DNA of 64,000 nucleotides from Hygrophila difformis. Lineage: Eukaryota > Streptophyta > Magnoliopsida > Lamiales > Acanthaceae. The stretch covers positions 12,947,982 through 13,011,981 of the forward strand of contig JAOANR010000002.1 of NCBI GenBank assembly GCA_030278955.1, given 5' to 3'. Positions 1-64,000 of this stretch are shown here, piece after piece. A program made the translations under genes and the position numbers. Positions within the stretch are counted from its first letter, which is position 1. Each line of letters begins with the position of its first letter. The notes beneath the pieces were generated by a model, which saw nothing but the letters and a program-made list of their open reading frames with translations, was not told the origin of the DNA and did not search any database.

Positions 1-189
1 CAATGAAGGAGAAAACATGAAAGTAAGAAAATATTTTTGGTATTGTGTGGGTGTTAAGCACACAATAAGTGGACACTAAATGGGTTGAAATGTGTAATGG
101 ATAAAGTGACGTGAAATGGGCCTAGGCCCAATACACCCATGCAACTTACACAATTCATGAAAGAAAATATTTTTTGGAGTTTTCAAAAT

Positions 190-690
190 AGAAGGGATAG
201 TTCAATTCGAATTATTGGGTTAATTCGAATTGAGAATGCATGAAGGATGAAGTATTACTTTACTCAATTAATCATTGCCAGAAATTGGAACATCATCTAA
301 TTCGAATTATTGACCAATTCGAATTAATTCGAATTGGACAACTCGAATTGGCGAAGTCCTTTTCTTGCTCAAATTGACTAAGGCATTTACCTCAAGGAGA
401 AGGTGAATTCGAATTGTCCAGCAATTCGAATTGGACAATTCGAATTAATTCGAATTGGACAATTCGAATTGGTAAGAGATAGGAAATAAACTAAGGCATG
501 AATGGGTGGCATGCAATACAATGTGGTTTTCCTTGCCAATTCGAATTGTTGAACCAATTCGAATTAATTCGAATTAGAGATTCGAATTGGTTGAAAACCA
601 CATGAAGGAAATTTTTGGTTATGCAATTCGAATTTCTTAGGCAATTCGAGATAATTCGAATTGCCTCAACTCGAATTACACATTTTCGAA
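190..690. repeat. AATTCGAATT palindrome cluster, Ath1 3' LTR (R/U5 side)
   Basis: Many copies of the self-complementary decamer AATTCGAATT occur here, often as direct doublets flanked by C and G so that the whole block is palindromic. Spacing is tens of bases. The matching cluster in the 5' LTR is at about 19613-20075. Confidence 0.9.
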
Positions 691-1546
691 CAACAACAAT
701 TTTTATTCTCACAAGTATGGGTTAGGTGAACACTGTGCGGTTAATGATGGGTTTAGATTTACCAAATCCCTCATCTCACATCAATGTCACTTCACAGCCA
801 CCCTAGTGAGGTTTTCAAGTAATAAACAAACACATGTCCAGTGGGTATTGGCAAGATTTAAACCCTATTTCTACAAACAAAGGATCAAAGATCAAAGAAC
901 CTAAAACATCTAGAAAATCAAGAACTGCATGAATAAAGCTAAGAACACCTATGTTATCTAAGGCAGCATAAAAATAAAAACAAGGCAGGAAAAATAAGAC
1001 ATAAAGGTAAATACTAACAAACCTAAAAACGTCTAAAACCTAGGAACACTTATTTGAAGCTCTAAGGCACAAAATCAAGCTAACAACCCACCAAACATGC
1101 ATTTATTTAGTTTGAATGTCAACTAGGACATAATAAATGTAACCTAGTTGAAACAAACAAACATGCTAAGCATTTATTTCTAAAGAAAGCATTAAAGAGT
1201 GCCAAAACACATGAATAACACCATTTCTGGAAATTTTCTTGTATTGGCACTTTGAAAGCAAAATAAAGAACCCAAAACCATCATTAACTTGAAGGTAGGG
1301 TTTATTCTAACTAGAAAGCTTGTAAAAATTCTGGAAATGGCTACTCTAAGGGTTACACAAACTGCTTCTACACTAAACTAAGATCAAAGCATGTAAAGAT
1401 TACACTACTTGCAAGAAAAATAAACTAAACTAAACTAAACTACCTACCTAACCCTTAAGGGGTGTGGAACCTCCTGCTGTTTTTTTTGTCCCAAGCTGCT
1501 TTTTGGCAAAATTCTTGATCTTCTTGTTCTGTTGTGGAATGTCTGC

Positions 1547-1553
1547 TTTTATA
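1547..1553 (-). promoter_or_regulatory. TATA box of Ath1 3' LTR
   Basis: The minus strand reads CTATAAAAG about 0.8 kb into the LTR. The motif is identical in the other LTR copy. Palindrome clusters lie on both sides. This is the best candidate for the U3/R boundary; start-site position is inferred. Confidence 0.6.
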
Positions 1554-1617
1554 GACAAACTTCGAAACCCTAGGCCCACCAATGTTGTGCTCATGCTCCA
1601 CAGCTTCAATGAGTGAA

Positions 1618-2012
1618 GTTCGAATTAATTTAATCAATTCGAATTAATTCGAATTGTGAGATCTCTTCCTTGAGCTGGAAATGTGGCCTTCAGTTATCAA
1701 TTCGAATTGTTGTGAAGAATTCGAATTGGTCTTTTCTCGAATTGGATGAGGGTTTCTGCTTGGCCTCTTTGCATTTGTTGGCAATTCGAATTGTTTGTGC
1801 CAGTTCGAATTAATTCGAATTGAACAATTCGAATTGCATTTTCTTGCCTTTGGGTTTCTTCTCTCTTCATTCCCTAATTCGAATTAATTCGAATTTGAAC
1901 AATTCGAATTAGGCTTCTGCATCCCTTCCAACACTTAACCATTTCTTTGTTCTCTTCAGCAATTCGAATTGTGTGCAATTCGAATTAATTCGAATTGCAC
2001 AATTCGAATTGT
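1618..2012. repeat. AATTCGAATT palindrome cluster, Ath1 3' LTR (U3)
   Basis: Second cluster of the same palindromes, upstream of the TATA box in element orientation. The 5' LTR equivalent (about 21015-21353) is shorter because palindromic blocks are missing. Confidence 0.9.
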
Positions 2013-2344
2013 GCTTCAACACTTGACCAAATTTCAGTTGTAAGATTTTCAATCTTTTTCCCATCTTTTTGGATTTTTGTGGGCTATATTATTCTTTTGC
2101 CCATCTTTCCATTCCTTTTTCTTTTCTTTTTCCTTTTTTCATGTTTTTGGATTTTTCTAACACAAATACAATTTAAAATTGCATATTTTGTGTCTTTTTA
2201 TTACCGGCTCGATGTTTTTACAAACTAGCATTAATCTGTTAAATTCAACTGCTTTCTTATTACAATAAGATGGAAACACGATCAAAATGTCCGTCTCAGA
2301 CACGGAAATGGATTGGAAATAATGGACAATTTTGGCCATTATCA

Positions 2345-2358
2345 ACATCCTCACATTT
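2345..2358 (-). other. Ath1 polypurine tract
   Basis: Directly before the 3' LTR start, the minus strand reads AAATGTGAGGATGT and then TGATAATGG. This is the expected position for the plus-strand primer of reverse transcription. Two more copies of the same motif lie inside the element (8291-8307 and 10746-10762). Confidence 0.7.
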
Positions 2359-3964
2359 AATACTGATCGTCCCCGAGCAGTCAGAGTCAGTGCTCCTAGG
2401 AGCTTGGACTCTGCATATTAAATCCATTTGCGTGGCCTCAGAAATTTCATTCTTCTTATATTGGGATAAGACAATCAAAATTACAAGTGTTAAACTCTCT
2501 TGGTTGCAGTGTTTAATGGAATGATACTTCTCACTTGAGTGAACACACAAACCAATCATTATTGTTAATTCTTCTTGAATAGGTGTTTAGAAAAATTCAT
2601 TGGCTTACTTCTTGAATTCAGGCATGACATGATCATTGATTAATAGAAACAGAGCCTCACATATAGTAGAATCGGAAAGTTCACTCACTCTCAAGATTGG
2701 CTTTTATTATCAACGCTCAAAATCAAATTCAATTAAATTCTCCCATAGGCTTGCAACTGGACCAACTCGCCACCGGCTCATTTCCTCAAATCGAGATCCC
2801 GAGGTCTTATTCAAGGTTATAACGGGGCATACGGTTGTAACATTTGGTAGGAAAGGGAATTATTGGGCTAAAAAGTGACATGACACCATTCCACCATAAC
2901 TTGGCATGTTGTAGAATCTATGATCATCATTATTTCTATTTTTCTTTTGTTTTTCTTTCTTTCTATTGCATGACATTAGACTTTGTCTAATTTGCTTTGT
3001 CATTTGCAATTTATTCTTGTTGAATAGATCTCAACCCCTTTTTTTTTTGAATCGGTTTATAGCATACCGATTGATACATATTTGATGATCAAAAATTACA
3101 ATGCCTTGATGGGATGGCTCATGTACACTTGGGTTTGATTTTCTTGGTCTTTTTGTAAGGCTGGGAATAATATAGTGGTTTCAAAGAAAAATTAGGCTTA
3201 AAGGCTCAAGTTGGTTAATCCTAAAGGGAAACTGTTTTTGGGTTTGGAATTCAAACGAAAGCCAAAATTTTGGGTTTTTCTAAGTGCCTCGATCATTTGC
3301 TCGATTTCGGGAATATGGCATGGTCTTGCATCGGTCCCAATTGCAAGTTCTAGTGTTCTTTAATCGAATTGATTCACACAATCAAAGAAAGAAATGAGTA
3401 AAAGTGACTCGGCTCAGATCTCACAAGGGACGGTTTGATTATGTCATACTCTTATTCTCAAATTTAGCCTTTGAAACATTCTTACAGCTTATTCAATCAA
3501 ATTCTCAACATGAAGATTTGTTTTTCTTTCAAGTGATCATATCATTGAATTTTTATAGCTCAAAACTTCGAGAATTCATGTCATGCATATTTTTAATTGT
3601 TTTATCCCAATGTAATAGTCTGAAGATTTCATCATCAGCCTAAATTCAATATGTGAATTTAGGTGACAGATTTATGCTTGTTTTATGCCGGTTTGTTTAA
3701 TTGAAAGCATTAAAAAGACACTGTGAGCATGCAAGCATGTCACAGCTTGTTTTTGGCGTGACAGTCACTTATTCATCTTGGACTGCCACACATCTTTTTT
3801 TTTTCAAATAATAGAGAACTCAAGACGAAATTCTCTTTTGGAAAACAGTAAATGTACATCAGTTACAATAGATTTCCATGGTGAGGATTGAAAGTGCTCT
3901 GAATGAATGGAAAATCTAATGCATGATGTTTACAATGGAGCTCGCATGAATGTGATCACTTAGC
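2359..3964 (-). other. Ath1 3' untranslated spacer, no gene seen
   Basis: About 1.6 kb of AT-rich sequence lies between the last ORF and the polypurine tract. Only short random frames are present on either strand. I see no repeats or protein motifs. Confidence 0.6.
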
Positions 3965-5425
3965 TTAGTCCTTCTTCTCCGTGGACTGTGTGGAGGATCC
4001 GGTGGCATCTCCTGGATGTGATGGGAACTTGCTGAGGATGGTCTTCATCATTTCGGCTTGATTGTCGAACATTCTGGCTTGACTGGCGAACACTGCTTCG
4101 AACATTTTTCTATTCTTTTCCTCACTCTCAGTCCTTTCTTGATGCTGCCTTGCTGCTTCCTTTCTGAACTCCTCTTCTCTCTCAAGCATTCTCAGCCTAA
4201 ACTCTTCCTCTTTCTGCATTTGTTTCTCGTGAGTCGAAACAATGGCATCGGCCAAAGATCTGACACTCTGCATCATTGACTCTCCCATTCTGCTCACTGC
4301 TTCTAGAGTTTGAGAATCAGCTGGATATTGAGACACAGTCGGGCTTCTGTGAGAGGGTCTGACTGGATGTCTTCGTGATAAGCTTGGAGTGGAAACATCA
4401 GTTCCAGGATGAGTGGGAGTGGGAGCAGGTTCTGTTGGCGTGACTGCAGCTTCTTCTGTTGAAGGTACCGCTTCAGTACGGTCCTTCTTCTTGCGTCCCT
4501 TGTGTCCGGCTGTTGGTGTCCTAGGAGTGTATCTGGATTGAGCGTCTGATTCTTCCGGCATAATGTATGTAACTGGTTTAGTTATCCTTGTCTTTGGGAC
4601 TGGGATCGGCCGGCTCATATCAATAAGATCGCTCTCTGCAAAAACTGTTAGATCTACTCCTTGGGCTTCACAAATTCTCCTGATGAGGTTGGGATAGCAT
4701 AAAGCAGTAGCTCTGGTGCCTGTTACTTTTTTTGTCATGACATGGAAAATCTGCTCCCCCACGTTGATCTTCAGTCCATGCCAAATCTTGGCAAAACCCT
4801 TCAACATTCGACCAGATGTTTCATGTGCGTGAGGGTTTGGCCTAACCTTCGACATGTAGAAGTCATAGGAGGGTTGAAACTCCAGCTTCAGGGGCTTTGC
4901 TTTGAAGGGGATTTCACCAGTGTAGCTCTCAGCAGTAAGGGACCTAGTGATGTTATCGTGATATTGCCTGTCAGCTGCCCTGCTTGCTCCCTTCTCAAAA
5001 TGCTCAGATGTCGGGATTTCTGACCTCCAGTTGGGTGTGCCAAGGAAGTTGTTCAAGTATTCTCCAGAGATGTTTACGTCAACTCCTCGCACCCAACTTG
5101 TCTTTCGTGTGGCATTGATGTTGCAGTAGAATTCCCGAACCAATTCTGCTATCCCGGGTTGAGCGTGATGCTTAAGGAACTCAGTCCATCCGTGGTTTTC
5201 TTTTAGCCTGAGTAGCATTGGATGATCTATCAGTTCTGGACTGAATCCTTTATCAGGGACGAATACTCCATCCAGTGCCATGTATCGTCCCGCATTCTGC
5301 TCATTCCCGTTGAACCTCCTCATTATATCAGCATCGTCCCTGATGCGGAATTTTCTGAACTTCTTAGTGGATACACCCAGTCTGCCCCTTGAAGTTGAGT
5401 TGGCCCAATAGTCAGCCGATCGCAC
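3965..5425 (-). CDS. Ath1 3' cassette ORF D: plant transposon protein-like domain plus coiled coil
   Basis: 486 residues. Residues about 30-260 contain GWTEFLKHH, EFYCN, WVRGVDVNIS and YLNNFLGTP, which match what I know of the family called putative plant transposon protein domain (I believe PF20167), common in Athila and Tat-type insertions. A basic patch (GRKKKDR) and a Pro/Thr-rich linker follow. A charged helix rich in Glu, Arg and Lys occupies about 385-470. I see no signal peptide or membrane segment, so an envelope role is unlikely. The upstream ORF overlaps by about 100 bases in another frame, so this may be the end of one longer ancestral protein. The first Met is the nominal start; its real start is unknown. 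Confidence 0.75.
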   Translation of the reverse strand: MRSADYWANSTSRGRLGVSTKKFRKFRIRDDADIMRRFNGNEQNAGRYMALDGVFVPDKGFSPELIDHPMLLRLKENHGWTEFLKHHAQPGIAELVREFYCNINATRKTSWVRGVDVNISGEYLNNFLGTPNWRSEIPTSEHFEKGASRAADRQYHDNITRSLTAESYTGEIPFKAKPLKLEFQPSYDFYMSKVRPNPHAHETSGRMLKGFAKIWHGLKINVGEQIFHVMTKKVTGTRATALCYPNLIRRICEAQGVDLTVFAESDLIDMSRPIPVPKTRITKPVTYIMPEESDAQSRYTPRTPTAGHKGRKKKDRTEAVPSTEEAAVTPTEPAPTPTHPGTDVSTPSLSRRHPVRPSHRSPTVSQYPADSQTLEAVSRMGESMMQSVRSLADAIVSTHEKQMQKEEEFRLRMLEREEEFRKEAARQHQERTESEEKNRKMFEAVFASQARMFDNQAEMMKTILSKFPSHPGDATGSSTQSTEKKD

Positions 5426-5889
5426 TGATCCGGTTGATTCTTGGGTCCTTCAGTTCCTGCTTGTTCTCCATCAGAGTCAGAATTTTCCCTTGGCTGTTCC
5501 CTCTGTTCAGTTTGCTCGTGCTGTTCTAATTCAACCTGTGTATTCGGTTGTGGCTCTTCCTCAGTTTGTCTCAACTCAGTTTCTTCACCTCCTTGAGTTG
5601 CTCTCTGCTCGTGTGCATTACAAGGATCTTCATGGAATACAGAATTTAAGAAATCCTCGGGAAGATAGGGATCGACAACATGCTGGTATTCTTGTTGTGA
5701 TGCCTCAACTTCCCTCCCGATGTTAAGGTCTCCCAATTGTTCTTCCATGTCGTCTCCTTGCTCTATGGGAATATTGAGATCGTAATGGAGGATCTGCTGA
5801 AATGTCTTGTCCTTGAAGATATCTTCTATGGTATCCATTTCTGCTTGCTCACCTCCACTGCTACCTTCAGTTCTTACTGTTTCTTGCAC
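5323..5889 (-). CDS. Ath1 3' cassette ORF C: acidic Gln/Glu-rich segment
   Basis: 188 residues, strongly acidic and rich in Gln and Glu, with low complexity from about residue 95 to 150. I recognise no domain. It overlaps the preceding ORF by 23 bases and the next by 103, each in a different frame. The last 35 residues, inside the overlap, look like an out-of-frame tail, since the following ORF there is the better protein. It is most likely the linker between the charged helix of ORF B and the domain of ORF D, separated by frameshifts or expressed as an overlapping frame. Confidence 0.55.
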   Translation of the reverse strand: MQETVRTEGSSGGEQAEMDTIEDIFKDKTFQQILHYDLNIPIEQGDDMEEQLGDLNIGREVEASQQEYQHVVDPYLPEDFLNSVFHEDPCNAHEQRATQGGEETELRQTEEEPQPNTQVELEQHEQTEQREQPRENSDSDGEQAGTEGPKNQPDQCDRLTIGPTQLQGADWVYPLRSSENSASGTMLI

Positions 5890-7258
5890 TGTGGGTTGCA
5901 GGTTGAGCGATAGCTGCTGCCAGAGATTGTGCAGCTATTTCATTCAGATCATTCACAAGTTCAGCTGTCTTCTTCCTTGATTTTTCAAGTGTGACATTGC
6001 CCTCGTGCACCATTTCCTCTATCTCCTCTGTGGGTCGCATTGCCTCCATTGCTTTCTCAACATCCGCCTTTGTGTCATTTCTGCGAGCAGTAGATCTCTT
6101 TACTTGTTCCTCCTTCTCCCTGGCCCATTCTGCTGGCTCAGCTTTCACCTTGACAGGAATAATGTCGGTTCCGCTGATTATCTGACAATCATCGTCCCCG
6201 ACCTCAACCTGCGTTTCAGTGGCAGCTTTCTTCTTCTTCTCTAGCTCAACCTGCAATTTTTCAGCAGCTTTTCTATTCTCCTCTTCCTCTCGAGCTTTTC
6301 TAATATTTTCCCCCATTTCTGCCTTCCTGGCATCTTCTTCTGCTTTCTTGGCCTCCTCTTCAGCTGCCTTGGCCATTTGCTCTTTCCAAAGTCGATTTTT
6401 CTCGGCCCTTGCAGCTTCCATTTTCTGCTTCCACTCCTCCGTCTCTTTTGCCATTTCGATCTCAGCCTCCTCCTTCTCCCTTCTTGCTCTTTCAGCTTGT
6501 CGGGCCTCGTACTCGGCTTTCCTCTGTGCCTCAATCCTATCCATCTCAACTTCCTCTTGAGCTATCCTTGCTGCTTCTGTATCAGCATCTTCTTGGGCTT
6601 TGCGCTGTTGTTCTTTCTTGGATAACTCAATGGCTTGCTTCTTGCCTTTGTCTTTTTGCTTGGTGGGCTCATCATAGAATTTGGGCACAGGGGGAATGAT
6701 CCTTGGCTGACTCGGAGGTTCTTGGATTTTGATCTGAGGCTCAGCAGACTTTTCAGACTTTTCTTTATCCGCCAACCTTATCAGTTTTCTCTTCTTCTTG
6801 GGTGGCTCTGGTTCGGATTCAGTCTGAGAGGGTTCAGATTCGGCAGGCTCAGATTGCTTGGAGGTCGGATCAACATAATCGTCAATGATCTGTTCTTCAT
6901 CCTCAACATTCAATCCAAATTCCGGTCCTTTGATCTTCAGAAATTTTTGGATGAATTTAGGCTCGGACATGGCTGTGAGTTGCGCAGTCCATTTTAGTGT
7001 GAAATATCTGCCTAGGACACCTTGGAATCCCGTGTTATACTGCAAACGAGGTCGGTGTTCTTGACAGTGCCTTAGACCTTCTGCATCCATTTCACGTAGC
7101 AGGTCGAGGAACCTCTTTTTCATCTCCGTGTACAAGGTGTCCACGATGTCTGCCTCTTTTTCCTTTAGATGTCCTAGGTCTCGGACAGGTGGAATGTTGA
7201 GATACTCCAAACACTTGTTTTTGCCCATGACTGAGATCTGTTTCCTCTTGCGTCCCAT
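5867..7258 (-). CDS. Ath1 3' cassette ORF B: nuclear-signal and long charged helix protein
   Basis: 463 residues. The N-terminal 130 residues are globular and unrecognised. A Ser/Glu-rich stretch ends in PPKKKRKLIRL (about 153-163), an SV40-type nuclear localisation signal. Residues about 200-350 form a nearly uninterrupted Glu/Lys/Arg/Ala helix, either coiled coil or single alpha-helix. VKVKAEP near residue 380 contains a sumoylation consensus (hydrophobic-Lys-x-Glu). Together these suggest a nuclear, protein-binding product rather than an envelope. It overlaps the upstream ORF by 167 bases in a different frame, and the upstream ORF's tail there reads like noise. Confidence 0.65.
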   Translation of the reverse strand: MGRKRKQISVMGKNKCLEYLNIPPVRDLGHLKEKEADIVDTLYTEMKKRFLDLLREMDAEGLRHCQEHRPRLQYNTGFQGVLGRYFTLKWTAQLTAMSEPKFIQKFLKIKGPEFGLNVEDEEQIIDDYVDPTSKQSEPAESEPSQTESEPEPPKKKRKLIRLADKEKSEKSAEPQIKIQEPPSQPRIIPPVPKFYDEPTKQKDKGKKQAIELSKKEQQRKAQEDADTEAARIAQEEVEMDRIEAQRKAEYEARQAERARREKEEAEIEMAKETEEWKQKMEAARAEKNRLWKEQMAKAAEEEAKKAEEDARKAEMGENIRKAREEEENRKAAEKLQVELEKKKKAATETQVEVGDDDCQIISGTDIIPVKVKAEPAEWAREKEEQVKRSTARRNDTKADVEKAMEAMRPTEEIEEMVHEGNVTLEKSRKKTAELVNDLNEIAAQSLAAAIAQPATHSARNSKN

Positions 7259-8297
7259 TCCTGTCCCATGATCTGTTTCGAATCATCGCAATGCATTCAG
7301 CTCTCATCAGCTCGAAATTGGGCATCCCCTTCATTGTAGTCTCTCGGGGCTCAACTGCCGGAATCCTTTGTGGTAAGAAGACTGGCAGAATCTCCACATT
7401 TCCCGGAGGTATTACTACTCCCGGTCTTAGTACAGACTCCCTGATGTCCTTTTCCCATTTTCCCCATGCAATCATGTATTCCCCCCACAGTTTCCTGACT
7501 GCTTTTGTTTTCTCAATAATCGAATCCAGCATTGGAGTGTGGTGGGCTTGTCCGTAGTTCAGTACCGCCTGGAGAGAGTCCCGGAAGTTGAATGTCATTT
7601 CAGTATGACGCTCTTTTGCACGCAATGTCAGCCATAGCTGCTCCTCCGGTCCGCAAATGGTCCCATTGTCGAATAGTTCCTTCTTGTACGTAAATGGAAA
7701 GGTCTCCGGCATGGAGAGTACACCAGTTGATGCAACTAAGTACGGTGGAGGCGTCTTGGGGGCATAATGCATTTTTACTTCCCTCGTAATGGGTGGTTGG
7801 ATGAGGACTGGATCAAAGGCGGATGCTCTTCTATCCCCGAAGTGGATTTCAAGCATTCTGTTCCAATAAGCCTTCTGTCGTTTCATCCTCCAAACCATCC
7901 GCTCATAGTGAACTCTCGGGTCGTCAAACCGTTGATCGTACCTTGCCTCATCGAACTCTTGGTTCCAGAAGTTACATACATGTTGGCAAAAGTCTCTTTC
8001 GAGGCCCGTCGCTCTATCATTTCTTTCTTCCTCTGGAATCGCATTCCACCAATGGTCCTTCATTTCGAACCTCCATTCAATCTGGTGGTCCATAGGCAGG
8101 TTATGCTCATTCCTTATGGCCACCCTATTTTCCTCTGCCTCTTTCTTCAGCCTCTCAATTTCCAAGAAGGCACGATCTGGAGTTGTCTTTGGAAGACCCA
8201 TCAGGGAATCTATAATGAATTGATCCCTGGAGAAGAAAAGAGTTGGAACTATTTTTAACAAATTTTTGATAAGTGGATCCGAGTTGAAAGTCAACAT
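7092..8297 (-). CDS. Ath1 3' cassette ORF A: unrecognised protein, first long ORF after pol
   Basis: About 401 residues from the ATG at 8297; the frame is open a little further upstream. It is rich in Trp, Arg and charged residues (for example FEMKDHWWNAIPEEE and MVWRMKRQKAYWNR). I do not recognise the family; comparison with the Athila ORF-1 family (PF03078) would be the first test. The last 50 or so residues overlap ORF B out of frame and are probably not native. The start lies inside a polypurine-like motif. An in-phase acceptor at 8317 could join it to a small upstream exon at 9671-9708. Confidence 0.6.
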   Translation of the reverse strand: MLTFNSDPLIKNLLKIVPTLFFSRDQFIIDSLMGLPKTTPDRAFLEIERLKKEAEENRVAIRNEHNLPMDHQIEWRFEMKDHWWNAIPEEERNDRATGLERDFCQHVCNFWNQEFDEARYDQRFDDPRVHYERMVWRMKRQKAYWNRMLEIHFGDRRASAFDPVLIQPPITREVKMHYAPKTPPPYLVASTGVLSMPETFPFTYKKELFDNGTICGPEEQLWLTLRAKERHTEMTFNFRDSLQAVLNYGQAHHTPMLDSIIEKTKAVRKLWGEYMIAWGKWEKDIRESVLRPGVVIPPGNVEILPVFLPQRIPAVEPRETTMKGMPNFELMRAECIAMIRNRSWDRNGTQEETDLSHGQKQVFGVSQHSTCPRPRTSKGKRGRHRGHLVHGDEKEVPRPAT

Positions 8298-8307
8298 CCT
8301 CACATTT
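8291..8307 (-). other. Internal polypurine-tract-like motif 2 (at start of ORF A)
   Basis: The minus strand reads AAATGTGAGGATGTTGA, identical over 17 bases to the true tract/LTR boundary at 2342-2358. It overlaps the first codons of ORF A. Confidence 0.65.
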
Positions 8308-9664
8308 TGAGCTAAGCTCTAAATGTGAGTTAATTGGTTTCTAATCGAATTTATAGAAAGAAAAACATAGAGCTGGATTGTTAAATCTAACTCTTATTAT
8401 AGCAAAAATAAGGAAAGCAAGAGAGAGATAAGGATCTTGGATCCTCAAAAAATTTTCTTAGACTACAAATAGTCTAAGATGTTTTTGGGTGGTTGAAGGA
8501 CCAAAAAGAGAATATTTCGTAGGTTGTTGAGCCTACGAAGGGATTTTTGATTTGTATCACTTAAAAAGTGATTGAAATCATGTGAGATAGGGGAGATAAT
8601 AGATTAATGATGAAAAGCAAATGCAAGCGACAAATTATGCAATTACTAGTATGTAACAATGGACCATGGCTAAAAATAAGAATAAAAATGAAAGTAAAAG
8701 TAGACATGCATACATACAAAAGGTGATTTTTGGATTTTTATGGAAAAGTGTTGACTTGTTTATTTAATGAAATTGGGGGTGTAAGTGGTCCCCCATTTGG
8801 ATTTTGTTTTGGGAAGTGGGTTTTTAAGGAATATAAACAAAACATTCCTTGTGAACATTCCCCACTTGTCCCAAGTTGCACAAGAATCAACACTTAAACA
8901 AAGAACACTCTGAAAATTTGTCTTTTTACACATAAATGCCATGCCAAAAAGTGTTGGAAAAATTTTGGCATGGTTTCGTCTGTACCATGTGTCCCGGATG
9001 TGCAAACATCAACTTCTAGAATTGCGTTTGCAAAGTGTGGGCAACATGTACCCGACAAAAGCATTTATTACTAAAATACTCATGTAATATAATATATGCA
9101 AACATCAAGACAAACGACAAAAATGGTCCATCTACACTACTGTAATGCACAAAGTTGTCAACAAAATTTATGCTTCAAAAACATAGATTTGCAGACGCCT
9201 TCGACATGCATTTTCAGTCATCATCATCAAATATCTATCAAAACAACACAGTGGCCAAAGAAAACATGACCATAATGTTACCCCTACTCACAGATTACTA
9301 AAACACCAACACAGATAAACAAAAATGCACACAAACAACAAAATGAACAAACAGAACTATAAAACTAAACAGAAACCATATTTTTAAGGGTTTTGAAACC
9401 CTTATTTTCAAAATGAGAACACCCCCCATCACAGAAACGTTCGAACCCTAAAAAATGGCAGTTTCAACATAAATCCCTCGAAATCTAGGTTCTGCCTACT
9501 TGGTTCTAAGTCATCTTCGAACACGCCTACCCTATTCCGACCACATTCCGACCTTCCCTGTCGTAAAAACAGAGCACATTCCCTCCCCAACCCCGATTTC
9601 ATAAGGAATACGAAGAGACACAACTGAAAACTGTGAAAACCGAGTGCGAAAATAAGAAAGAAAC
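8308..9664 (-). other. Probable intron of the Ath1 3' cassette
   Basis: No credible ORF. On the minus strand it starts with a strong donor GTAAGT (9670-9665). It could end at an AG (8318-8317) that is in phase with both the small first exon and ORF A. The sequence is AT-rich and otherwise featureless. Boundaries are inference from motif and phase only. Confidence 0.4.
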
Positions 9665-9670
9665 ACTTAC

Positions 9671-9708
9671 CCCCTGCTCCCACTCGGATTCGATGACGAA
9701 GATGCCAT
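9671..9708 (-). CDS. Candidate first coding exon of the Ath1 3' cassette
   Basis: On the minus strand an ATG at 9708 opens a 12-codon segment, MASSSSNPSGSR, that runs into a consensus donor GTAAGT. The preceding 130 bases are pyrimidine-rich and leader-like (TTCTCTCTCTCGCG), with a TATATA about 140 bases upstream. Kozak context is good (G at +4, A at -3). Splicing to an AG at 8317 would keep the frame into ORF A. It is too short to recognise by similarity. Confidence 0.45.
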
Positions 9709-9842
9709 TTCCGACGAGTTTGAACGGAGGAAAGGTCGAGACGAGTGACTGGTTTTGGGAGGAAGAAGGGTTTCGCGAGAGAGAGAACGGGGGATTTTGG
9801 AAATGTGAAAAGTGAAAGTGAGGGAAAATGAGAGGGAATGAG

Positions 9843-9854
9843 GGTATATAAAGG
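9843..9854 (-). promoter_or_regulatory. TATA box of internal promoter, Ath1 3' cassette
   Basis: TATATA at 9845-9850 is followed on the minus strand by a C/T-rich leader and the small first exon. Upstream (9873-10413) sits an array of the same AATTCGAATT palindromes found upstream of the LTR TATA. The motif is nearly symmetric; I assign it to the minus strand because of the exon downstream. Confidence 0.45.
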
Positions 9855-9872
9855 ATTCGGAAGGGGAGGTTC

Positions 9873-10413
9873 GAATTATTTCATCAATTCGAATTAATTC
9901 GAATTGATGGTTTCTGTGAGGGATGCGAGTTATTCAGGCCAATTCGAATTAATTCGAATTGGCTTTGAAAGACAAAGAAACAAACCAAGTTCGAATTCTG
10001 CGATCAATTCGAATTAATTCGAATTGACTCACAATTCGAACTGGTGGTTGAGGGCAAAATTTGCACAAGGTGCCTAAGTAAGCTAATTCGAATTACTGTG
10101 GACAATTCGAATTAATTCGAATTGCTTGAATAACTCGAATTGCAATACTTGCCTGCGGAGAATGCCTTTTGTATGCTAATTCGAATTAGTTAGGCAATTC
10201 GAATTAATTCGAATTGCCTTATAATTCGAATTGCAATACTTGGCCAAATAAAACATCCGAAAGTTCTGCCTTGGGTGCCAATTCGAATTTGCATGTCAAT
10301 TCGAATTAATTCGAATTGTCCACAATAATTCGAATTAACTAATCCGAGAGTGAAAATTTCCAAGGCAAAATATCTTATGTGGTTTGTTCAAAGCAATTCG
10401 AATTAATTCGAAT
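9873..10413. repeat. AATTCGAATT palindrome array upstream of internal promoter
   Basis: Seven direct doublets of AATTCGAATT, each usually with one or two single copies nearby, are spaced roughly 50-100 bases apart. The array is as dense as in the LTR U3. I found none in the gag-pol coding region. Confidence 0.88.
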
Positions 10414-10865
10414 TTTCTTGAAATGAAAAATAAACCACAGTCAAGACTTAGGAAAATTTAGATTTTCACAAACTTTATGTTCATCAAGATGAACTCAATA
10501 GCAAACATATCTACACAGAATTAGAATCTAAAACATATTGCTTGCATAAATTAGGTTGGGTTAACAATTTTATTTTATGAATTTATTCTGGATTTTAGAT
10601 TTCTCTAAATTCCGGAATTAATTTTCATTAAATATAATATTAACCCAACCGGGAACCTGGTTTTTGGAAGCTTTATCTTTCTTTTTGTTGGTTCCTCGGA
10701 TTCCTGCAAAACAATTATAAGAAAGTATTAGGTTTTCCCCAAATATCAACATCCTCTCATTTAGAGTCTTAGTACTCTAAATGTTCAATTGATTTTTGGG
10801 TACTTCATCCCAATAAAAATAGGTGGAGTAAATAATAAATAAGTAAGTAAATATATGTATAATAT
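10414..10865 (-). other. Spacer after pol with splice acceptor and polypurine-like motif 3
   Basis: The third copy of the polypurine-like motif (minus strand AAATGAGAGGATGTTGA) lies at 10746-10762, about 100 bases after the pol stop. About 40 bases on, the minus strand reads TTGTTTTGCAG at 10713-10703, a good 3' splice site. This fits a spliced subgenomic RNA for the downstream cassette. No ORF. Confidence 0.5.
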
Positions 10866-13800
10866 TTATTGAGCATAAGCCGGTTCTGTTGTCATTTGAG
10901 CTTCTTTTTCGGGGTCGAACTGCCCAAGATACTCCTTCAATCTGTGTCCATTCACTACCAGCTCTCCTTTGTCAGTTCGGATCCTGACAGCTCCACTTTC
11001 AAACACGTGCACCACTTCGTATGGCCCTTCCCATATGGATTTAAGCTTTCCGGGGAACAGCTTCAACCTAGAATTGAATAACAAGACATTCTGGCCAACA
11101 TAGAAGTGTTTAGACTTAATACGACGATCGTGTAACTTCTGGGTCCGCTCTTTATAAATCCTCGAGCTTTCATAAGCTTGCGCACGTATTTCCTCAATTT
11201 CATTGAGGTCCAACTTGCGCTTACTCTGAGCAACTCGTGGGTCAAAATTGAGCGTTCGTACGGCCCAGTAAGCCTTATGCTCTAGTTTTACGGGCAAATG
11301 ACAGGCCTTTCCGAAGACGAGTCTGTATGGAGACATCCCAATGGGAGTCTTGAATGCAGTGCGGTATGCCCATAAAGCATCATTGAGCTTACGTGACCAA
11401 TCTTTGCGAGTTGTTCCCACAGTGGCCTCGAGTCTGTGTTTGATTTCGCGATTTGAGACCTCGACTTGACCACTGGTTTGGGGATGGTAAGGCGTGCCGA
11501 TCTTGTGGAGAATCCCATTTTTGCTCATAAGATTTGCAAATGCTTTATTAACAAAATGGGTTCCTCCATCTGATATGATCACCCTGGGTACACCAAATCT
11601 ATTGAAAATGTTATTTTTCAAAAATTTGACGACCTGGTTGCCATCATTGGTTGGCAGTGCAACGGCCTCAACCCACTTGGAAACGTAATCGACAGCTACC
11701 AAGATGTAATGGTTCCCATCAGATGTCGGGAATGGTCCCATGAAGTCAATACCCCATACATCGAAAATCTCGAGAGTGAGAATTCCTTGTTGAGGCATCT
11801 CATCCCTCTTGGAGATATTCCCTAGTCTTTGGCATCTGTCGCAAGCTTTAACAAACGCTTTGCAATCCTCGTAAATGGTAGGCCAATAGAAACCGCATTC
11901 GAGCACTTTATGAGCTGTTCGAGTGGGGCCATGGTGACCTCCATATTCCGACTCATGGCATTTCTTAGCGATTTGATAAGCCTCATGCTCAGTTACACAT
12001 CGTCTAATAATCGAATCTGCACAATGCTTGAAGAGATAAGGATCTTCCCAGAAGTAGTTAACTACATCTCGGTTGAACCTCGCTTTGTGGCTCCTGCTTT
12101 GAAATGGTGGAATTATTCCGCATGCTAAAAAGTTAGCAATATCGGAAAACCACGGACAAGCTTGATCATGAAGATGCAAGGCAAACAGTTGCTCGTCCGG
12201 AAAATTCTCATTTACGGCTAGCTCATTTTTATCATTTTCTAGTCGAGACAAATGGTCAGCAGCACCATTGTCTCTGCCTTTTCTATCTTTTATTATAATG
12301 TTGAATTCTTGCAACAAGAGTACCCACCTGATTAATCGAGGTTTGGCGTCTTGTTTGCTAAACAAGTATCTCAGTGCAGAGTGATCTGTGTACACTGTGG
12401 TTTTCGTACCAATAAGATACTGTCTGAATTTATCAAACGCAAAAACCACAGCATACATCTCCTTCTCCGTGGTGGTGTAGTTAATTTGGGCCTCATTCAG
12501 GGCATGACTTGCGTAATGAATTACACAATGCTTCCCTTCCTTATGTTGCCCAAGAACTGCACCCACGGCGAGATCACTTGTATCACACATCACCTCGAAA
12601 GGCATTGACCAATCGGGTGGTTGCACTATTGGAGCAGAAATCAACATCTCTTTGAGCGTGTCAAAGGCTTGAACACACGCTTCATTTATTACGAAAGGAT
12701 TTTCTTTACAAAGCAAGTTAGTGAGCGGCTTGGCAATTTTAGAAAAGTCTTTAATGAATCTCCGGTAGAAACCGGCATGCCCTAAGAAACTCCTAACTGC
12801 TTTTATTGAATCAGGCAATGGTAGGTTTGAGATGACTGAGACCTTAGCCCTGTCGACTTCGATGCCTGCGCGCGAGATGCGGTGACCTAACACTATTCCT
12901 TCGGTGACCATGAAATGGCACTTCTCCCAGTTCAAAACTAGGTTGGTGTCCTCACATCTTTTCAAAATTTGTTCAAGATTAGTCAAACATTCATCAAAAG
13001 TATCTCCATACACAGAGAAGTCATCCATGAAAACTTCAATGCATTTTTCGATAAATTCTGAGAAAATTGACATCATGCATCTTTGAAATGTGGCAGGCGC
13101 ATTACAAAGTCCAAAAGGCATGCGCCTGTACGCAAAAGTTCCATATGGGCATGTGAATGTGGTCTTGTCGTGATCCTCGCTAGCTATTACAATCTGATTA
13201 TAGCCAGAGTACCCATCCAAAAAGCAATAGAACTCCCTTCCGGCCAACCGCTCTAGCATCTGATCAATGAATGGCAAGGGGAAATGGTCCTTCCTGGTAG
13301 CGGTATTGAGCTTCCGGTAGTCGATGCAAACTCTCCAATCGGTCACTGGACGCGTCGCCACTTCTTCTCCTTGCTCATTAGTCGTTACACAGATCCCCCC
13401 ACGTTTTGGTACGACCTGCACTGGGCTAACCCATTTGCTATCAGAGATAGGATAGATGATACCAGCATCTAAGAGCTTGATAACCTCTTTCCTTACCACT
13501 TCCTGCATATGGGGGTTCAGACGCCTTTGTGGTTGCCTTGAGGGCTTGTACTCTTCTTCCATTAAAATTCTGTGCATGCAAACAGAGGGGCTTATTCCTT
13601 TTATATCAGAAATGGTCCATCCGATTGCATGTACGTATTTCTTTAGAATGTCTACCAGAGCTTTTTCTTGTTCTTGTGTCAGCTTGGCAGACACAATCAC
13701 CGGTAATCTTTTATGTTCAGCGAGAAAGACGTACTTAAGATGATCCGGAAGTATTTTAAGTTCAAGCTCTGGTGGGCATTCAACGGAAGGCAGTAATTTG

Positions 13801-15383
13801 CGAGAAATGGATGGGAGAGAGAGATCAAATTTACCTTCAGGATCCTGTGTCAGTACAGGATCCACTTCCTCCTCAGCGGTGCTTTCCTCTTCCTCCGGGA
13901 TGAACTCAACCCCATCGAATTCTTCAAGGTCCCCAGAGATAGGGTCCTCGAAGTGGACAGCGTTGCAGCTCCTTGGTTGCTCCGCACCTTCAGGCTTCAA
14001 TACCTGTTTTGAAACTTTGTTTGGCTCGTCAGTCACAGAGTTTATGCTCTCATCCTCACTCCTACTTTCTATTACATCAAATATGGAACAAGATCCCTCA
14101 TTCGGAAACTTCTGCAGCTGTTCCATGTCAAAGGTGATTTCTTTGTCATCGACCCTCAATGTGACTCTTCCAGATTTGGCATCAATCAGTGCACCGCCAG
14201 TGGCCAGAAACGGGCGTCCCAGGATAAGTGGCATTTCTGAGTCCTCTTCGATGTCGAGGATGATGAAGTCAACCGGGAAAAGAACTTGACCGGTTCTGAC
14301 TCCCACATCCTTGAGGATTCCTACGGGCTTCGTGATTGATCTGTCTGCAAGCTGCAACTTCATCTTGACTGGTTCAATCTCCCCGAGCTTTAGGCGAATT
14401 GCCATGGCTAAGGGCATCACATTGATGCTGGATCCTAGATCACATAACCCCATGCTCACTTTGGCCTTCCCAATCTGTACTGGTAGCGTGCAACATCCAG
14501 GGTCTCCTTTCTTTTCGGGCAGTTTCTTCTGAACTATGGCACTGCATGTGCTGTTGAGAACAATCACCTCCTCCTGCTCTACCTGGCTTTTCCCTGAAAT
14601 CAGTTCTTTCAAGAACTTAGCATAGGTGGGCATTTCTGAAATCATTTCCACGAGAGGAATGGTTATCTCTACAGACCTTAACCGTTCTAGAAATTTCTTG
14701 AATTTAAGGTCATGTTCCTTATTTTTAAGACGTGCTGGGTATGGCACCCTTGGCATGTACTTATTATTGTTTGTTTTTGGTGGTAAAGAGAAGGAAGTTG
14801 TACCTTCAACCCTACCCTTTTCAGCTCCCTTTGCAGCTTCAGCCTGCGGAATAGCTGTTTCTGATTTGTCCTCGACCAGTCCAATACCGCCTCCTCCTTC
14901 AATCCTTTCATTTTCTTTTTCACCCTCCACTGGATCCTTTTCCTCCTCGGCCGTCTCTTTTCCATGTCCAACAATTCCTTTTAGAGTCTTGCCTCCCCGC
15001 AATGTGATTGCTTTACACTGCGGGTTAGCTTCAGTACTGCTTGGAAGTGTTCCTTTCCCCCTGTTCTGTAGTTCCTTGGCCAACTGGGTGACTTGCGTCT
15101 CCACATTCTTGATTGATGACTGTAGTTGTTGGTTTATATCCTTCTGGTTGGCTATAAACTCAGTCATCAGATTCTCCAGACGAGATGGTGGCCTTTGGTT
15201 ATATTGTTGATTCTGATCAGGTTGGGATTGGAAATTCTGGAAATTCTGGCCTTGGTTTTGATTAGGCCTCTGTTGGATCTGAGGTTGGAAATTCTGATTC
15301 TGATTTTGAAAGTTTTGCACTCTTTGCTGAACGAATCCTTGATTCTGAGGTCTGAAGTTTTGCTGTGGGTTTTGATTTGCGAA
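10866..15383 (-). CDS. pol: Ath1 pol: protease, reverse transcriptase, RNase H, integrase
   Basis: Open from the gag stop to 10866, with its first Met at 15320 (1484 residues from there). Near residue 294 the protease has CDLGSSIN, where Athila proteins usually show DLGA. RT follows, with [11 protein letters not shown] and the catalytic FMDD at 764-767. RNase H has [14 protein letters not shown] near 911. The integrase has a His/Cys zinc region ending CDRCQRLG near 1160, then the D-D-E triad in GIDFMGP (about 1191), SDGGTHF (about 1250) and GQVEVSNRE (about 1286). The N-terminus is a Gln/Asn-rich continuation of gag. All catalytic residues are present, so the product could be active if the preceding TAG is bypassed. 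It supplies all replication enzymes of Ath1. Confidence 0.95.
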
Positions 15384-15386
15384 CTA
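15384..15386 (-). other. In-frame TAG between Ath1 gag and pol
   Basis: Gag and pol share one frame (21 sense codons from the stop to the first pol Met), interrupted only by this TAG. The surrounding protein is Gln/Asn-rich (QPN, stop, FANQN), so CAG is a plausible ancestral codon. The 3' context TTC GCA is not the TMV-type readthrough consensus. Confidence 0.85.
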
Positions 15387-16859
15387 GTTGGGCTGGTTTG
15401 GCTGCAACAAATGCGCATTAAGTGCATTGTTGTTAGAATAGGAGAGATTGGGATGGCGATTTTGGTAGTTCCCGGCATAATTACAACTCTCGGTAGCTAT
15501 CTGTTGGCATGTATCAGTTGGATGAGGTCCCTGACACAGTCCACAGACAACTCCCGATTGTTGTGTTTGAACTTGGTCTGATGAGGTTCCTGCCTGAGAA
15601 GCGTCTATTCCCTTCCCTTTATCCTGGCTCAGCTGTATCGCAGCTACCTGTTCTTGCAGTTTTTCAAAATCTGTTTTCCCTTCACTTACAGCAAAGACTT
15701 TTCTAGGAGGATCCTCCTTCCTATCATCTGTGTTTAGGATGGATCTGTTGACAGACATTGTCTCAATCTTCTCCCAAGCTTGGTCCATAGGCAAGTGGAG
15801 TAAATGTCGTCCGCCAGCAGCGTCTAACATTGTTCTCCATGGATGGGTGAGTCCTCCGTAGAATTTCCTCAATTGCTCCCATGGTGCGTACCCGTGTTGG
15901 GGGCATCGCCTGATGAGGCCCAAGAATCTTTCTTTCGCATCATATAATGACTCGTCTGGCTTCATTTTAAAATCTCCAATCTTAGCTCGTCCTTCCTCAA
16001 TCTTTGATTCTGGAAAATACTTCAGCAAAAAGCTCCTCACCAAGTTTGCCCAAGTGCTCCTCAGATTGATAGGCAATGACTTATACCATTCCCTGGCACC
16101 ACTATATAAAGAAAATGGAAACAACATTAGCCTGATAGCATCAGGAGAGACTCCCTGATTTTTGATCGTGTCGTAGAGCTCCAGGAAGGTCTGGAGATGA
16201 TCATGAGGGTCCTCATGATTTGCACCGCGGAACTGATTGTTTTGCACCAAATTAATGAGTGCCGGTTTGAGCTCGAAATTGCGTGCAGGAAAGTGTGCTC
16301 TCCCAGGTCCATCCAGATAGGGCTCTACTATTGGTTGCATGAAGTCTGCTGCTGCTTGCTGCTGTTGTTGATTTCCTTGTTCAGCTTGGTTCTGGTACTG
16401 TTGGTGGTAATTGGGAAATTGCTGGAAGTTGTGTGGATCTTGTGGGTTGTTCCGAAACTGATCTGGATTGAAAGCTTGGTTTTGGTATTGTTGGTTTGGT
16501 ATGTTTTGATTTTGGTGAAATTGGTTTAGGGGTGGTGGCGGTTGTTGGTGGAATTGCTGGTATTGTTGCTGATTGGGATTTGGTAGATTCTCCTCTTCGT
16601 TGGCACGATTAGGATGTTCTACCATTCCTCCGTCAGCTCCATTACCAGGGTTATTTGGTGGTTGGTCTATGGGTAAGATCGGGGGAATGTTCTGGTTATC
16701 TGCCATGTCTGATAGATCGCTGCTCGATGTTTCGGGTGAAGTGCGGGTCCGACGCTCCTGCTCTTTCCGTCTTCTGGCTTCTGCCCTCAGTTGGCGAGCG
16801 GTCCTTTCTATTTCTAGATCGAACGGTAGCTCCGGCAATGTGTTCCTCCTCCGTTGCAT
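15384..16859 (-). CDS. gag: Ath1 gag
   Basis: 491 residues. The N-terminus is basic (RRRKEQERRTR), and residues about 70-170 are a Gln/Asn/Pro-rich low-complexity segment. The retrotransposon gag domain follows: SLYSGAREWYKSLP, LLKYFPESKI, DESLYDAKERFLGLIRRCP and YAPWEQLRKFYGGL are typical Athila capsid features. A zinc knuckle CGLCQGPHPTDTC (C-x2-C-x3-H-x4-C) sits near residue 435. The start is the first ATG after the primer site, about 130 bases from it, as expected. The frame ends at a TAG and continues open into pol. The product should assemble the particle and bind genomic RNA. Confidence 0.93.
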   Translation of the reverse strand: MQRRRNTLPELPFDLEIERTARQLRAEARRRKEQERRTRTSPETSSSDLSDMADNQNIPPILPIDQPPNNPGNGADGGMVEHPNRANEEENLPNPNQQQYQQFHQQPPPPLNQFHQNQNIPNQQYQNQAFNPDQFRNNPQDPHNFQQFPNYHQQYQNQAEQGNQQQQQAAADFMQPIVEPYLDGPGRAHFPARNFELKPALINLVQNNQFRGANHEDPHDHLQTFLELYDTIKNQGVSPDAIRLMLFPFSLYSGAREWYKSLPINLRSTWANLVRSFLLKYFPESKIEEGRAKIGDFKMKPDESLYDAKERFLGLIRRCPQHGYAPWEQLRKFYGGLTHPWRTMLDAAGGRHLLHLPMDQAWEKIETMSVNRSILNTDDRKEDPPRKVFAVSEGKTDFEKLQEQVAAIQLSQDKGKGIDASQAGTSSDQVQTQQSGVVCGLCQGPHPTDTCQQIATESCNYAGNYQNRHPNLSYSNNNALNAHLLQPNQPN

Positions 16860-16985
16860 AAGCAGTTGGTATCAAGATTTTGACAGTACCTGTACAATCC
16901 CCAAGTTAGTGATGGTTTGATAGTATATACAAAAACTATCTATGAGTAAATCAGGAGTGTAATTCTCCTAGTAAACGGCGCTGCA
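16860..16985 (-). other. Ath1 leader between primer site and gag
   Basis: About 126 bases without an ORF; expected to hold dimerisation and packaging signals. No clear hairpin stands out. Confidence 0.6.
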
Positions 16986-17006
16986 TCCTCCCCGGCAACG
17001 GCGCCA
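16986..17006 (-). other. Ath1 primer binding site, tRNA-Asp type
   Basis: The minus strand reads TGGCGCCGTTGCCGGGGAGG, complementary to the 3' end of plant tRNA-Asp as used by Athila elements. It touches the LTR end with no spacer. Confidence 0.93.
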
Positions 17007-17158
17007 TGAAACTTTTGACGAGCTTCATTAACACGAGTAATTTTCTGAAATCTCAGGTGTGGATTTATTAAATGAAAAGAGTTATGATGTAGGGAAGGGG
17101 TTTAAGGATATATTAAGATTTCCCTTTTTATTACTCATGTGGGGTGTTTTAATCTCAA

Positions 17159-17325
17159 ACGGCGCTGTGGTCCTCCCCGCCATGAAACTTTTGACAAATA
17201 TCATGGTGCAACCGGGATTGACCTTCAGTCTGTCACCCTGAAAGTCCCTGGTATCTGCGCCATGATACTTCTCGTAATCTCAAGTCACAAAAGCACCTGC
17301 CATGAAGCTTTTAAACATCTTCCCA
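17159..17325 (-). repeat. Repeated LTR-end/primer-site-like segments inside the Ath1 LTR
   Basis: The plus strand shows CCATGAAACTTTTGAC at 17181 and variants near 17257 and 17300. All resemble the real boundary at 17005. The first copy is preceded by TCCTCCCCG, a shortened primer site. The second Athila LTR (63290 onward) has the same series. Confidence 0.6.
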
Positions 17326-19612
17326 CTGTATGAGTATTTTCCCAAAATGTTGTGTTTTTATTTACTCGTGTCAAGAAACTGTGCTCCCGAAAGCGCACAG
17401 AGTCAAAAATTGCAGTAATTTATAGTAAGTACCGGATCGTTCACTGGAGGATGTGCGATGGAAGCAGGGCCCACGTCGTTTACTAAGATTTTCCACTCGG
17501 TTACTCGATTCAAGTTTTGCACGGTTTTCTAACAACTACTTGACATAAATTAAACCAGATCATGAAAGCAGTAAAAATTATTCTACAAAGCATGGTAAAT
17601 TAAATCGAGGAAAGCAGTTAAATCTATACTACGAAAGCAATATAAAATTATGCTACACTATCTAGAAAGCAAGTTTAAATATGACAGAAGGGACAGGGAG
17701 GAAATTATAAAGATTGGACAAGATTCAGATGAAACACAATTAAACTTCCAATTTTTTATACACAGATCTTAGCTTGGGATAATCCTCTAGATAGCTAACT
17801 CTCATGCTTTCTACACCATGTTCCCTTTAACAGACAGGTACTTACGGTGAGAATTTACATGCTCTTACGACCTCAATTTCTAAGATACCACAGACTCACA
17901 ACTGCCCTCACATGGCCATGCTAAGGCGTATCATTCATCTGTGGTGGATAAGCAACACCTAGCATATCATTAGTTGACATGCCAAGTACTGCTATCATTC
18001 CTCCATGTCACACCCAAAGTTTCAAATCAAGTCCCAAACCATTCCATAACTCTCAAACCTTTTAACAGATGGACAACCCCTAATTCTTCCGAGTGACCTC
18101 TATGAAAGCATTTAAAGGAAAGCAGTAAAGAAAGCTGTAAGGAAAGCATTTAAATCTATCACTCGGAAGCGTTAAAAACGTCTCTTTCCGTTAGTATAAA
18201 AGAGCCCCTGGTCTTGGTGACCAGATGCAGATCAAGAACCCCCGAGATATCAATAAGCCACAGGGCTTACAACATCTGGGTAGTTATGAGATACAAACTA
18301 AATGAAACAGATCCATAAATGAACCTATTCCGGATGTACTCACTCAAGACTCAATTCTAGACTTTGGCAGAAGAAGATAGTAGTCGAAGGAATACTCGAC
18401 CTTACCTTATAAATTCACCAAGGCCTATATGTTGTTCCTCTAGTATTATTTATCACATCTCATCTACACCCAAGTGGATATTGACTTAATGCGATATCTA
18501 ATATCAGATTTCCAACACACAGCAATTTTGAGAAGCAAATGAATATCTGAAAATCATTCCCTAGACAGGTATTAAACTCTCAATTAAAACACAGACCCTT
18601 TCAGTCTAGATGAGACCTAATCGCTGACTCTGCTTCTAAGCTCTCAAAATCAACCCCCAGTGGAAGATGAATTAGTCATAACTGTCGAATCTATCCCTTA
18701 CTCAGATCCGGATTTTATAAAGGAGTTTTTGTTGGAAGTTTATTATGCAACATCAGATTTATATCAAGACTTCTGTGTCCAAGGAGAAGGATCCCCAAAA
18801 TAATAGTAAGACCAGAACATCTACATAATAGTATCATGCATACAAGTATATGAAAAGGAAAATAAAACACGCCAAAATATATGGTGGGGTTAGACAGAAT
18901 GCGATACACAAGATGGATTAGCCTGAGATGAGAAGAAATCGGCTAAAAAGAGTGCCAGAGATAGTTGGGGTTTTCCGGACTGCAAACATCTGCTGTCCGG
19001 TTCCCAATTATCCCAGATGACTGATTTTAGACAGAAAGAATTCCAAACGACGGTGACAGCCGTCATTCAGTTTTCTTTTGTCTGTGAGTGGAAGAAGAAC
19101 CCACATATTTCTTGCTGTAATATTTCTCAACTGATGTTGGTCGACATCAGTTGATACTATTGCAACTTGAATTCAGGTTGAGAAATTAAGATAAGGAAAA
19201 TTAAAACTGTATCTGATTAGGAATTGGCTGAGTGACTAATCGAAACTCTTAGTGAAGAGAACGCTCGCCGAAGCTTCCACCAACCACTAACCAGATCATG
19301 CAAAATAACAAATAATGATTGACACACAGAAGACGGGTTAATCGATATCCCTGTGAAGGGACCTTTCACCAACATTAATCTGTGGTGTTTCTCATTATCC
19401 GTTCATACACACAATGAAGGAGAAAACATGAAAGTAAGAAAATATTTTTGGTATTGTGTGGGTGTTAAGCACACAATAAGTGGACACTAAATGAGTTGAA
19501 ATGTGTAATGGATAAAGTGAGGTGAAATGGGCTTAGGCCCAATACACCCATGCAACTTACACAATTCATGAAAGAAAATATTTTTTGGAGTTTTCAAAAT
19601 AGAAGGGATAGT

Positions 19613-20075
19613 TCAATTCGAATTATTGGGTTAATTCGAATTTAGAATGCATGAAGGATGAAGTATTACTTTACTCAATTAATCATTGCCAGAAATTGGA
19701 ACATCATCTAATTCGAATTATTGACCAATTCGAATTAATTCGAATTGGACAACTCGAATTGGCGAAGTCCTTTTCTTGCTCAAATTGACTAAGGCATTTA
19801 CCTCAAGGAGAAGGTGAATTCGAATTGTCCAGCAATTCGAATTAATTCGAATTGGACAATTCGAATTGGTAAGAGATGGGAAATAAACAAAGGCATGAAT
19901 GGGTGGCATGCAATACAATGTGGTTTTCCTTGCCAATTCGAATTGTTGAACCAATTCGAATTAATTCGAATTAGAGAATTCGAATTGGTTGAAAACCACA
20001 TGAAGGAAATTTTTGGTTATGCAATTCGAATTTCTTAGGCAATTCGAGATAATTCGAATTGCCTCAACTCGAATT
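19613..20075. repeat. AATTCGAATT palindrome cluster, Ath1 5' LTR (R/U5 side)
   Basis: Counterpart of the 190-690 cluster. It lacks one block present in the other LTR near 430. Confidence 0.88.
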
Positions 20076-20944
20076 ACACATTTTCGAACAACAACAATTT
20101 TTATTCTCACAAGTATGGGTTAGGTGAACACTGTGCGGTTAATGATGGGTTTAGATTTACCAAATCCCTCATCTCACATCAATGTCACTTCACAGCCACC
20201 CTAGTGAGGTTTTCAAGTAATAAACAAACACATGTCCAGTGGGTATTGGCAAGATTTAAACCCTATTTCTACAAACAAAGGATCAAAGATCAAAGAACCT
20301 AAAACATCTAAAAAATCAAGAACTGCATGAATAAAGCTAAGAACACCTATGTTATCTAAGGCAGCATAAAAATAAAAACAAGGCAGGAAAAATAAGACAT
20401 AAAGGTAAATACTAACAAACCTAAAAACGTCTAAAACCTAGGAACACTTATTTGAAGCTCTAAGGCACAAAATCAAGCTAACAACCCACCAAACATGCAT
20501 TTATTTAGTTTGAATGTCAACTAGGACATAATAAATGTAACCTAGTTGAAACAAACAAACATGCTAAGCATTTATTTCTAAAGAAAGCATTAAAGAGTGC
20601 CAAAACACATGAATAACACCATTTCTGGAAATTTTCTTGTATTGGCACTTTGAAAGCAAAATAAAGAACCCAAAACCATCATTAACTTGAAGGTAGGGTT
20701 TATTCTAACTAGAAAGCTTGTAAAAATTCTGGAAATGGCTACTCTAAGGGTTACACAAACTGCTTCTACACTAAACTAAGATCAAAGCATGTAAAGATTA
20801 CACTACTTGCAAGAAAAATAAACTAAACTAAACTAAACTACCTACCTAACCCTTAAGGGGTGTGGAACCTCCTGCTGTTCTTTTTGTCCCAAGCTGCTTT
20901 TTGGCAAAATTCTTGATCTTCTTGTTCTGTTGTGGAAGGTCTGC

Positions 20945-20951
20945 TTTTATA
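20945..20951 (-). promoter_or_regulatory. TATA box of Ath1 5' LTR
   Basis: Same CTATAAAAG motif as in the 3' LTR. It would drive the genomic transcript leftward through the long R/U5 part, the primer site and gag. Confidence 0.6.
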
Positions 20952-21014
20952 GACAAACTTCGAAACCCTAGGCCCACCAATGTTGTGCTCATGCTCCACA
21001 GCTTCAATGAGTGA

Positions 21015-21353
21015 AGTTCGAATTAATTCGAATTGTGAGATCTCTTCCTTGAGCTGGAAATGTGGCCTTCAGTTATCAATTCGAATTGTTGTGAAGAATT
21101 CGAATTGGTCTTTTCTCGAATTGGATGAGGGTTTCTGCTTGGCCTCTTTGCATTTGTTGGCAATTCGAATTGCATCTTCTTGCCTTTGGGTTTCTTCTCT
21201 CTTCATTCCCTAATTCGAATTAATTCGAATTTGAACAATTCGAATTAGGCTTCTGCATCCCTTCCAACACTTAACCATTTCTTTGTTCTCTTCAGCAATT
21301 CGAATTGTGTGCAATTCGAATTAATTCGAATTGCACAATTCGAATTGTGCTTC
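21015..21353. repeat. AATTCGAATT palindrome cluster, Ath1 5' LTR (U3)
   Basis: Counterpart of the 1618-2012 cluster, with two block deletions between palindromes. Confidence 0.88.
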
Positions 21354-21680
21354 AACACTTGACCAAATTTCAGTTGTGGGATTTTCAATCTTTTTCCCAT
21401 CTTTTTGGATTTTTGTGGGCTATATTATTCTTTTGCCCATCTTTCCATTCCTTTTTCTTTTCTTTTTCCTTTTTTCATGTTTTTGGATTTTTCTAACACA
21501 AATACAATTTAAAATTGCATATTTTGTGTCTTTTTATTACCGGCTCGATGTTTTTACAAACTAGCATTAATCTGTTAAATTCAACTGCTTTCTTATTACA
21601 ATAAGATGGAAACACGATCAAAATGTCCGTCTCAGACACGGAAATGGATTGGAAATAATGGACAATTTTGGCCATTATCA

Positions 21681-21822
21681 CTAGGAACTGACTAACCTAG
21701 CTCAGGACGTGGATGGGGCGGTTCTTCAGAACCCGGGGCCTGCCCCCAATGTCGCCATGCCCATTGACGTATCGAGCGATGACGATGATCCCATCAAGGC
21801 CGAGCCTACCCACTCGTTTTAG
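21681..21822 (+). CDS. C-terminal fragment of Tek upstream coiled-coil ORF (interrupted by Ath1)
   Basis: An open frame of 46 codons starts exactly at the Ath1 edge: ELTNLAQDVDGAVLQ and so on, ending IDVSSDDDDPIKAEPTHSF. It aligns with ESELTDLTDNLF in the Tek-D copy and shares the acidic DDDP tail seen in the other copies. The N-terminal half should lie on the far side of Ath1. The tail has a SUMO-interaction-like acidic stretch and an IKAE sumoylation consensus; this is motif-level only. Confidence 0.7.
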
Positions 21823-21903
21823 ATCTTGTGATCCAGCTACGCACTATTAGTAGTATATTTTCCTTTCCGTACTATTAGCAGCACTCCTATTTCTATTTCA
21901 AGT

Positions 21904-21950
21904 GCTTGTAACCAATAAGAGTTTTTCTCTGGAGGAATAAAACTACAAGC
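21904..21950 (+). terminator. Poly(A)-signal hairpin after coiled-coil ORF, Tek-B
   Basis: GCTTGTA and TACAAGC form a 7-bp stem whose loop carries AATAAA. The same arrangement follows the ORF in Tek-D and Tek-A, with one compensated base pair in Tek-A. It probably ends the short sense transcript. Confidence 0.5.
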
Positions 21951-22676
21951 TTTTATCTTATATGCAAGGACATCTAATTTGTCCCTTACATTTTGTTAAT
22001 TACTTTGATGGAACTCCATTGAATAAAGGAACAAAGTAAAAAAAAATATATAAATAATTAATATAAATACATATTATAGACTTAATAGTAAATAAGGGAA
22101 CATCCAACCCCAAACCCTGAAAACCCTAAACCCTAGACCCTAGATGAAAAAAAAAACCGAACAGGTTACTGAAAAAAAATAGGGTAGAGAACAACCCCAA
22201 CAACAACAAACGGTACACTAAGTTCCAGCAACCTCCACTAACAGATCCCAATAGATTGATACTTAGTAATACCATTCTTTATTTAATAAAATTTATTCCC
22301 TTACAAGCAGTTATTTATTTAATATACATTTAAATTCTTCCTTGTATACCTTATCACCTTATTTCACCTAATTTCCTTGAAACAGCTTAGTCCCACAACG
22401 ATGCGAGTATTGTTGGACAACCCACACACATATAGATGCGATAAGAAGGTAACAATAAATCCAGAACATCTCGAACCATAAACTAGGCAGAACAATTAAA
22501 CCGTGTTTCTAAACAACAACAAACAACTAACACAAGTCAAACACGTAACTAGGCAATAACACAACGGAAATATAAAACATGAATCCCAGTCAGCAGAAAC
22601 ATCCTCATAAGGAGGAAACTAAACAAAATATGTCTTATGCAAAACCTAAACGAAAACGCGAATACGAAAGAAAACA
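21951..22676. other. Intergenic stretch between Tek-B sense and antisense ORFs
   Basis: No ORF. It holds an A-rich tract and a short telomere-like run (CCCTAAACCCTAG and variants, about 22105-22142). It would be the 3' untranslated region shared by two convergent transcripts. Confidence 0.5.
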
Positions 22677-24006
22677 TCACTGATCGGGAGGCGGGAACTG
22701 CCGACGCATGTAGTCGTCCATCTGCCGCACATAGGCATACATGTCAGACATGGTGGCCTGCTGCTGAGCCTGCCTCGTAGCGAACGAGTCCATACGGGCC
22801 TGGTAGAAGTCCAATCTAGCGTCTATGGTATCATAACGAGCCTGCCCAACTGCAAACCCGGCATCCATACCGACCCGCATCTCCTGCATCATCTGCAGCA
22901 TCTGAGTCATCTCTTGGCCCTGAGGCGCCACTGCAGGAGGTGGAACTACTGGAGGAGGGGGTGGCTGCTCCGGTGGTACGACTAGGATCAAGCCGCCATC
23001 ATCAGGCTGCGGGCGAAGTACAGCCCGGGGAACTCCACGCGTAAGGCGCTACACCGGGCAGTGTAAGTCGGGATACGGTAGCAACTGCCCGCTACTAGAT
23101 CGTACGGATCTGTCTCTGGTGTCGTGCGAATCCCCTGCACCGCGCACAAGCCACAAATGAGGTGAATATGGGTAATCACCCTACCCCCTCGTCCTCTCCG
23201 CATACCCCTCAAGTTGTCCTCAATACAAGCTCCTACATTCACCCTACCGCCTCGCGCGATAAAGCAAATGGTCACATAGACGTGATCCAGGACGATATAG
23301 CTCCGGGTAATCGGCCGGACGTGCCCTAACCATATCTGGGCGAGCTCTCGCCAAGGGGAGTCCATCGTCGTCAAACGCAGCTCATGATCGTGCTCGAGCT
23401 GAGGAGGCACCACGGTGCATAAGACATCCCACGCAGGAGCAAGAACACGTCCCTCAGGCTGTGGGCGGAATGCGCCATCATCAGGCAAACCGAAATAGAC
23501 ATTGATCGCCCGAGCACTGAAGTCGAGATAGCGACCATGAACCCATACTCGAGACAAGTCGTCACCCTCCCCAAGACCGCCAATGTTGGCGATAACCTCC
23601 ATAGCCAGATAACCGGAGGCAACGCCCTCGGGATGACGTGCAAGTCCGGTCCACTGCAAGTACTCCAAGACTGCACTGACCCTGTCATCGCCCAGATGAT
23701 CAGGATATATGCCTCTCTCGGGGACATAAGCCCTGTTTCGACGAAGCTCGTCGAAATAAAAGTCCTGGGCGGCCCTCGTCCTAACCGAAACCTGTCATGC
23801 CGGTGAGGACGCACCTCGTCAGGGAGACCCCTGAGTCTCGGGCCCCGCTGCTCCTCGTCCTCCTCTGACTCGCTCTCATCAAAGTCAGGCATCGTCGGAG
23901 CGGCAGTGCTAGGGCCAGCCTCATCAGTAACCCGTCTCCTGGTCCTCGGAGGACACATGAGAGACGCCAAAACAACCCACAAAAAGAGCAACATCCTGCA
24001 AATCAT
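22677..24006 (-). pseudogene. Tek-B antisense gene (plant transposon protein-like), frameshifted
   Basis: Three successive minus-strand frames cover the whole product found intact in Tek-A: an N-terminus with MCPPRTRRR and an acidic DESESEEDEEQ patch, a core with GLARHPEG, PWRELAQIWLGHVRP and RGGRVNVGAC, and a C-terminal coiled coil ending RRQFPPPDQ. At least two frameshifts (near 23780 and 22990) break it. The core resembles the putative plant transposon protein domain. It lies antisense to the element. Similarity to the Tek-A copy is high in protein and in splice sites, so constraint before decay is likely. Confidence 0.75.
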
Positions 24007-24617
24007 CCAATACCAATTATAAGACTAAATTCCACACAAAACTCAAGCAGAAATACGTAAGGGACATCAATATAGACTTCCAACGTGAATATGCCATAAG
24101 AACATCAAATCCTATTGTTCGCTAAGACAAACCGGAAGGTAATCTGGACAAAGGATATGCTCAAACTAATTCCAAGACCTTTGTGGCATTTCGTCGAACA
24201 CGTTATGTGCGCAATAAACCAAAATCTAAGTTACTAACAAACACATGGAAGTTGCCCACAAAACGAAACAATCGCTCAAATAACAACACATCATTTCCTT
24301 ACGGCACCAAACAATAAAGAAATGAGCTAATAATCACACCCCAATAGCAACCAAAAATCAAAAAATTCCTAGTTTTCCTAAAGAATTAAATCCAACAAGA
24401 AGTTGCCAAAAGCATAAACACATGGTGGCACAAATACAAGCAAGGCAATAAGAGTAACATCAATTATCACATATGATTGCTAATTTGTACTAATCAAGCC
24501 TAAAACTAACTAATCCCCAAAATTTTTCCAAAACCCTAGAATCCAAGACATGTCACAAAATCGAACACATCATGGCATATAAACTGAAATTAGTAAGTGG
24601 GTTTAGTAGATTCATAC
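23996..24617 (-). other. 5' leader intron of Tek-B antisense gene
   Basis: The minus strand has donor CAAG/GTATGAA at 24617 and acceptor TTTGCAG at 23996, just before the first ATG. The Tek-A copy has the same donor and acceptor contexts 594 bases apart. No ORF inside. Confidence 0.55.
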
Positions 24618-24847
24618 CTTGGTAAGTGAAATTGAAGCCGAAATCAAGCGAACGGGAAGGTAAGTCGCCGGATTTAGAGAGAATTGGGGGTGTGGTCTCG
24701 AATGGGAAATGGGGAACTGGCTCGCGCGGAGCGCGAGCCAATTTTCTCGAACTGAAGCAGCCGTGCGCTCGCTGCGCGCTGAGGCATCATACCGCGCGGG
24801 TCACGGAGGGAGTTTTATTTTTTCGATTTTGCTTAATCTCTTTTACT
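24618..24847 (-). promoter_or_regulatory. Upstream region of Tek-B antisense gene
   Basis: A first exon-like pyrimidine-rich stretch is preceded (24720-24800) by a CpG- and CGCG-rich island. The Tek-A copy has the same layout, and Tek LTR promoters show a similar island. I found no clear TATA. Confidence 0.4.
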
Positions 24848-25355
24848 TTACACCACTCACTTAACCCGAGCATACATTGATAGTGAGGTACGACGACATG
24901 GGGTATCACCCGACATTATTCCTGACAAGGACAACAGAATCGCCTCGCATTTTCTTTTTGCAAGGCTACAGAAAACCCTCGGAACGAAAATACATAGGGA
25001 CCATAAGAAATCCTGTAAAGAGTGGGAAATCGCTTATTGACTAGCGTTACCACCACAATTTGCTCGTGTTCACGATGTATTCCACGTCTCCCAATTGAAG
25101 AAGTATGTGCACGATCCGACCCATGTGCTCCAACCGAAAGAAATTGAATTTGAGGATGACTTGAGTTACGACGAAGTTCCGGTACGAATACTTGACACGA
25201 AGAAGAGGGTAACGAGGAATAAGACCGTGAGGATGGTCAAGGTCCTTTGGTCCAACCACGAGACGGAGACGGCAACGTGGGAGTTGGAAGCCGAAATGAA
25301 ACAACGTTACCCTACCCACTTCCAAGATGAACCAGCCACAATTATGGGGACATAA
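24848..25355 (+). pseudogene. Tek-B pol remnants: integrase fragment and chromodomain end
   Basis: 24848-25010 matches the integrase core of Tek-A with several frame breaks (AYID, VRRHG, then a PDKD remnant of SDRD). After a deletion, 25040-25355 encodes the pol C-terminus: VFHVSQLKKYVHDP, then a chromodomain-like segment with VRILDTKKRVTRNKT and VLWSNHETETATWELE, ending IMGT and stop. Chromodomains of this type target chromoviruses to heterochromatin. RT and RNase H are absent. Confidence 0.75.
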
Positions 25356-25363
25356 CTGTATTC

Positions 25364-25380
25364 TTAAGGGGGGGAGGATG
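25364..25380 (+). other. Polypurine tract, Tek-B
   Basis: AAGGGGGGGAGGATG lies right after the pol stop and is followed by TGTAACACCCG, a Tek LTR-type start. In Tek-A the equivalent motif is followed about 200 bases later by a second tract and the real LTR. Confidence 0.6.
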
Positions 25381-25416
25381 TAACACCCGTGAAAAAAAAA
25401 TTCAAATTGTTTTGAA

Positions 25417-25452
25417 CTACGTCATGACTTGATCCCTTCACAGGGTACGTAG
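25417..25452 (+). other. CTACGT/ACGTAG stem-loop, copy 1
   Basis: A 6-bp outer stem (CTACGT with ACGTAG) and an inner CCC/GGG pair span 36 bases. Five copies occur in the window with the same span. Confidence 0.6.
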
Positions 25453-27250
25453 GCAGCTTGGAACTAACTTCTAAGTTCAGTCACAAAACAAATCACAAAA
25501 CAAATCATAAAATGAATCACAAGATCAATCACCAAAACGTTAGGAGGATTTGGAACTAATTTAACTAGACTAATTAGGGCACGGAAATGTTACGAGCGTT
25601 GAGCCCGAACTCGTAACAAGTTTAAGATAAAGATTTCGAACCGGAAACGACCCGAGGAGTCGAGCTAACACGTAGAGGGTAGAAAACCGATAGAGAAAAG
25701 AGGAAAAGACCCGACGAACCACGCGGACCGCCGAACCGGCCGGTCCGGCCGGCCCGCGCTCGCCGCGCGGCCGCCGCGCGGAAGGTGGAGACGCGTCTCC
25801 AGGACTGGACGCGCGTGCTCCGCGCGGGCAAAGCTATAGGTGCGCGTCACCAGCGCGCCAAAGGTGCAGAAGGTGTAAATTTTCCTTCCATGGCGATTTC
25901 TTGCCAAAATTAACATCCCCTTCGATGGTAAACGGATCCCAGCCTTAGGGAAGGCTTAAGAACGACCTAGGGGCGCCCCAAACCCTAATCTTACAGAAAA
26001 CACTTCGTATACTCCCTCAATTTCCTCTCCAAGTTCAAAACTCCTTCGACTCCACTTTCCGGCGAGTATTCCGGCGACGACGAGACAAACGGGACGAAGC
26101 CTCTACCCTTTAGAACCTTGGTAAGTAGTATTACAGTGTTTGAGTCGTCCATAAGCTTTAGCAAACTCGAAATCTAACCATCTTCCTTTGCTACGATTTC
26201 ACGTCGGGGAATGAACAAAAAGCGATCAAAGAAGTTGGCCTGTTCGTCGCGACCTTAGGACATCCGGAAACCCTTTACAGCGACCCTATTCTCTAACTAA
26301 GTAAGTTAAGACCTTACTCTCCAATTTTTGTGGTTTATTGTTGTTTAAAACTTAAGATCTAGACCCGTAACAAAAATCGGTTTTCAAAAACCCTATTTTC
26401 GACCAATTTTATAAACTCGCCTTCGGGAATTCAAACAAAAAACTTTTCAACATAGATTTTGTTCATAAGACTCTAATCTACCTTGTGTCCAAATTTCACC
26501 CATTGACATAAAGATTTACTATCCCAAATCGCGCCGTAAACTTTCTGTGATAAAATCGAACGTTCGAATTGTTGACAGATTTAATTACTCGACTTGATGC
26601 ATGTTTTTCACCCATTTTCAAAATGATTCAACTTTGCATTTCTAAACAAAGGTTGTAGATAATTTTGTCTAGATTATGCATATAAAATTTCATGAATTTT
26701 AGAGTTCATTTGTATGTCAAACGGACGATTTTCAGAACCTGTTTTAAACCATCTTTTGAGTCCGCGCGTATACAGCGTGTTGTGGTCGATTTTTGAACAT
26801 CTAAAATTCATTATTTCAAAAATCTTAAAACATTAAAGTTGTTCATTAAGGTGTTGTGTACATTATGTAAAAATTTCGGACCAATTGGCTTTGAAATGAA
26901 TTTTTAATCGGCGTTGCACGTAACTGTGTCAGAATTGGTTTTTGGGACAGAAATCATCTTTTGCAAAGAACTCGAAATTTGACTCACTTCGAAACCTTAT
27001 TTCCGAAAACTTAAAACATGAAAGTTGTTCGTATGTGTGTTTTCGAGCTACTGTGTAAATTTCAGAATTTTTGGTGTAAAGATGAATTTTTAATTAAGAA
27101 AGGCGTAAACTGCGTCGAATCGGATTTTTCGAACTTGAGAAAACTCGAACTACGAAACGCGATATCGAATATTTTGGTACAATTGAAATACGAACTTTCA
27201 AAAAATCCCATTCACTAGGCTGAGTCGATCTTCATGCTATCATTATCTTT

Positions 27251-27435
27251 GAGACTGCCTCGTTAGTGGTCTCCTTACTATCTGAGATTGCCTCGTTAGT
27301 GATCTCGCGCGTTGTGTGTTGGATCGCCTCGTTAGTGGTCCTACTATCTTTGAGACTGCCTCGTTAGTGGTTTCCCATTTATTTGGACTGCCTGGTTAGT
27401 GGTCCTACGTTTGAGATTGCCTCGTTAGTGATCTC
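27251..27435 (+). repeat. Array of six covarying hairpins in Tek-B LTR
   Basis: Six units with the loop TGCCTCGTTAGTG or a close variant are spaced 28-37 bases apart. Stems differ but stay paired: GAGAC/GTCTC, GAGAT/ATCTC, GGAT/GTCC, GAGAC/GTTTC, GGAC/GTCC and GAGAT/ATCTC. Confidence 0.85.
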
Positions 27436-28039
27436 CCGTTATGGTGTCCTCTTCTTAGTTTGCGGGATAAAATATAAAAGACTGGTGTGAGTGTTTAATT
27501 ATGCTTAAATCTTATTTACCGTGTTTTTAAATTATGCATTTAAATTACGTTCTTAAATTATGCTTTTAAATTACGCTTTTAAATTAAGTCCTCTAGTTAT
27601 GTATTCTCGCCTTGAATAAATTAATCATGTTTTTCCGCTGCGAATAAAATATGGATTTTTAAATTAATGCATGAAAAGTGTAATCTTTAGTTAAAACGCA
27701 TGTAACCCCTTAAATTGTTTAGTTAGGGATTAACTTACTCGGTATATTTTTATACTGATAAACCGTTGTCATTTTTCTTTTACAGAGTATGTCGAGTGAC
27801 GCATGCATATGCACTTGGGGGGAAACATTTATGAACACTTTTAATTACTGCATCGTACTACTGTTTTACCGGGTCTGTTAAACCCGAGGTTTGACCGTAT
27901 TGGCCGTGATTACTTTCCGCTGAATTTACTCTATTTCACGCATGATGATTTTTACTCCCGTATTTTGAATTAAGTATTATTAATTTCCGGACTCAATCGT
28001 TGGAATGTTTTTAAATCTTTTACGTACCCATAAGCCTTG

Positions 28040-28084
28040 CATTTCCTTAGTGAGCTCGGAAAGCCGTGTCTTGCTAGGGAGATG
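28040..28084 (+). other. Conserved terminal stem-loop, Tek-B LTR
   Basis: Equivalent of 51530-51575 in Tek-A, with AGTGAG pairing CTTGCT through G-U pairs and CATTTC facing GAGATG. Confidence 0.55.
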
Positions 28085-28129
28085 TGGCGGTGACATCCCG
28101 GCCTGGGTTATCAAATCCGGGGTGTTACA

Positions 28130-31100
28130 GACTTCTTCATAAGTCAGGTCCTCATCGAGTTCGATTACTTCCGGTTGAAGTACATGTGCCGGGTCTGGCA
28201 CATACTTCTTTAGTTGTGAGACATGGAAGACATTATGAACTCGATCTAATTGTGGCGGTAAAGCCAGTCGGTACGCCAAATTTCCGACTCGTTCTAGAAT
28301 CTCGTAAGGTCCTATGTATCGAGGACTCAACTTTCCTCGTTTGCCAAAGCGCATCACCCCCTTCATGGGTGATATCTTTAGCATGACCCTATCTCCCACT
28401 TGAAATTCTAGGTCTCGTCGTCTCACGTCAGCGTAACTCTTCTGACGGTCTTGAGCGACTCTCATTTTTCCTTGAATCACCTTGATTTGTTGAGCCATGT
28501 CTTCGATAAGTTGTGGTCCCACTACCACCGACTTATCATTTTCTTCCCAGCTCAACGGGCTTCGGCACCTTCGTCCATACAACGCCTCGAATGTGCCATG
28601 CCAATGCTAGCATGGTAGCTATTATTATAAGAAAATTCGATTAAGGGTAAATGGGATTCCCTCCCTTAAATTCCAACACGCATGCTCTCAGCATGTCTTC
28701 TAGTGTTTGGATTGTTCTCTCGGTTTGTCCATCCGTCATTGGGTGGAATGCGGTGCTCATTTTGATTTGTGTACCGAGAGCTTTTTGTAACTCCGTCCAA
28801 AAATGATAGACAAATCTACTGTCTCTGTCGGAAATGATGTCATGTGGTACTCCATGTCTTCGTACCACATTATCGACGTAGGCTCGGGCCAATTGGTCCA
28901 TAGTCCACGTGTCTTTCATTGGGATAAATATGGCTGTCTTCGTTAGCCTATCCATAATCCCCCAAATCTTATTCATGCCCTTAGGTGATCGGGGTAATCC
29001 CGAGACAAAATCCATTGAGATGCTATCCCACTTCCAACTTGGAATATCTAGTGGTTGCATCAGTCCAAATGGTTTATGTCGCACTGCCTTAACCCTTTTG
29101 CAGGTGAGAAATTTCGCCACGAAGTCTGCCACTTCCTTTTTCATTCCCGGCCACCAATAGATCTTCTTCAGATCTTTGTAAAGCTTGTTGCCTCCGGGAT
29201 GCACTGATTATGGCGTGTTGTGCCCTTCCTCCATCAACCTTCGCTTCAACTCGGCACATTTATGGGGCACACACCATCTCCCTTTGAAGCGAATGTTTCC
29301 ATCCTCGTGGACCGCAAATCCTATTGCCTTTCCCTCGGCAATATACCCCTTTATCTTTTCCAACTTCGCGTCATCCGGTTGGGCAAGCCTAATCTCGTCC
29401 AATATTGGAGTTTCTACGACCATTGCGTTGATCGTTTCACTCACTGTGCCCGGATGCACAAGTTCCACGTCTATTCTCGCTAAATCCATGTACAATGCCG
29501 GCGGAATTACCAACAAGTTTGTCAGGTGTTGGGTTTTCCGACTTAGGGCATCGGCTACCACATTCGCCTTCCCCTCGTGGTAGGCTATCTCCAAATCGTA
29601 TTCCTTAATAAGTTCCAACCACCTTCGCTGTCTCAAATTCAACTCCTTCTGAGTGAATATATACCTCAAGCTCTTGTGGTCGGTGAACATTCGACACTTC
29701 CGCCCATAAAAGATAATGTCTCCATATCTTTAGAGCGAAAACGACGCCAACTCTAGGTCGTGTGTCGGATAATTTTCCTCTTGAGGTTTTAGCTGGCGTG
29801 ATGCATACGCTACGACTCTCGAATCTTGCATCAAGACACAACCTAAACCTTCCTTCGAAGCATCGCTGTAAACTTCGAAGTCACCATTCTCTGATGGTAG
29901 TGTCAATACGGGTGTGGTTGTGAGTCGTTTCTTCAGCTCTTGAAACACAATCTCACACGCCTCTGTCCACACGTATTTTACTCCCTTCTTCAGTAGCTGG
30001 GTCAAAGGTCGTGCGATTTTCGAAAAATCCTTCACGAACCGTCTATAATACCCGGCTAATCCAAGGAAACTCCTTATCTCAGTTTGGCTCTTTGGAGTTG
30101 GCCATTCAGTTACGGCAGAGACTTTTGCCGGATCCACTGAAACTCCATCAGCGGATACTATATGTCCTAGAAATGCTACCTCCTTTAACCAAAAATCGCA
30201 TTTGGACAATTTGCCGTATAGGTGATTATTTTGCAAGGTCCCTAACACTTGGTGCAAGTGCTGGGCGTGCTCTTCCTAGCTTTTCGAGTAGATCAGGATG
30301 TCATCGATGAACACCACTACACACTGATCTAACAGTTCTCGAAATACATTGTTCATGAGGTTCATGAACATTGCTGGAGCATTTGTTAACCCAAAGGATA
30401 ACACTGTGAACTCGTAGTGGCCATATCGAGTTCGAAACGCCGTCTTCGGGATGTCCTTCTCGGAGATCCTCAGCTGGTGATACCCAGATCGTAAGTCGAT
30501 CTTCGAGAATACTTAAGCTACCTTCAGTTGATCAAATAGATCCTCTATTCTCGGCAAAGGGTATTTATTCTTGATAGTCACTTGGTTTAACCCTCGATAA
30601 TCTATGCAAAGACGTAGTCCTCCGTCTTTCTTCTTAACAAATAAAACCGGCGCTCCCCAGGGGGAAGTACTCGGCCTTATGTACCCTTTTCCTAACAGCT
30701 CCTCGAGTTGGTCCTTTAACTCCTTCATTTCCAATGGTGCCATCCGGTACGGAGCTTTTGAGACAGGCTCTGTGCCCGGGATGAGATCTATAGTGAACTC
30801 AAGATCTCTCTCAGGTGGCATTCCCGGGATGTCTTCAGGAAACACATCCGGGTATTCTCTTACCACTGGTATGCTGTCAACCTTGTTCTCTTCCGCCTCA
30901 AGGTTGTGCACGTAGCATCCATATAGCTCATACCCCTTACGCATCAAGTTACTTAGTTTGAGTGCACTAACGATTTTGTTACTCTTCTTAGGGGGCTGAG
31001 AGTAAAAGATAACTCTCTTTCCCCTACTTTTTGACAAGGTGATCTTTTGCTTTTGGCATTCGATCACCGCCTTATACTGGGATAACCAATCCATCCCCAG

Positions 31101-31529
31101 TATAATGTCAAAGTCTCTTAAGTTAAATTCTACTAAGTTCGTGAAGAATTCTACGTTCTTTATCACTATAGGAATTCCGTTATATCGTTTAGAGCAAGAT
31201 ACTACTTCTCGAGAAGGCAATTGAATTCCTAAGCTAATTCTCTCGCACTTAGGTAGATCTAACTCAGGCACTATTCTTGATGCTATGATTGGGCAACTAG
31301 CTCCAGAATCAAATAGAACTCTAAGGGGTGTATTCAAAACATGAAATGTACCTGCCATCACTTCTCCTTGTGCAGGCACGTCCGCTTGGTTAACCACGTT
31401 GAGCCTCCCCATAGGGCGTCCTTGGTTGCCCTGCTGATTCCCATTCGGCTGCTGATTTTGCTGTTGGTTTTGGTTCTGCGGTGGCGGAGGTTGTTGGTTC
31501 TGGTTCAGATTCGGCGGCCTAAATTGGTT
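28130..31529 (-). pseudogene. Tek-C pol: protease, RT, RNase H, integrase, broken
   Basis: Protease has [14 protein letters not shown] has [31 protein letters not shown] and the catalytic FIDD. RNase H has [13 protein letters not shown] and YTDHKS-like FTDHKS. Integrase has HPGGNKLYKDLKKIYWWPG, D-D-E residues in SMDFVSGL, SDRDSRF and GQTERT, and a GPYEIL C-terminal region. In-frame stops occur near 30514, 30280 and 29206, with frameshifts near 29740 and 28650. One zinc Cys is lost (VAKFLTC against VARCLTC in Tek-A). The chromodomain is cut by Tek-B after EDLTYEEV. Confidence 0.88.
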
Positions 31530-32622
31530 CTAAGGGGGTCTATACCCCTGGTTATTTCCGTTCCGCCCGTTTTGGTTCTGAGGCTGTTCCGGCCCCATGA
31601 CCAAATCTTCTCTCCTTGTTATATTCTTGATCCTCGTCCGGCAATCCCGACGAATGTGACCCATTCGACCACATCGGAAGCAGGCACCCTGTTGAGGGCA
31701 TCCCCTCGCCAGATGGGGTCGTCCACATCTTGGGCAGGGTGGTACCGGTTCTTCTTGGTTAAACCTCCTCCCATTGTTGGTTTGTTGTGGCCTATTCGAC
31801 CCTCTCCGCTGTTCGTTCCTTCCGGTGTTGTTCTCGCTTCTCCCCACTCACCCTTCTCTTCAGTTGTTGCACATGCGCTACTGCCACAGCGCGGTCATAC
31901 ACAGCTTGCAGGTCGGGGTAGTGTACCCCCGCGATCACCTCGCGAACAGACAGGTTCAGTTCCATCTCGAATTTCTGTGCTTTCTCTGCATCCGTGGGTA
32001 CTAGCCTTGGTGCGAACCTTACTAGCTCCTTGAAACGAGTGTAGTACTCCTGCACAGTATGGCCTCCTTGCTTCAGCGACAGGAATTCCTCATACATCGC
32101 TGATTTAGTACTCAAGGGATAGAATCGATCCCTGAGCAGTTCCATCATTTCCGCCCAAGAGTAGGGCTCGTCATCTTCAGTCAGCTTGGCTTGAGTCGCC
32201 TGCCACCAGTCGTCCGCTTCGCCTCCCAAGTAGTACGAAGCGACGTGCACTCTCTCTCCTTCCGGACATTTGACTGCTCCCAGCAGCTTGTCGAAGGTTC
32301 GGATCCACTCCTCCAGTTTAGCTGGATCCTCCTCACCAGCGTAGTGGGGCGGCTGGTAAGGATTCACCATTGCTAAGTAGTTGGGGCGAGCCTGAGGCGG
32401 AGGTACCGCCGCAGCTTGCCCTTGATTGACTTGCGCATTTCCTAGCGCAACCAAAACCTCTTCTATCGTCCGAAGACGATCACCCACATTGTTCGGTGCG
32501 GGGGCGTCCTGCGCACCTTGGGGTTGTTCCTCTACACGTTGAGCCGGTTCCGTGACATTTGGAGGTGTTTCAGTAGTGGTTTGGGGAGCGGGTTAAGTTC
32601 TTCCTCTTCCTCTGGGTGCCAT
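31530..32622 (-). pseudogene. Tek-C gag, broken
   Basis: The start ATG at 32622 gives MAPRGRGRT and then a TAA at codon 10. The gag domain (YQPPHYAGEEDPAKLEEWIR, YLGGEADDWW and FYPLSTKSAMYEEFLSL) is otherwise readable to about 31850, where the frame shifts. Two zinc knuckles follow: CPRCGRPHLARGC and CFRCGRMGHIRRDC. The tail is Asn/Gln/Pro-rich and ends in a TAG at 31530-31532, after which the same frame opens into protease. Close relative of the intact Tek-E gag. Confidence 0.85.
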
Positions 32623-32932
32623 TCTGGTACAAATAGGGTGGATTAGGACTTGTGAAATTAGCATATAATCTAAACAATTTCTATAAATGTGTATGTGTTT
32701 GTAATTTCGCACGTGGTGCTCGATCGAACTAAGAAGCGCCGCACGCTTCTGGGTTTTATTTTATTTTATTTTATTTTACTTCGGTTTTTTTTTTCTGGTT
32801 AGGACAGGTCTGTCCAGATTTTTTTTTCGATTTATTATAAATAAATCGGGCATTTTATTTCCTTAAACGAAATTTATTACAAGCGGGAAGGTATTCAAAA
32901 GTAGAAATATTTTCCTAGCAAAATAGTATCTA

Positions 32933-33283
32933 CTATAAATAGAGTCCATAGCGTCTCAAGACGTCCTCCGGTGGGGTAGCGGGATCCTCCTCCGGGTCTT
33001 CCTCCTCCGAACTTGGCGGCAGTAGATCGTCAAAGATGGTGTTCAAGTCTTGTCCATGAGCATTGATGTGTTCCTTCAGGATTAGGTTTTGCGTAGTGAG
33101 GGTTTGGACTTGACGTTTTAGTTGGTTTATGCGGTGGTGATCCGCCTCTCTCAAGTTGCCCATATGGTGCAGATTTGCCTCCAATTGAGCCATACGATGT
33201 TCCATTTGTTCTATGGTTTGTTGGGAATCAAGGTGAACGTTCATCATTTTGATCATCAAGTTCATCATATCTTGACTAGCCAT
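32933..33283 (-). CDS. Tek upstream coiled-coil ORF, Tek-C copy (intact)
   Basis: 116 residues lying between primer site and gag. The N-terminus MASQDMMNLMIKMMN is shared with Tek-A; then HLDSQQT, LEANLHHMG and LREAD lead into heptads consistent with a coiled coil to about residue 80. It ends in an acidic segment (SSEEEDPEEDPATPPED) homologous to the DDP-MEDP tail of the other copies. I know no named family for it. The good frame inside an otherwise ruined element may be chance, since the ORF is short. Confidence 0.65.
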   Translation of the reverse strand: MASQDMMNLMIKMMNVHLDSQQTIEQMEHRMAQLEANLHHMGNLREADHHRINQLKRQVQTLTTQNLILKEHINAHGQDLNTIFDDLLPPSSEEEDPEEDPATPPEDVLRRYGLYL

Positions 33284-33562
33284 CTAGCGCAAGCAAAAGA
33301 TCTAAGTTAATATTCGCCAAGATTCTAGGTTAAACTTCGCCAAGATTCTAAGTTCTCTAAATAAAGGAGATGCAATATGCAAATGCAAATGATGATCCCC
33401 CCCCCCCCAATAATTTATGCACCATATATATATATTTTTTTCCATGGGTTCTAAAATAAAAATTTTTCTATGGAAATAATACTTTAAAATTTAAAATAAT
33501 AGTCAAAATATTAGTAGTAGTTTAAAAATAATAATGGTTTAAAAATAATAGTTTAAAAATAG
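33284..33562 (-). other. Tek-C leader with two 22-bp repeats and a C12 tract (G12 on element strand)
   Basis: Holds two copies of the TTAGAATCTTGGCGAA repeat before the coiled-coil ORF and a run of 12 C at 33397-33408. Confidence 0.65.
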
Positions 33563-33579
33563 CCGGGCTTTGATACCAA
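33563..33579 (-). other. Tek-C primer binding site, initiator tRNA-Met type
   Basis: The minus strand reads TTGGTATCAAAGCCCGG, one change from the TTGGTATCAGAGC of the other Tek elements. It starts two bases after the LTR end. Confidence 0.85.
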
Positions 33580-33581
33580 CT

Positions 33582-33845
33582 TGTAACACCCCGATTTTTT
33601 GTCACCCAGGTCGGGATGTCACCGCCACACCTCCCTAGTAAGACACGGTTTCTCCGGCTTACTAAAGAGGTGCAAGGCTAGGTATTTCAGTCTTTAAAAT
33701 ATTTAAAACATTTGCAAACAGCCCATACAATATAAATTCGAAAATAATAATCTCATAATGCAGCGGAAATAATATTTAAATATAATATTGCAGCGGAAAT
33801 GTAAATAAGACCGATATAATTTCTAGTCCGATCTAGTATTTGCAA
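33582..33845 (-). repeat. Tek-C 5' LTR, terminal 264 bases only
   Basis: Has the shared Tek LTR end. Its terminal stem-loop (33628-33672) pairs CACCTC with GAGGTG and AGTAAG with CTTACT. At 33845 it is cut by the oppositely oriented LTR of Tek-D. Confidence 0.75.
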
Positions 33846-35165
33846 TGTAAATAAAAGTTGTAGATAATCATGTCTAGTATGTGTATATAAAATTTCAGAA
33901 TTTTTGGAGTCCATTTGATATGTTAAAAAGTTGATTTTCTGAACTGTGTCAAAACTGAATCCTGACAGTGCATTGGTTGTGTAGTATACTCGATTTTTGA
34001 CATGTTTCCTCACCTTATTTTGAAATTATTAAAACATGAAAGTTGTTTGTCAGGGTGTTTTGATATACTGTAAAAATTTCAGATTTTTCGGACTTGAATT
34101 GAATTTTTAAATTAAAAAGGCGTAAACTGTGAAGTCAAACGTTTCTAAATTGATGAGATTTTGAAATTCTGAAACAAACGGTCGAAACCTTGAAATACGA
34201 TAAATCTATACTTTTGAAAAATCCCGTTACACTAAATCGAAACGATATCGGATACTTAGGTAGAGGGTGAGTGCTCAGCAGGGTGCCCCTCTAGCCTTTT
34301 TCGGCGTGCCTATAATGGACGCATGATACTTGATTGAAAAACTACGCCAAAACGGCATGAGATACATGGCCTACACTCTCGGGAATATCCGTATGGGTTT
34401 CCCGAGGCTCCGGAGTGTTACTGGGTATCGCAAATACGGCTGCGGCCGCCGGACGACCGGCTACACAAGAAACTTACGAAACGGCTGCGCCCGCCGGACG
34501 ACCGGCTACACTAAATATTATTGAGTGGCGACGTAACGGGGGAAAATAAAAGACTTAAATTCTTTTACGTATTTATTTATTTATCCATGTCTTTAAATTA
34601 TGCATTTAAAATTTTGCCTTAAATTTTATGCCATGTTAAATTATTATTTATGAAATTAAATGAATGTTTAAGAATACAAATTAAATTCTTATTTTAAATT
34701 GGTAAATGAATTGTTTTATGCATGCTTAGGTGTAAAGTTTAATTATTTAATTAAACCCCTTTATTGCTATGTTAGGATCGACTTACTCAGTATTTTATAA
34801 TACTGATAAATTTGTTGTTTTTCCTTTTTCTTTCAGAGTATGGAGAAAATGCATGAGCATATGCATTCGGGGGACATTTTTAAACATTGAACTGTCATTT
34901 TATTATGATACTTGCATATCGGGCCTGTATAACCCGAGTTTTGGCCATGTCGGCCCATTTTATTATTTCCGCTGCAATATATTAGTATTATTATTATGTG
35001 TGGATGAGACTTTATTATTTTTATTAAATAAATCCGGACTTGTTTTAAAACCCTTTGCAATACCTATAGCCTTGCATCTCTTTAGCAAGCTCGGAGAATC
35101 CGTGTCTTGCTAGGGAGGTGTGGCGGTGACATCCCGGCCTGATTTATCAAATCCGGGGTGTTACA
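33846..35165 (+). repeat. Tek-D 5' LTR (5' truncated)
   Basis: Contains two of the roughly 185-bp units (anchors about 33849 and 34032), the hairpin region 34264-34510, a hairpin at 34788-34805, an acceptor TTTCTTTCAG ending 34836, the terminal stem-loop 35075-35120, and the TGTTACA end. Confidence 0.8.
34373..34506 (+). repeat. GC-rich hairpins in Tek-D LTR
   Basis: CTCGGGAA pairs with TTCCCGAG (34378-34406). Two identical hairpins follow, GCCGG-ACGA-CCGGC, at 34448-34461 and 34493-34506. Confidence 0.75.
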
Positions 35166-35167
35166 AG

Positions 35168-35184
35168 TTGGTATCAGAGACCGG
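35168..35184 (+). other. Tek-D primer binding site, initiator tRNA-Met type
   Basis: TTGGTATCAGAGACCGG starts two bases after the LTR end. Confidence 0.88.
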
Positions 35185-35628
35185 AATATTTTAAAGCTAC
35201 TATTATTATTTTTAAACCATTATTTTAAAACCTAGTATTATTTTTAAATTTATTATCTTTAAAGCTACTAGTATTATTTTGAGCCCAAAATTTTAGCCCA
35301 AAATTTTTATTTACTTAGTGTAATACTTTAAGCCCAAAGATTGATTATTTTTGGCCAATATTTAATTATTATGATAAGCCCAATCATTTTGGCCCAAATA
35401 CCTATGTTTTGTAATCTTAGTCCAAATTATTATTTTCGGCCCAATGTAGAGGCCCAACTTTATAATTACTATTATCCATGAACTAAATTTAATTTAAAAC
35501 ACATTAAATTAAATTTTTTTTTGGGGGGGGGGGGGGATTGCATATGCATATTTCATATATATTTAAATTCCTGCATATGCTAACCTTATTGAAATATGTC
35601 TAACTCTAACCTCCCTTGTTGACATTAG
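35185..35628 (+). other. Tek-D leader with G14 tract
   Basis: No ORF. AT-rich, with a run of 14 G at 35523-35536 about 100 bases before the coiled-coil ORF. The 22-bp leader repeats of the other copies are absent. Confidence 0.6.
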
Positions 35629-36142
35629 ATGGCCGGACAAAATGCGAACATGATCAACCTTATGATGAGATTGATCGAAGCCCATCTCGAAACCCCACAA
35701 AATGTAAATAATTTCAAATTGCGGGTAGAACAAATGGAGGCTAACCTGGCTCACTTAACGAATCTGAGGGAGGCGGATCAACACGATCTGACCCAACTCA
35801 AGGTCCAAGTCGACGAACTCCAAGCCCACGAGCTGAACTCCAGGCCCAGGACCATTACGTAGAGATACAAGTAGGGGATCTGGAAAGTGAATTGACTGAT
35901 CTGACTGATAACCTGTTCCTACATGCCCCTTATAGCCCGGGAACTCCTCCTGCAGCTAGCCCCGTTGTTGGTCCCGCTGCTGTCCCAACCGCTCCTCTTC
36001 CTGTCGCCGTCGCCGACCCTGCTCCTGCAGGGCCCAATTGGCCGGCAAGCCCAGTGTTCCATGGCCCTCTTCGCATGGGCATTATTGAAGATTCTAGTGA
36101 TGAGGACGATCCCATGGAGGATCCGGCCACCTACTCTCCCTA
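35629..36142 (+). pseudogene. Tek upstream coiled-coil ORF, Tek-D copy (one frameshift)
   Basis: MAGQNANMINLMMRLIEAHL opens the frame, with LEANL-type EANLAHL and LREAD motifs as in the other copies. A one-base loss near 35835 ends the first frame at 35862. The alternative frame then continues through GDLESELTDLTDN, a Pro/Ala-rich stretch and SSDEDDPMEDPAT to 36142. The ancestral product would be near 170 residues. Confidence 0.7.
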
Positions 36143-36222
36143 GACTTAGGGATCTTTTGATACATTATTCCTACTATTCTATTCCTATTGTCCGAACTAT
36201 TCCTAGCATTGCGATTCCTACC

Positions 36223-36267
36223 GCTTGTATCGAATGAAATTTTCTATCGAGAAATAAAATTACAAGC
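36223..36267 (+). terminator. Poly(A)-signal hairpin after coiled-coil ORF, Tek-D
   Basis: GCTTGTA pairs with TACAAGC, with AATAAA in the loop, as in Tek-B. Confidence 0.5.
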
Positions 36268-36681
36268 ATTTATTTTATAAATATATTTAAATTATCCTTA
36301 CAATTTATTATACTTTTCTTAAATAATTTGGTGAAACTCGACCAAACAAAGGTACTATTAAATAAACAATATATATATATATATATAATAAAGAAATGAC
36401 AACCAAGCAAGGGTACCTCAAACCCTGAGAACCCAGAAACCCTAGACCCTAAAAAAAAACGACGAATGCATGAACTTCTACTGCGAAATCATAAACTAAG
36501 GCGGAACAATTCAACCGTATTTAAAAAAATAATAATCCGAGCAAATAACTAGAAAGTAATGCAATAGAAGCATAAATTACGAATCACAGTCAGCAGAATC
36601 ATCATCATACAGTCTCTTAAAGAAGCAACTAAATAAAAAACTCCTTCTACGAGCCCTAAACGAAAATGCAAATACGAAAGC
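36268..36681. other. Tek-D stretch between sense and antisense ORFs
   Basis: No ORF; a TA microsatellite (36369-36386) and an A-rich run near 36450. Confidence 0.5.
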
Positions 36682-36915
36682 TCACCGGTCGGGAGGCGGG
36701 AACTGCCGACGCATGTACTCATCCATCTGTCGCATATAAGCGTACATGTCAGTCATAGTGGCCTGCTGCTCCAGCTGTCTCGTAGTAAGCGTATTCATAC
36801 GGGCCTGGTAGAGGTCTATCCTAGCATCCAAGGCGTCGTAACGAGCCTGCCCAGTTGCAAACCCAGCGTCCATGGCGACCCGCATCTCCTGCATCATCTG
36901 GAGCATCTGTGCCAT
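36682..36915 (-). pseudogene. Tek-D antisense gene, C-terminal fragment
   Basis: 77 residues matching the coiled-coil C-terminus of the Tek-A antisense protein (DAGFATGQARYDALDARID, then RRQFPPPD and stop). The rest was lost at the junction with the Tek-E LTR at 36916. Confidence 0.8.
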
Positions 36916-37577
36916 CCCCGGTTTTTGGTCACCCAGGTCGGGGTGTCACCGCCACACCTCCCTAGCAAGACACGGTTTCTCCGAGCTTGCTAAAGAGATG
37001 CAAGGCTATGGTTTTTCAGAATTTAAAACATTCAAACAGCCCATTTGTATATAATTTGAAAATAATTCATCAAGTTGCAGCGGAAAATAATATTTACATA
37101 TATGTATCGCAGCGGAATTTAAATATAGGGCCAACATGGCCTAATCACGGGTTAAACAGGCCCGTTCATGCAAGATCTAGTCTAATACAAAAATTCAAAA
37201 CAATATATCATCCCAAACTTCCCGTGTATGCATATGACGATGCATAATTCTCAACTCTGAAAGAAAAGGAAATAAAAATGGTTTGGTCAGCAAAAACTTG
37301 CTGAGTAAGTTAACACAAACATGATTATGAGGTTTCAAAGCCTTTAATTAAATTTAGTAAAAACATGCTTATAGGTAATATACAATTTAGTTCATTCATC
37401 CACTGATAATTAATTGGCATGATTCTAAACACGGATTTCCACATGTGCATAATTCAAATTCCATGGTAAGATAATCGCAAGACATAATTCAAAGGCATAA
37501 TTTAAATAAGGAAGATATTCAAGTATTTCAGGATTTCACTCTTTCTCTTTTATTCGATATAATCTAGTATAATTTAT

Positions 37578-37921
37578 TCTTGGGGAATCGAACCCGCAAG
37601 AAAACAGACAATCGCCCTTGGGGAATCGAACCCGCAAGAACTCACATACATCCTAGGGAATCGAACCCATAGGAATCAACACATATTCTGGGGAATCGAA
37701 CCCGCAGAAAGACACACCCTGGGGAATCGAACCCGCAAGGTTTGACACGGACATCCTGGGGAATCGAACCCGCAGGAAAACATACAATCGCCCTTGGGGA
37801 ATCGAACCCGCAAGAACTTAAACACACCCTGGGGAATCGAACCCGCAAGGTTTGACACGGACATCCTGGGGAATCGAACCCGCAGGGACACGGACGCCCT
37901 TGGGGAATCGAACCCGCAAGG
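37578..37921 (-). repeat. Ten tandem tRNA T-arm/B-box hairpins, Tek-E 3' LTR
   Basis: On the minus strand each unit contains CGGGTTCGATTCCC: a GGG/CCC stem closing the 7-base loop TTCGATT, with GGTTCGATTCC matching the Pol III B-box consensus exactly. Outer flanks also pair and vary together: CCTTG/CAAGG, TCTTG/CAAGA, CCTA/TAGG, TTCTG/CAGAA and TCCTG/CAGGA. Spacing is about 30-40 bases. Confidence 0.9.
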
Positions 37922-39119
37922 TCAAAACAAGTTTCACAAATTTCACACGTTTCAACATATAATTTCACCAGTCGCTGTTTTGCTCCAAAAATATTTAAAA
38001 ATTCATCTTAAGTCGGATCATTCTGAAAGTTTACCGGTAACTCCGAAACACAGAGTTGAACAAGTTTCATGTTTTAAGTTTTTCAATCCGAGATACCGAA
38101 ACATGTCAAAAGCATCAATTTTCGCAGAAACACAAATCTGTCCGAAGTTTATGTGTCACAGTTTAAAGATTTCGAATTCTACCATAGCAAATCAACTCCA
38201 AATTTAATGAAATTTTACAGAGACCATCTTAAGACATTTTTCTACAACTTTGATGTTCGGCAAAAGATCTTAATCGGCCTAGAACTAATGTCAAAAACGT
38301 CGTCAAGTTCTGACCTAAGTTCCATTGAGAATTTCAAGATCCACATCCTAGCAGTTCGGTTTCGGGTGGATTTCATATATCAAATCATCACGAAAAATTC
38401 TGAAATTTTACGGAGGTGTTCTTAACGTATAGATCTACAACTCTTATGTTCAACGCCAAGCCTAGATCGGTCTAGATCTAAGGTAGAAATCACCAACAAG
38501 TTCGAACTAAAGTTCTGTCACCGTTTCAAGATCTAACCCCAATGCAGGTCTGTTCGTGGTCGTTTTTAGATAACAAAACACGATGAAAATTATGAAATTT
38601 TTACAGTAGATGGATCTATATCTTAGGAACGTTTTTCTTGTTTTAAGTTTTTCCGTTTGAAGTCGTTTTGATGTTCGGAAAAATTAGACAAAACTGTTGC
38701 GCCGTTAAAAATCACATATGGGCAGATTTACGAAAGGTTTGATTAAGTTTCTAGATTTAAATATTTTAAATACTCCCAAAACCGTGTAAGCGTTAACTTA
38801 CAGATTGTTGAGCATCCGGGATCGTCGATTCGGAGGCGTGGCTTCCAGTCCTCCGTTTATCCTCTCCGTTTGTCGGGTTCTTCGCTCTCGATCCGGATCG
38901 GGGGTTTAGAATAGAAAAAGGATGAGGTTAGGCTTTGTTTTCGAATCAAGAATGTATAGAGGAATAGATCGGATCTTACCAAGGCGATAGAAGACCCCAA
39001 ATTTGTCCAAGTCAGTCCCTTCTCTCGGTGTTGTGCCTCCGACGACTCCGGGACTAGGGTTTCGACGTATAGAGAGATTTCGTAGGGTTTCAAACGTATT
39101 CGGAGCTCTTAGGAGGTCT

Positions 39120-39127
39120 TATTTATA
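39120..39127 (-). promoter_or_regulatory. TATA box, Tek-E 3' LTR
   Basis: The minus strand reads CTATAAATAAG. A GC-rich island (39240-39320) lies upstream and AAACCCTA leader motifs lie downstream. Confidence 0.65.
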
Positions 39128-39626
39128 GATAACTAAGACCTAGGGCGTCCAAGATCTGACTCTAAGAGTCTAGAGTCGAAAGATGTTCAACCGAATGTCG
39201 AAAAATCCGGAATCGGGCGAGAGATTCACGCAACGGGCGAATCTGTCGCTTGGCGCGGGGTTGGCGCGGTTTTCTCCCAATTAGCGCGCGGCCAGCGCGC
39301 CGGACACGCCTGGACTCCGGTCCGGGCGGGTCGTGCGATCCGTCGTGCTTTTCCTCCTTTCTTTCGGACTTCTATCCCTCTACGCTTCCGAATTCCGATT
39401 TCCGGGCTATCTTCGGGCTTCGATTTCCTATCTAAATTTTTATTCGGACCTAAATTTATATTTGGACTCGAGTTATTGAGTCCATCGGTGTCGGGTCCCC
39501 GTGTACCCATTTATTCGATTAAATTGTCTTCGGCTTCCCGGGTTCTCGGAATTTTGATTCCTTTTAAATTTAAATTCCATTTCTCATCTTTTATGATTCT
39601 TTATCCATTTATCATGTTTATTATAT

Positions 39627-39657
<31 letters not shown>

Positions 39658-39700
39658 TTTTATTTATTTATTTTATGTTGCAAAATTCTCAGGTATTACA

Positions 39701-39713
39701 GTCTACCCTCCTT
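39701..39713 (-). other. Tek-E polypurine tract
   Basis: The minus strand reads AAGGAGGGTAGAC right before the 3' LTR, preceded by the AACTTCG-CGAAGTT hairpin at 39721-39738. Confidence 0.8.
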
Positions 39714-39987
39714 AAGAATCAACTTCGTCCTCGAAGTTGTGTTTCGGCTTTTCTCGTGCTATGGTCTTTTGTTTGTTTTATTATTTTGTGACTGAACTTA
39801 TAATTAAAACCTCTAAGCTGCCTACGTACCCGGTGAAGGGATCAAGCCATGACGTAGTTCAAAACAATTTGAATATGTTTATTTATTCATTCGGAATACA
39901 TATCGTCCAAAAATAAATGTCTATTTTACGGGGTATTACATCCTCCCCCCTTAGGACTTCAGTTATGTCCCCATAACTGCCTACTTA
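39714..39987 (-). other. Tek-E 3' UTR with two hairpins and a second polypurine motif
   Basis: Holds the AACTTCG/CGAAGTT hairpin, the CTACGT/ACGTAG stem-loop (39822-39857), an inner purine tract plus TGTAATACCCCG near 39938-39950, and the residual pol stop. Confidence 0.7.
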
Positions 39988-41052
39988 TTATTCTCTTCCT
40001 TGATCTCCTTGTTGAGGGTTTACCAATTCTATCCTCTTCTCAATCATCTCCTCACGAACATTACATTCTCTAATCATGTGGTCTTCCCCACCACATCTAT
40101 AACAAGTCCCACGCCTTGGGCACTCGCGCACCAGATGGGCTTGATGGCACTGTGGGCAACGTGGTACGACTGTACGACGTATGCCATTTCTCCCATTATA
40201 GAAATCCTTATTCTCGTTCCTATCTTGTCCATCGTTATTGCTTCGATTCTTCTTCTCAAATCCTTGCGAGTCCTTGCTCGACTCCCCATTTTCCTTACGC
40301 TTCAGTTGCTGGACTCGATCAATTGCTACAGCTCGATCATAAACCGTCTGCAGGTTCGTGAATTGTCCTACTGCAAGTATCTCCCGGATACTAAGGTTCA
40401 GACCCATCTCGAATTTCTGAGCCTTGTCAGAGTCGGTTGGTACTATCCTCGTAGCAAATCGTACTAACTCCTTAAACTGGGTGTAATACTCCTGCACCGT
40501 CCGTCCCTCTTGCTTCAGTGATAAAAACTCTTCGTACATTGCCGCCTTGGTGCTCATGGGGTAGAATCGGTCCCTTAGATCCTCCTTAAGTTTAGTCCAC
40601 GAATAAGCTTCTTCAGCTTCCTCTAAGTTCCTCTGGAGGTCTTGCCACCACTCATCGGCTTCGCCTCCTAAGTAGTAGGTTGCTACTCGTGTCTTTGCCT
40701 CATCAGGACATTTGATAGCATCCAAGAGCTTATCAAATGTACGGATCCACCCCTCTAGTTTGGCGGGATCCTCCTGCCCATCATAGCGTGGTGGTTGATA
40801 GGGATTTACCAACGCTAGATAGTTGGTTTGAGCTACGGGCGGAGGTACTGCTGCAGGTGTCCTATGCACCTCCGCATTTCCTAATGCTACTAGGATTCCC
40901 TCTATCATTTTTAAACGTGCTTCCATATTATTGGGCGCTTGAGGCACTTGCTCTCCTAGGTTCTGAGGACTTTCACTGCTGTTGGGTGTGTTGGAAAGGT
41001 TAGCGTCAGTGCCGTTTGGACTCACCTTCCTTGGTTTCCTCCTAGGCGCCAT
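39988..41052 (-). CDS. gag: Tek-E gag (intact)
   Basis: 354 residues, starting MAPRRKPRK in good context (A at -3, G at +4). Residues about 75-250 are the retrotransposon gag domain (YQPPRYDGQEDPAKLEGWIR, YLGGEADEWW, FYPMSTKAAMYEEFLSL, and YYTQFKELVRFA). Two zinc knuckles near the C-terminus, CPQCHQAHLVREC and CYRCGGEDHMIREC, should bind RNA. It is the only undamaged Tek gag in the window, and it sits in an element without any enzyme. The element would need pol in trans but could supply capsid. Confidence 0.93.
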   Translation of the reverse strand: MAPRRKPRKVSPNGTDANLSNTPNSSESPQNLGEQVPQAPNNMEARLKMIEGILVALGNAEVHRTPAAVPPPVAQTNYLALVNPYQPPRYDGQEDPAKLEGWIRTFDKLLDAIKCPDEAKTRVATYYLGGEADEWWQDLQRNLEEAEEAYSWTKLKEDLRDRFYPMSTKAAMYEEFLSLKQEGRTVQEYYTQFKELVRFATRIVPTDSDKAQKFEMGLNLSIREILAVGQFTNLQTVYDRAVAIDRVQQLKRKENGESSKDSQGFEKKNRSNNDGQDRNENKDFYNGRNGIRRTVVPRCPQCHQAHLVRECPRRGTCYRCGGEDHMIRECNVREEMIEKRIELVNPQQGDQGRE

Positions 41053-41707
41053 TTTCTGTTATAATGTGTATAGATTAGCTTATCTTGGTTTAGATAGATC
41101 GCTCGAACAAGACGTTTCGTAAATTTCTAATTTCAAATTTTCGGATTTGTTGTTTGGAAATCCAAACAAGATTTTTGGAATAAAGAGTGTTTTAATAAAA
41201 CTTGATTTTCTTATTGTTCCACATGAGGAAGTTTTCTAGTTCGTACCAGGATAGGAATGGCTAAAGCCGAGATTTGTTATGCTTAGGCGTGCGCTTAGAT
41301 GAACGCGATATAGAACTAAGGCAACACCAGTCTCTAGTGAGCGTTTCTAAATTGATGTCAAGCGTCTAAGTCATCTAGTGCAAGCAAAAGACCCAAGTTA
41401 ATATTTGCCAAGATTCTAGGTTAACTTCGTCAAGATTCTAAGTTAAAATTCGCCAAGATTCTAAGTTCTCTACATAAAAGAGATGCAATATGCAAGTGCA
41501 AATGATGATTCCCCTCAAAAATAATTTAATGCACTTTGTATATATATTTTTTTTCCCATGGTTTTAAAATAAAAATTTCTCCATGGAAATAATACTTTAA
41601 AATTTAAATAAAAGTCAAAATATTAATAATACTTTTTAAAAATAATAATGGTTTAAAAATAATAGTTTAAAATAATAATAATAATAATAATAGGTTTTAA
41701 AAATATT
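41053..41707 (-). other. Tek-E leader; coiled-coil ORF deleted
   Basis: From the primer site it matches other Tek leaders: a G-tract remnant, three copies of the TTAGAATCTTGGCGAA repeat and TTGCTTGCACTAG before an ATG at 41374. After that ATG only ACT and a TAG follow, and the next 300 bases are unrelated to the coiled-coil ORF. Confidence 0.7.
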
Positions 41708-41724
41708 CCGGGCTCTGATACCAA
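41708..41724 (-). other. Tek-E primer binding site, initiator tRNA-Met type
   Basis: The minus strand reads TTGGTATCAGAGCCCGG, two bases after the LTR end. Confidence 0.92.
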
Positions 41725-42074
41725 TTTGTAACACCCCGATTTTTGGTCACCCAGGTCGGGGTGTCACCGCCACACCTCCCTAGCAAGACACGGTTTCTCC
41801 GAGCTTGCTAAAGAGATGCAAGGCTATGGTTTTTCAGAATTTAAAACATTCAAACAGCCCATTTGTATATAATTTGAAAATAATTCATCAAGTTGCAGCG
41901 GAAAATAATATTTACATATATGTATCGCAGCGGAATTTAAATATAGGGCCAACATGGCCTAATCACGGGTTAAACAGGCCCGTTCATGCAAGATCTAGTC
42001 TAACACAAAAATTCAAAACAATATTTCTTCCCAAACTTCCCGTGTATGCATATGACGATGCATAATTCTCAACT

Positions 42075-43620
42075 CTGAAAGAAAAGGAAATAAAAATGGT
42101 TTGGTCAGCAAAAACTTGCTGAGTAAGTTAACACAAACATGATTATGCGGTTTCAAAGCCTTTAATTAAATTTAGTAAAAACATGCTTATAGGTAATATA
42201 CAATTTAGTTCATTCATCCACTGATAATTAATTGGCATGATTCTAAACACAGATTTCCACATGAGCATAATTCAAATTCCATGGTAAGATAATCGCAAGA
42301 CATAATTCAAAGGCATAATTTAAATAAGGAAGATAATCAAGTATTTCAGGATTTCACTCTTCCTCTTTTATTCGATATAATCTAGTATAATTTATTCTTG
42401 TGGAATCGAACCCGCAAGAAAACAGACAATCGCCCTTGGGGAATCGAACCCACAAGAACTCACATACATCCTAGGGAATCGAACCCATAGGAATCAACAC
42501 ATATTCTGGGGAATCGAACCCGCAGAAAGACACACCCTGGGGAATCGAACCCGCAAGGTTTGACACGGACATCCTGGGGAATCGAACCCCGCAGGAAAAC
42601 ATACAATCGCCCTTGGGGAATCGAACCCGCAAGAACTCAAACACACCCTGGGGAATCGAACCCGCAAGGTTTGACACGGACATCCTGGGGAATCGAACCC
42701 GCAGGGACACGGACACCCTTGGGGAATCGAACCCGCAAGGTCAAAACAAGTTTCACAAATTTCACACGTTTCAACATATAATTTCACCAGTCGCTGTTTT
42801 GCTCCAAAAATATTTAAAAATTCATCATAAGTCGGATCATTCTGAAAACTTGCCGGTAACTCCGAAACACAGAGTTGAACAAGTTTCATGTTTTAAGTTT
42901 TTCAATCCGAGATACCGAAACATGTCAAAAGCATCAATTTTCGCAGAAACACAAATCTGTCCGAAGTTTATGTGTCACAGTTTAAAGATTTCGAATTCTA
43001 CTATAGCAAATCAACTCCAAATTTAATGAAATTTTACAGAGACCATCTTAAGACATTTATCTATAACTTTGATGTTCGGCAAAAGATCTAAATCGGCCTA
43101 GAACTAATGTCAAAAACATCGTCAAGTTCTGACCTAAGTTCCATCGAGAATTTCAAGATCCACATCCTAGCAGTTCGGTTTCGGGTGGATTTCATATATC
43201 TAATCATCACGAAAAATTCTGAAATTTTACGGAGGTGTTCATAACGTATAGATCTACAACTCTTATGTTCAACGCCAAGCCTTGATCGGTCTAGATCTAA
43301 GGTAGAAATCACCAACAAGTTCGAACTAAAGTTCTGTCACCGTTTCAAGATCTAACCCCAATGCAGGTCTGTTCGTGGTCGTTTTTAGATAACAAAACAT
43401 GATGAAAATTATGAAATTTTTACAGTAGATGGATCTATATCTTAGGAACGTTTTTCGTGTTTTAAGTTTTTCCGTTTGAAGTCGTTTTGATGTTCGGAAA
43501 AATTAGACAAAACTGTTGCGCAGTTAAAAATCACATATGGGCAGATTTACGAAAGGTTTGATTAAGTTTCAAGATTTAAATATTTTAAATACTCCCAAAA
43601 CCATGTAAGCGTTAACTTAC
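42075..43620 (-). other. Putative leader intron in Tek-E 5' LTR
   Basis: Donor CTGTAAGTTAACG at 43620 and acceptor CCTTTTCTTTCAG ending 42075, 1546 bases apart. It would remove the 185-bp units and the T-arm array from the mature RNA. Inference from motifs conserved across Tek LTRs. Confidence 0.45.
42398..42740 (-). repeat. Ten tandem tRNA T-arm/B-box hairpins, Tek-E 5' LTR
   Basis: Same ten units as in the other LTR with only a few changes (first unit TGGAATCG, one extra C in unit six). Confidence 0.9.
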
Positions 43621-43927
43621 AGATTGTTGAGCGTCCGGGATCGTCGATTCGGAGGCGTGGCTTCCAGTCCTCCGTTTATCCTCCCCGTTTGTCGGGTTCT
43701 TCGCTCTCGATCCGGATCGGGGGTTTAGAATAGAAAAAGATGAGGTTAGGCTTCGTTTTCGAATCAAGAATGTATAGAGGAATAGATCGGATCTTACCAA
43801 GGCGATAGAAGACCCCAAATTCGTCCAAGTCAGTCCCTTCTCTCGGTGTTGTGCCTCCGACGACTCCGGGACTAGGGTTTCGACGTACAGAGAGATTTCG
43901 TAGGGTTTCAAACGTATTCGGAGGTCT

Positions 43928-43935
43928 TATTTATA
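43928..43935 (-). promoter_or_regulatory. TATA box, Tek-E 5' LTR
   Basis: CTATAAATAAG on the minus strand, as in the 3' LTR. Confidence 0.65.
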
Positions 43936-44393
43936 GATAACTAAGACCTAGGGCGTCCAAGATCTGACTCTAAGAGTCTAGAGTCGAAAGATGTTCAACC
44001 GAATGTCGAAAAATCCGGAATCGGGCGAGAGATTCACGCAACGGGCGAATCTGTCGCTTGGCGCGGGGTTGGCGCGGTTTTCTCCCAATTAGCGCGCCGG
44101 ACACGCCTGGACTCCTGTCCGGGCGGGTCGTGCGATCCGTCGTGCTTTTCCTCCTTTCTTTCGGACTTCTATCCCTCTACGCTTCCGAATTCCGATTTCC
44201 AGGCTATCTTCGGGCTTCGATTTCCTATCTAAATTTTTATTCGGACCTAAATTTATATTTGGACTCGAGTTATTGAGTCCATCGGTGTCGGGTCCCCGTG
44301 TACCCATTTATTCGATTAAATCGTCTTCGGCTTTCCGGGTTCTCGGAATTTTGATTCCTTTTAAATTTAAATTCCATTTCTCATCTTTTATGA

Positions 44394-45850
44394 CCAGCCT
44401 CGACACGCTCCCGAACAAAATGCAAGTCAATTTCCACATGTTTGGTTCGTTGAGTTTAGATGGGCTTAGCAGCAAGGTAGACCGCACTCACATTATCACA
44501 GAAAACCTAAGGCAGCTTTTAAAGGGCGGCGAAATTCATGCAATAGAGAGCGGATCGAGGCAGCTTCGGAGACAACATTTTGCGACAGCCCTGTATTCAG
44601 CTTCGGCACTAGAACGAGAAATAGTCTATTGACTTTTAGAAGACCAAGATACTAAATTACCCCCTAAGAACGCGCAATAGCCAGAACTGGATCGACGAGT
44701 ATCTGGGCAGCTGGCCCAATCAGCATCAGAGTAAATAGTGAGCTTATCTGGAGGATCGGAACGGAGGACCAAACCATGAGTAATAGTTCCACAGACATTA
44801 TGCAAAATGAGTTTAACATCGTGGAAATGAGGCGCACGTGGAGCATGCATAAAGAGGCAGACTTGTTGCATGGCATTGGCAATCTCAGCCTCTCAGGTCG
44901 AGTGAACATCAGATATTGCAAAGCACCCAAAATGCTCCGATAGAGTGTGGGGTCCGAGAAAGGATAGCCAGTCATCATGGATAATTTAGACTTGGAATCG
45001 ACCGGAGTATAACTGGGATTGGTGTCAGACATGTTGTACTTGGCCAGAAGCTGACGGATGTATTTATCCTGAGAGAGAAACAACCTGTAGATGCGCGAGT
45101 AACAGATATGCCCAAAAAATAGGAGAGCACCCAAGTCAGTGATAGCAAATTCAGACTTCAAGAGGGAAATAATAGATTGTAGTAATGTGGGGGAGGAAGC
45201 TGTCAACATAATATCATGAACGTATAGCACTATAATGAAGAATGTGACCTACGATGCAGAATGAAGACTGAGGAGTCAGAGCGACTGTTTACAAAGCCTT
45301 TGGCACAAAGGAACAACATGAAACGTTGATACCACACACGGGGCACCTGTTTGATATGCTCTATGAAGCTTACACACATAATCAGGATGTTCTTTGCTCT
45401 CAAAACTAGGGGGTTGACGGACAAATACATTTTCAGTGATATGGCCATGTAAAAATGCATTCTTGATATCCAATTGGTGAATAGGCCAATTCTGAGAGAG
45501 AGCTAAAGAGAGAGAATACGAATAGTTGTGGGACGTACTACAGGGCTATACGTCTCTCCACAATCGATACCAGGCCTCTGATTATACCCCTGAGCGACAA
45601 GTCTTGCCTTACATTTATCTAAAGAGCCATCAGCTTTTTGTTTAGTTTTGAACACCCATTTGGATCCCACAATATTAACACCAGCGGGCCGAGGAACAAG
45701 AGACCATGTGTTGTTCCGGGCAAGTGCATCAATCTCATACTGCATTGCGACAAGCCATATAGGATCATGTAAGGCGGCTTTCACTGTCTTCGGTTCCTGC
45801 GGAAGTGAGTTAGTAACAGTGGCATGTAACAAAAACATTTTTTTGGTTTA
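44394..45850 (-). pseudogene. Copia-type pol remnant (RT and RNase H), minus strand
   Basis: In minus order: KAALHDPIWLVAMQYEID and KWVFKTKQKADGSLDKCKAR (start of copia RT), GETYSPVVRPTTIRI, MDIKNAFLHGHI, YVHDIM in place of the YVDD motif, FAITDLGAL, then RNase H with YSDADWASCPDTRRSSSGYC, and finally TKHVEIDLHFVRERV. Frames are broken several times, and the catalytic Asp pair reads H-D. Wording is closest to Ale/Retrofit elements. No LTR is attached; the left end abuts the Tek-E LTR and the right end abuts Tek-F 3' UTR. Confidence 0.9.
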
Positions 45851-45862
45851 TGAATCCCAGCT

Positions 45863-46107
45863 TGTAACAACCCAACTATTTGTATCCTAATCAAAGAAAA
45901 ACAAATTCAAATTGTTTTGAACTACGTAATGACTTGATCCTTTCACAGGGTGCTTAGGGAACTTGGAAATTTCAATTCTGGGTTCAGTCACACAATATCA
46001 CAATATAAAAATAAAGAAAAATGAGATGAACGAAAGGACCCTAGTCCCTAGCTCGCAAGAAGCTAACACACAAATTCGAGGACGAAGTTTATTTTTAAGG
46101 GGTAGAT
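45863..46107 (+). other. Tek-F 3' UTR module and polypurine tract
   Basis: TGTAACAACCC (LTR-start-like) at 45863 precedes a stem-loop copy whose 3' arm is decayed (45922-45957), an imperfect AACTTCG-type hairpin (46072-46090), and AAGGGGTAGAT before the LTR. Confidence 0.65.
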
Positions 46108-48708
46108 TGTATTATTCCATAATTAATTTCGAGTGATCAAATTATTAATATCCCATAATTAATTTATCTTTAATAAATTATTAATTGAAAATAATTATGG
46201 TTGAATCCTTGATACTCAACAACTGAGCAAATAAATTCAACTAGTTGCTTGACTTGTGGTTAACTTGAGGCCCTACCAAGTTGGAGTCTTCCATTACCTT
46301 TGTTAACTAATTTGTGCTTCTCATGGGTGTAACTTGGATGCATTGACGTGGGAAAAGGGCTGGTAATGCAAGGAATGAGGCTAAGAGATATTATTGTAGT
46401 AATAGGAGCAAATCTATGGGAATCAAGATCATGTATCAAATAGGAAATAAAATCACCTAATTCCAATGAGCATAGTGGCGGATCCATAGTTTTTTTTTTT
46501 TTTTTTATATATCTTACCTCATCATCCATCCCAAGGCAATTAGACTAATTGAGTAAGTATAAAATATTGAGGATCCAAGTCATTCACATTAGCAAGGAAG
46601 CTTAATCAAATATTATCACCAAAATCCTTGTAGTTGGCAAGAGAGGGGCGGCAATGGAGACTAAAGATATTGGGAATCCACCATACCATCCATATTGATT
46701 CATTCCTCAATAGACATCACCTACACCACCTATAGGGTCGAAACCCTAGCTCCCAAAACTCAATAAAACCAGCCCCCAACAGCCCTATTTCAGCCTTTGA
46801 AATTTTCGACACATAGGAGAGTTCTTGGTGAGTGAGTGTTCTTCGTGGGGAGGCGATTGCGGATTAAATTTTATTTGTTTCTACTCAAGCTTAGAAGGTA
46901 TACTTCATCCTTACACTTTCCCCCTACCTCTGGTCGAATTTAGAATCCTAACTTTTAGTTTTTCGCTCTTGTACTTACAAATCGGAACCGAAGAGAAAGA
47001 GACGAGTAGATTGGACGTGTTCGCGGACTCCGGAGGCCATCCCGATGAAATCTAAGACTTTAGATCTTAGCTACTGTAAGTTGATTCTTCTCATAACCGT
47101 TTTGGTGCCCTAAAATAGAATGGAATGCAAGTTTTAGTCAACGTACGAAAATCTGTCCCAAAAACTCTCCCTACGCGCGTTTTCTGAAGTCCAACTTTTA
47201 AGCCCTTTTCGAGCTTTCAAACGGATAAACCTAAAACTACAAAATTGTTCCTAATGAGTTAAAGTTTATCGTGTTAAAAGTTTAGAATTTTTCATCGACG
47301 TTTGTTCTGTCAAATCCGATCTGGTATTTTCTGAGTTATTCTTCAAACCCGTAAAAGCTGACAGAATTTCATGTCCGACTTCTTTAACGTTTTTTGAATG
47401 GATCCCTTAAAAACTAATATTTGATGTAAACGTGAAAGTTGTAGCTAGCCGTCTGAAGAATGTGTCTTTAAAATTTCATAAATTTTCGTGAAGGTTTGGA
47501 CCTCCGAACGCGATCTGGTTGCTCCGTGTTTTTAAAAGAAGTAAGAACAGTTTTTCTAACTTAACCTGAGGTGCGAATCTGATTTGATCTGGGACGTTTT
47601 CGGATAAAATGCCTCTAACAAAACTTGTTCATTTTTGTGTCGTGTACATGCCTGTAAAATTTCATAATTTTCGGAGTTCGTTTACTAGGTCGAAAACGTG
47701 TTTTAAAAACAGTGCGTTGTTACCGGAAAGTTGGCAGATTATACTTTTTAAGAAGATCGTAAAATTTGACTTGTTTCCTTACCTTATTTCGAGAAACCTA
47801 AAACATGAAAGTTGTTCGTTAGGGTGTCGTTGGTACACTCAGTAAATTTCATAGTGATCGTCTTAAGAATGCATTTTTGAAACCAAAAGGCGTAATTTGC
47901 GACGTGTGTGCTTATTAAACCTTGAGATTTATGGAAAACTTTCCTTGCGACACTTTCAATGATTTTGAAAACTTTGTGATTTATGATCGAGTTGGATACT
48001 ATGAAATATTGATTATGTGGCTTGTGGACATAAAAGCCCAAGCGTATGGCTAGCGGACATAAGAGCCCTAGTGAAATATTGATTATGAGGCTTGTGGACA
48101 TAAGAGCCCAAGCGTATGGCTACCGGACATAAGAGCCCTAGTGAAATATTGATTATGAGGCTTGTGGACATAAGAGCCCAAGCGTATGGCTAGCGGACAT
48201 AAGAGCCCTAGTGAAATATTGATTATGAGGCTTGTGGACATAAGAGCCAAAGCATATGGCTAGCGGACATAAGAGCCCTAGTGAAATATTGATTATGAGG
48301 CTTGTGGATATAAGAGCCCAAGCGTAAGATTAGTGGAAATAAGAGCCCTAGCGAATGGTGATTTGTAAGCCTAGTGGACATAAGGGCCCTAGCGAATTGT
48401 GATTTGTGAGGCTTGTGGACATAAGTGCCCAAGTGGAATACGGCGACTTCGATCATATTGAACAACAGTAGAAGAATGAAATATTAGTTATGCAAGAACA
48501 TATATCATATCCCATGATTTTTAAACCCTTCGTACTTAATAAATCCTTTGTTAAATTTTTGAAATTTATATACTTAATATTCATGTACGTCTCTTTACAT
48601 TTAGAATCATGCCTTTAAATCCTTATTATCAATGTTGTCAAAATACGTTTTCATATTATAAAACGTGCATGATTAAAAAAATAAACTTTTATTAAATATA
48701 TTTTATCC
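46108..48708 (+). repeat. Tek-F LTR (LTR family 3), 3' truncated
   Basis: Starts TGTATTATTCC at 46108 after a polypurine tract. Has an AAACCCTAG leader motif (46741), a donor CTGTAAGTTG (47079), four degenerate units of about 185-190 bp (anchors about 47234, 47428, 47617 and 47800) and a twelve-hairpin array. It lacks the acceptor region and LTR end, and joins another 3' UTR at about 48709. No gene. Confidence 0.7.
48014..48436 (+). repeat. Twelve alternating hairpins in Tek-F LTR
   Basis: Units share GGACATAAGAGCC and alternate between stem CTTG/CAAG and stem CTAG/CTAG, with a two-hairpin period near 70 bases. GGCT/AGCC can pair inside. Confidence 0.85.
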
Positions 48709-49040
48709 AATAAAAATAAACAAATTCAAATTGTTTTGAACTACGTAATGGCTTGATCCCTTCACGGGGTACGTAGGCAACTTAGAAATTTCAAATCTAA
48801 GTACAGTCATTAAATAAGAAATAAAAATGGCATGATATGATACAAGAAATAAAACCTAAATTTACATTAGTTCCTAGCTCACGAGAAGCTAACACACAAC
48901 TTCGAGGACGAAGTTGATTCCTAAGGGGGAGAGGATGTAACACCCGAGAAACTTAATTCACGTTCAAAGGAATGGAATTAATTTCTTGTGGAAGACGTTT
49001 ATCCTTAAGGAAGGTAGATGGAAATACCCCAACATTAAAT
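48709..49040 (+). other. Older Tek 3' UTR flanking Tek-A on the left
   Basis: Stem-loop at 48741-48776, hairpin AACTTCG/CGAAGTT at 48898-48915, purine tract plus TGTAACACCCGAG at 48922-48948, then a second purine tract (AAGGAAGGTAGATGG) near 48999. No ORF. Confidence 0.65.
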
Positions 49041-49589
49041 TGTAATACCCGTGAATTTTCCATCATAAAATAAAACAATAATTAAATAAATAAATAATAA
49101 ATAAAATAAATACTATAAATAAATAAATAAAGATAAGGAAATGAGAAATGGGATCTTAACTCAAAAAGGAATTTAATTAGATAAGAAGAATTATTAAAGG
49201 TAAATAAATTGTACACCAAAACCCGACACTAATGAACTCGAGTATTCGAGTCTAAAACATCTAATTAGACCCGAGTGAAAATTTAGAAAGGAAGTAGAGA
49301 CCCGAAGATACCCCAGAAATCGGAATTCGGGAGCATAGAGGGATAGAAACCCGAAAGAGAGGCGGAAAAGCACGACGGATCGCACGACCCGCCCGGACCG
49401 AAGTCCAGGCGAGAGTCGCGCGGTGGCCGCGCGGTGAAGGGGGATTAGCGCGCCACGACCGCGCCACTTGACAGATTCGCCCGTTGCGTGAATCTCTCGC
49501 TCGAACGCGGATTTTTCAACTTTCGGTTGAACATCTCTCGACCCAAGACCTTTAGGTCAGATGTTGGACGCCCTAGGGATTGAGAAATC

Positions 49590-49597
49590 TATAAATA
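49590..49597 (+). promoter_or_regulatory. TATA box, Tek-A 5' LTR
   Basis: TATAAATA, preceded by the GC-rich island and followed within about 30-70 bases by two AAACCCTA motifs, typical of plant 5' leaders. Confidence 0.7.
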
Positions 49598-49915
49598 AGC
49601 CCCTTGGGAGCCCCAAACAAGTTTACAAAACCCTACAACCTTCTATACGTTCGAAACCCTAAATTCGGAGTCAACGGAAAGCACCAAACGGAGGCAGCAG
49701 CTTTGGACGAAAATCCAAGGATCTCCAAACGTTGTGGTAAGCTCTGGTTCGATAAATCTCTTCACGTTTCAATCCGAAAATGGATTCTAACTTCGGTTCT
49801 TTTCTTTCTACACCCCGTATTGGATCTAGATCGTAGAACCCGACGAACGGAGAGGAGAAACGGTGATCTGGAAGCCACGCCTTCGAATTAGACATCCCCG
49901 ACGTTCATAAACTCG

Positions 49916-51257
49916 GTAAGTTAACTCTTACATGGTTTTGGGATGAATTAAAACATTCAAACTAAAAGATTAACAAGAAACCGAAAATCTGTCAACTATT
50001 ACTTTCTACCGACGCAACATATTTGATGAATTTTTCCGAACCTTAAAACGAACTCAAACGGAAAAACTTAAAACACAAAAAACGTTCCTAAGACTTAGAT
50101 CTAGCTACTGTAAATTTTTGAGAATTTTTGGAGTTGATTTGATATGTGAAAATCCACCGAAACCGAACTGTTTGAATCTAGATCTTGAAATCTTGGACAG
50201 AACTTAGGAATGATCTTGATCACGTTTTTGACATAGGATCTAAGCTGTTTTAAATCTTTGGCCGAACATGAAAGTTATAGATAAGTGTCTTAAGATGATC
50301 TCTGTCAAATTTCATTAAATTTGGAGTTGAATTGCTATGGTAGAATTTGAAATCTTTAAACTGTGATACAATAAACTCGGAGAGATTTGTTCTTATGCGA
50401 AAATTGGTAATTTTGACCTACTTAGGTATCTCGGATCGAAAAAGCTTAAAACACGAAAGTTGTAGATCTTGATGTTTCCGAGTCAGATATGAAAGTTTGG
50501 AATTTTTGGAATTAAATCTAATTTTAGACGAATTTTAGAGTAAACTGTGGTTTACCGGAAACAAAATCTTGAAATCTTGTTGAAACATGGAATTAACCTT
50601 TAGGGTTGAAACGAGTTGAGATATTATTTCTAAATAAATACAATCGAAGTCAGATTTTTAAAATTAAATCCCCTTACAAACTTGATAAATTAAAATTAGG
50701 GGTGAGTGCTCTGCAGGGTGCCCCTAACGATTCACTTCGTGCCGTAATGGACGATGGTGACCCCGCGCGCTAAACTTGAGATATGGATTGCCTAAACGGC
50801 GAAATATAGAGCCTACACTCTCGTGAATATCCGTATGGGTTTCCCGAGGCTCCGGAGTGGTACTGGGTATGGCTGATACGGTTGCGGCCGCCGGGCTACC
50901 GGCTAAACTTGTTGACATCGCGATTTTATCGTGAAACTTTGAAATACCAAATCGGGAATGTAATGGGGATTCTAAACTAAATTAAATTAGATTAAATTAT
51001 GTTGTTGTCCAATTAAATTATTTAAACGCTTTATTTAAAGTATGGCTTTTATGATTAAACCATGTGATATGTGTCATTAAATAGAGCCCTGAGGTAAATT
51101 ATGCTATTGGATATGGATTGGATGAAATTAAATATTATGTTATTATCATGCTTTGTTAAATTATTTAATTTATGGCTTTAAAACCCTACGATCATGCATG
51201 TGTTAGCTTACTCAGCAATTTTGCTGACCAAAACCATTTTTATTCCTTTCCTTACAG
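49916..51257 (+). other. Putative leader intron in Tek-A 5' LTR
   Basis: Donor GTAAGTTAAC (49916) and acceptor TTCCTTTCCTTACAG (ending 51257), 1342 bases apart. An earlier donor GTAAGC lies at 49737. Equivalent sites occur in the other Tek LTRs. Confidence 0.45.
50700..50903 (+). repeat. GC-rich hairpin region, Tek-A 5' LTR
   Basis: Ends in GCCGG-GCTA-CCGGC (50890-50903). Related to the Tek-D hairpins but with one copy and a different loop. Confidence 0.65.
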
Positions 51258-51529
51258 ATTATGTGGAATGAGTATGTGTGAGCACGGTTCATGCATGGGA
51301 TTTTGGGAACACTTATTTTGCTTTTAAATTTCGTACTTAGACTATATTATGAACGGGCCTGTTTAACCCGTGTTTTGGCCATGTCGGCCCTTTTTTTTAT
51401 ATTTTCCGCTGCGATACTGTATTAAACCAAATATTTCCGCTGCGCTATGCTATTATTATTTTCGAATTATATTGTATGGGCTATTTTGAATGATTTAAAT
51501 GTTTTTAAATACTGCAATACCTAGCCTTG

Positions 51530-51575
51530 CATCTCTTTAGTAAGCTCGGAGAAACCGTGTCTTACTAGGGAGATG
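51530..51575 (+). other. Conserved terminal stem-loop, Tek-A 5' LTR
   Basis: CATCTC/GAGATG, AGTAAG/CTTACT and CGG/CCG stack into one long stem about 50 bases before the primer site. Other copies change both sides of pairs. Confidence 0.75.
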
Positions 51576-51623
51576 TGGCGGTGACATCCCGACCTGGGTG
51601 ACCAAAAACCGGGGTGTTACAAG

Positions 51624-51640
51624 TTGGTATCAGAGCCCGG
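51624..51640 (+). other. Tek-A primer binding site, initiator tRNA-Met type
   Basis: TTGGTATCAGAGCCCGG starts two bases after the LTR. Confidence 0.93.
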
Positions 51641-51854
51641 CTATTTTTAAACTACTATTTTTAAACCCTTACTATTTTTAAACTACTGATAGTATTTTGA
51701 CTATCATTCTAAATTTTAAAGTATTATTTCCATGGAAAACTTTTTATTTTAAACCCCATGGAAAAAAAATATATATATATATATATATAGGGTGCATTAA
51801 ATTATTATTGGGGGGAAATATCAATTGCATTTGCATGTTGCATCTCTGCTATGA

Positions 51855-51963
51855 ACTTAGAATCTTGGCGAATCGAACTTAGAATCTTGGCGAATTGAAC
51901 CTAGAATCTTGGCGAATTGAACTTAGAATCTTGGCGAATTGAACCTAGAATCTTGGCGAATAT
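51855..51963 (+). repeat. Five 22-bp leader repeats
   Basis: Five direct copies of a unit containing TTAGAATCTTGGCGAAT end just before the coiled-coil ORF. Tek-E has three copies, Tek-C two, Tek-D none. Confidence 0.85.
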
Positions 51964-51989
51964 TAATTTAGATCTCTTGCTTGCGCTAG

Positions 51990-52589
51990 ATGGCTAGTCA
52001 AGACATGATGCAGTGGATGATCAAGATGATGAACGCCCACCTTGACACCCAACAAACCATACAACAAATGAAAAATCGTATAGCTCACTTGGAGGCAAAT
52101 CTGCACCAAATGGGAGATTTAAGGGAAGCTGACCTCCAGCACTTCCTGAACTTGAGAGCCGCTGATCAAGATCGCATAAAAGACTTAGAAACTCAAGTGC
52201 AAAAACTCACCGAACGAAGCGATGCTGTGATAGATAGAGTCGAGGATCTAGGGACGGACCTGCTTGACCTCACTGATATAGTAGTACCATATAGCCCTGT
52301 GGAAGACCACTTGATGGGACCACGAAGCCCAACACCCCCAGTGGAGAGCCCGTCCGGCCTTATCCATGGACGCTACGGAACCCTTGGGCTCTGGCCCCAC
52401 ATGGTCCGCCCATCGCCAAACCCGAGCCCCGTGGAGAACCATCTAGAGGAGACACCGGACCCAGTTCCGGAAGCCGTCGATCCACCATCCCCAGTGTTTC
52501 ATGGACCTTTGGGCACCGGCCAGGTCTCTGATGAGGACGATCCTATGGAAGACCCCGCTACTCTGCCAGGGGACGCGGAGATCTTTTAG
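51990..52589 (+). CDS. Tek upstream coiled-coil ORF, Tek-A copy (intact)
   Basis: 199 residues. MASQDMMQWMIKMMNAHLD starts the frame right after the leader repeats. Heptad-like residues run to about 85 (LEANLHQMG, LREADLQ, IKDLETQVQKL), predicting a coiled coil. A Pro/Ser-rich linker follows, and the tail has SDEDDPMEDPAT. It lies between primer site and where gag would be. I know no named family. It survives in elements that have lost gag, which suggests either a function useful in cis or simple recency. It could bind Gag or the antisense product through coiled coils, but that is speculation. Confidence 0.8.
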   Translation: MASQDMMQWMIKMMNAHLDTQQTIQQMKNRIAHLEANLHQMGDLREADLQHFLNLRAADQDRIKDLETQVQKLTERSDAVIDRVEDLGTDLLDLTDIVVPYSPVEDHLMGPRSPTPPVESPSGLIHGRYGTLGLWPHMVRPSPNPSPVENHLEETPDPVPEAVDPPSPVFHGPLGTGQVSDEDDPMEDPATLPGDAEIF

Positions 52590-52631
52590 ATACTTTATCT
52601 TAGATAGTATATTTATTTTGCACATCCTATT

Positions 52632-52670
52632 ACTTGTATTAAATTTCTTTTGAGGGAATGAAATGCAAGT
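52632..52670 (+). terminator. Poly(A)-type hairpin after coiled-coil ORF, Tek-A
   Basis: ACTTGTA pairs with TGCAAGT. The first pair is A-T here and G-C in Tek-B and Tek-D. The loop has AATGAAA rather than AATAAA. Confidence 0.45.
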
Positions 52671-52900
52671 TGATTTTTCTTTGGAATTCTTCAGCCAAAA
52701 ATTATTATTTAAAAAAAAAAAAACCGGAACAGTTCCATCGCATTTTCTCTAAATGATAACAGTCAAATCAGTCAACAAGGATACAACGGGAACATAAACT
52801 GCGAAACATAATCAGCAAGGTCATCCTTGTATAGTCCATAAGAAACGACTAAATAAAACACTACTACAGCAAGCCTAGATGGAAACGCAGAAACAAAGGA

Positions 52901-54232
52901 TCACTGGTCGGGAGGCGGGAACTGACGACGCATATACTCATCCATCTGGCGCATGTAGGCGTACATGTCGGTCATGGAGGCCTGCTGCTCCAGCTGTCTC
53001 GTAGTGATCGTATCCATGCGAGCCTGGTATAGATCCATCCTGGCATCCAGAGCGTCGTAGCGAGCCTGCCCGGCTGCAAACCCAGCGTCCATACGAGCAA
53101 ACCCCGCATCCATACTAAGCTGCATACCCTGTAGCATCTGAACTAACTGCGGCATCTCCGCACCCTGCTGGGGAGCCACGGGAGGCGGGGGTGGCTGCTC
53201 AGGAGGAACAACTAGAATCAAACCATCACCATTGGGCTCCGGGCGAAGGACAGCCGGAGGAGCCCCACGTCGAAGAGCACTGCGTCGAGGGGCGTAGGAA
53301 GGGATACGGTAGTAGCCGCCAGCAGATAGCTCGTAAGGATCCGTCTCTGGGGACGTACGGATCCCCTGAGCCGCACACATGCCGCAAATAAGATGAACAT
53401 GGGTAATCACCCTGCTCCCTCGCCCTCGGCGCATACCCCTCAGGTTGTCCGCGATACAAGCACCAACATTCACCCTACCACCTCGGGCGAGAAAGCAGAT
53501 GGTCTCATAGACGTGGTCTATAACAATATGGCTCCGGGTGATCGGCCGGACACGGCCTAACCATATCTGAGCTAGCTCGCGCCACGGAGAGTCCATCGTC
53601 GTCAACCTCAGCTCGTGATCGTGCTCGAGTAGGGGAGCCGTCAAGGTGCATAAAACGCCCCACGCAGGCGGGGGTATACGACCCTCGGGCTGTGGTCGGA
53701 ATACGCCGTCGTCAGGAAGGCCAAAGTATACGTTGATCGCCCGAGCACTGAAATCTAGATGGCGACCCCGAACCCAGACTTGAGACAAGTCACTGTTCTC
53801 CCCGAGACCGCCAATGTTGGCGATGACCTCCATAGCTAAGTATCCAGAAGCGATGCCCTCGGGATGGCGCGCAAGTCCAGTCCACTGAAGAAGACCCAAA
53901 ACTGGACTAACTCTGTCGTCGTCCATATGGCGAGGATACATGCCTCTCTCCGGGACATAAGACCTGTTACGACGAAGGTCGTCGAAGTAGAACTCCTGAG
54001 AGGCCATAGTAGCAAACCGATACCTGTCGTGTCGACGGGGACGCACCTCGTCGGGGAGACCCTTGAGCTTAGGGCCCCGCTGCTCCTCGTCCTCCTCGGA
54101 CTCGCTCTCATCAAAATCAGACATCGCCGGAGCGGCAGTGCTAGGACCAGCCTCATCGCGCTGAGCAACTCGTCTCCTGGTCCTCGGGGGACACATGAGT
54201 GATGCCAAACCAACCCACAGAAAAAGCAGCAT
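52901..54232 (-). CDS. Tek-A antisense gene: plant transposon protein-like, intact
   Basis: 443 residues from the ATG at 54232, one base after a splice acceptor. The N-terminus is hydrophobic (MLLFLWVGLASLM), then MCPPRTRRRV, then an acidic patch DESESEEDEEQ. The core at about 100-330 (GLARHPEG, GGLGENSDLSQVWVRG, PWRELAQIWLGRVRPITRSH, and CFLARGGRVNVGACIADNL) resembles the putative plant transposon protein domain also seen in Ath1 ORF D. A poly-Pro linker and a C-terminal coiled coil with repeats like FAAGQARYDALDARMDLYQ follow. The gene is antisense to the element, convergent with the coiled-coil ORF, and replaces gag to RT. Function unknown; the family is common in plant transposons. Confidence 0.85.
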   Translation of the reverse strand: MLLFLWVGLASLMCPPRTRRRVAQRDEAGPSTAAPAMSDFDESESEEDEEQRGPKLKGLPDEVRPRRHDRYRFATMASQEFYFDDLRRNRSYVPERGMYPRHMDDDRVSPVLGLLQWTGLARHPEGIASGYLAMEVIANIGGLGENSDLSQVWVRGRHLDFSARAINVYFGLPDDGVFRPQPEGRIPPPAWGVLCTLTAPLLEHDHELRLTTMDSPWRELAQIWLGRVRPITRSHIVIDHVYETICFLARGGRVNVGACIADNLRGMRRGRGSRVITHVHLICGMCAAQGIRTSPETDPYELSAGGYYRIPSYAPRRSALRRGAPPAVLRPEPNGDGLILVVPPEQPPPPPVAPQQGAEMPQLVQMLQGMQLSMDAGFARMDAGFAAGQARYDALDARMDLYQARMDTITTRQLEQQASMTDMYAYMRQMDEYMRRQFPPPDQ

Positions 54233-54233
54233 C

Positions 54234-54827
54234 CTGCAAATGTCCAACCAATACCAAATGTAAAGATAAATCCTGCATAGTGATTACAATAAGCATAATC
54301 TAGAAACCACAAGAACATGAGGTGTGAGCCCTAACACGGGTAGTCAAGAAGATAACCAAACCAATACTATGTCTAGAGAAGTCCCAAACCTCTTTGGGAC
54401 ATTTCGTCAAACACGTGGAGTGCGCAATAAATCAAGACCAAAGTTTACTTGCAAACACATGGGGAACGCCCCAAACCAAAACAATTGCTCAGGCAATAGC
54501 TCATCATCATAACAGGGCATAAAACAACGACAACAAACTCATCCGCATGCCCACAATACCAATACAATCGGGAAATTAATGATTTCTTTAGAATATGAAA
54601 TCTAGTAAAAACTTTCTCGAACTAGGCATACATTGTTGCACAAATACTTCCGAATCAACAAAAATGACAAGAAGTATCGTCCAAACCCGCTAATTGCACA
54701 AATTAGGTCTAAAAACGACAAACCCCCAATTCTTGTCCCTAAGCCCTAATTTTTAAATTCACCCAAAGATTAAGGCTAAACAAGACATAAAATCTGAAAT
54801 TGACAAGTAGAAGTAGTAGACGCATAC
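54234..54827 (-). other. 5' leader intron of Tek-A antisense gene
   Basis: Minus-strand donor GCAAG/GTATGCG at 54827 and acceptor ACATTTGCAG ending 54234. No ORF. Positions and contexts match those of Tek-B (622 bases there). Confidence 0.6.
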
Positions 54828-55067
54828 CTTGCAAAGGAAAATCGGAGCCGGGAATGAGAGAATCGGGGGATGGGAGAACGAATTTGAGAGAAAACTAGAA
54901 GAAGCCTCGGAAGTGAAAATGGGGCGGAATGGCTCGCGCTCCGCGCGAGCCCTTTTACTCGAACTGCCATGGCCGCGCGGTCGCCGCGCGCCACCGCGCG
55001 GGCACCGCGCGAGCCTCAAAATTTGTTTTTTATTTATTTATTTATTTTGCCTTCTACTGTTTACTCG
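54828..55067 (-). promoter_or_regulatory. Promoter and first exon region of Tek-A antisense gene
   Basis: A pyrimidine-rich exon-like stretch (54830-54925) lies downstream of a CGCG-rich island (54929-55020) similar in composition to the LTR islands at 49415-49470. No clear TATA. Confidence 0.45.
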
Positions 55068-57347
55068 ATGAGACATACGGCAAGCTGTCGAAATGTGACT
55101 TCTGGCTGAAAGAAGTGGCATTTCTCGGACACATAGTATCCGCTGATGGAGTATCAGTGGATCCGGAAAAAGTTTCTGCCGTAACTGAATGGGCAACTCC
55201 GAAGAGTCCAACGGAAATAAGGAGTTTCCTTGGATTAGCCGGGTATTACAGACGATTTGTGAAGGACTTTTCAAGGATCGCACGTCCTTTGACCCAGCTA
55301 CTAAAGAAAGGAGCAAAATACGAGTGGACCGAAGCTTGTGAGATTGCGTTTCAAGAGCTGAAGAAACGACTCACAACCACACCCGTATTAACACTACCAT
55401 CAGAGCATGGTGACTTCGAAGTATATAGCGATGCTTCGAAGGAAGGTTTAGGTTGTGTTTTGATGCAAGACTCGAGAGTCGTAGCCTATGCATCACGCCA
55501 ACTAAAACCTCACGAGGAAAATTATCCGACCCATGACCTGGAGTTGGCAGCGGTCGTTTTCGCTCTAAAGATATGGAGACATTATCTTTATGGGCGGAAG
55601 TGTCGAATGTTCACCGACCACAAGAGCTTGAAATATATTCACTCAGAAGGAGTTGAATTTGAGACAGCGAAGGTGGTTGGAACTTATTAAAGACTACGAT
55701 TTAGAGATAGCATACCACGAGGGGAAGGCGAATGTGGTAGCCGATGCCCTAAGTCGGAAAACCCAACACGTGACAAACTCGTTGGTAATTCCGCCGGCAT
55801 TGTACATGGAGTTGGCGAGATTGGAGTTAGAACTTGTGCATCCTGGCACAGTGAGAGAAACGGTCAATGCCATGGTCGTAGAAACTCCAATATTAGACGA
55901 GATTCGACTCGCTCAACCGGGCGACCCGAAACTCGAGAAGATAAAAGGGTATATTCCCGAAGGAAAGGCAATAGGATTTGCTGTCCACGAGGATGGAAGC
56001 ATCCGTTTCAAAGGGAGATGGTGTGTGCCTCTTAAATGTGCCGAGTTGAAGCAAAGGTTGATGGAGGAAGGGCACAACACGCCATATTCCGTACATCCCG
56101 GAGGTGACAAGCTATACAAAGATCTGAAGAAGATCTATTGGTGGCCGGGAATGAAGAAGGAAGTGGCGAACTTTGTGGCGAGATGTCTCACCTGCCAAAA
56201 GGTTAAGGCAGTGCGACATAAACCCTTAGGATTGATGCAACCACTAGAGATTCCAAGTTGGAAGTGGGATAGCATCTCAATGGACTTTGTCTCGGGATTA
56301 CCCCGATCACCTAAAGGCATGAACAAGATTTGGGTGATCGTGGATAGGCTAACGAAGACAGCCATATTTATCCCAATGAAGGACACGTGGACTATGGACC
56401 AATTGGCCCGAGCCTACATTGATAATGTGGTACGACGACATGGAGTACCACATGATATCATTTCCGATAGAGACAGTAGATTTGTCTCTCATTTCTGGAC
56501 GGAGTTACAAAAAGCTCTCGGTACTCAAATCAAAATGAGCACCGCATTCCACCCGATGACGGATGGTCAAACCGAAAGAACAATCCAAACACTAGAAGAC
56601 ATGCTGAGAGCATGTGTGTTGGAATTCAAAGGAAATTGGGAATCCCATTTACCCTTAATCGAATTCTCTTATAATAATAGCTACCATGCTAGCATTGGCA
56701 TGGCACCTTTCGAGGCGTTGTATGGACGAAAGTGCCGAAGCCCGTTGAGCTGGGAAGAAAACGATAAGTCCGTGGTAGTGGGACCACAACTTATCGAAGA
56801 CATGGCTCAACAAATCAAAGTGATTCAAGGGAAGATGAAAGCCGCTCAAGACCGTCAAAAGAGTTATGCCGACGTGAGACGACGAGACCTAGAATTTCAA
56901 GTGGGAAATAGAGTCATGCTAAAGATATCACCCATGAAGGGGGTGATGCGCTTTGGCAAACGAGGGAAGTTAAGTCCTCGATACATAGGACCTTACGAAA
57001 TTCTAGAACGAGTCGGAACTCTAGCCTACCGATTGGCTTTACCGCCACACTTAGATCGAGTTCATAATGTCTTCCATGTCTCGCAACTAAAGAAGTATGT
57101 GCCGGACCCGACACATGTACTTCAACCGGAGATAATTGAGCTCGATGAAGATTTGACTTACGAAGAAGTCCCAGTGCGTATTCTTGACACTAAGGAACGA
57201 GTAACAAGGAACAAAACCGTCAAGATGATCAAGGTTCTTTGGTCAAACCACGAAAGTGAGACGGCAACTTGGGAAGTGGAATCTGACATGAGAGAACGTT
57301 ACCCGACATTGTTCCAAACCGATACCGACACAGTTATGGGGACATAA
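55068..57347 (+). pseudogene. Tek-A pol fragment: end of RT, RNase H, integrase, chromodomain
   Basis: Begins abruptly in late RT ([19 protein letters not shown]), after the catalytic motif, so RT is dead. RNase H has [13 protein letters not shown]; a 2-base loss in an AT run near 55636 shifts the frame. From there to 57347 the frame is open: zinc region HPGGDKLYKDLKKIYWWPG to CLTCQKVK, integrase triad in SMDFVSGL (about 56280), SDRDSRF (about 56465) and GQTERT (about 56570), SPRYIGPYEIL, and a chromodomain with VRILDTKERVTRNKT and VLWSNHESETATWEVE. Integrase and chromodomain look intact, but there is no start and no frame from RT. Confidence 0.9.
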
Positions 57348-57570
57348 CTGCAATCTTAAGGGGGAGAGGATGTGATACTACCTATTTTTCGTACACTGTT
57401 GTAAATGTTGAACTACGTTATGGCTTGATCCCTTTACCGGGTACGTAGGCAGCTTAGAAGTTTTAATTCTAAGTTCAGTCACAACATAATAAAACAAACA
57501 CAAGACCTTTAGCACGAGAAAAGCCGAAACACAACTTCGAGGACGAAGTTGATTCTTAAGGAGGGTAGAC
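57348..57570 (+). other. Tek-A 3' UTR with two polypurine motifs and two hairpins
   Basis: AAGGGGGAGAGGATG plus TGTGATAC at 57358-57378, stem-loop 57413-57448, hairpin AACTTCG/CGAAGTT at 57533-57550, then AAGGAGGGTAGAC touching the LTR. Confidence 0.8.
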
Positions 57571-60156
57571 TGTAATACCCGTGAATTTTCCATCATAAAA
57601 TAAAACAATAATTAAATAAATAAATAATAAATAAAATAAATACTATAAATAAATAAATAAATAAAGATAAGGAAATGAGAAATGAGATCTTAACTCAAAA
57701 AGGAATTTAATTAGATAAGAAGAATTATTAAAGGTAAATAAATTGTACACCAGAACCCGACACTAATGAACTCGAGTATTCGAGTCCAAAACATCTAATT
57801 AGACCCGAGTGAAAATTTAGAAAGGAAGTAGAGACCCGAAGATACCCCGGAAATCGGAATTCGGGAGCATAGAGGGATAGAAACCCGAAAGAGAGGCGGA
57901 AAAGCACGACGGATCGCACGACCCGCCCGGACCGAAGTCCAGGCGAGAGTCGCGCGGTGGCCGCGCGGTGAAGGGGGATTAGCGCGCCACGACCGCGCCA
58001 CTTGACAGATTCGCCCGTTGCGTGAATCTCTCGCCCGAACGCGGATTTTTCGACTTTCGGTTGAACATCTCTCGACCCAAGACCTTTAGGTCAGATGTTG
58101 GACGCCCTAGGGATTGAGAAATCTATAAATAAGCCCCTTGGGAGCCCCAAACAAGTTTACAAAACCCTACAACCTTCTATACGTTCGAAACCCTAAATTC
58201 GGAGTCAACGGAAAGCACCAAACGGAGGCAGCAGCTTTGGACGAAAATCCAAGGATCTCCAAACGTTGTGGTAAGCTCTGGTTCGATAAATCTCTTCACG
58301 TTTCAATCCGAAAACGGATTCTAACTTCGGTTCTTTTCTTTCTACACCCCGTATTGGATCTAGATCGTAGAACCCGACGAACGGAGAGGAGAAACGGTGA
58401 TCTGGAAGCCACGCCTCCGAATTAGACATCCCCGACGTTCATAAAATCGGTAAGTTAACTCTTACATGGTTTTGGGATGAATTAAAACATTCAAACTAAA
58501 AGATTAACAAGAAACCGAAAATCTGTCAACTATTACTTTCTACCGACGCAACAGATTTGATGAATTTTTCCGAACCTTAAAACGAACTCAAACGGAAAAA
58601 CTTAAAACACGAAAAACGTTCCTAAGACTTAGATCTAGCTACTGTAAATTGTTGAGAATTTTTAGAGTTGATTTGATATGTGAAAATCCATCGAAACCGA
58701 ACTGTTTGAATCTAGATCTTGAAATCTTGGACAGAACTTAGGAATGATCTTGATCACGTTTTTGACATAGGATCTAAGCTGTTTTAGATCTTTGGCCGAA
58801 CATGAAAGTTGTAGATAATTGTCTTAAGATGATCTCTGTCAAATTTCATTAAATTTGGAGTTGAATTGCTATGGTAGAATTTGAAATCTTTAAACTGTGA
58901 TACAATAAACTCGGACAGATTTGTTCTTATGCGAAAATTGGTGATTTTGACCTACTTAGGTATCTCGGATCGAAAAAGTTAAAACACGAAAGTTGTAGAT
59001 CTTGATGTTTCCGAGTCAGATATGAAATATTGGAATTTTTGGAATTAAATCTGATTTTAGACGAATTTTAGAGTAAACTGTGGTTTACCGGAAACAAAAT
59101 CTTGAAATCTTGTTGAAACATGGAATTAACCTTTAGGGTTGAAACGAGTTGAGATATTATTTCTAAATAAATACAATCGAAGTCAGATTTTTAAAATTAA
59201 ATCCCCTTACAAACTTGATAAATTAAAATTAGGGGTGAGTGCTCTGCAGGGTGCCCCCTAACGATTCACTTCGTGCCGTAATGGACGATGGTGACCCCGC
59301 GCGCTAAACTTGAGATATGGATTGCCTAAACGGCAAAATATAGAGCCTACACTCTCGTGAATATCCGTATGGGTTTCCCGAGGCTCCGGAGTGGTACTGG
59401 GTATGGCTGATACGGTTGCGGCCGCCGGGCTACCGGCTAAACTTGTTGACATCGCGATTTTATCGTGAAACTTTGAAATACCAAATCGGGAATGTAATGG
59501 GGATTCTAAACTAAATTAAATTAGATTAAATTATGTTGTTGTCCAATTAAATTATTTAAACGCTTTATTTAAAGTATGGCTTTTATGATTAAACCATGTG
59601 ATATGTGTCATTAAATAGAGCCCTGAGGTAAATTATGCTATTGGATATGGATTGGATGAAATTAAATATTATGTTATTATCATGCTTTGTTAAATTATTT
59701 AATTTATGGCTTTAAAACCCTACGATCATGCATGTGTTAGCTTACTCAGCAATTTTGCTGACCAAAACCATTTTTATTCCTTTCCTTACAGATTATGTGG
59801 AATGAGTATGTGTGAGCACGGTTCATGCATGGGATTTTGGGGAACACTTATTTTGCTTTTAAATTTCGTACTTAGACTATATTATGAACGGGCCTGTTTA
59901 ACCCGTGTTTTGGCCATGTCGGCCCTTTTTTTTATATTTTCTGCTGCGATACTGTATTAAACCAAATATTTCCGCTGCGCTATGCTATTATTATTTTCGA
60001 ATTATATTGCATGGGCTATTTTGAATGATTTAAATGTTTTTAAATACTGCAATACCTAGCCTTGCATCTCTTTAGTAAGCTCGGAGAAACCGTGTCTTAC
60101 TAGGGAGATGTGGCGGTGACATCCCGACCTGGGTGACCAAAAACCGGGGTGTTACA
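57571..60156 (+). repeat. Tek-A 3' LTR
   Basis: Same features as the 5' LTR: TATA 58124-58131, donor 58450, hairpin 59424-59437, acceptor ending 59791, terminal stem-loop 60065-60110. Has one extra AAAT unit and a few point changes. Confidence 0.93.
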
Positions 60157-60222
60157 AATTGCGCCCAAAAGAAAGCGAGAGCGCAACTTCGGGGACGAAG
60201 TTGATTTCTAAGGGGGGTAGAC
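60157..60222 (+). other. Tek-G 3' UTR end and polypurine tract
   Basis: Hairpin AACTTCG-GGGA-CGAAGTT (60185-60202) and AAGGGGGGTAGAC just before an LTR start. Confidence 0.7.
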
Positions 60223-61278
60223 TGTAATACCCGGGATTTTTATAGCGCTCAACAAATAAAATAAATGTATTTCCGAGAAGGAAATATTTTATCACAATAA
60301 ATTATTGCTCGGCAATGAAAATACTTTATCAAAATAAATTATTGCTCGGCAATGAAACACCGATAAATTCAAAAGAATTGAAACACCGATAAATTCAAAA
60401 GAATGGAATAAAAGAGGGAAATGAAGCCCGAAGACATTCCAGGAATCGAGTCAAAAGAATTGAAATTAAATTTAAGATAGAAAAGAACTTTAATTCCAAG
60501 AACCCGCAAAGTCGGAAACGATTTAAATAAATAAATTATTACACGGGAGTTAAAAGACGACGAATTAGAAGACGAAGAATCCAAACGCGACGGACTCAAG
60601 ATTTTGAATAAGAAATTAATTCGAGACGAGATAAATTTAAGATAAGAATTTATAATCCGAGAATGACCCGAAAAATCGAGCCCGAAAATGTAGAAGGATA
60701 GAAGTCCGAAAGAGAGGAGGAAAGGACCCGACGAATCGCACGACCCGGTCCGGACCGCGGTCCAGACCGGAGCCGCGCGGTGTTTGGCTAAACACCACGC
60801 CAAGAGCGCGCCACTTGAACAGGCTGCGGATTTTGTGCGATCATGCGCGATTTCTTACCTTTTTGGGGAGCTCCGGCTATGGCAACGCGTCTAGGGTTTT
60901 GTGGAGCCTTTATAAGGTGTGTTTGCAGCTCCTAGCTACCTCTTGGCCGCCCCCTTCCACCTTTCTTCATCCCCCATCATCCTCCAACTCTCTTCTACCT
61001 CCATTCTTTCGAAAACCCTTGTTCTTGAAACTTTGCCACCCGTCCGGCGAGGATTCCGGCCAAGAGAACGAGCCCCTTGCCTTCTAGGAACTTGGTAAGG
61101 TGTATTACAGCTTTAATATTCGTCTATAATGCAATAATTTTGAATCTAACATCGAAACTTTCTTACGAGTTCACTTCGGGGGCGAAGAAGAAGGAGATCG
61201 GTGGAAGATACCCGCTCGTCGCGACCCTAGACGACCCAAGAGAGCCCTGTGACGATCCTAAACTCTAACACTGTAAGT
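60223..61278 (+). repeat. Tek-G LTR, 5' portion only
   Basis: TGTAATACCCGGG start, GC-rich island (60745-60815), TATAAGG at 60911, and a leader with donor GGTAAGG at 61092. Most similar to the Tek-B LTR. It is cut at about 61279, just after a CTGTAAGT donor, by the LINE. Confidence 0.7.
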
Positions 61279-61299
61279 GGAGGTCGGGGAGAGCAAAAG

Positions 61300-61849
61300 C
61301 GGTGGCGGCCGGTGAAAAGGAGATAGCAGCGGGCAGGAGTTTCGGGGGAGGAAGGAACGAAGGACGTAAAGGCTTAGTGGGTGTTTTTGTTGGCAATATT
61401 TCAGTTGAAACTACATCTGACAGATGTTCAAAGAGATAGATCGTATCGCTAGGGTCCGGGATTGGTTCTTTCCCAAAAGAAGCTGGACGGAGAAAGGAAC
61501 AAAGTTCGGATTCTATCGCTTTAGCAGTCGAGAGGAAGCAGTTACAATCATTCGGACATTACATGGGCGAATGTGGATGGGAAAACCTCTAAAGGTGAAT
61601 TGGGCGATGCCTACTCACAAAGGGCTTCGGAAGGAAAGGTTGGGCTACCATGGTGGTCGGGTTGAACACAGGGAGGGAGCTCACAAAGTGGTACGGGATG
61701 GAAAGCAATGGAGAAGGCGTTACACTAATGCTTGGAGGGATGAAAGGACGTACGCCGAAGTAACAAAGGCGGGTAGGAACAGTAGGCAATGGGCTGGGGA
61801 GAAAAAGTCGGAAGACATGGTTCAACTTAGGGCGGATTCAGGTGATTTG
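61300..61849 (+). pseudogene. LINE ORF1 N-terminal part with RRM
   Basis: VGVFVGNISVETTSDR gives RNP2 and the first helix. A one-base frameshift near 61420 follows, then FKEIDRIARVRDWFFPK and RNP1-like TKFGFYRFSS, ending GKPLKVNWA. A basic tail runs into the gap. The RRM in plant LINE ORF1 is thought to bind the element RNA. No start codon is visible in frame upstream. Confidence 0.7.
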
Positions 61850-62349
61850 NNNNNNNNNNNNNNNNNNNNNNNNNNNNNNNNNNNNNNNNNNNNNNNNNNN
61901 NNNNNNNNNNNNNNNNNNNNNNNNNNNNNNNNNNNNNNNNNNNNNNNNNNNNNNNNNNNNNNNNNNNNNNNNNNNNNNNNNNNNNNNNNNNNNNNNNNNN
62001 NNNNNNNNNNNNNNNNNNNNNNNNNNNNNNNNNNNNNNNNNNNNNNNNNNNNNNNNNNNNNNNNNNNNNNNNNNNNNNNNNNNNNNNNNNNNNNNNNNNN
62101 NNNNNNNNNNNNNNNNNNNNNNNNNNNNNNNNNNNNNNNNNNNNNNNNNNNNNNNNNNNNNNNNNNNNNNNNNNNNNNNNNNNNNNNNNNNNNNNNNNNN
62201 NNNNNNNNNNNNNNNNNNNNNNNNNNNNNNNNNNNNNNNNNNNNNNNNNNNNNNNNNNNNNNNNNNNNNNNNNNNNNNNNNNNNNNNNNNNNNNNNNNNN
62301 NNNNNNNNNNNNNNNNNNNNNNNNNNNNNNNNNNNNNNNNNNNNNNNNN
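61850..62349. other. Assembly gap (500 N)
   Basis: Exactly 500 N, a conventional placeholder. True size is unknown. The ORF1 parts on both sides fit one element. Confidence 0.98.
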
Positions 62350-63289
62350 GAATGGCTGACACGATTGGCGATCGCTGAACTGAGGAACTTGGAAGCAATG
62401 GTTGAATTCCAGGATTGGATGTATGGAGGCCAACATAAGGAGGGGACAATTATATATGGAGGAGGGCACACATTAGTCATAACATTCAAAAGCTCTACGG
62501 AAAGGGATCAGTTTCTATCAGATGGAAGGGACAACCAGCTCCTGAGGTGGAAAAGAAAGTGGGAGGAAGGACACGATGTAAGAAAACAACTCGTGTGGAT
62601 TCATATATATGGGATACCATTATCAGTATGGAACGATGAGACTTTTCACAAGCTGGTGAAGGCATGGGGAGATATCATCAGCATAGACAAGGAGACGATA
62701 GAGAAAAAACGTATGGACAGAGCCAGAATATTGGTGGCATTGAAAGATAATGCTATTATGCCATCGACACTGAAGGTGCAAGTTGGTGACTTTGTATCGA
62801 CGGTGCGTCTTGCTGCAAGCTATAGCGAACCTATAATAGTGGAGGAGTATCGGGGGGAAGAGGTCGGGAAGAGACGGGTTTCCAGCGGGGAAGCTCAGCC
62901 GCAGAAGCAGGGTCACCGGAGAGGACGAAGACCAGTAGGTCCTGGACCACAGACGATGAGGCAACAGAACAGGCGCATGGAAAAGTGGAAACGCTGCATG
63001 GGGATTCAAAAAATTCAAAGGAGGCGGCGAAAGACAGTATTAATGATACGGCATGCAAAGTCGACAATAAAAAAGGGCAAGGAAATTATGAAGATAGAGA
63101 AGTGGGCCTAGAAGGTTTTAATGGGCTTATGGAAAGTGGATCGGTAGAGGAGGAGGAAGTTAGACTGGGGGGAGATGACGGGGCCAACAATAGATGGACT
63201 AATAACGGGCTGGGTAGTGGACCGAGTAGTATTGGATTACAGATAGATATACATAGAGAGAGTGCAATGGCCCATAACAATAAGGGGCC
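62350..63289 (+). pseudogene. LINE ORF1 C-terminal part with DUF4283-like domain
   Basis: Open from the gap to 63111. WIHIYGIPLSVWNDETF, KAWGDIISIDKET and RARILVAL are characteristic of DUF4283 in plant LINE ORF1. Near 62940 the better protein moves to another frame (acidic, rich in Asp, Glu and Asn), which stays open until the Athila-type LTR cuts it at 63290. Confidence 0.7.
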
Positions 63290-64000
63290 TGAAACTTTTG
63301 ACAATTTCCCACACGAGCGTTTTCCAAAATATACCAGGTTAGATTTATTAAAAGAAAAGAGTTATGATTCACGGGAAAGGGTTTAGGGATATACCAAGAT
63401 TATTAGTCTTTTTATTACTCAAGTGTGGTGCTTTGGTTTCAAATGGCGCTGTGGTCCTCTCTGTCATGAAATGTTGACAAATCTCATGGCACAGCCGGGA
63501 TAGGTTGACCTTCAGCCTGTCACACTGAGGATCCCCGGCAAATATGCCATGATACTTCTCATCAATTCTTGCCATAAGATTTCCTGCCATGAAACTTTTG
63601 ACAGATTCCCACTACATGAGTATTTTCCGAAAAATCATGATCCTGGTTTAGGTTTTATTTAATGAAACCAATTTATGATGGCGGAGTTGTGATTAGGGAT
63701 ATATTTATAAGTAGTCATGTTTTTATTGCTCGTGTTTAAGAAACTGTGGCCCGAAAGCGCACGGTGTCAAAAATTGCAGTAATTTATAGTAAGACCGGAT
63801 CGTTCACTGGAGGATGTGCGATAGAAGCAGGGCCCACGTCGTTTTACTAGATTTTCCATTCGTATTGCTCAATAGGTTTGAAAGGTGATTAATAACTACT
63901 GACATGAATTTAAACTTAATTACAAAAGCATTTAAGTTACTCTACAAAGCGAACAAGTCTATTCTAGAAAGCGGGTAAAGATTATTCTAAGAATGCGGTA
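63290..64000 (-). repeat. 3' end of a second Athila-type LTR, runs off window
   Basis: Aligns with 17007 onward: same TGAAACTTTTGAC start, the GGCGCTGTGGTCCTC block, repeated CATGAAACTTTTGAC-like motifs and GGATCGTTCACTGGAGG. No primer site on its left, so it is a 3' or solo LTR inserted in the LINE. The expected duplication is GGGCC. Confidence 0.8.

Follow-up and report, generated by a model that had tools for sequence, protein, structure and literature searches.

Two rows of ten short hairpins, one in each LTR of a retrotransposon on the minus strand, were found in a 64,000-nucleotide stretch of Hygrophila difformis DNA (the window). The host of the array is a Gag-only, non-autonomous LTR retrotransposon of the Ty3 type. 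With a probability of about one-half, we read the array as an RNA-level cis element, a row of hairpins in a predicted leader intron of the unspliced RNA that would likely act as a multi-copy protein-binding platform. The features from which this reading starts were observed directly, namely the array and its stems, the covariation of these stems, other loops on the same stem, an LTR zone shared among relatives, and splice-like motifs. The tip of each hairpin resembles part of a tRNA, and this resemblance probably arose late and by accident on a structural feature that is older.

The hairpin array and its host element

The element that carries the arrays has the following features.

36916..39700, minus strand: 3' LTR, starting with TGTAATACC at 39700 and with its 3' end cut off near 36916
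37578..37921, minus strand: hairpin array of ten units in the 3' LTR, from motif search and unit listing
39988..41052, minus strand: Gag ORF of 354 aa with Retrotrans_gag, Ty3_capsid, and a CCHC zinc knuckle
41712..41723, minus strand: primer binding site TGGTATCAGAGC, adjoining the 5' LTR end
41727..44393, minus strand: 5' LTR, ending with GGGGTGTTACA at 41727 and with its 5' end cut off near 44393
42397..42741, minus strand: hairpin array in the 5' LTR; of its ten units, one is mismatched in the inner stem (CCA) and another carries an inserted base

When the window was searched for GGTTCGATTCC with up to one mismatch allowed, 20 matches were obtained, each of them exact, all on the minus strand, and divided 10 + 10 between the LTRs (shuffled controls at the same tolerance averaged 1.19 matches and never exceeded 4). 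The units are 24 bases each and form one array per LTR, at a spacing of 31–39 nt that leaves no gap wide enough to hide another unit. These data bear out a preliminary description of this DNA, which had reported ten tandem units at 37578..37921 and an array kept in both LTRs. The same description had called the hairpins perfect. This holds for the inner stem and loop at 37578..37921 (10/10 units), but G.U pairs (CCTTG/CAGGG) and a single C.A pair in outermost position (CCCTG/CAGGA) occur in the outer stems of this array, and two units at 42397..42741 are flawed as listed above. The differing outer flanks that it had named (CCTTG/CAAGG, CCTA/TAGG, TTCTG/CAGAA, and TCCTG/CAGGA) are all present, although in TTCTG/CAGAA only four bases are paired in the predicted fold and the outermost pair is open.

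The predicted fold of the unit consists of 4–5 bp, one 5' bulged pyrimidine, 3 bp, and the 7-nt loop TTCGATT. A tRNA T-arm has five uninterrupted pairs, so the layout is not the exact T-arm that had been claimed: the stem is interrupted by the 1-nt bulge, and only the three inner pairs and the loop correspond. At the bulge, 135 of 136 units of the window's type (T units) and 27 of 29 CATAAGAG units have a pyrimidine.

The two LTRs of the element are 97.65% identical over an aligned 2.68 kb and lie ∼2.0 kb apart. A primer binding site, which we take to be that for initiator tRNA-Met, adjoins the 5' LTR, and three protein relatives of the Gag were found. The features of a Ty3-type element that are present are thus the paired LTRs, the primer binding site, and Gag; no pol was found between the LTRs, where the only ORFs of at least 100 aa are Gag and one antisense to Gag. 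Because Gag is present and a pol ORF is not found, we conclude that the element is Gag-only and non-autonomous. TR-GAG elements are non-autonomous retrotransposons with Gag as the only coding part between their LTRs, and the window element is like them in having Gag as the sole coding part found there; we know of no hairpin array in the TR-GAG group. Other elements with T arrays (L009, L010, and L011) have internal parts of ∼2.1–2.3 kb and Gag ORFs, which brings the loci with Gag domains to four of the six with T arrays (the ORF search covered the window element, L009, L010, L011, and L013, the last of which had no ORF of at least 140 aa). In L013 (G000:C1:15040000-15049900), three T arrays ∼3.3–3.4 kb apart and two primer sites point to a tandem arrangement of LTRs with a short internal part.

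Hairpin arrays in related LTRs

The preliminary description had proposed a search of the genome for the unit on LTRs. Across the 915-Mb genome (246 contigs), the unit with its LTR stem flanks, TTGYGGGTTCGATTCCCCA, gave 9,312 matches (control, 0), so the array is not confined to this one insertion. Among the matches listed on contig 1, TTGYGGGTTCGATTCCCCA clusters often recur ∼5 kb apart, as expected of LTR pairs. The group is abundant, with 12,466 genome matches (control, 0) to the junction between LTR and primer site, GTGTTACA-N0-6-TGGTATCAGAGC.

LTRs were sampled as the 3 kb upstream of 60 junctions, hand-picked mainly in list order from ∼100 listed on contig 1 while skipping places already in the set and some others; 650-base slices were taken at 20 more junctions. 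Of the 60 sampled LTRs, 37 share their terminal motif with the LTR of the window element, and one more (L044), added by hand, brought the family to 38. In 23 of these 38, a known hairpin unit recurs three or more times in the zone 0.5–1.9 kb before the LTR end, and 15 lack such an array; this share is descriptive because the unit list was derived from the same LTRs. Among the slices, which were taken without a family test, 6 of 20 hold at least three known units. The arrays are of several kinds: T or TTAGATT units, CATAAGAG, CCTCGTTAG, TTGCCGAAAGGCAA with a GAAA loop, GCCGGATCACCGGC (counted with up to three mismatches), and longer units of 73 and 89 bp.

A tree of 45 LTRs, built from their last 450 bp and rooted at the midpoint, shows a patchy distribution of array kinds, the GAAA kind occupying three places and the CATAAGAG kind at least two, indicating that hairpin arrays have been exchanged or re-amplified. 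The corresponding zone of sister LTRs holds other hairpin arrays, and the window itself includes relatives of both sorts, with and without arrays.

27244..27440, plus strand: array of GAGAC TGCCTCGTTAGTG GTCTC units in a third LTR, covarying hairpins with another loop
48002..48430, plus strand: array of GCTTG t GGACATAAGAGCC CAAGC units in an LTR-like repeat, covarying hairpins with another loop
50697..50905, plus strand: domain of hairpins in single copy (GGGGTGAGTGCTC..., TTGCC..GGC, CTCG..CGAG, GCCGG..CCGGC) in the equivalent zone of an array-free LTR, predicted pairing
59230..59439, plus strand: the same GGGGTGAGTGCTC-type single-copy domain in the second array-free LTR, predicted pairing

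The array-free related LTR pair (49041-51626 and 57571-60161) bears single copies of several superfamily hairpins. In the single-copy domain of such LTRs, 0 of 60 pairs were changed on both sides among eight rows that are too alike. The interior of this relative (51626-57571, plus strand) has RNase H and integrase ORFs, with Integrase_H2C2 and SH3_Tf2-1 above the cut-off and rve just below it; a Transposase_32-like ORF, below the cut-off, lies on the opposite strand at 52904-54283. Near the domain in L099, L102, and L104 is a small duplicated hairpin, TTGAGATTGCTTTGCAATCGTGAAAATC, whose start resembles the CCTCGTTAG unit.

The patchiness of array kinds on the tree, with differences between close relatives, is also what would be seen if the arrays were a by-product without function. 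Hairpins would then cause template switching by the reverse transcriptase or at the replication fork and so duplicate the unit, quasi-palindrome correction would keep the arms complementary, and the result would be a minisatellite born of hairpins. We regard this as the main rival, and a serious one, although its probability is appreciably below that of an RNA-level element. Higher-order periods of 108–111 bp, which mark recent amplification of arrays, speak for it as well, but the arrays share one LTR zone and conservation within them is uneven. Within T arrays (12 arrays, 116 units), the spacers are 41–47% identical, the outer stems 70%, the inner stem 97%, and the loop 94%. Across the array kinds profiled, loops are 91–99% identical, compared with 38–66% for spacers in four of five kinds; the GAAA kind is the exception, with spacers 83–90% identical within arrays. 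Spacings above 50 nt are absent from T, TTAGATT, and CCTCGTTAG arrays and make up 3 of 29 in CATAAGAG arrays. A further point against the by-product reading is a basal clade in which the stem stands in single copy and its loop still changes, with no amplification at work.

Other plant LTR retrotransposons have tandem repeats. Those of the Tat/Ogre group have hypervariable ones in their 3' untranslated regions (PMC7004042); these are like the arrays described here in being fast-changing tandem repeats at a fixed place of the element, and they differ in lying in the 3' untranslated region rather than in the LTR, with the word hairpin occurring 0 times in the main text of that paper. Among the matches listed from open-licence literature, searched by titles and abstract starts, there was nothing on tandem hairpin arrays in LTRs, which is not proof of absence.

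Pairing of the arms and origin of the tRNA-like loop

The preliminary description had noted that the outer flanks differ between units yet stay complementary. In three array kinds this pairing exceeds that of shuffled controls, in which relatedness between units is retained, so the stems do not drift without compensation. For T units (44 of 46 distinct units, two being left out for indels), 94.0% of cells are paired, compared with 88.8 ± 0.7% after shuffling (reached by 0 of 500 shuffles), and 33 cells are changed on both sides, compared with 8.9 (0 of 500). The paired share is 92.0% in CATAAGAG units (85.7 ± 2.1% shuffled; 1 of 500) and 90.9% in CCTCGTTAG units (86.0 ± 1.3%; 0 of 500). The covariation score exceeds 500, 499, and 498 of 500 shuffles in the T, CATAAGAG, and CCTCGTTAG kinds, respectively. 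When the alignments are slid, at most 71.3, 68.8, and 53.4% of cells pair, respectively; for CCTCGTTAG, a slide of +1 gives a covariation score of 0.273, compared with 0.336 unslid.

As a test of conserved RNA structure, paired cells and covariation score thus stand beyond the shuffles, whereas double-changed pairs and pair types do not do so in all three kinds. For pairs changed on both sides, the counts are 4/8, 3/7, and 2/8 (T, CATAAGAG, and CCTCGTTAG), equaled or exceeded in 36, 65, and 349 of the 500 shuffles; the corresponding figures for further pair types are 22, 80, and 500. The double changes span nine pair positions in all, which means few independent events. That several covariation measures fall within the shuffles counts in favor of the by-product reading, as does the weakness of the strand asymmetry once composition is controlled. 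G.T pairs outnumber A.C pairs 42 to 16 (p = 0.0009 before composition control), but the GU share in the three kinds is 0.71, 0.75, and 1.00 observed and 0.62, 0.68, and 0.77 shuffled, so the asymmetry left is weak and the excess is mostly composition. For T flank combinations found in at least two loci, the ratio is 2 to 3, in the opposite direction. Because the composition control removed most of its signal, the strand test is not relied on; the wobble pairs are retained, and this weighs against the by-product reading.

In the predicted fold of the whole array, the minimum-energy structure keeps 4 of 10 units as separate hairpins and the centroid one, with the rest pairing across units, and the z score is −3.70 for the array strand and −3.49 for the opposite strand. 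Mean z scores of sliding 100-nt windows between −1000 and −600 are −0.1 to −0.7 on the sense strand and −0.2 to −0.8 on the antisense strand, and the strongest structure by this measure is the LTR end, not the array.

All 20 window units match the B box GGTTCRANNCC, and the preliminary description had proposed that the array may recruit TFIIIC, act as a boundary or Pol III enhancer, or mimic tRNA. A DNA-level B-box array, with each unit recruiting TFIIIC to make a boundary, an extra-TFIIIC locus, or a Pol III aid to the LTR, would fit the presence of GGTTCGATTCC in 20/20 window units and the retention of B-box C56 in 108 of 116 T units (six loci). We nevertheless consider it unlikely, as we do TFIIIC binding as a general function of the arrays. 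TFIIIC needs the B box and not the covarying outer stems. The sister-type unit GGGTTAGATTCCC, with the loop TTAGATT, lacks C56 and has 2,372 exact genome matches (control, 6), and in five sister-type loci C56 is found in 0 of 20 units (TTAGATT 14, TTTGATT 5, TTAAATT 1). In yeast, C56G lowers TFIIIC binding 370-fold; the text that reports this gives no value for C56A or C56T (PMC11811891). The same stem carries many loops besides that with the B box, other array kinds have no B box, and matches to an A box upstream are at chance level, each of two 900-base stretches holding 4 with two mismatches (4.6–4.8 expected) and none with fewer. A secondary gain of TFIIIC binding may have occurred in the TTCGATT lineage. 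Cassandra elements are similar in having LTRs with a Pol III promoter-like sequence, but theirs is a highly conserved 5S-related sequence with an internal promoter, whereas the B box in the window is a variant of the loop that the sister type has lost and has no A box (PMC10853983).

The proposal of tRNA mimicry fared no better: ARAGORN finds 0 tRNAs in the window, the only Rfam hits are two tmRNA fragments of 13 nt, scoring 10.9 bits against a cut-off of 47, and the loop is one of many on the same stem. A Pol III promoter or tRNA relic is likewise unsupported by ARAGORN, Rfam, and the A-box scan.

The unit might instead be a T-arm piece of a tRNA or tRNA-derived SINE that was inserted and amplified. 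The 13-mer GGGTTCGATTCCC has 21,236 genome matches (reversed control, 11), many of those listed being dispersed single copies, and 15 array-free loci (L014-L028) hold one to three each. Most of the copies in these loci have flanks like GGTTGG..CACCCGGCCCC, which by eye we take to mark a tRNA-derived SINE; ARAGORN finds no tRNA gene in them. Capture is nonetheless the least probable of the readings weighed here. The SINE-like single copies have flanks different from those of the array units, ARAGORN finds no tRNA, and both the flanks and the single-copy hairpin of the basal LTRs disfavor a SINE origin. In the five LTRs that branch apart in the midpoint-rooted tree (L036, L047, L052, L081, and L084), there is one hairpin per LTR, with the stem CTTGtGGG..CCC(A)AAGG and the bulge. 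In four of them, 16 of the 26 flanking bases agree with TTAGATT-type units (0 of 2,000 random places exceed 15), and in L052 12 agree (reached by 8.7% of random places). The loops of this hairpin, TGTAAAT, TGTATAT, TGTAAGTT, TTTTAGT, and TGTTAGT, are not tRNA-like. In the genome, the stem CTTGYGGG..CCCAAGG has 195 matches (control, 0), which tell of loops and not of stem conservation because the pattern fixes the stem; among the listed matches with CTTGTGGG, there are 14 different loops, none of them TTCGATT, and eleven pairs ∼8–10 kb apart.

Because the basal clade bears other loops, we infer that the tRNA-like loop TTCGATT is probably derived, having arisen on an older stem that bore other loops; the direction depends on a midpoint root only. 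Since related elements keep hairpins with quite different tips, the tRNA look of the array is probably late and accidental. The case shows that loop variation on a stem of another kind can produce a sequence that passes convincingly for a tRNA or B-box match.

Position in a predicted leader intron and possible function

The position of the array in a transcript was predicted from motifs conserved among the LTRs (a slash marks the splice boundary).

42075..43797, minus strand: predicted leader intron of the 5' LTR, containing the array; donor CCTTG/GTAAGATC, acceptor polypyrimidine TTTCAG/AG
43928..43935, minus strand: TATA box TATAAATA, predicted promoter of the 5' LTR

The TATA motif CTATAAAT is at the expected place in 15 of 45 LTRs, and the 30 without it are uninformative on the donor. 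GGTAAG follows 138–152 nt downstream of the motif in 14 of the 15, compared with 2.5% of random windows. A polypyrimidine-YAG/AR acceptor-like motif is found in 37 of 45 LTRs, in 36 of them at −310 to −358, and CTTACTC lies upstream of it in 36 of 45. With the patterns used, the basal five LTRs show the TATA-donor pair in L081 only and an acceptor near −340 in none, so that either the intron is not old or the patterns are too narrow. The segment 42075-42140 (minus strand), at approximately −400 to −340 in most related LTRs, is branch-point- and acceptor-like in its order of CTTACTC, hairpin, polypyrimidine, and YAG; the arms of the small hairpin between CTTACTC and the acceptor change together by eye (CAGCAA..TTGCTG, CAGTAT..ATACTG).

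The predicted intron would begin ∼100 nt downstream of the predicted transcription start and stop ∼340 nt short of the LTR end, with the array ∼1.2–1.5 kb downstream of the predicted TATA box. This placement makes it very unlikely that the array is a set of transcriptional tandem repeats like those of other LTR promoters, in which a Pol II activator binds double-stranded DNA. Tnt1 and retroviral U3 regions likewise have tandem repeats within the LTR, but those sit upstream of the promoter, whereas the window array is downstream of the predicted TATA box, outside U3, in a predicted intron, and has covarying stems (PMC3601003). A DNA-binding site, moreover, needs no covarying arms with varying letters.

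If transcription and splicing occur as predicted, the hairpin row would be present only in the unspliced RNA, the form needed for copying into new DNA. A leader intron must stay in the RNA that is copied to DNA, which would make intronic hairpins a natural mark of unspliced RNA. Folded in cells, the array could bind the Gag nucleocapsid or a host RNA-binding protein, and the bound array would mark the unspliced RNA for packaging or hold it back from splicing and translation. A platform for Gag or a host protein is the most likely function suggested by the sequence, with retention or silencing of translation as variants. Phage MS2 and PP7 operator hairpins have a short stem, a 5' bulged base, and a fixed loop and are bound by coat protein. 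The likeness of the window unit to them is one of layout, and no homology is claimed; the bulge here is a pyrimidine and binding is putative.

The hairpin domain appears to be exchangeable, with LTR subfamilies bearing arrays of different hairpins. An extended form of the RNA-level reading, which we hold to be doubtful but more probable than TFIIIC recruitment, is a swappable packaging code: hairpins with subfamily-specific loops, repeated in the leader intron and visible on unspliced RNA only, would be read by the matching Gag, and Gag-only elements such as the one in the window, whose arrays have 8–13 units, would compete for particles by offering more sites. In BARE, translated and packaged RNAs are separated, partly by splicing, which yields a Gag-only RNA (PMC3735527); an LTR leader intron with an array is absent from the abstract of that paper. 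An exchangeable hairpin array in a leader intron would offer a concrete candidate signal for the choice of packaged RNA in plant Ty3-type elements.

Beside the primer binding site, the LTR ends in a second predicted structure.

41727..41831, minus strand: final 105 nt of the LTR, predicted to fold on the sense strand into two long RNA hairpins adjoining the primer binding site

The two-hairpin end is found at the same place in 34 distinct LTR ends, and the last 100 nt have a mean z score of −5.7 for the sense strand and −2.2 for the antisense strand (37 LTRs). Paired cells in these hairpins exceed all 500 shuffles, and 8 of 36 pairs are changed on both sides.
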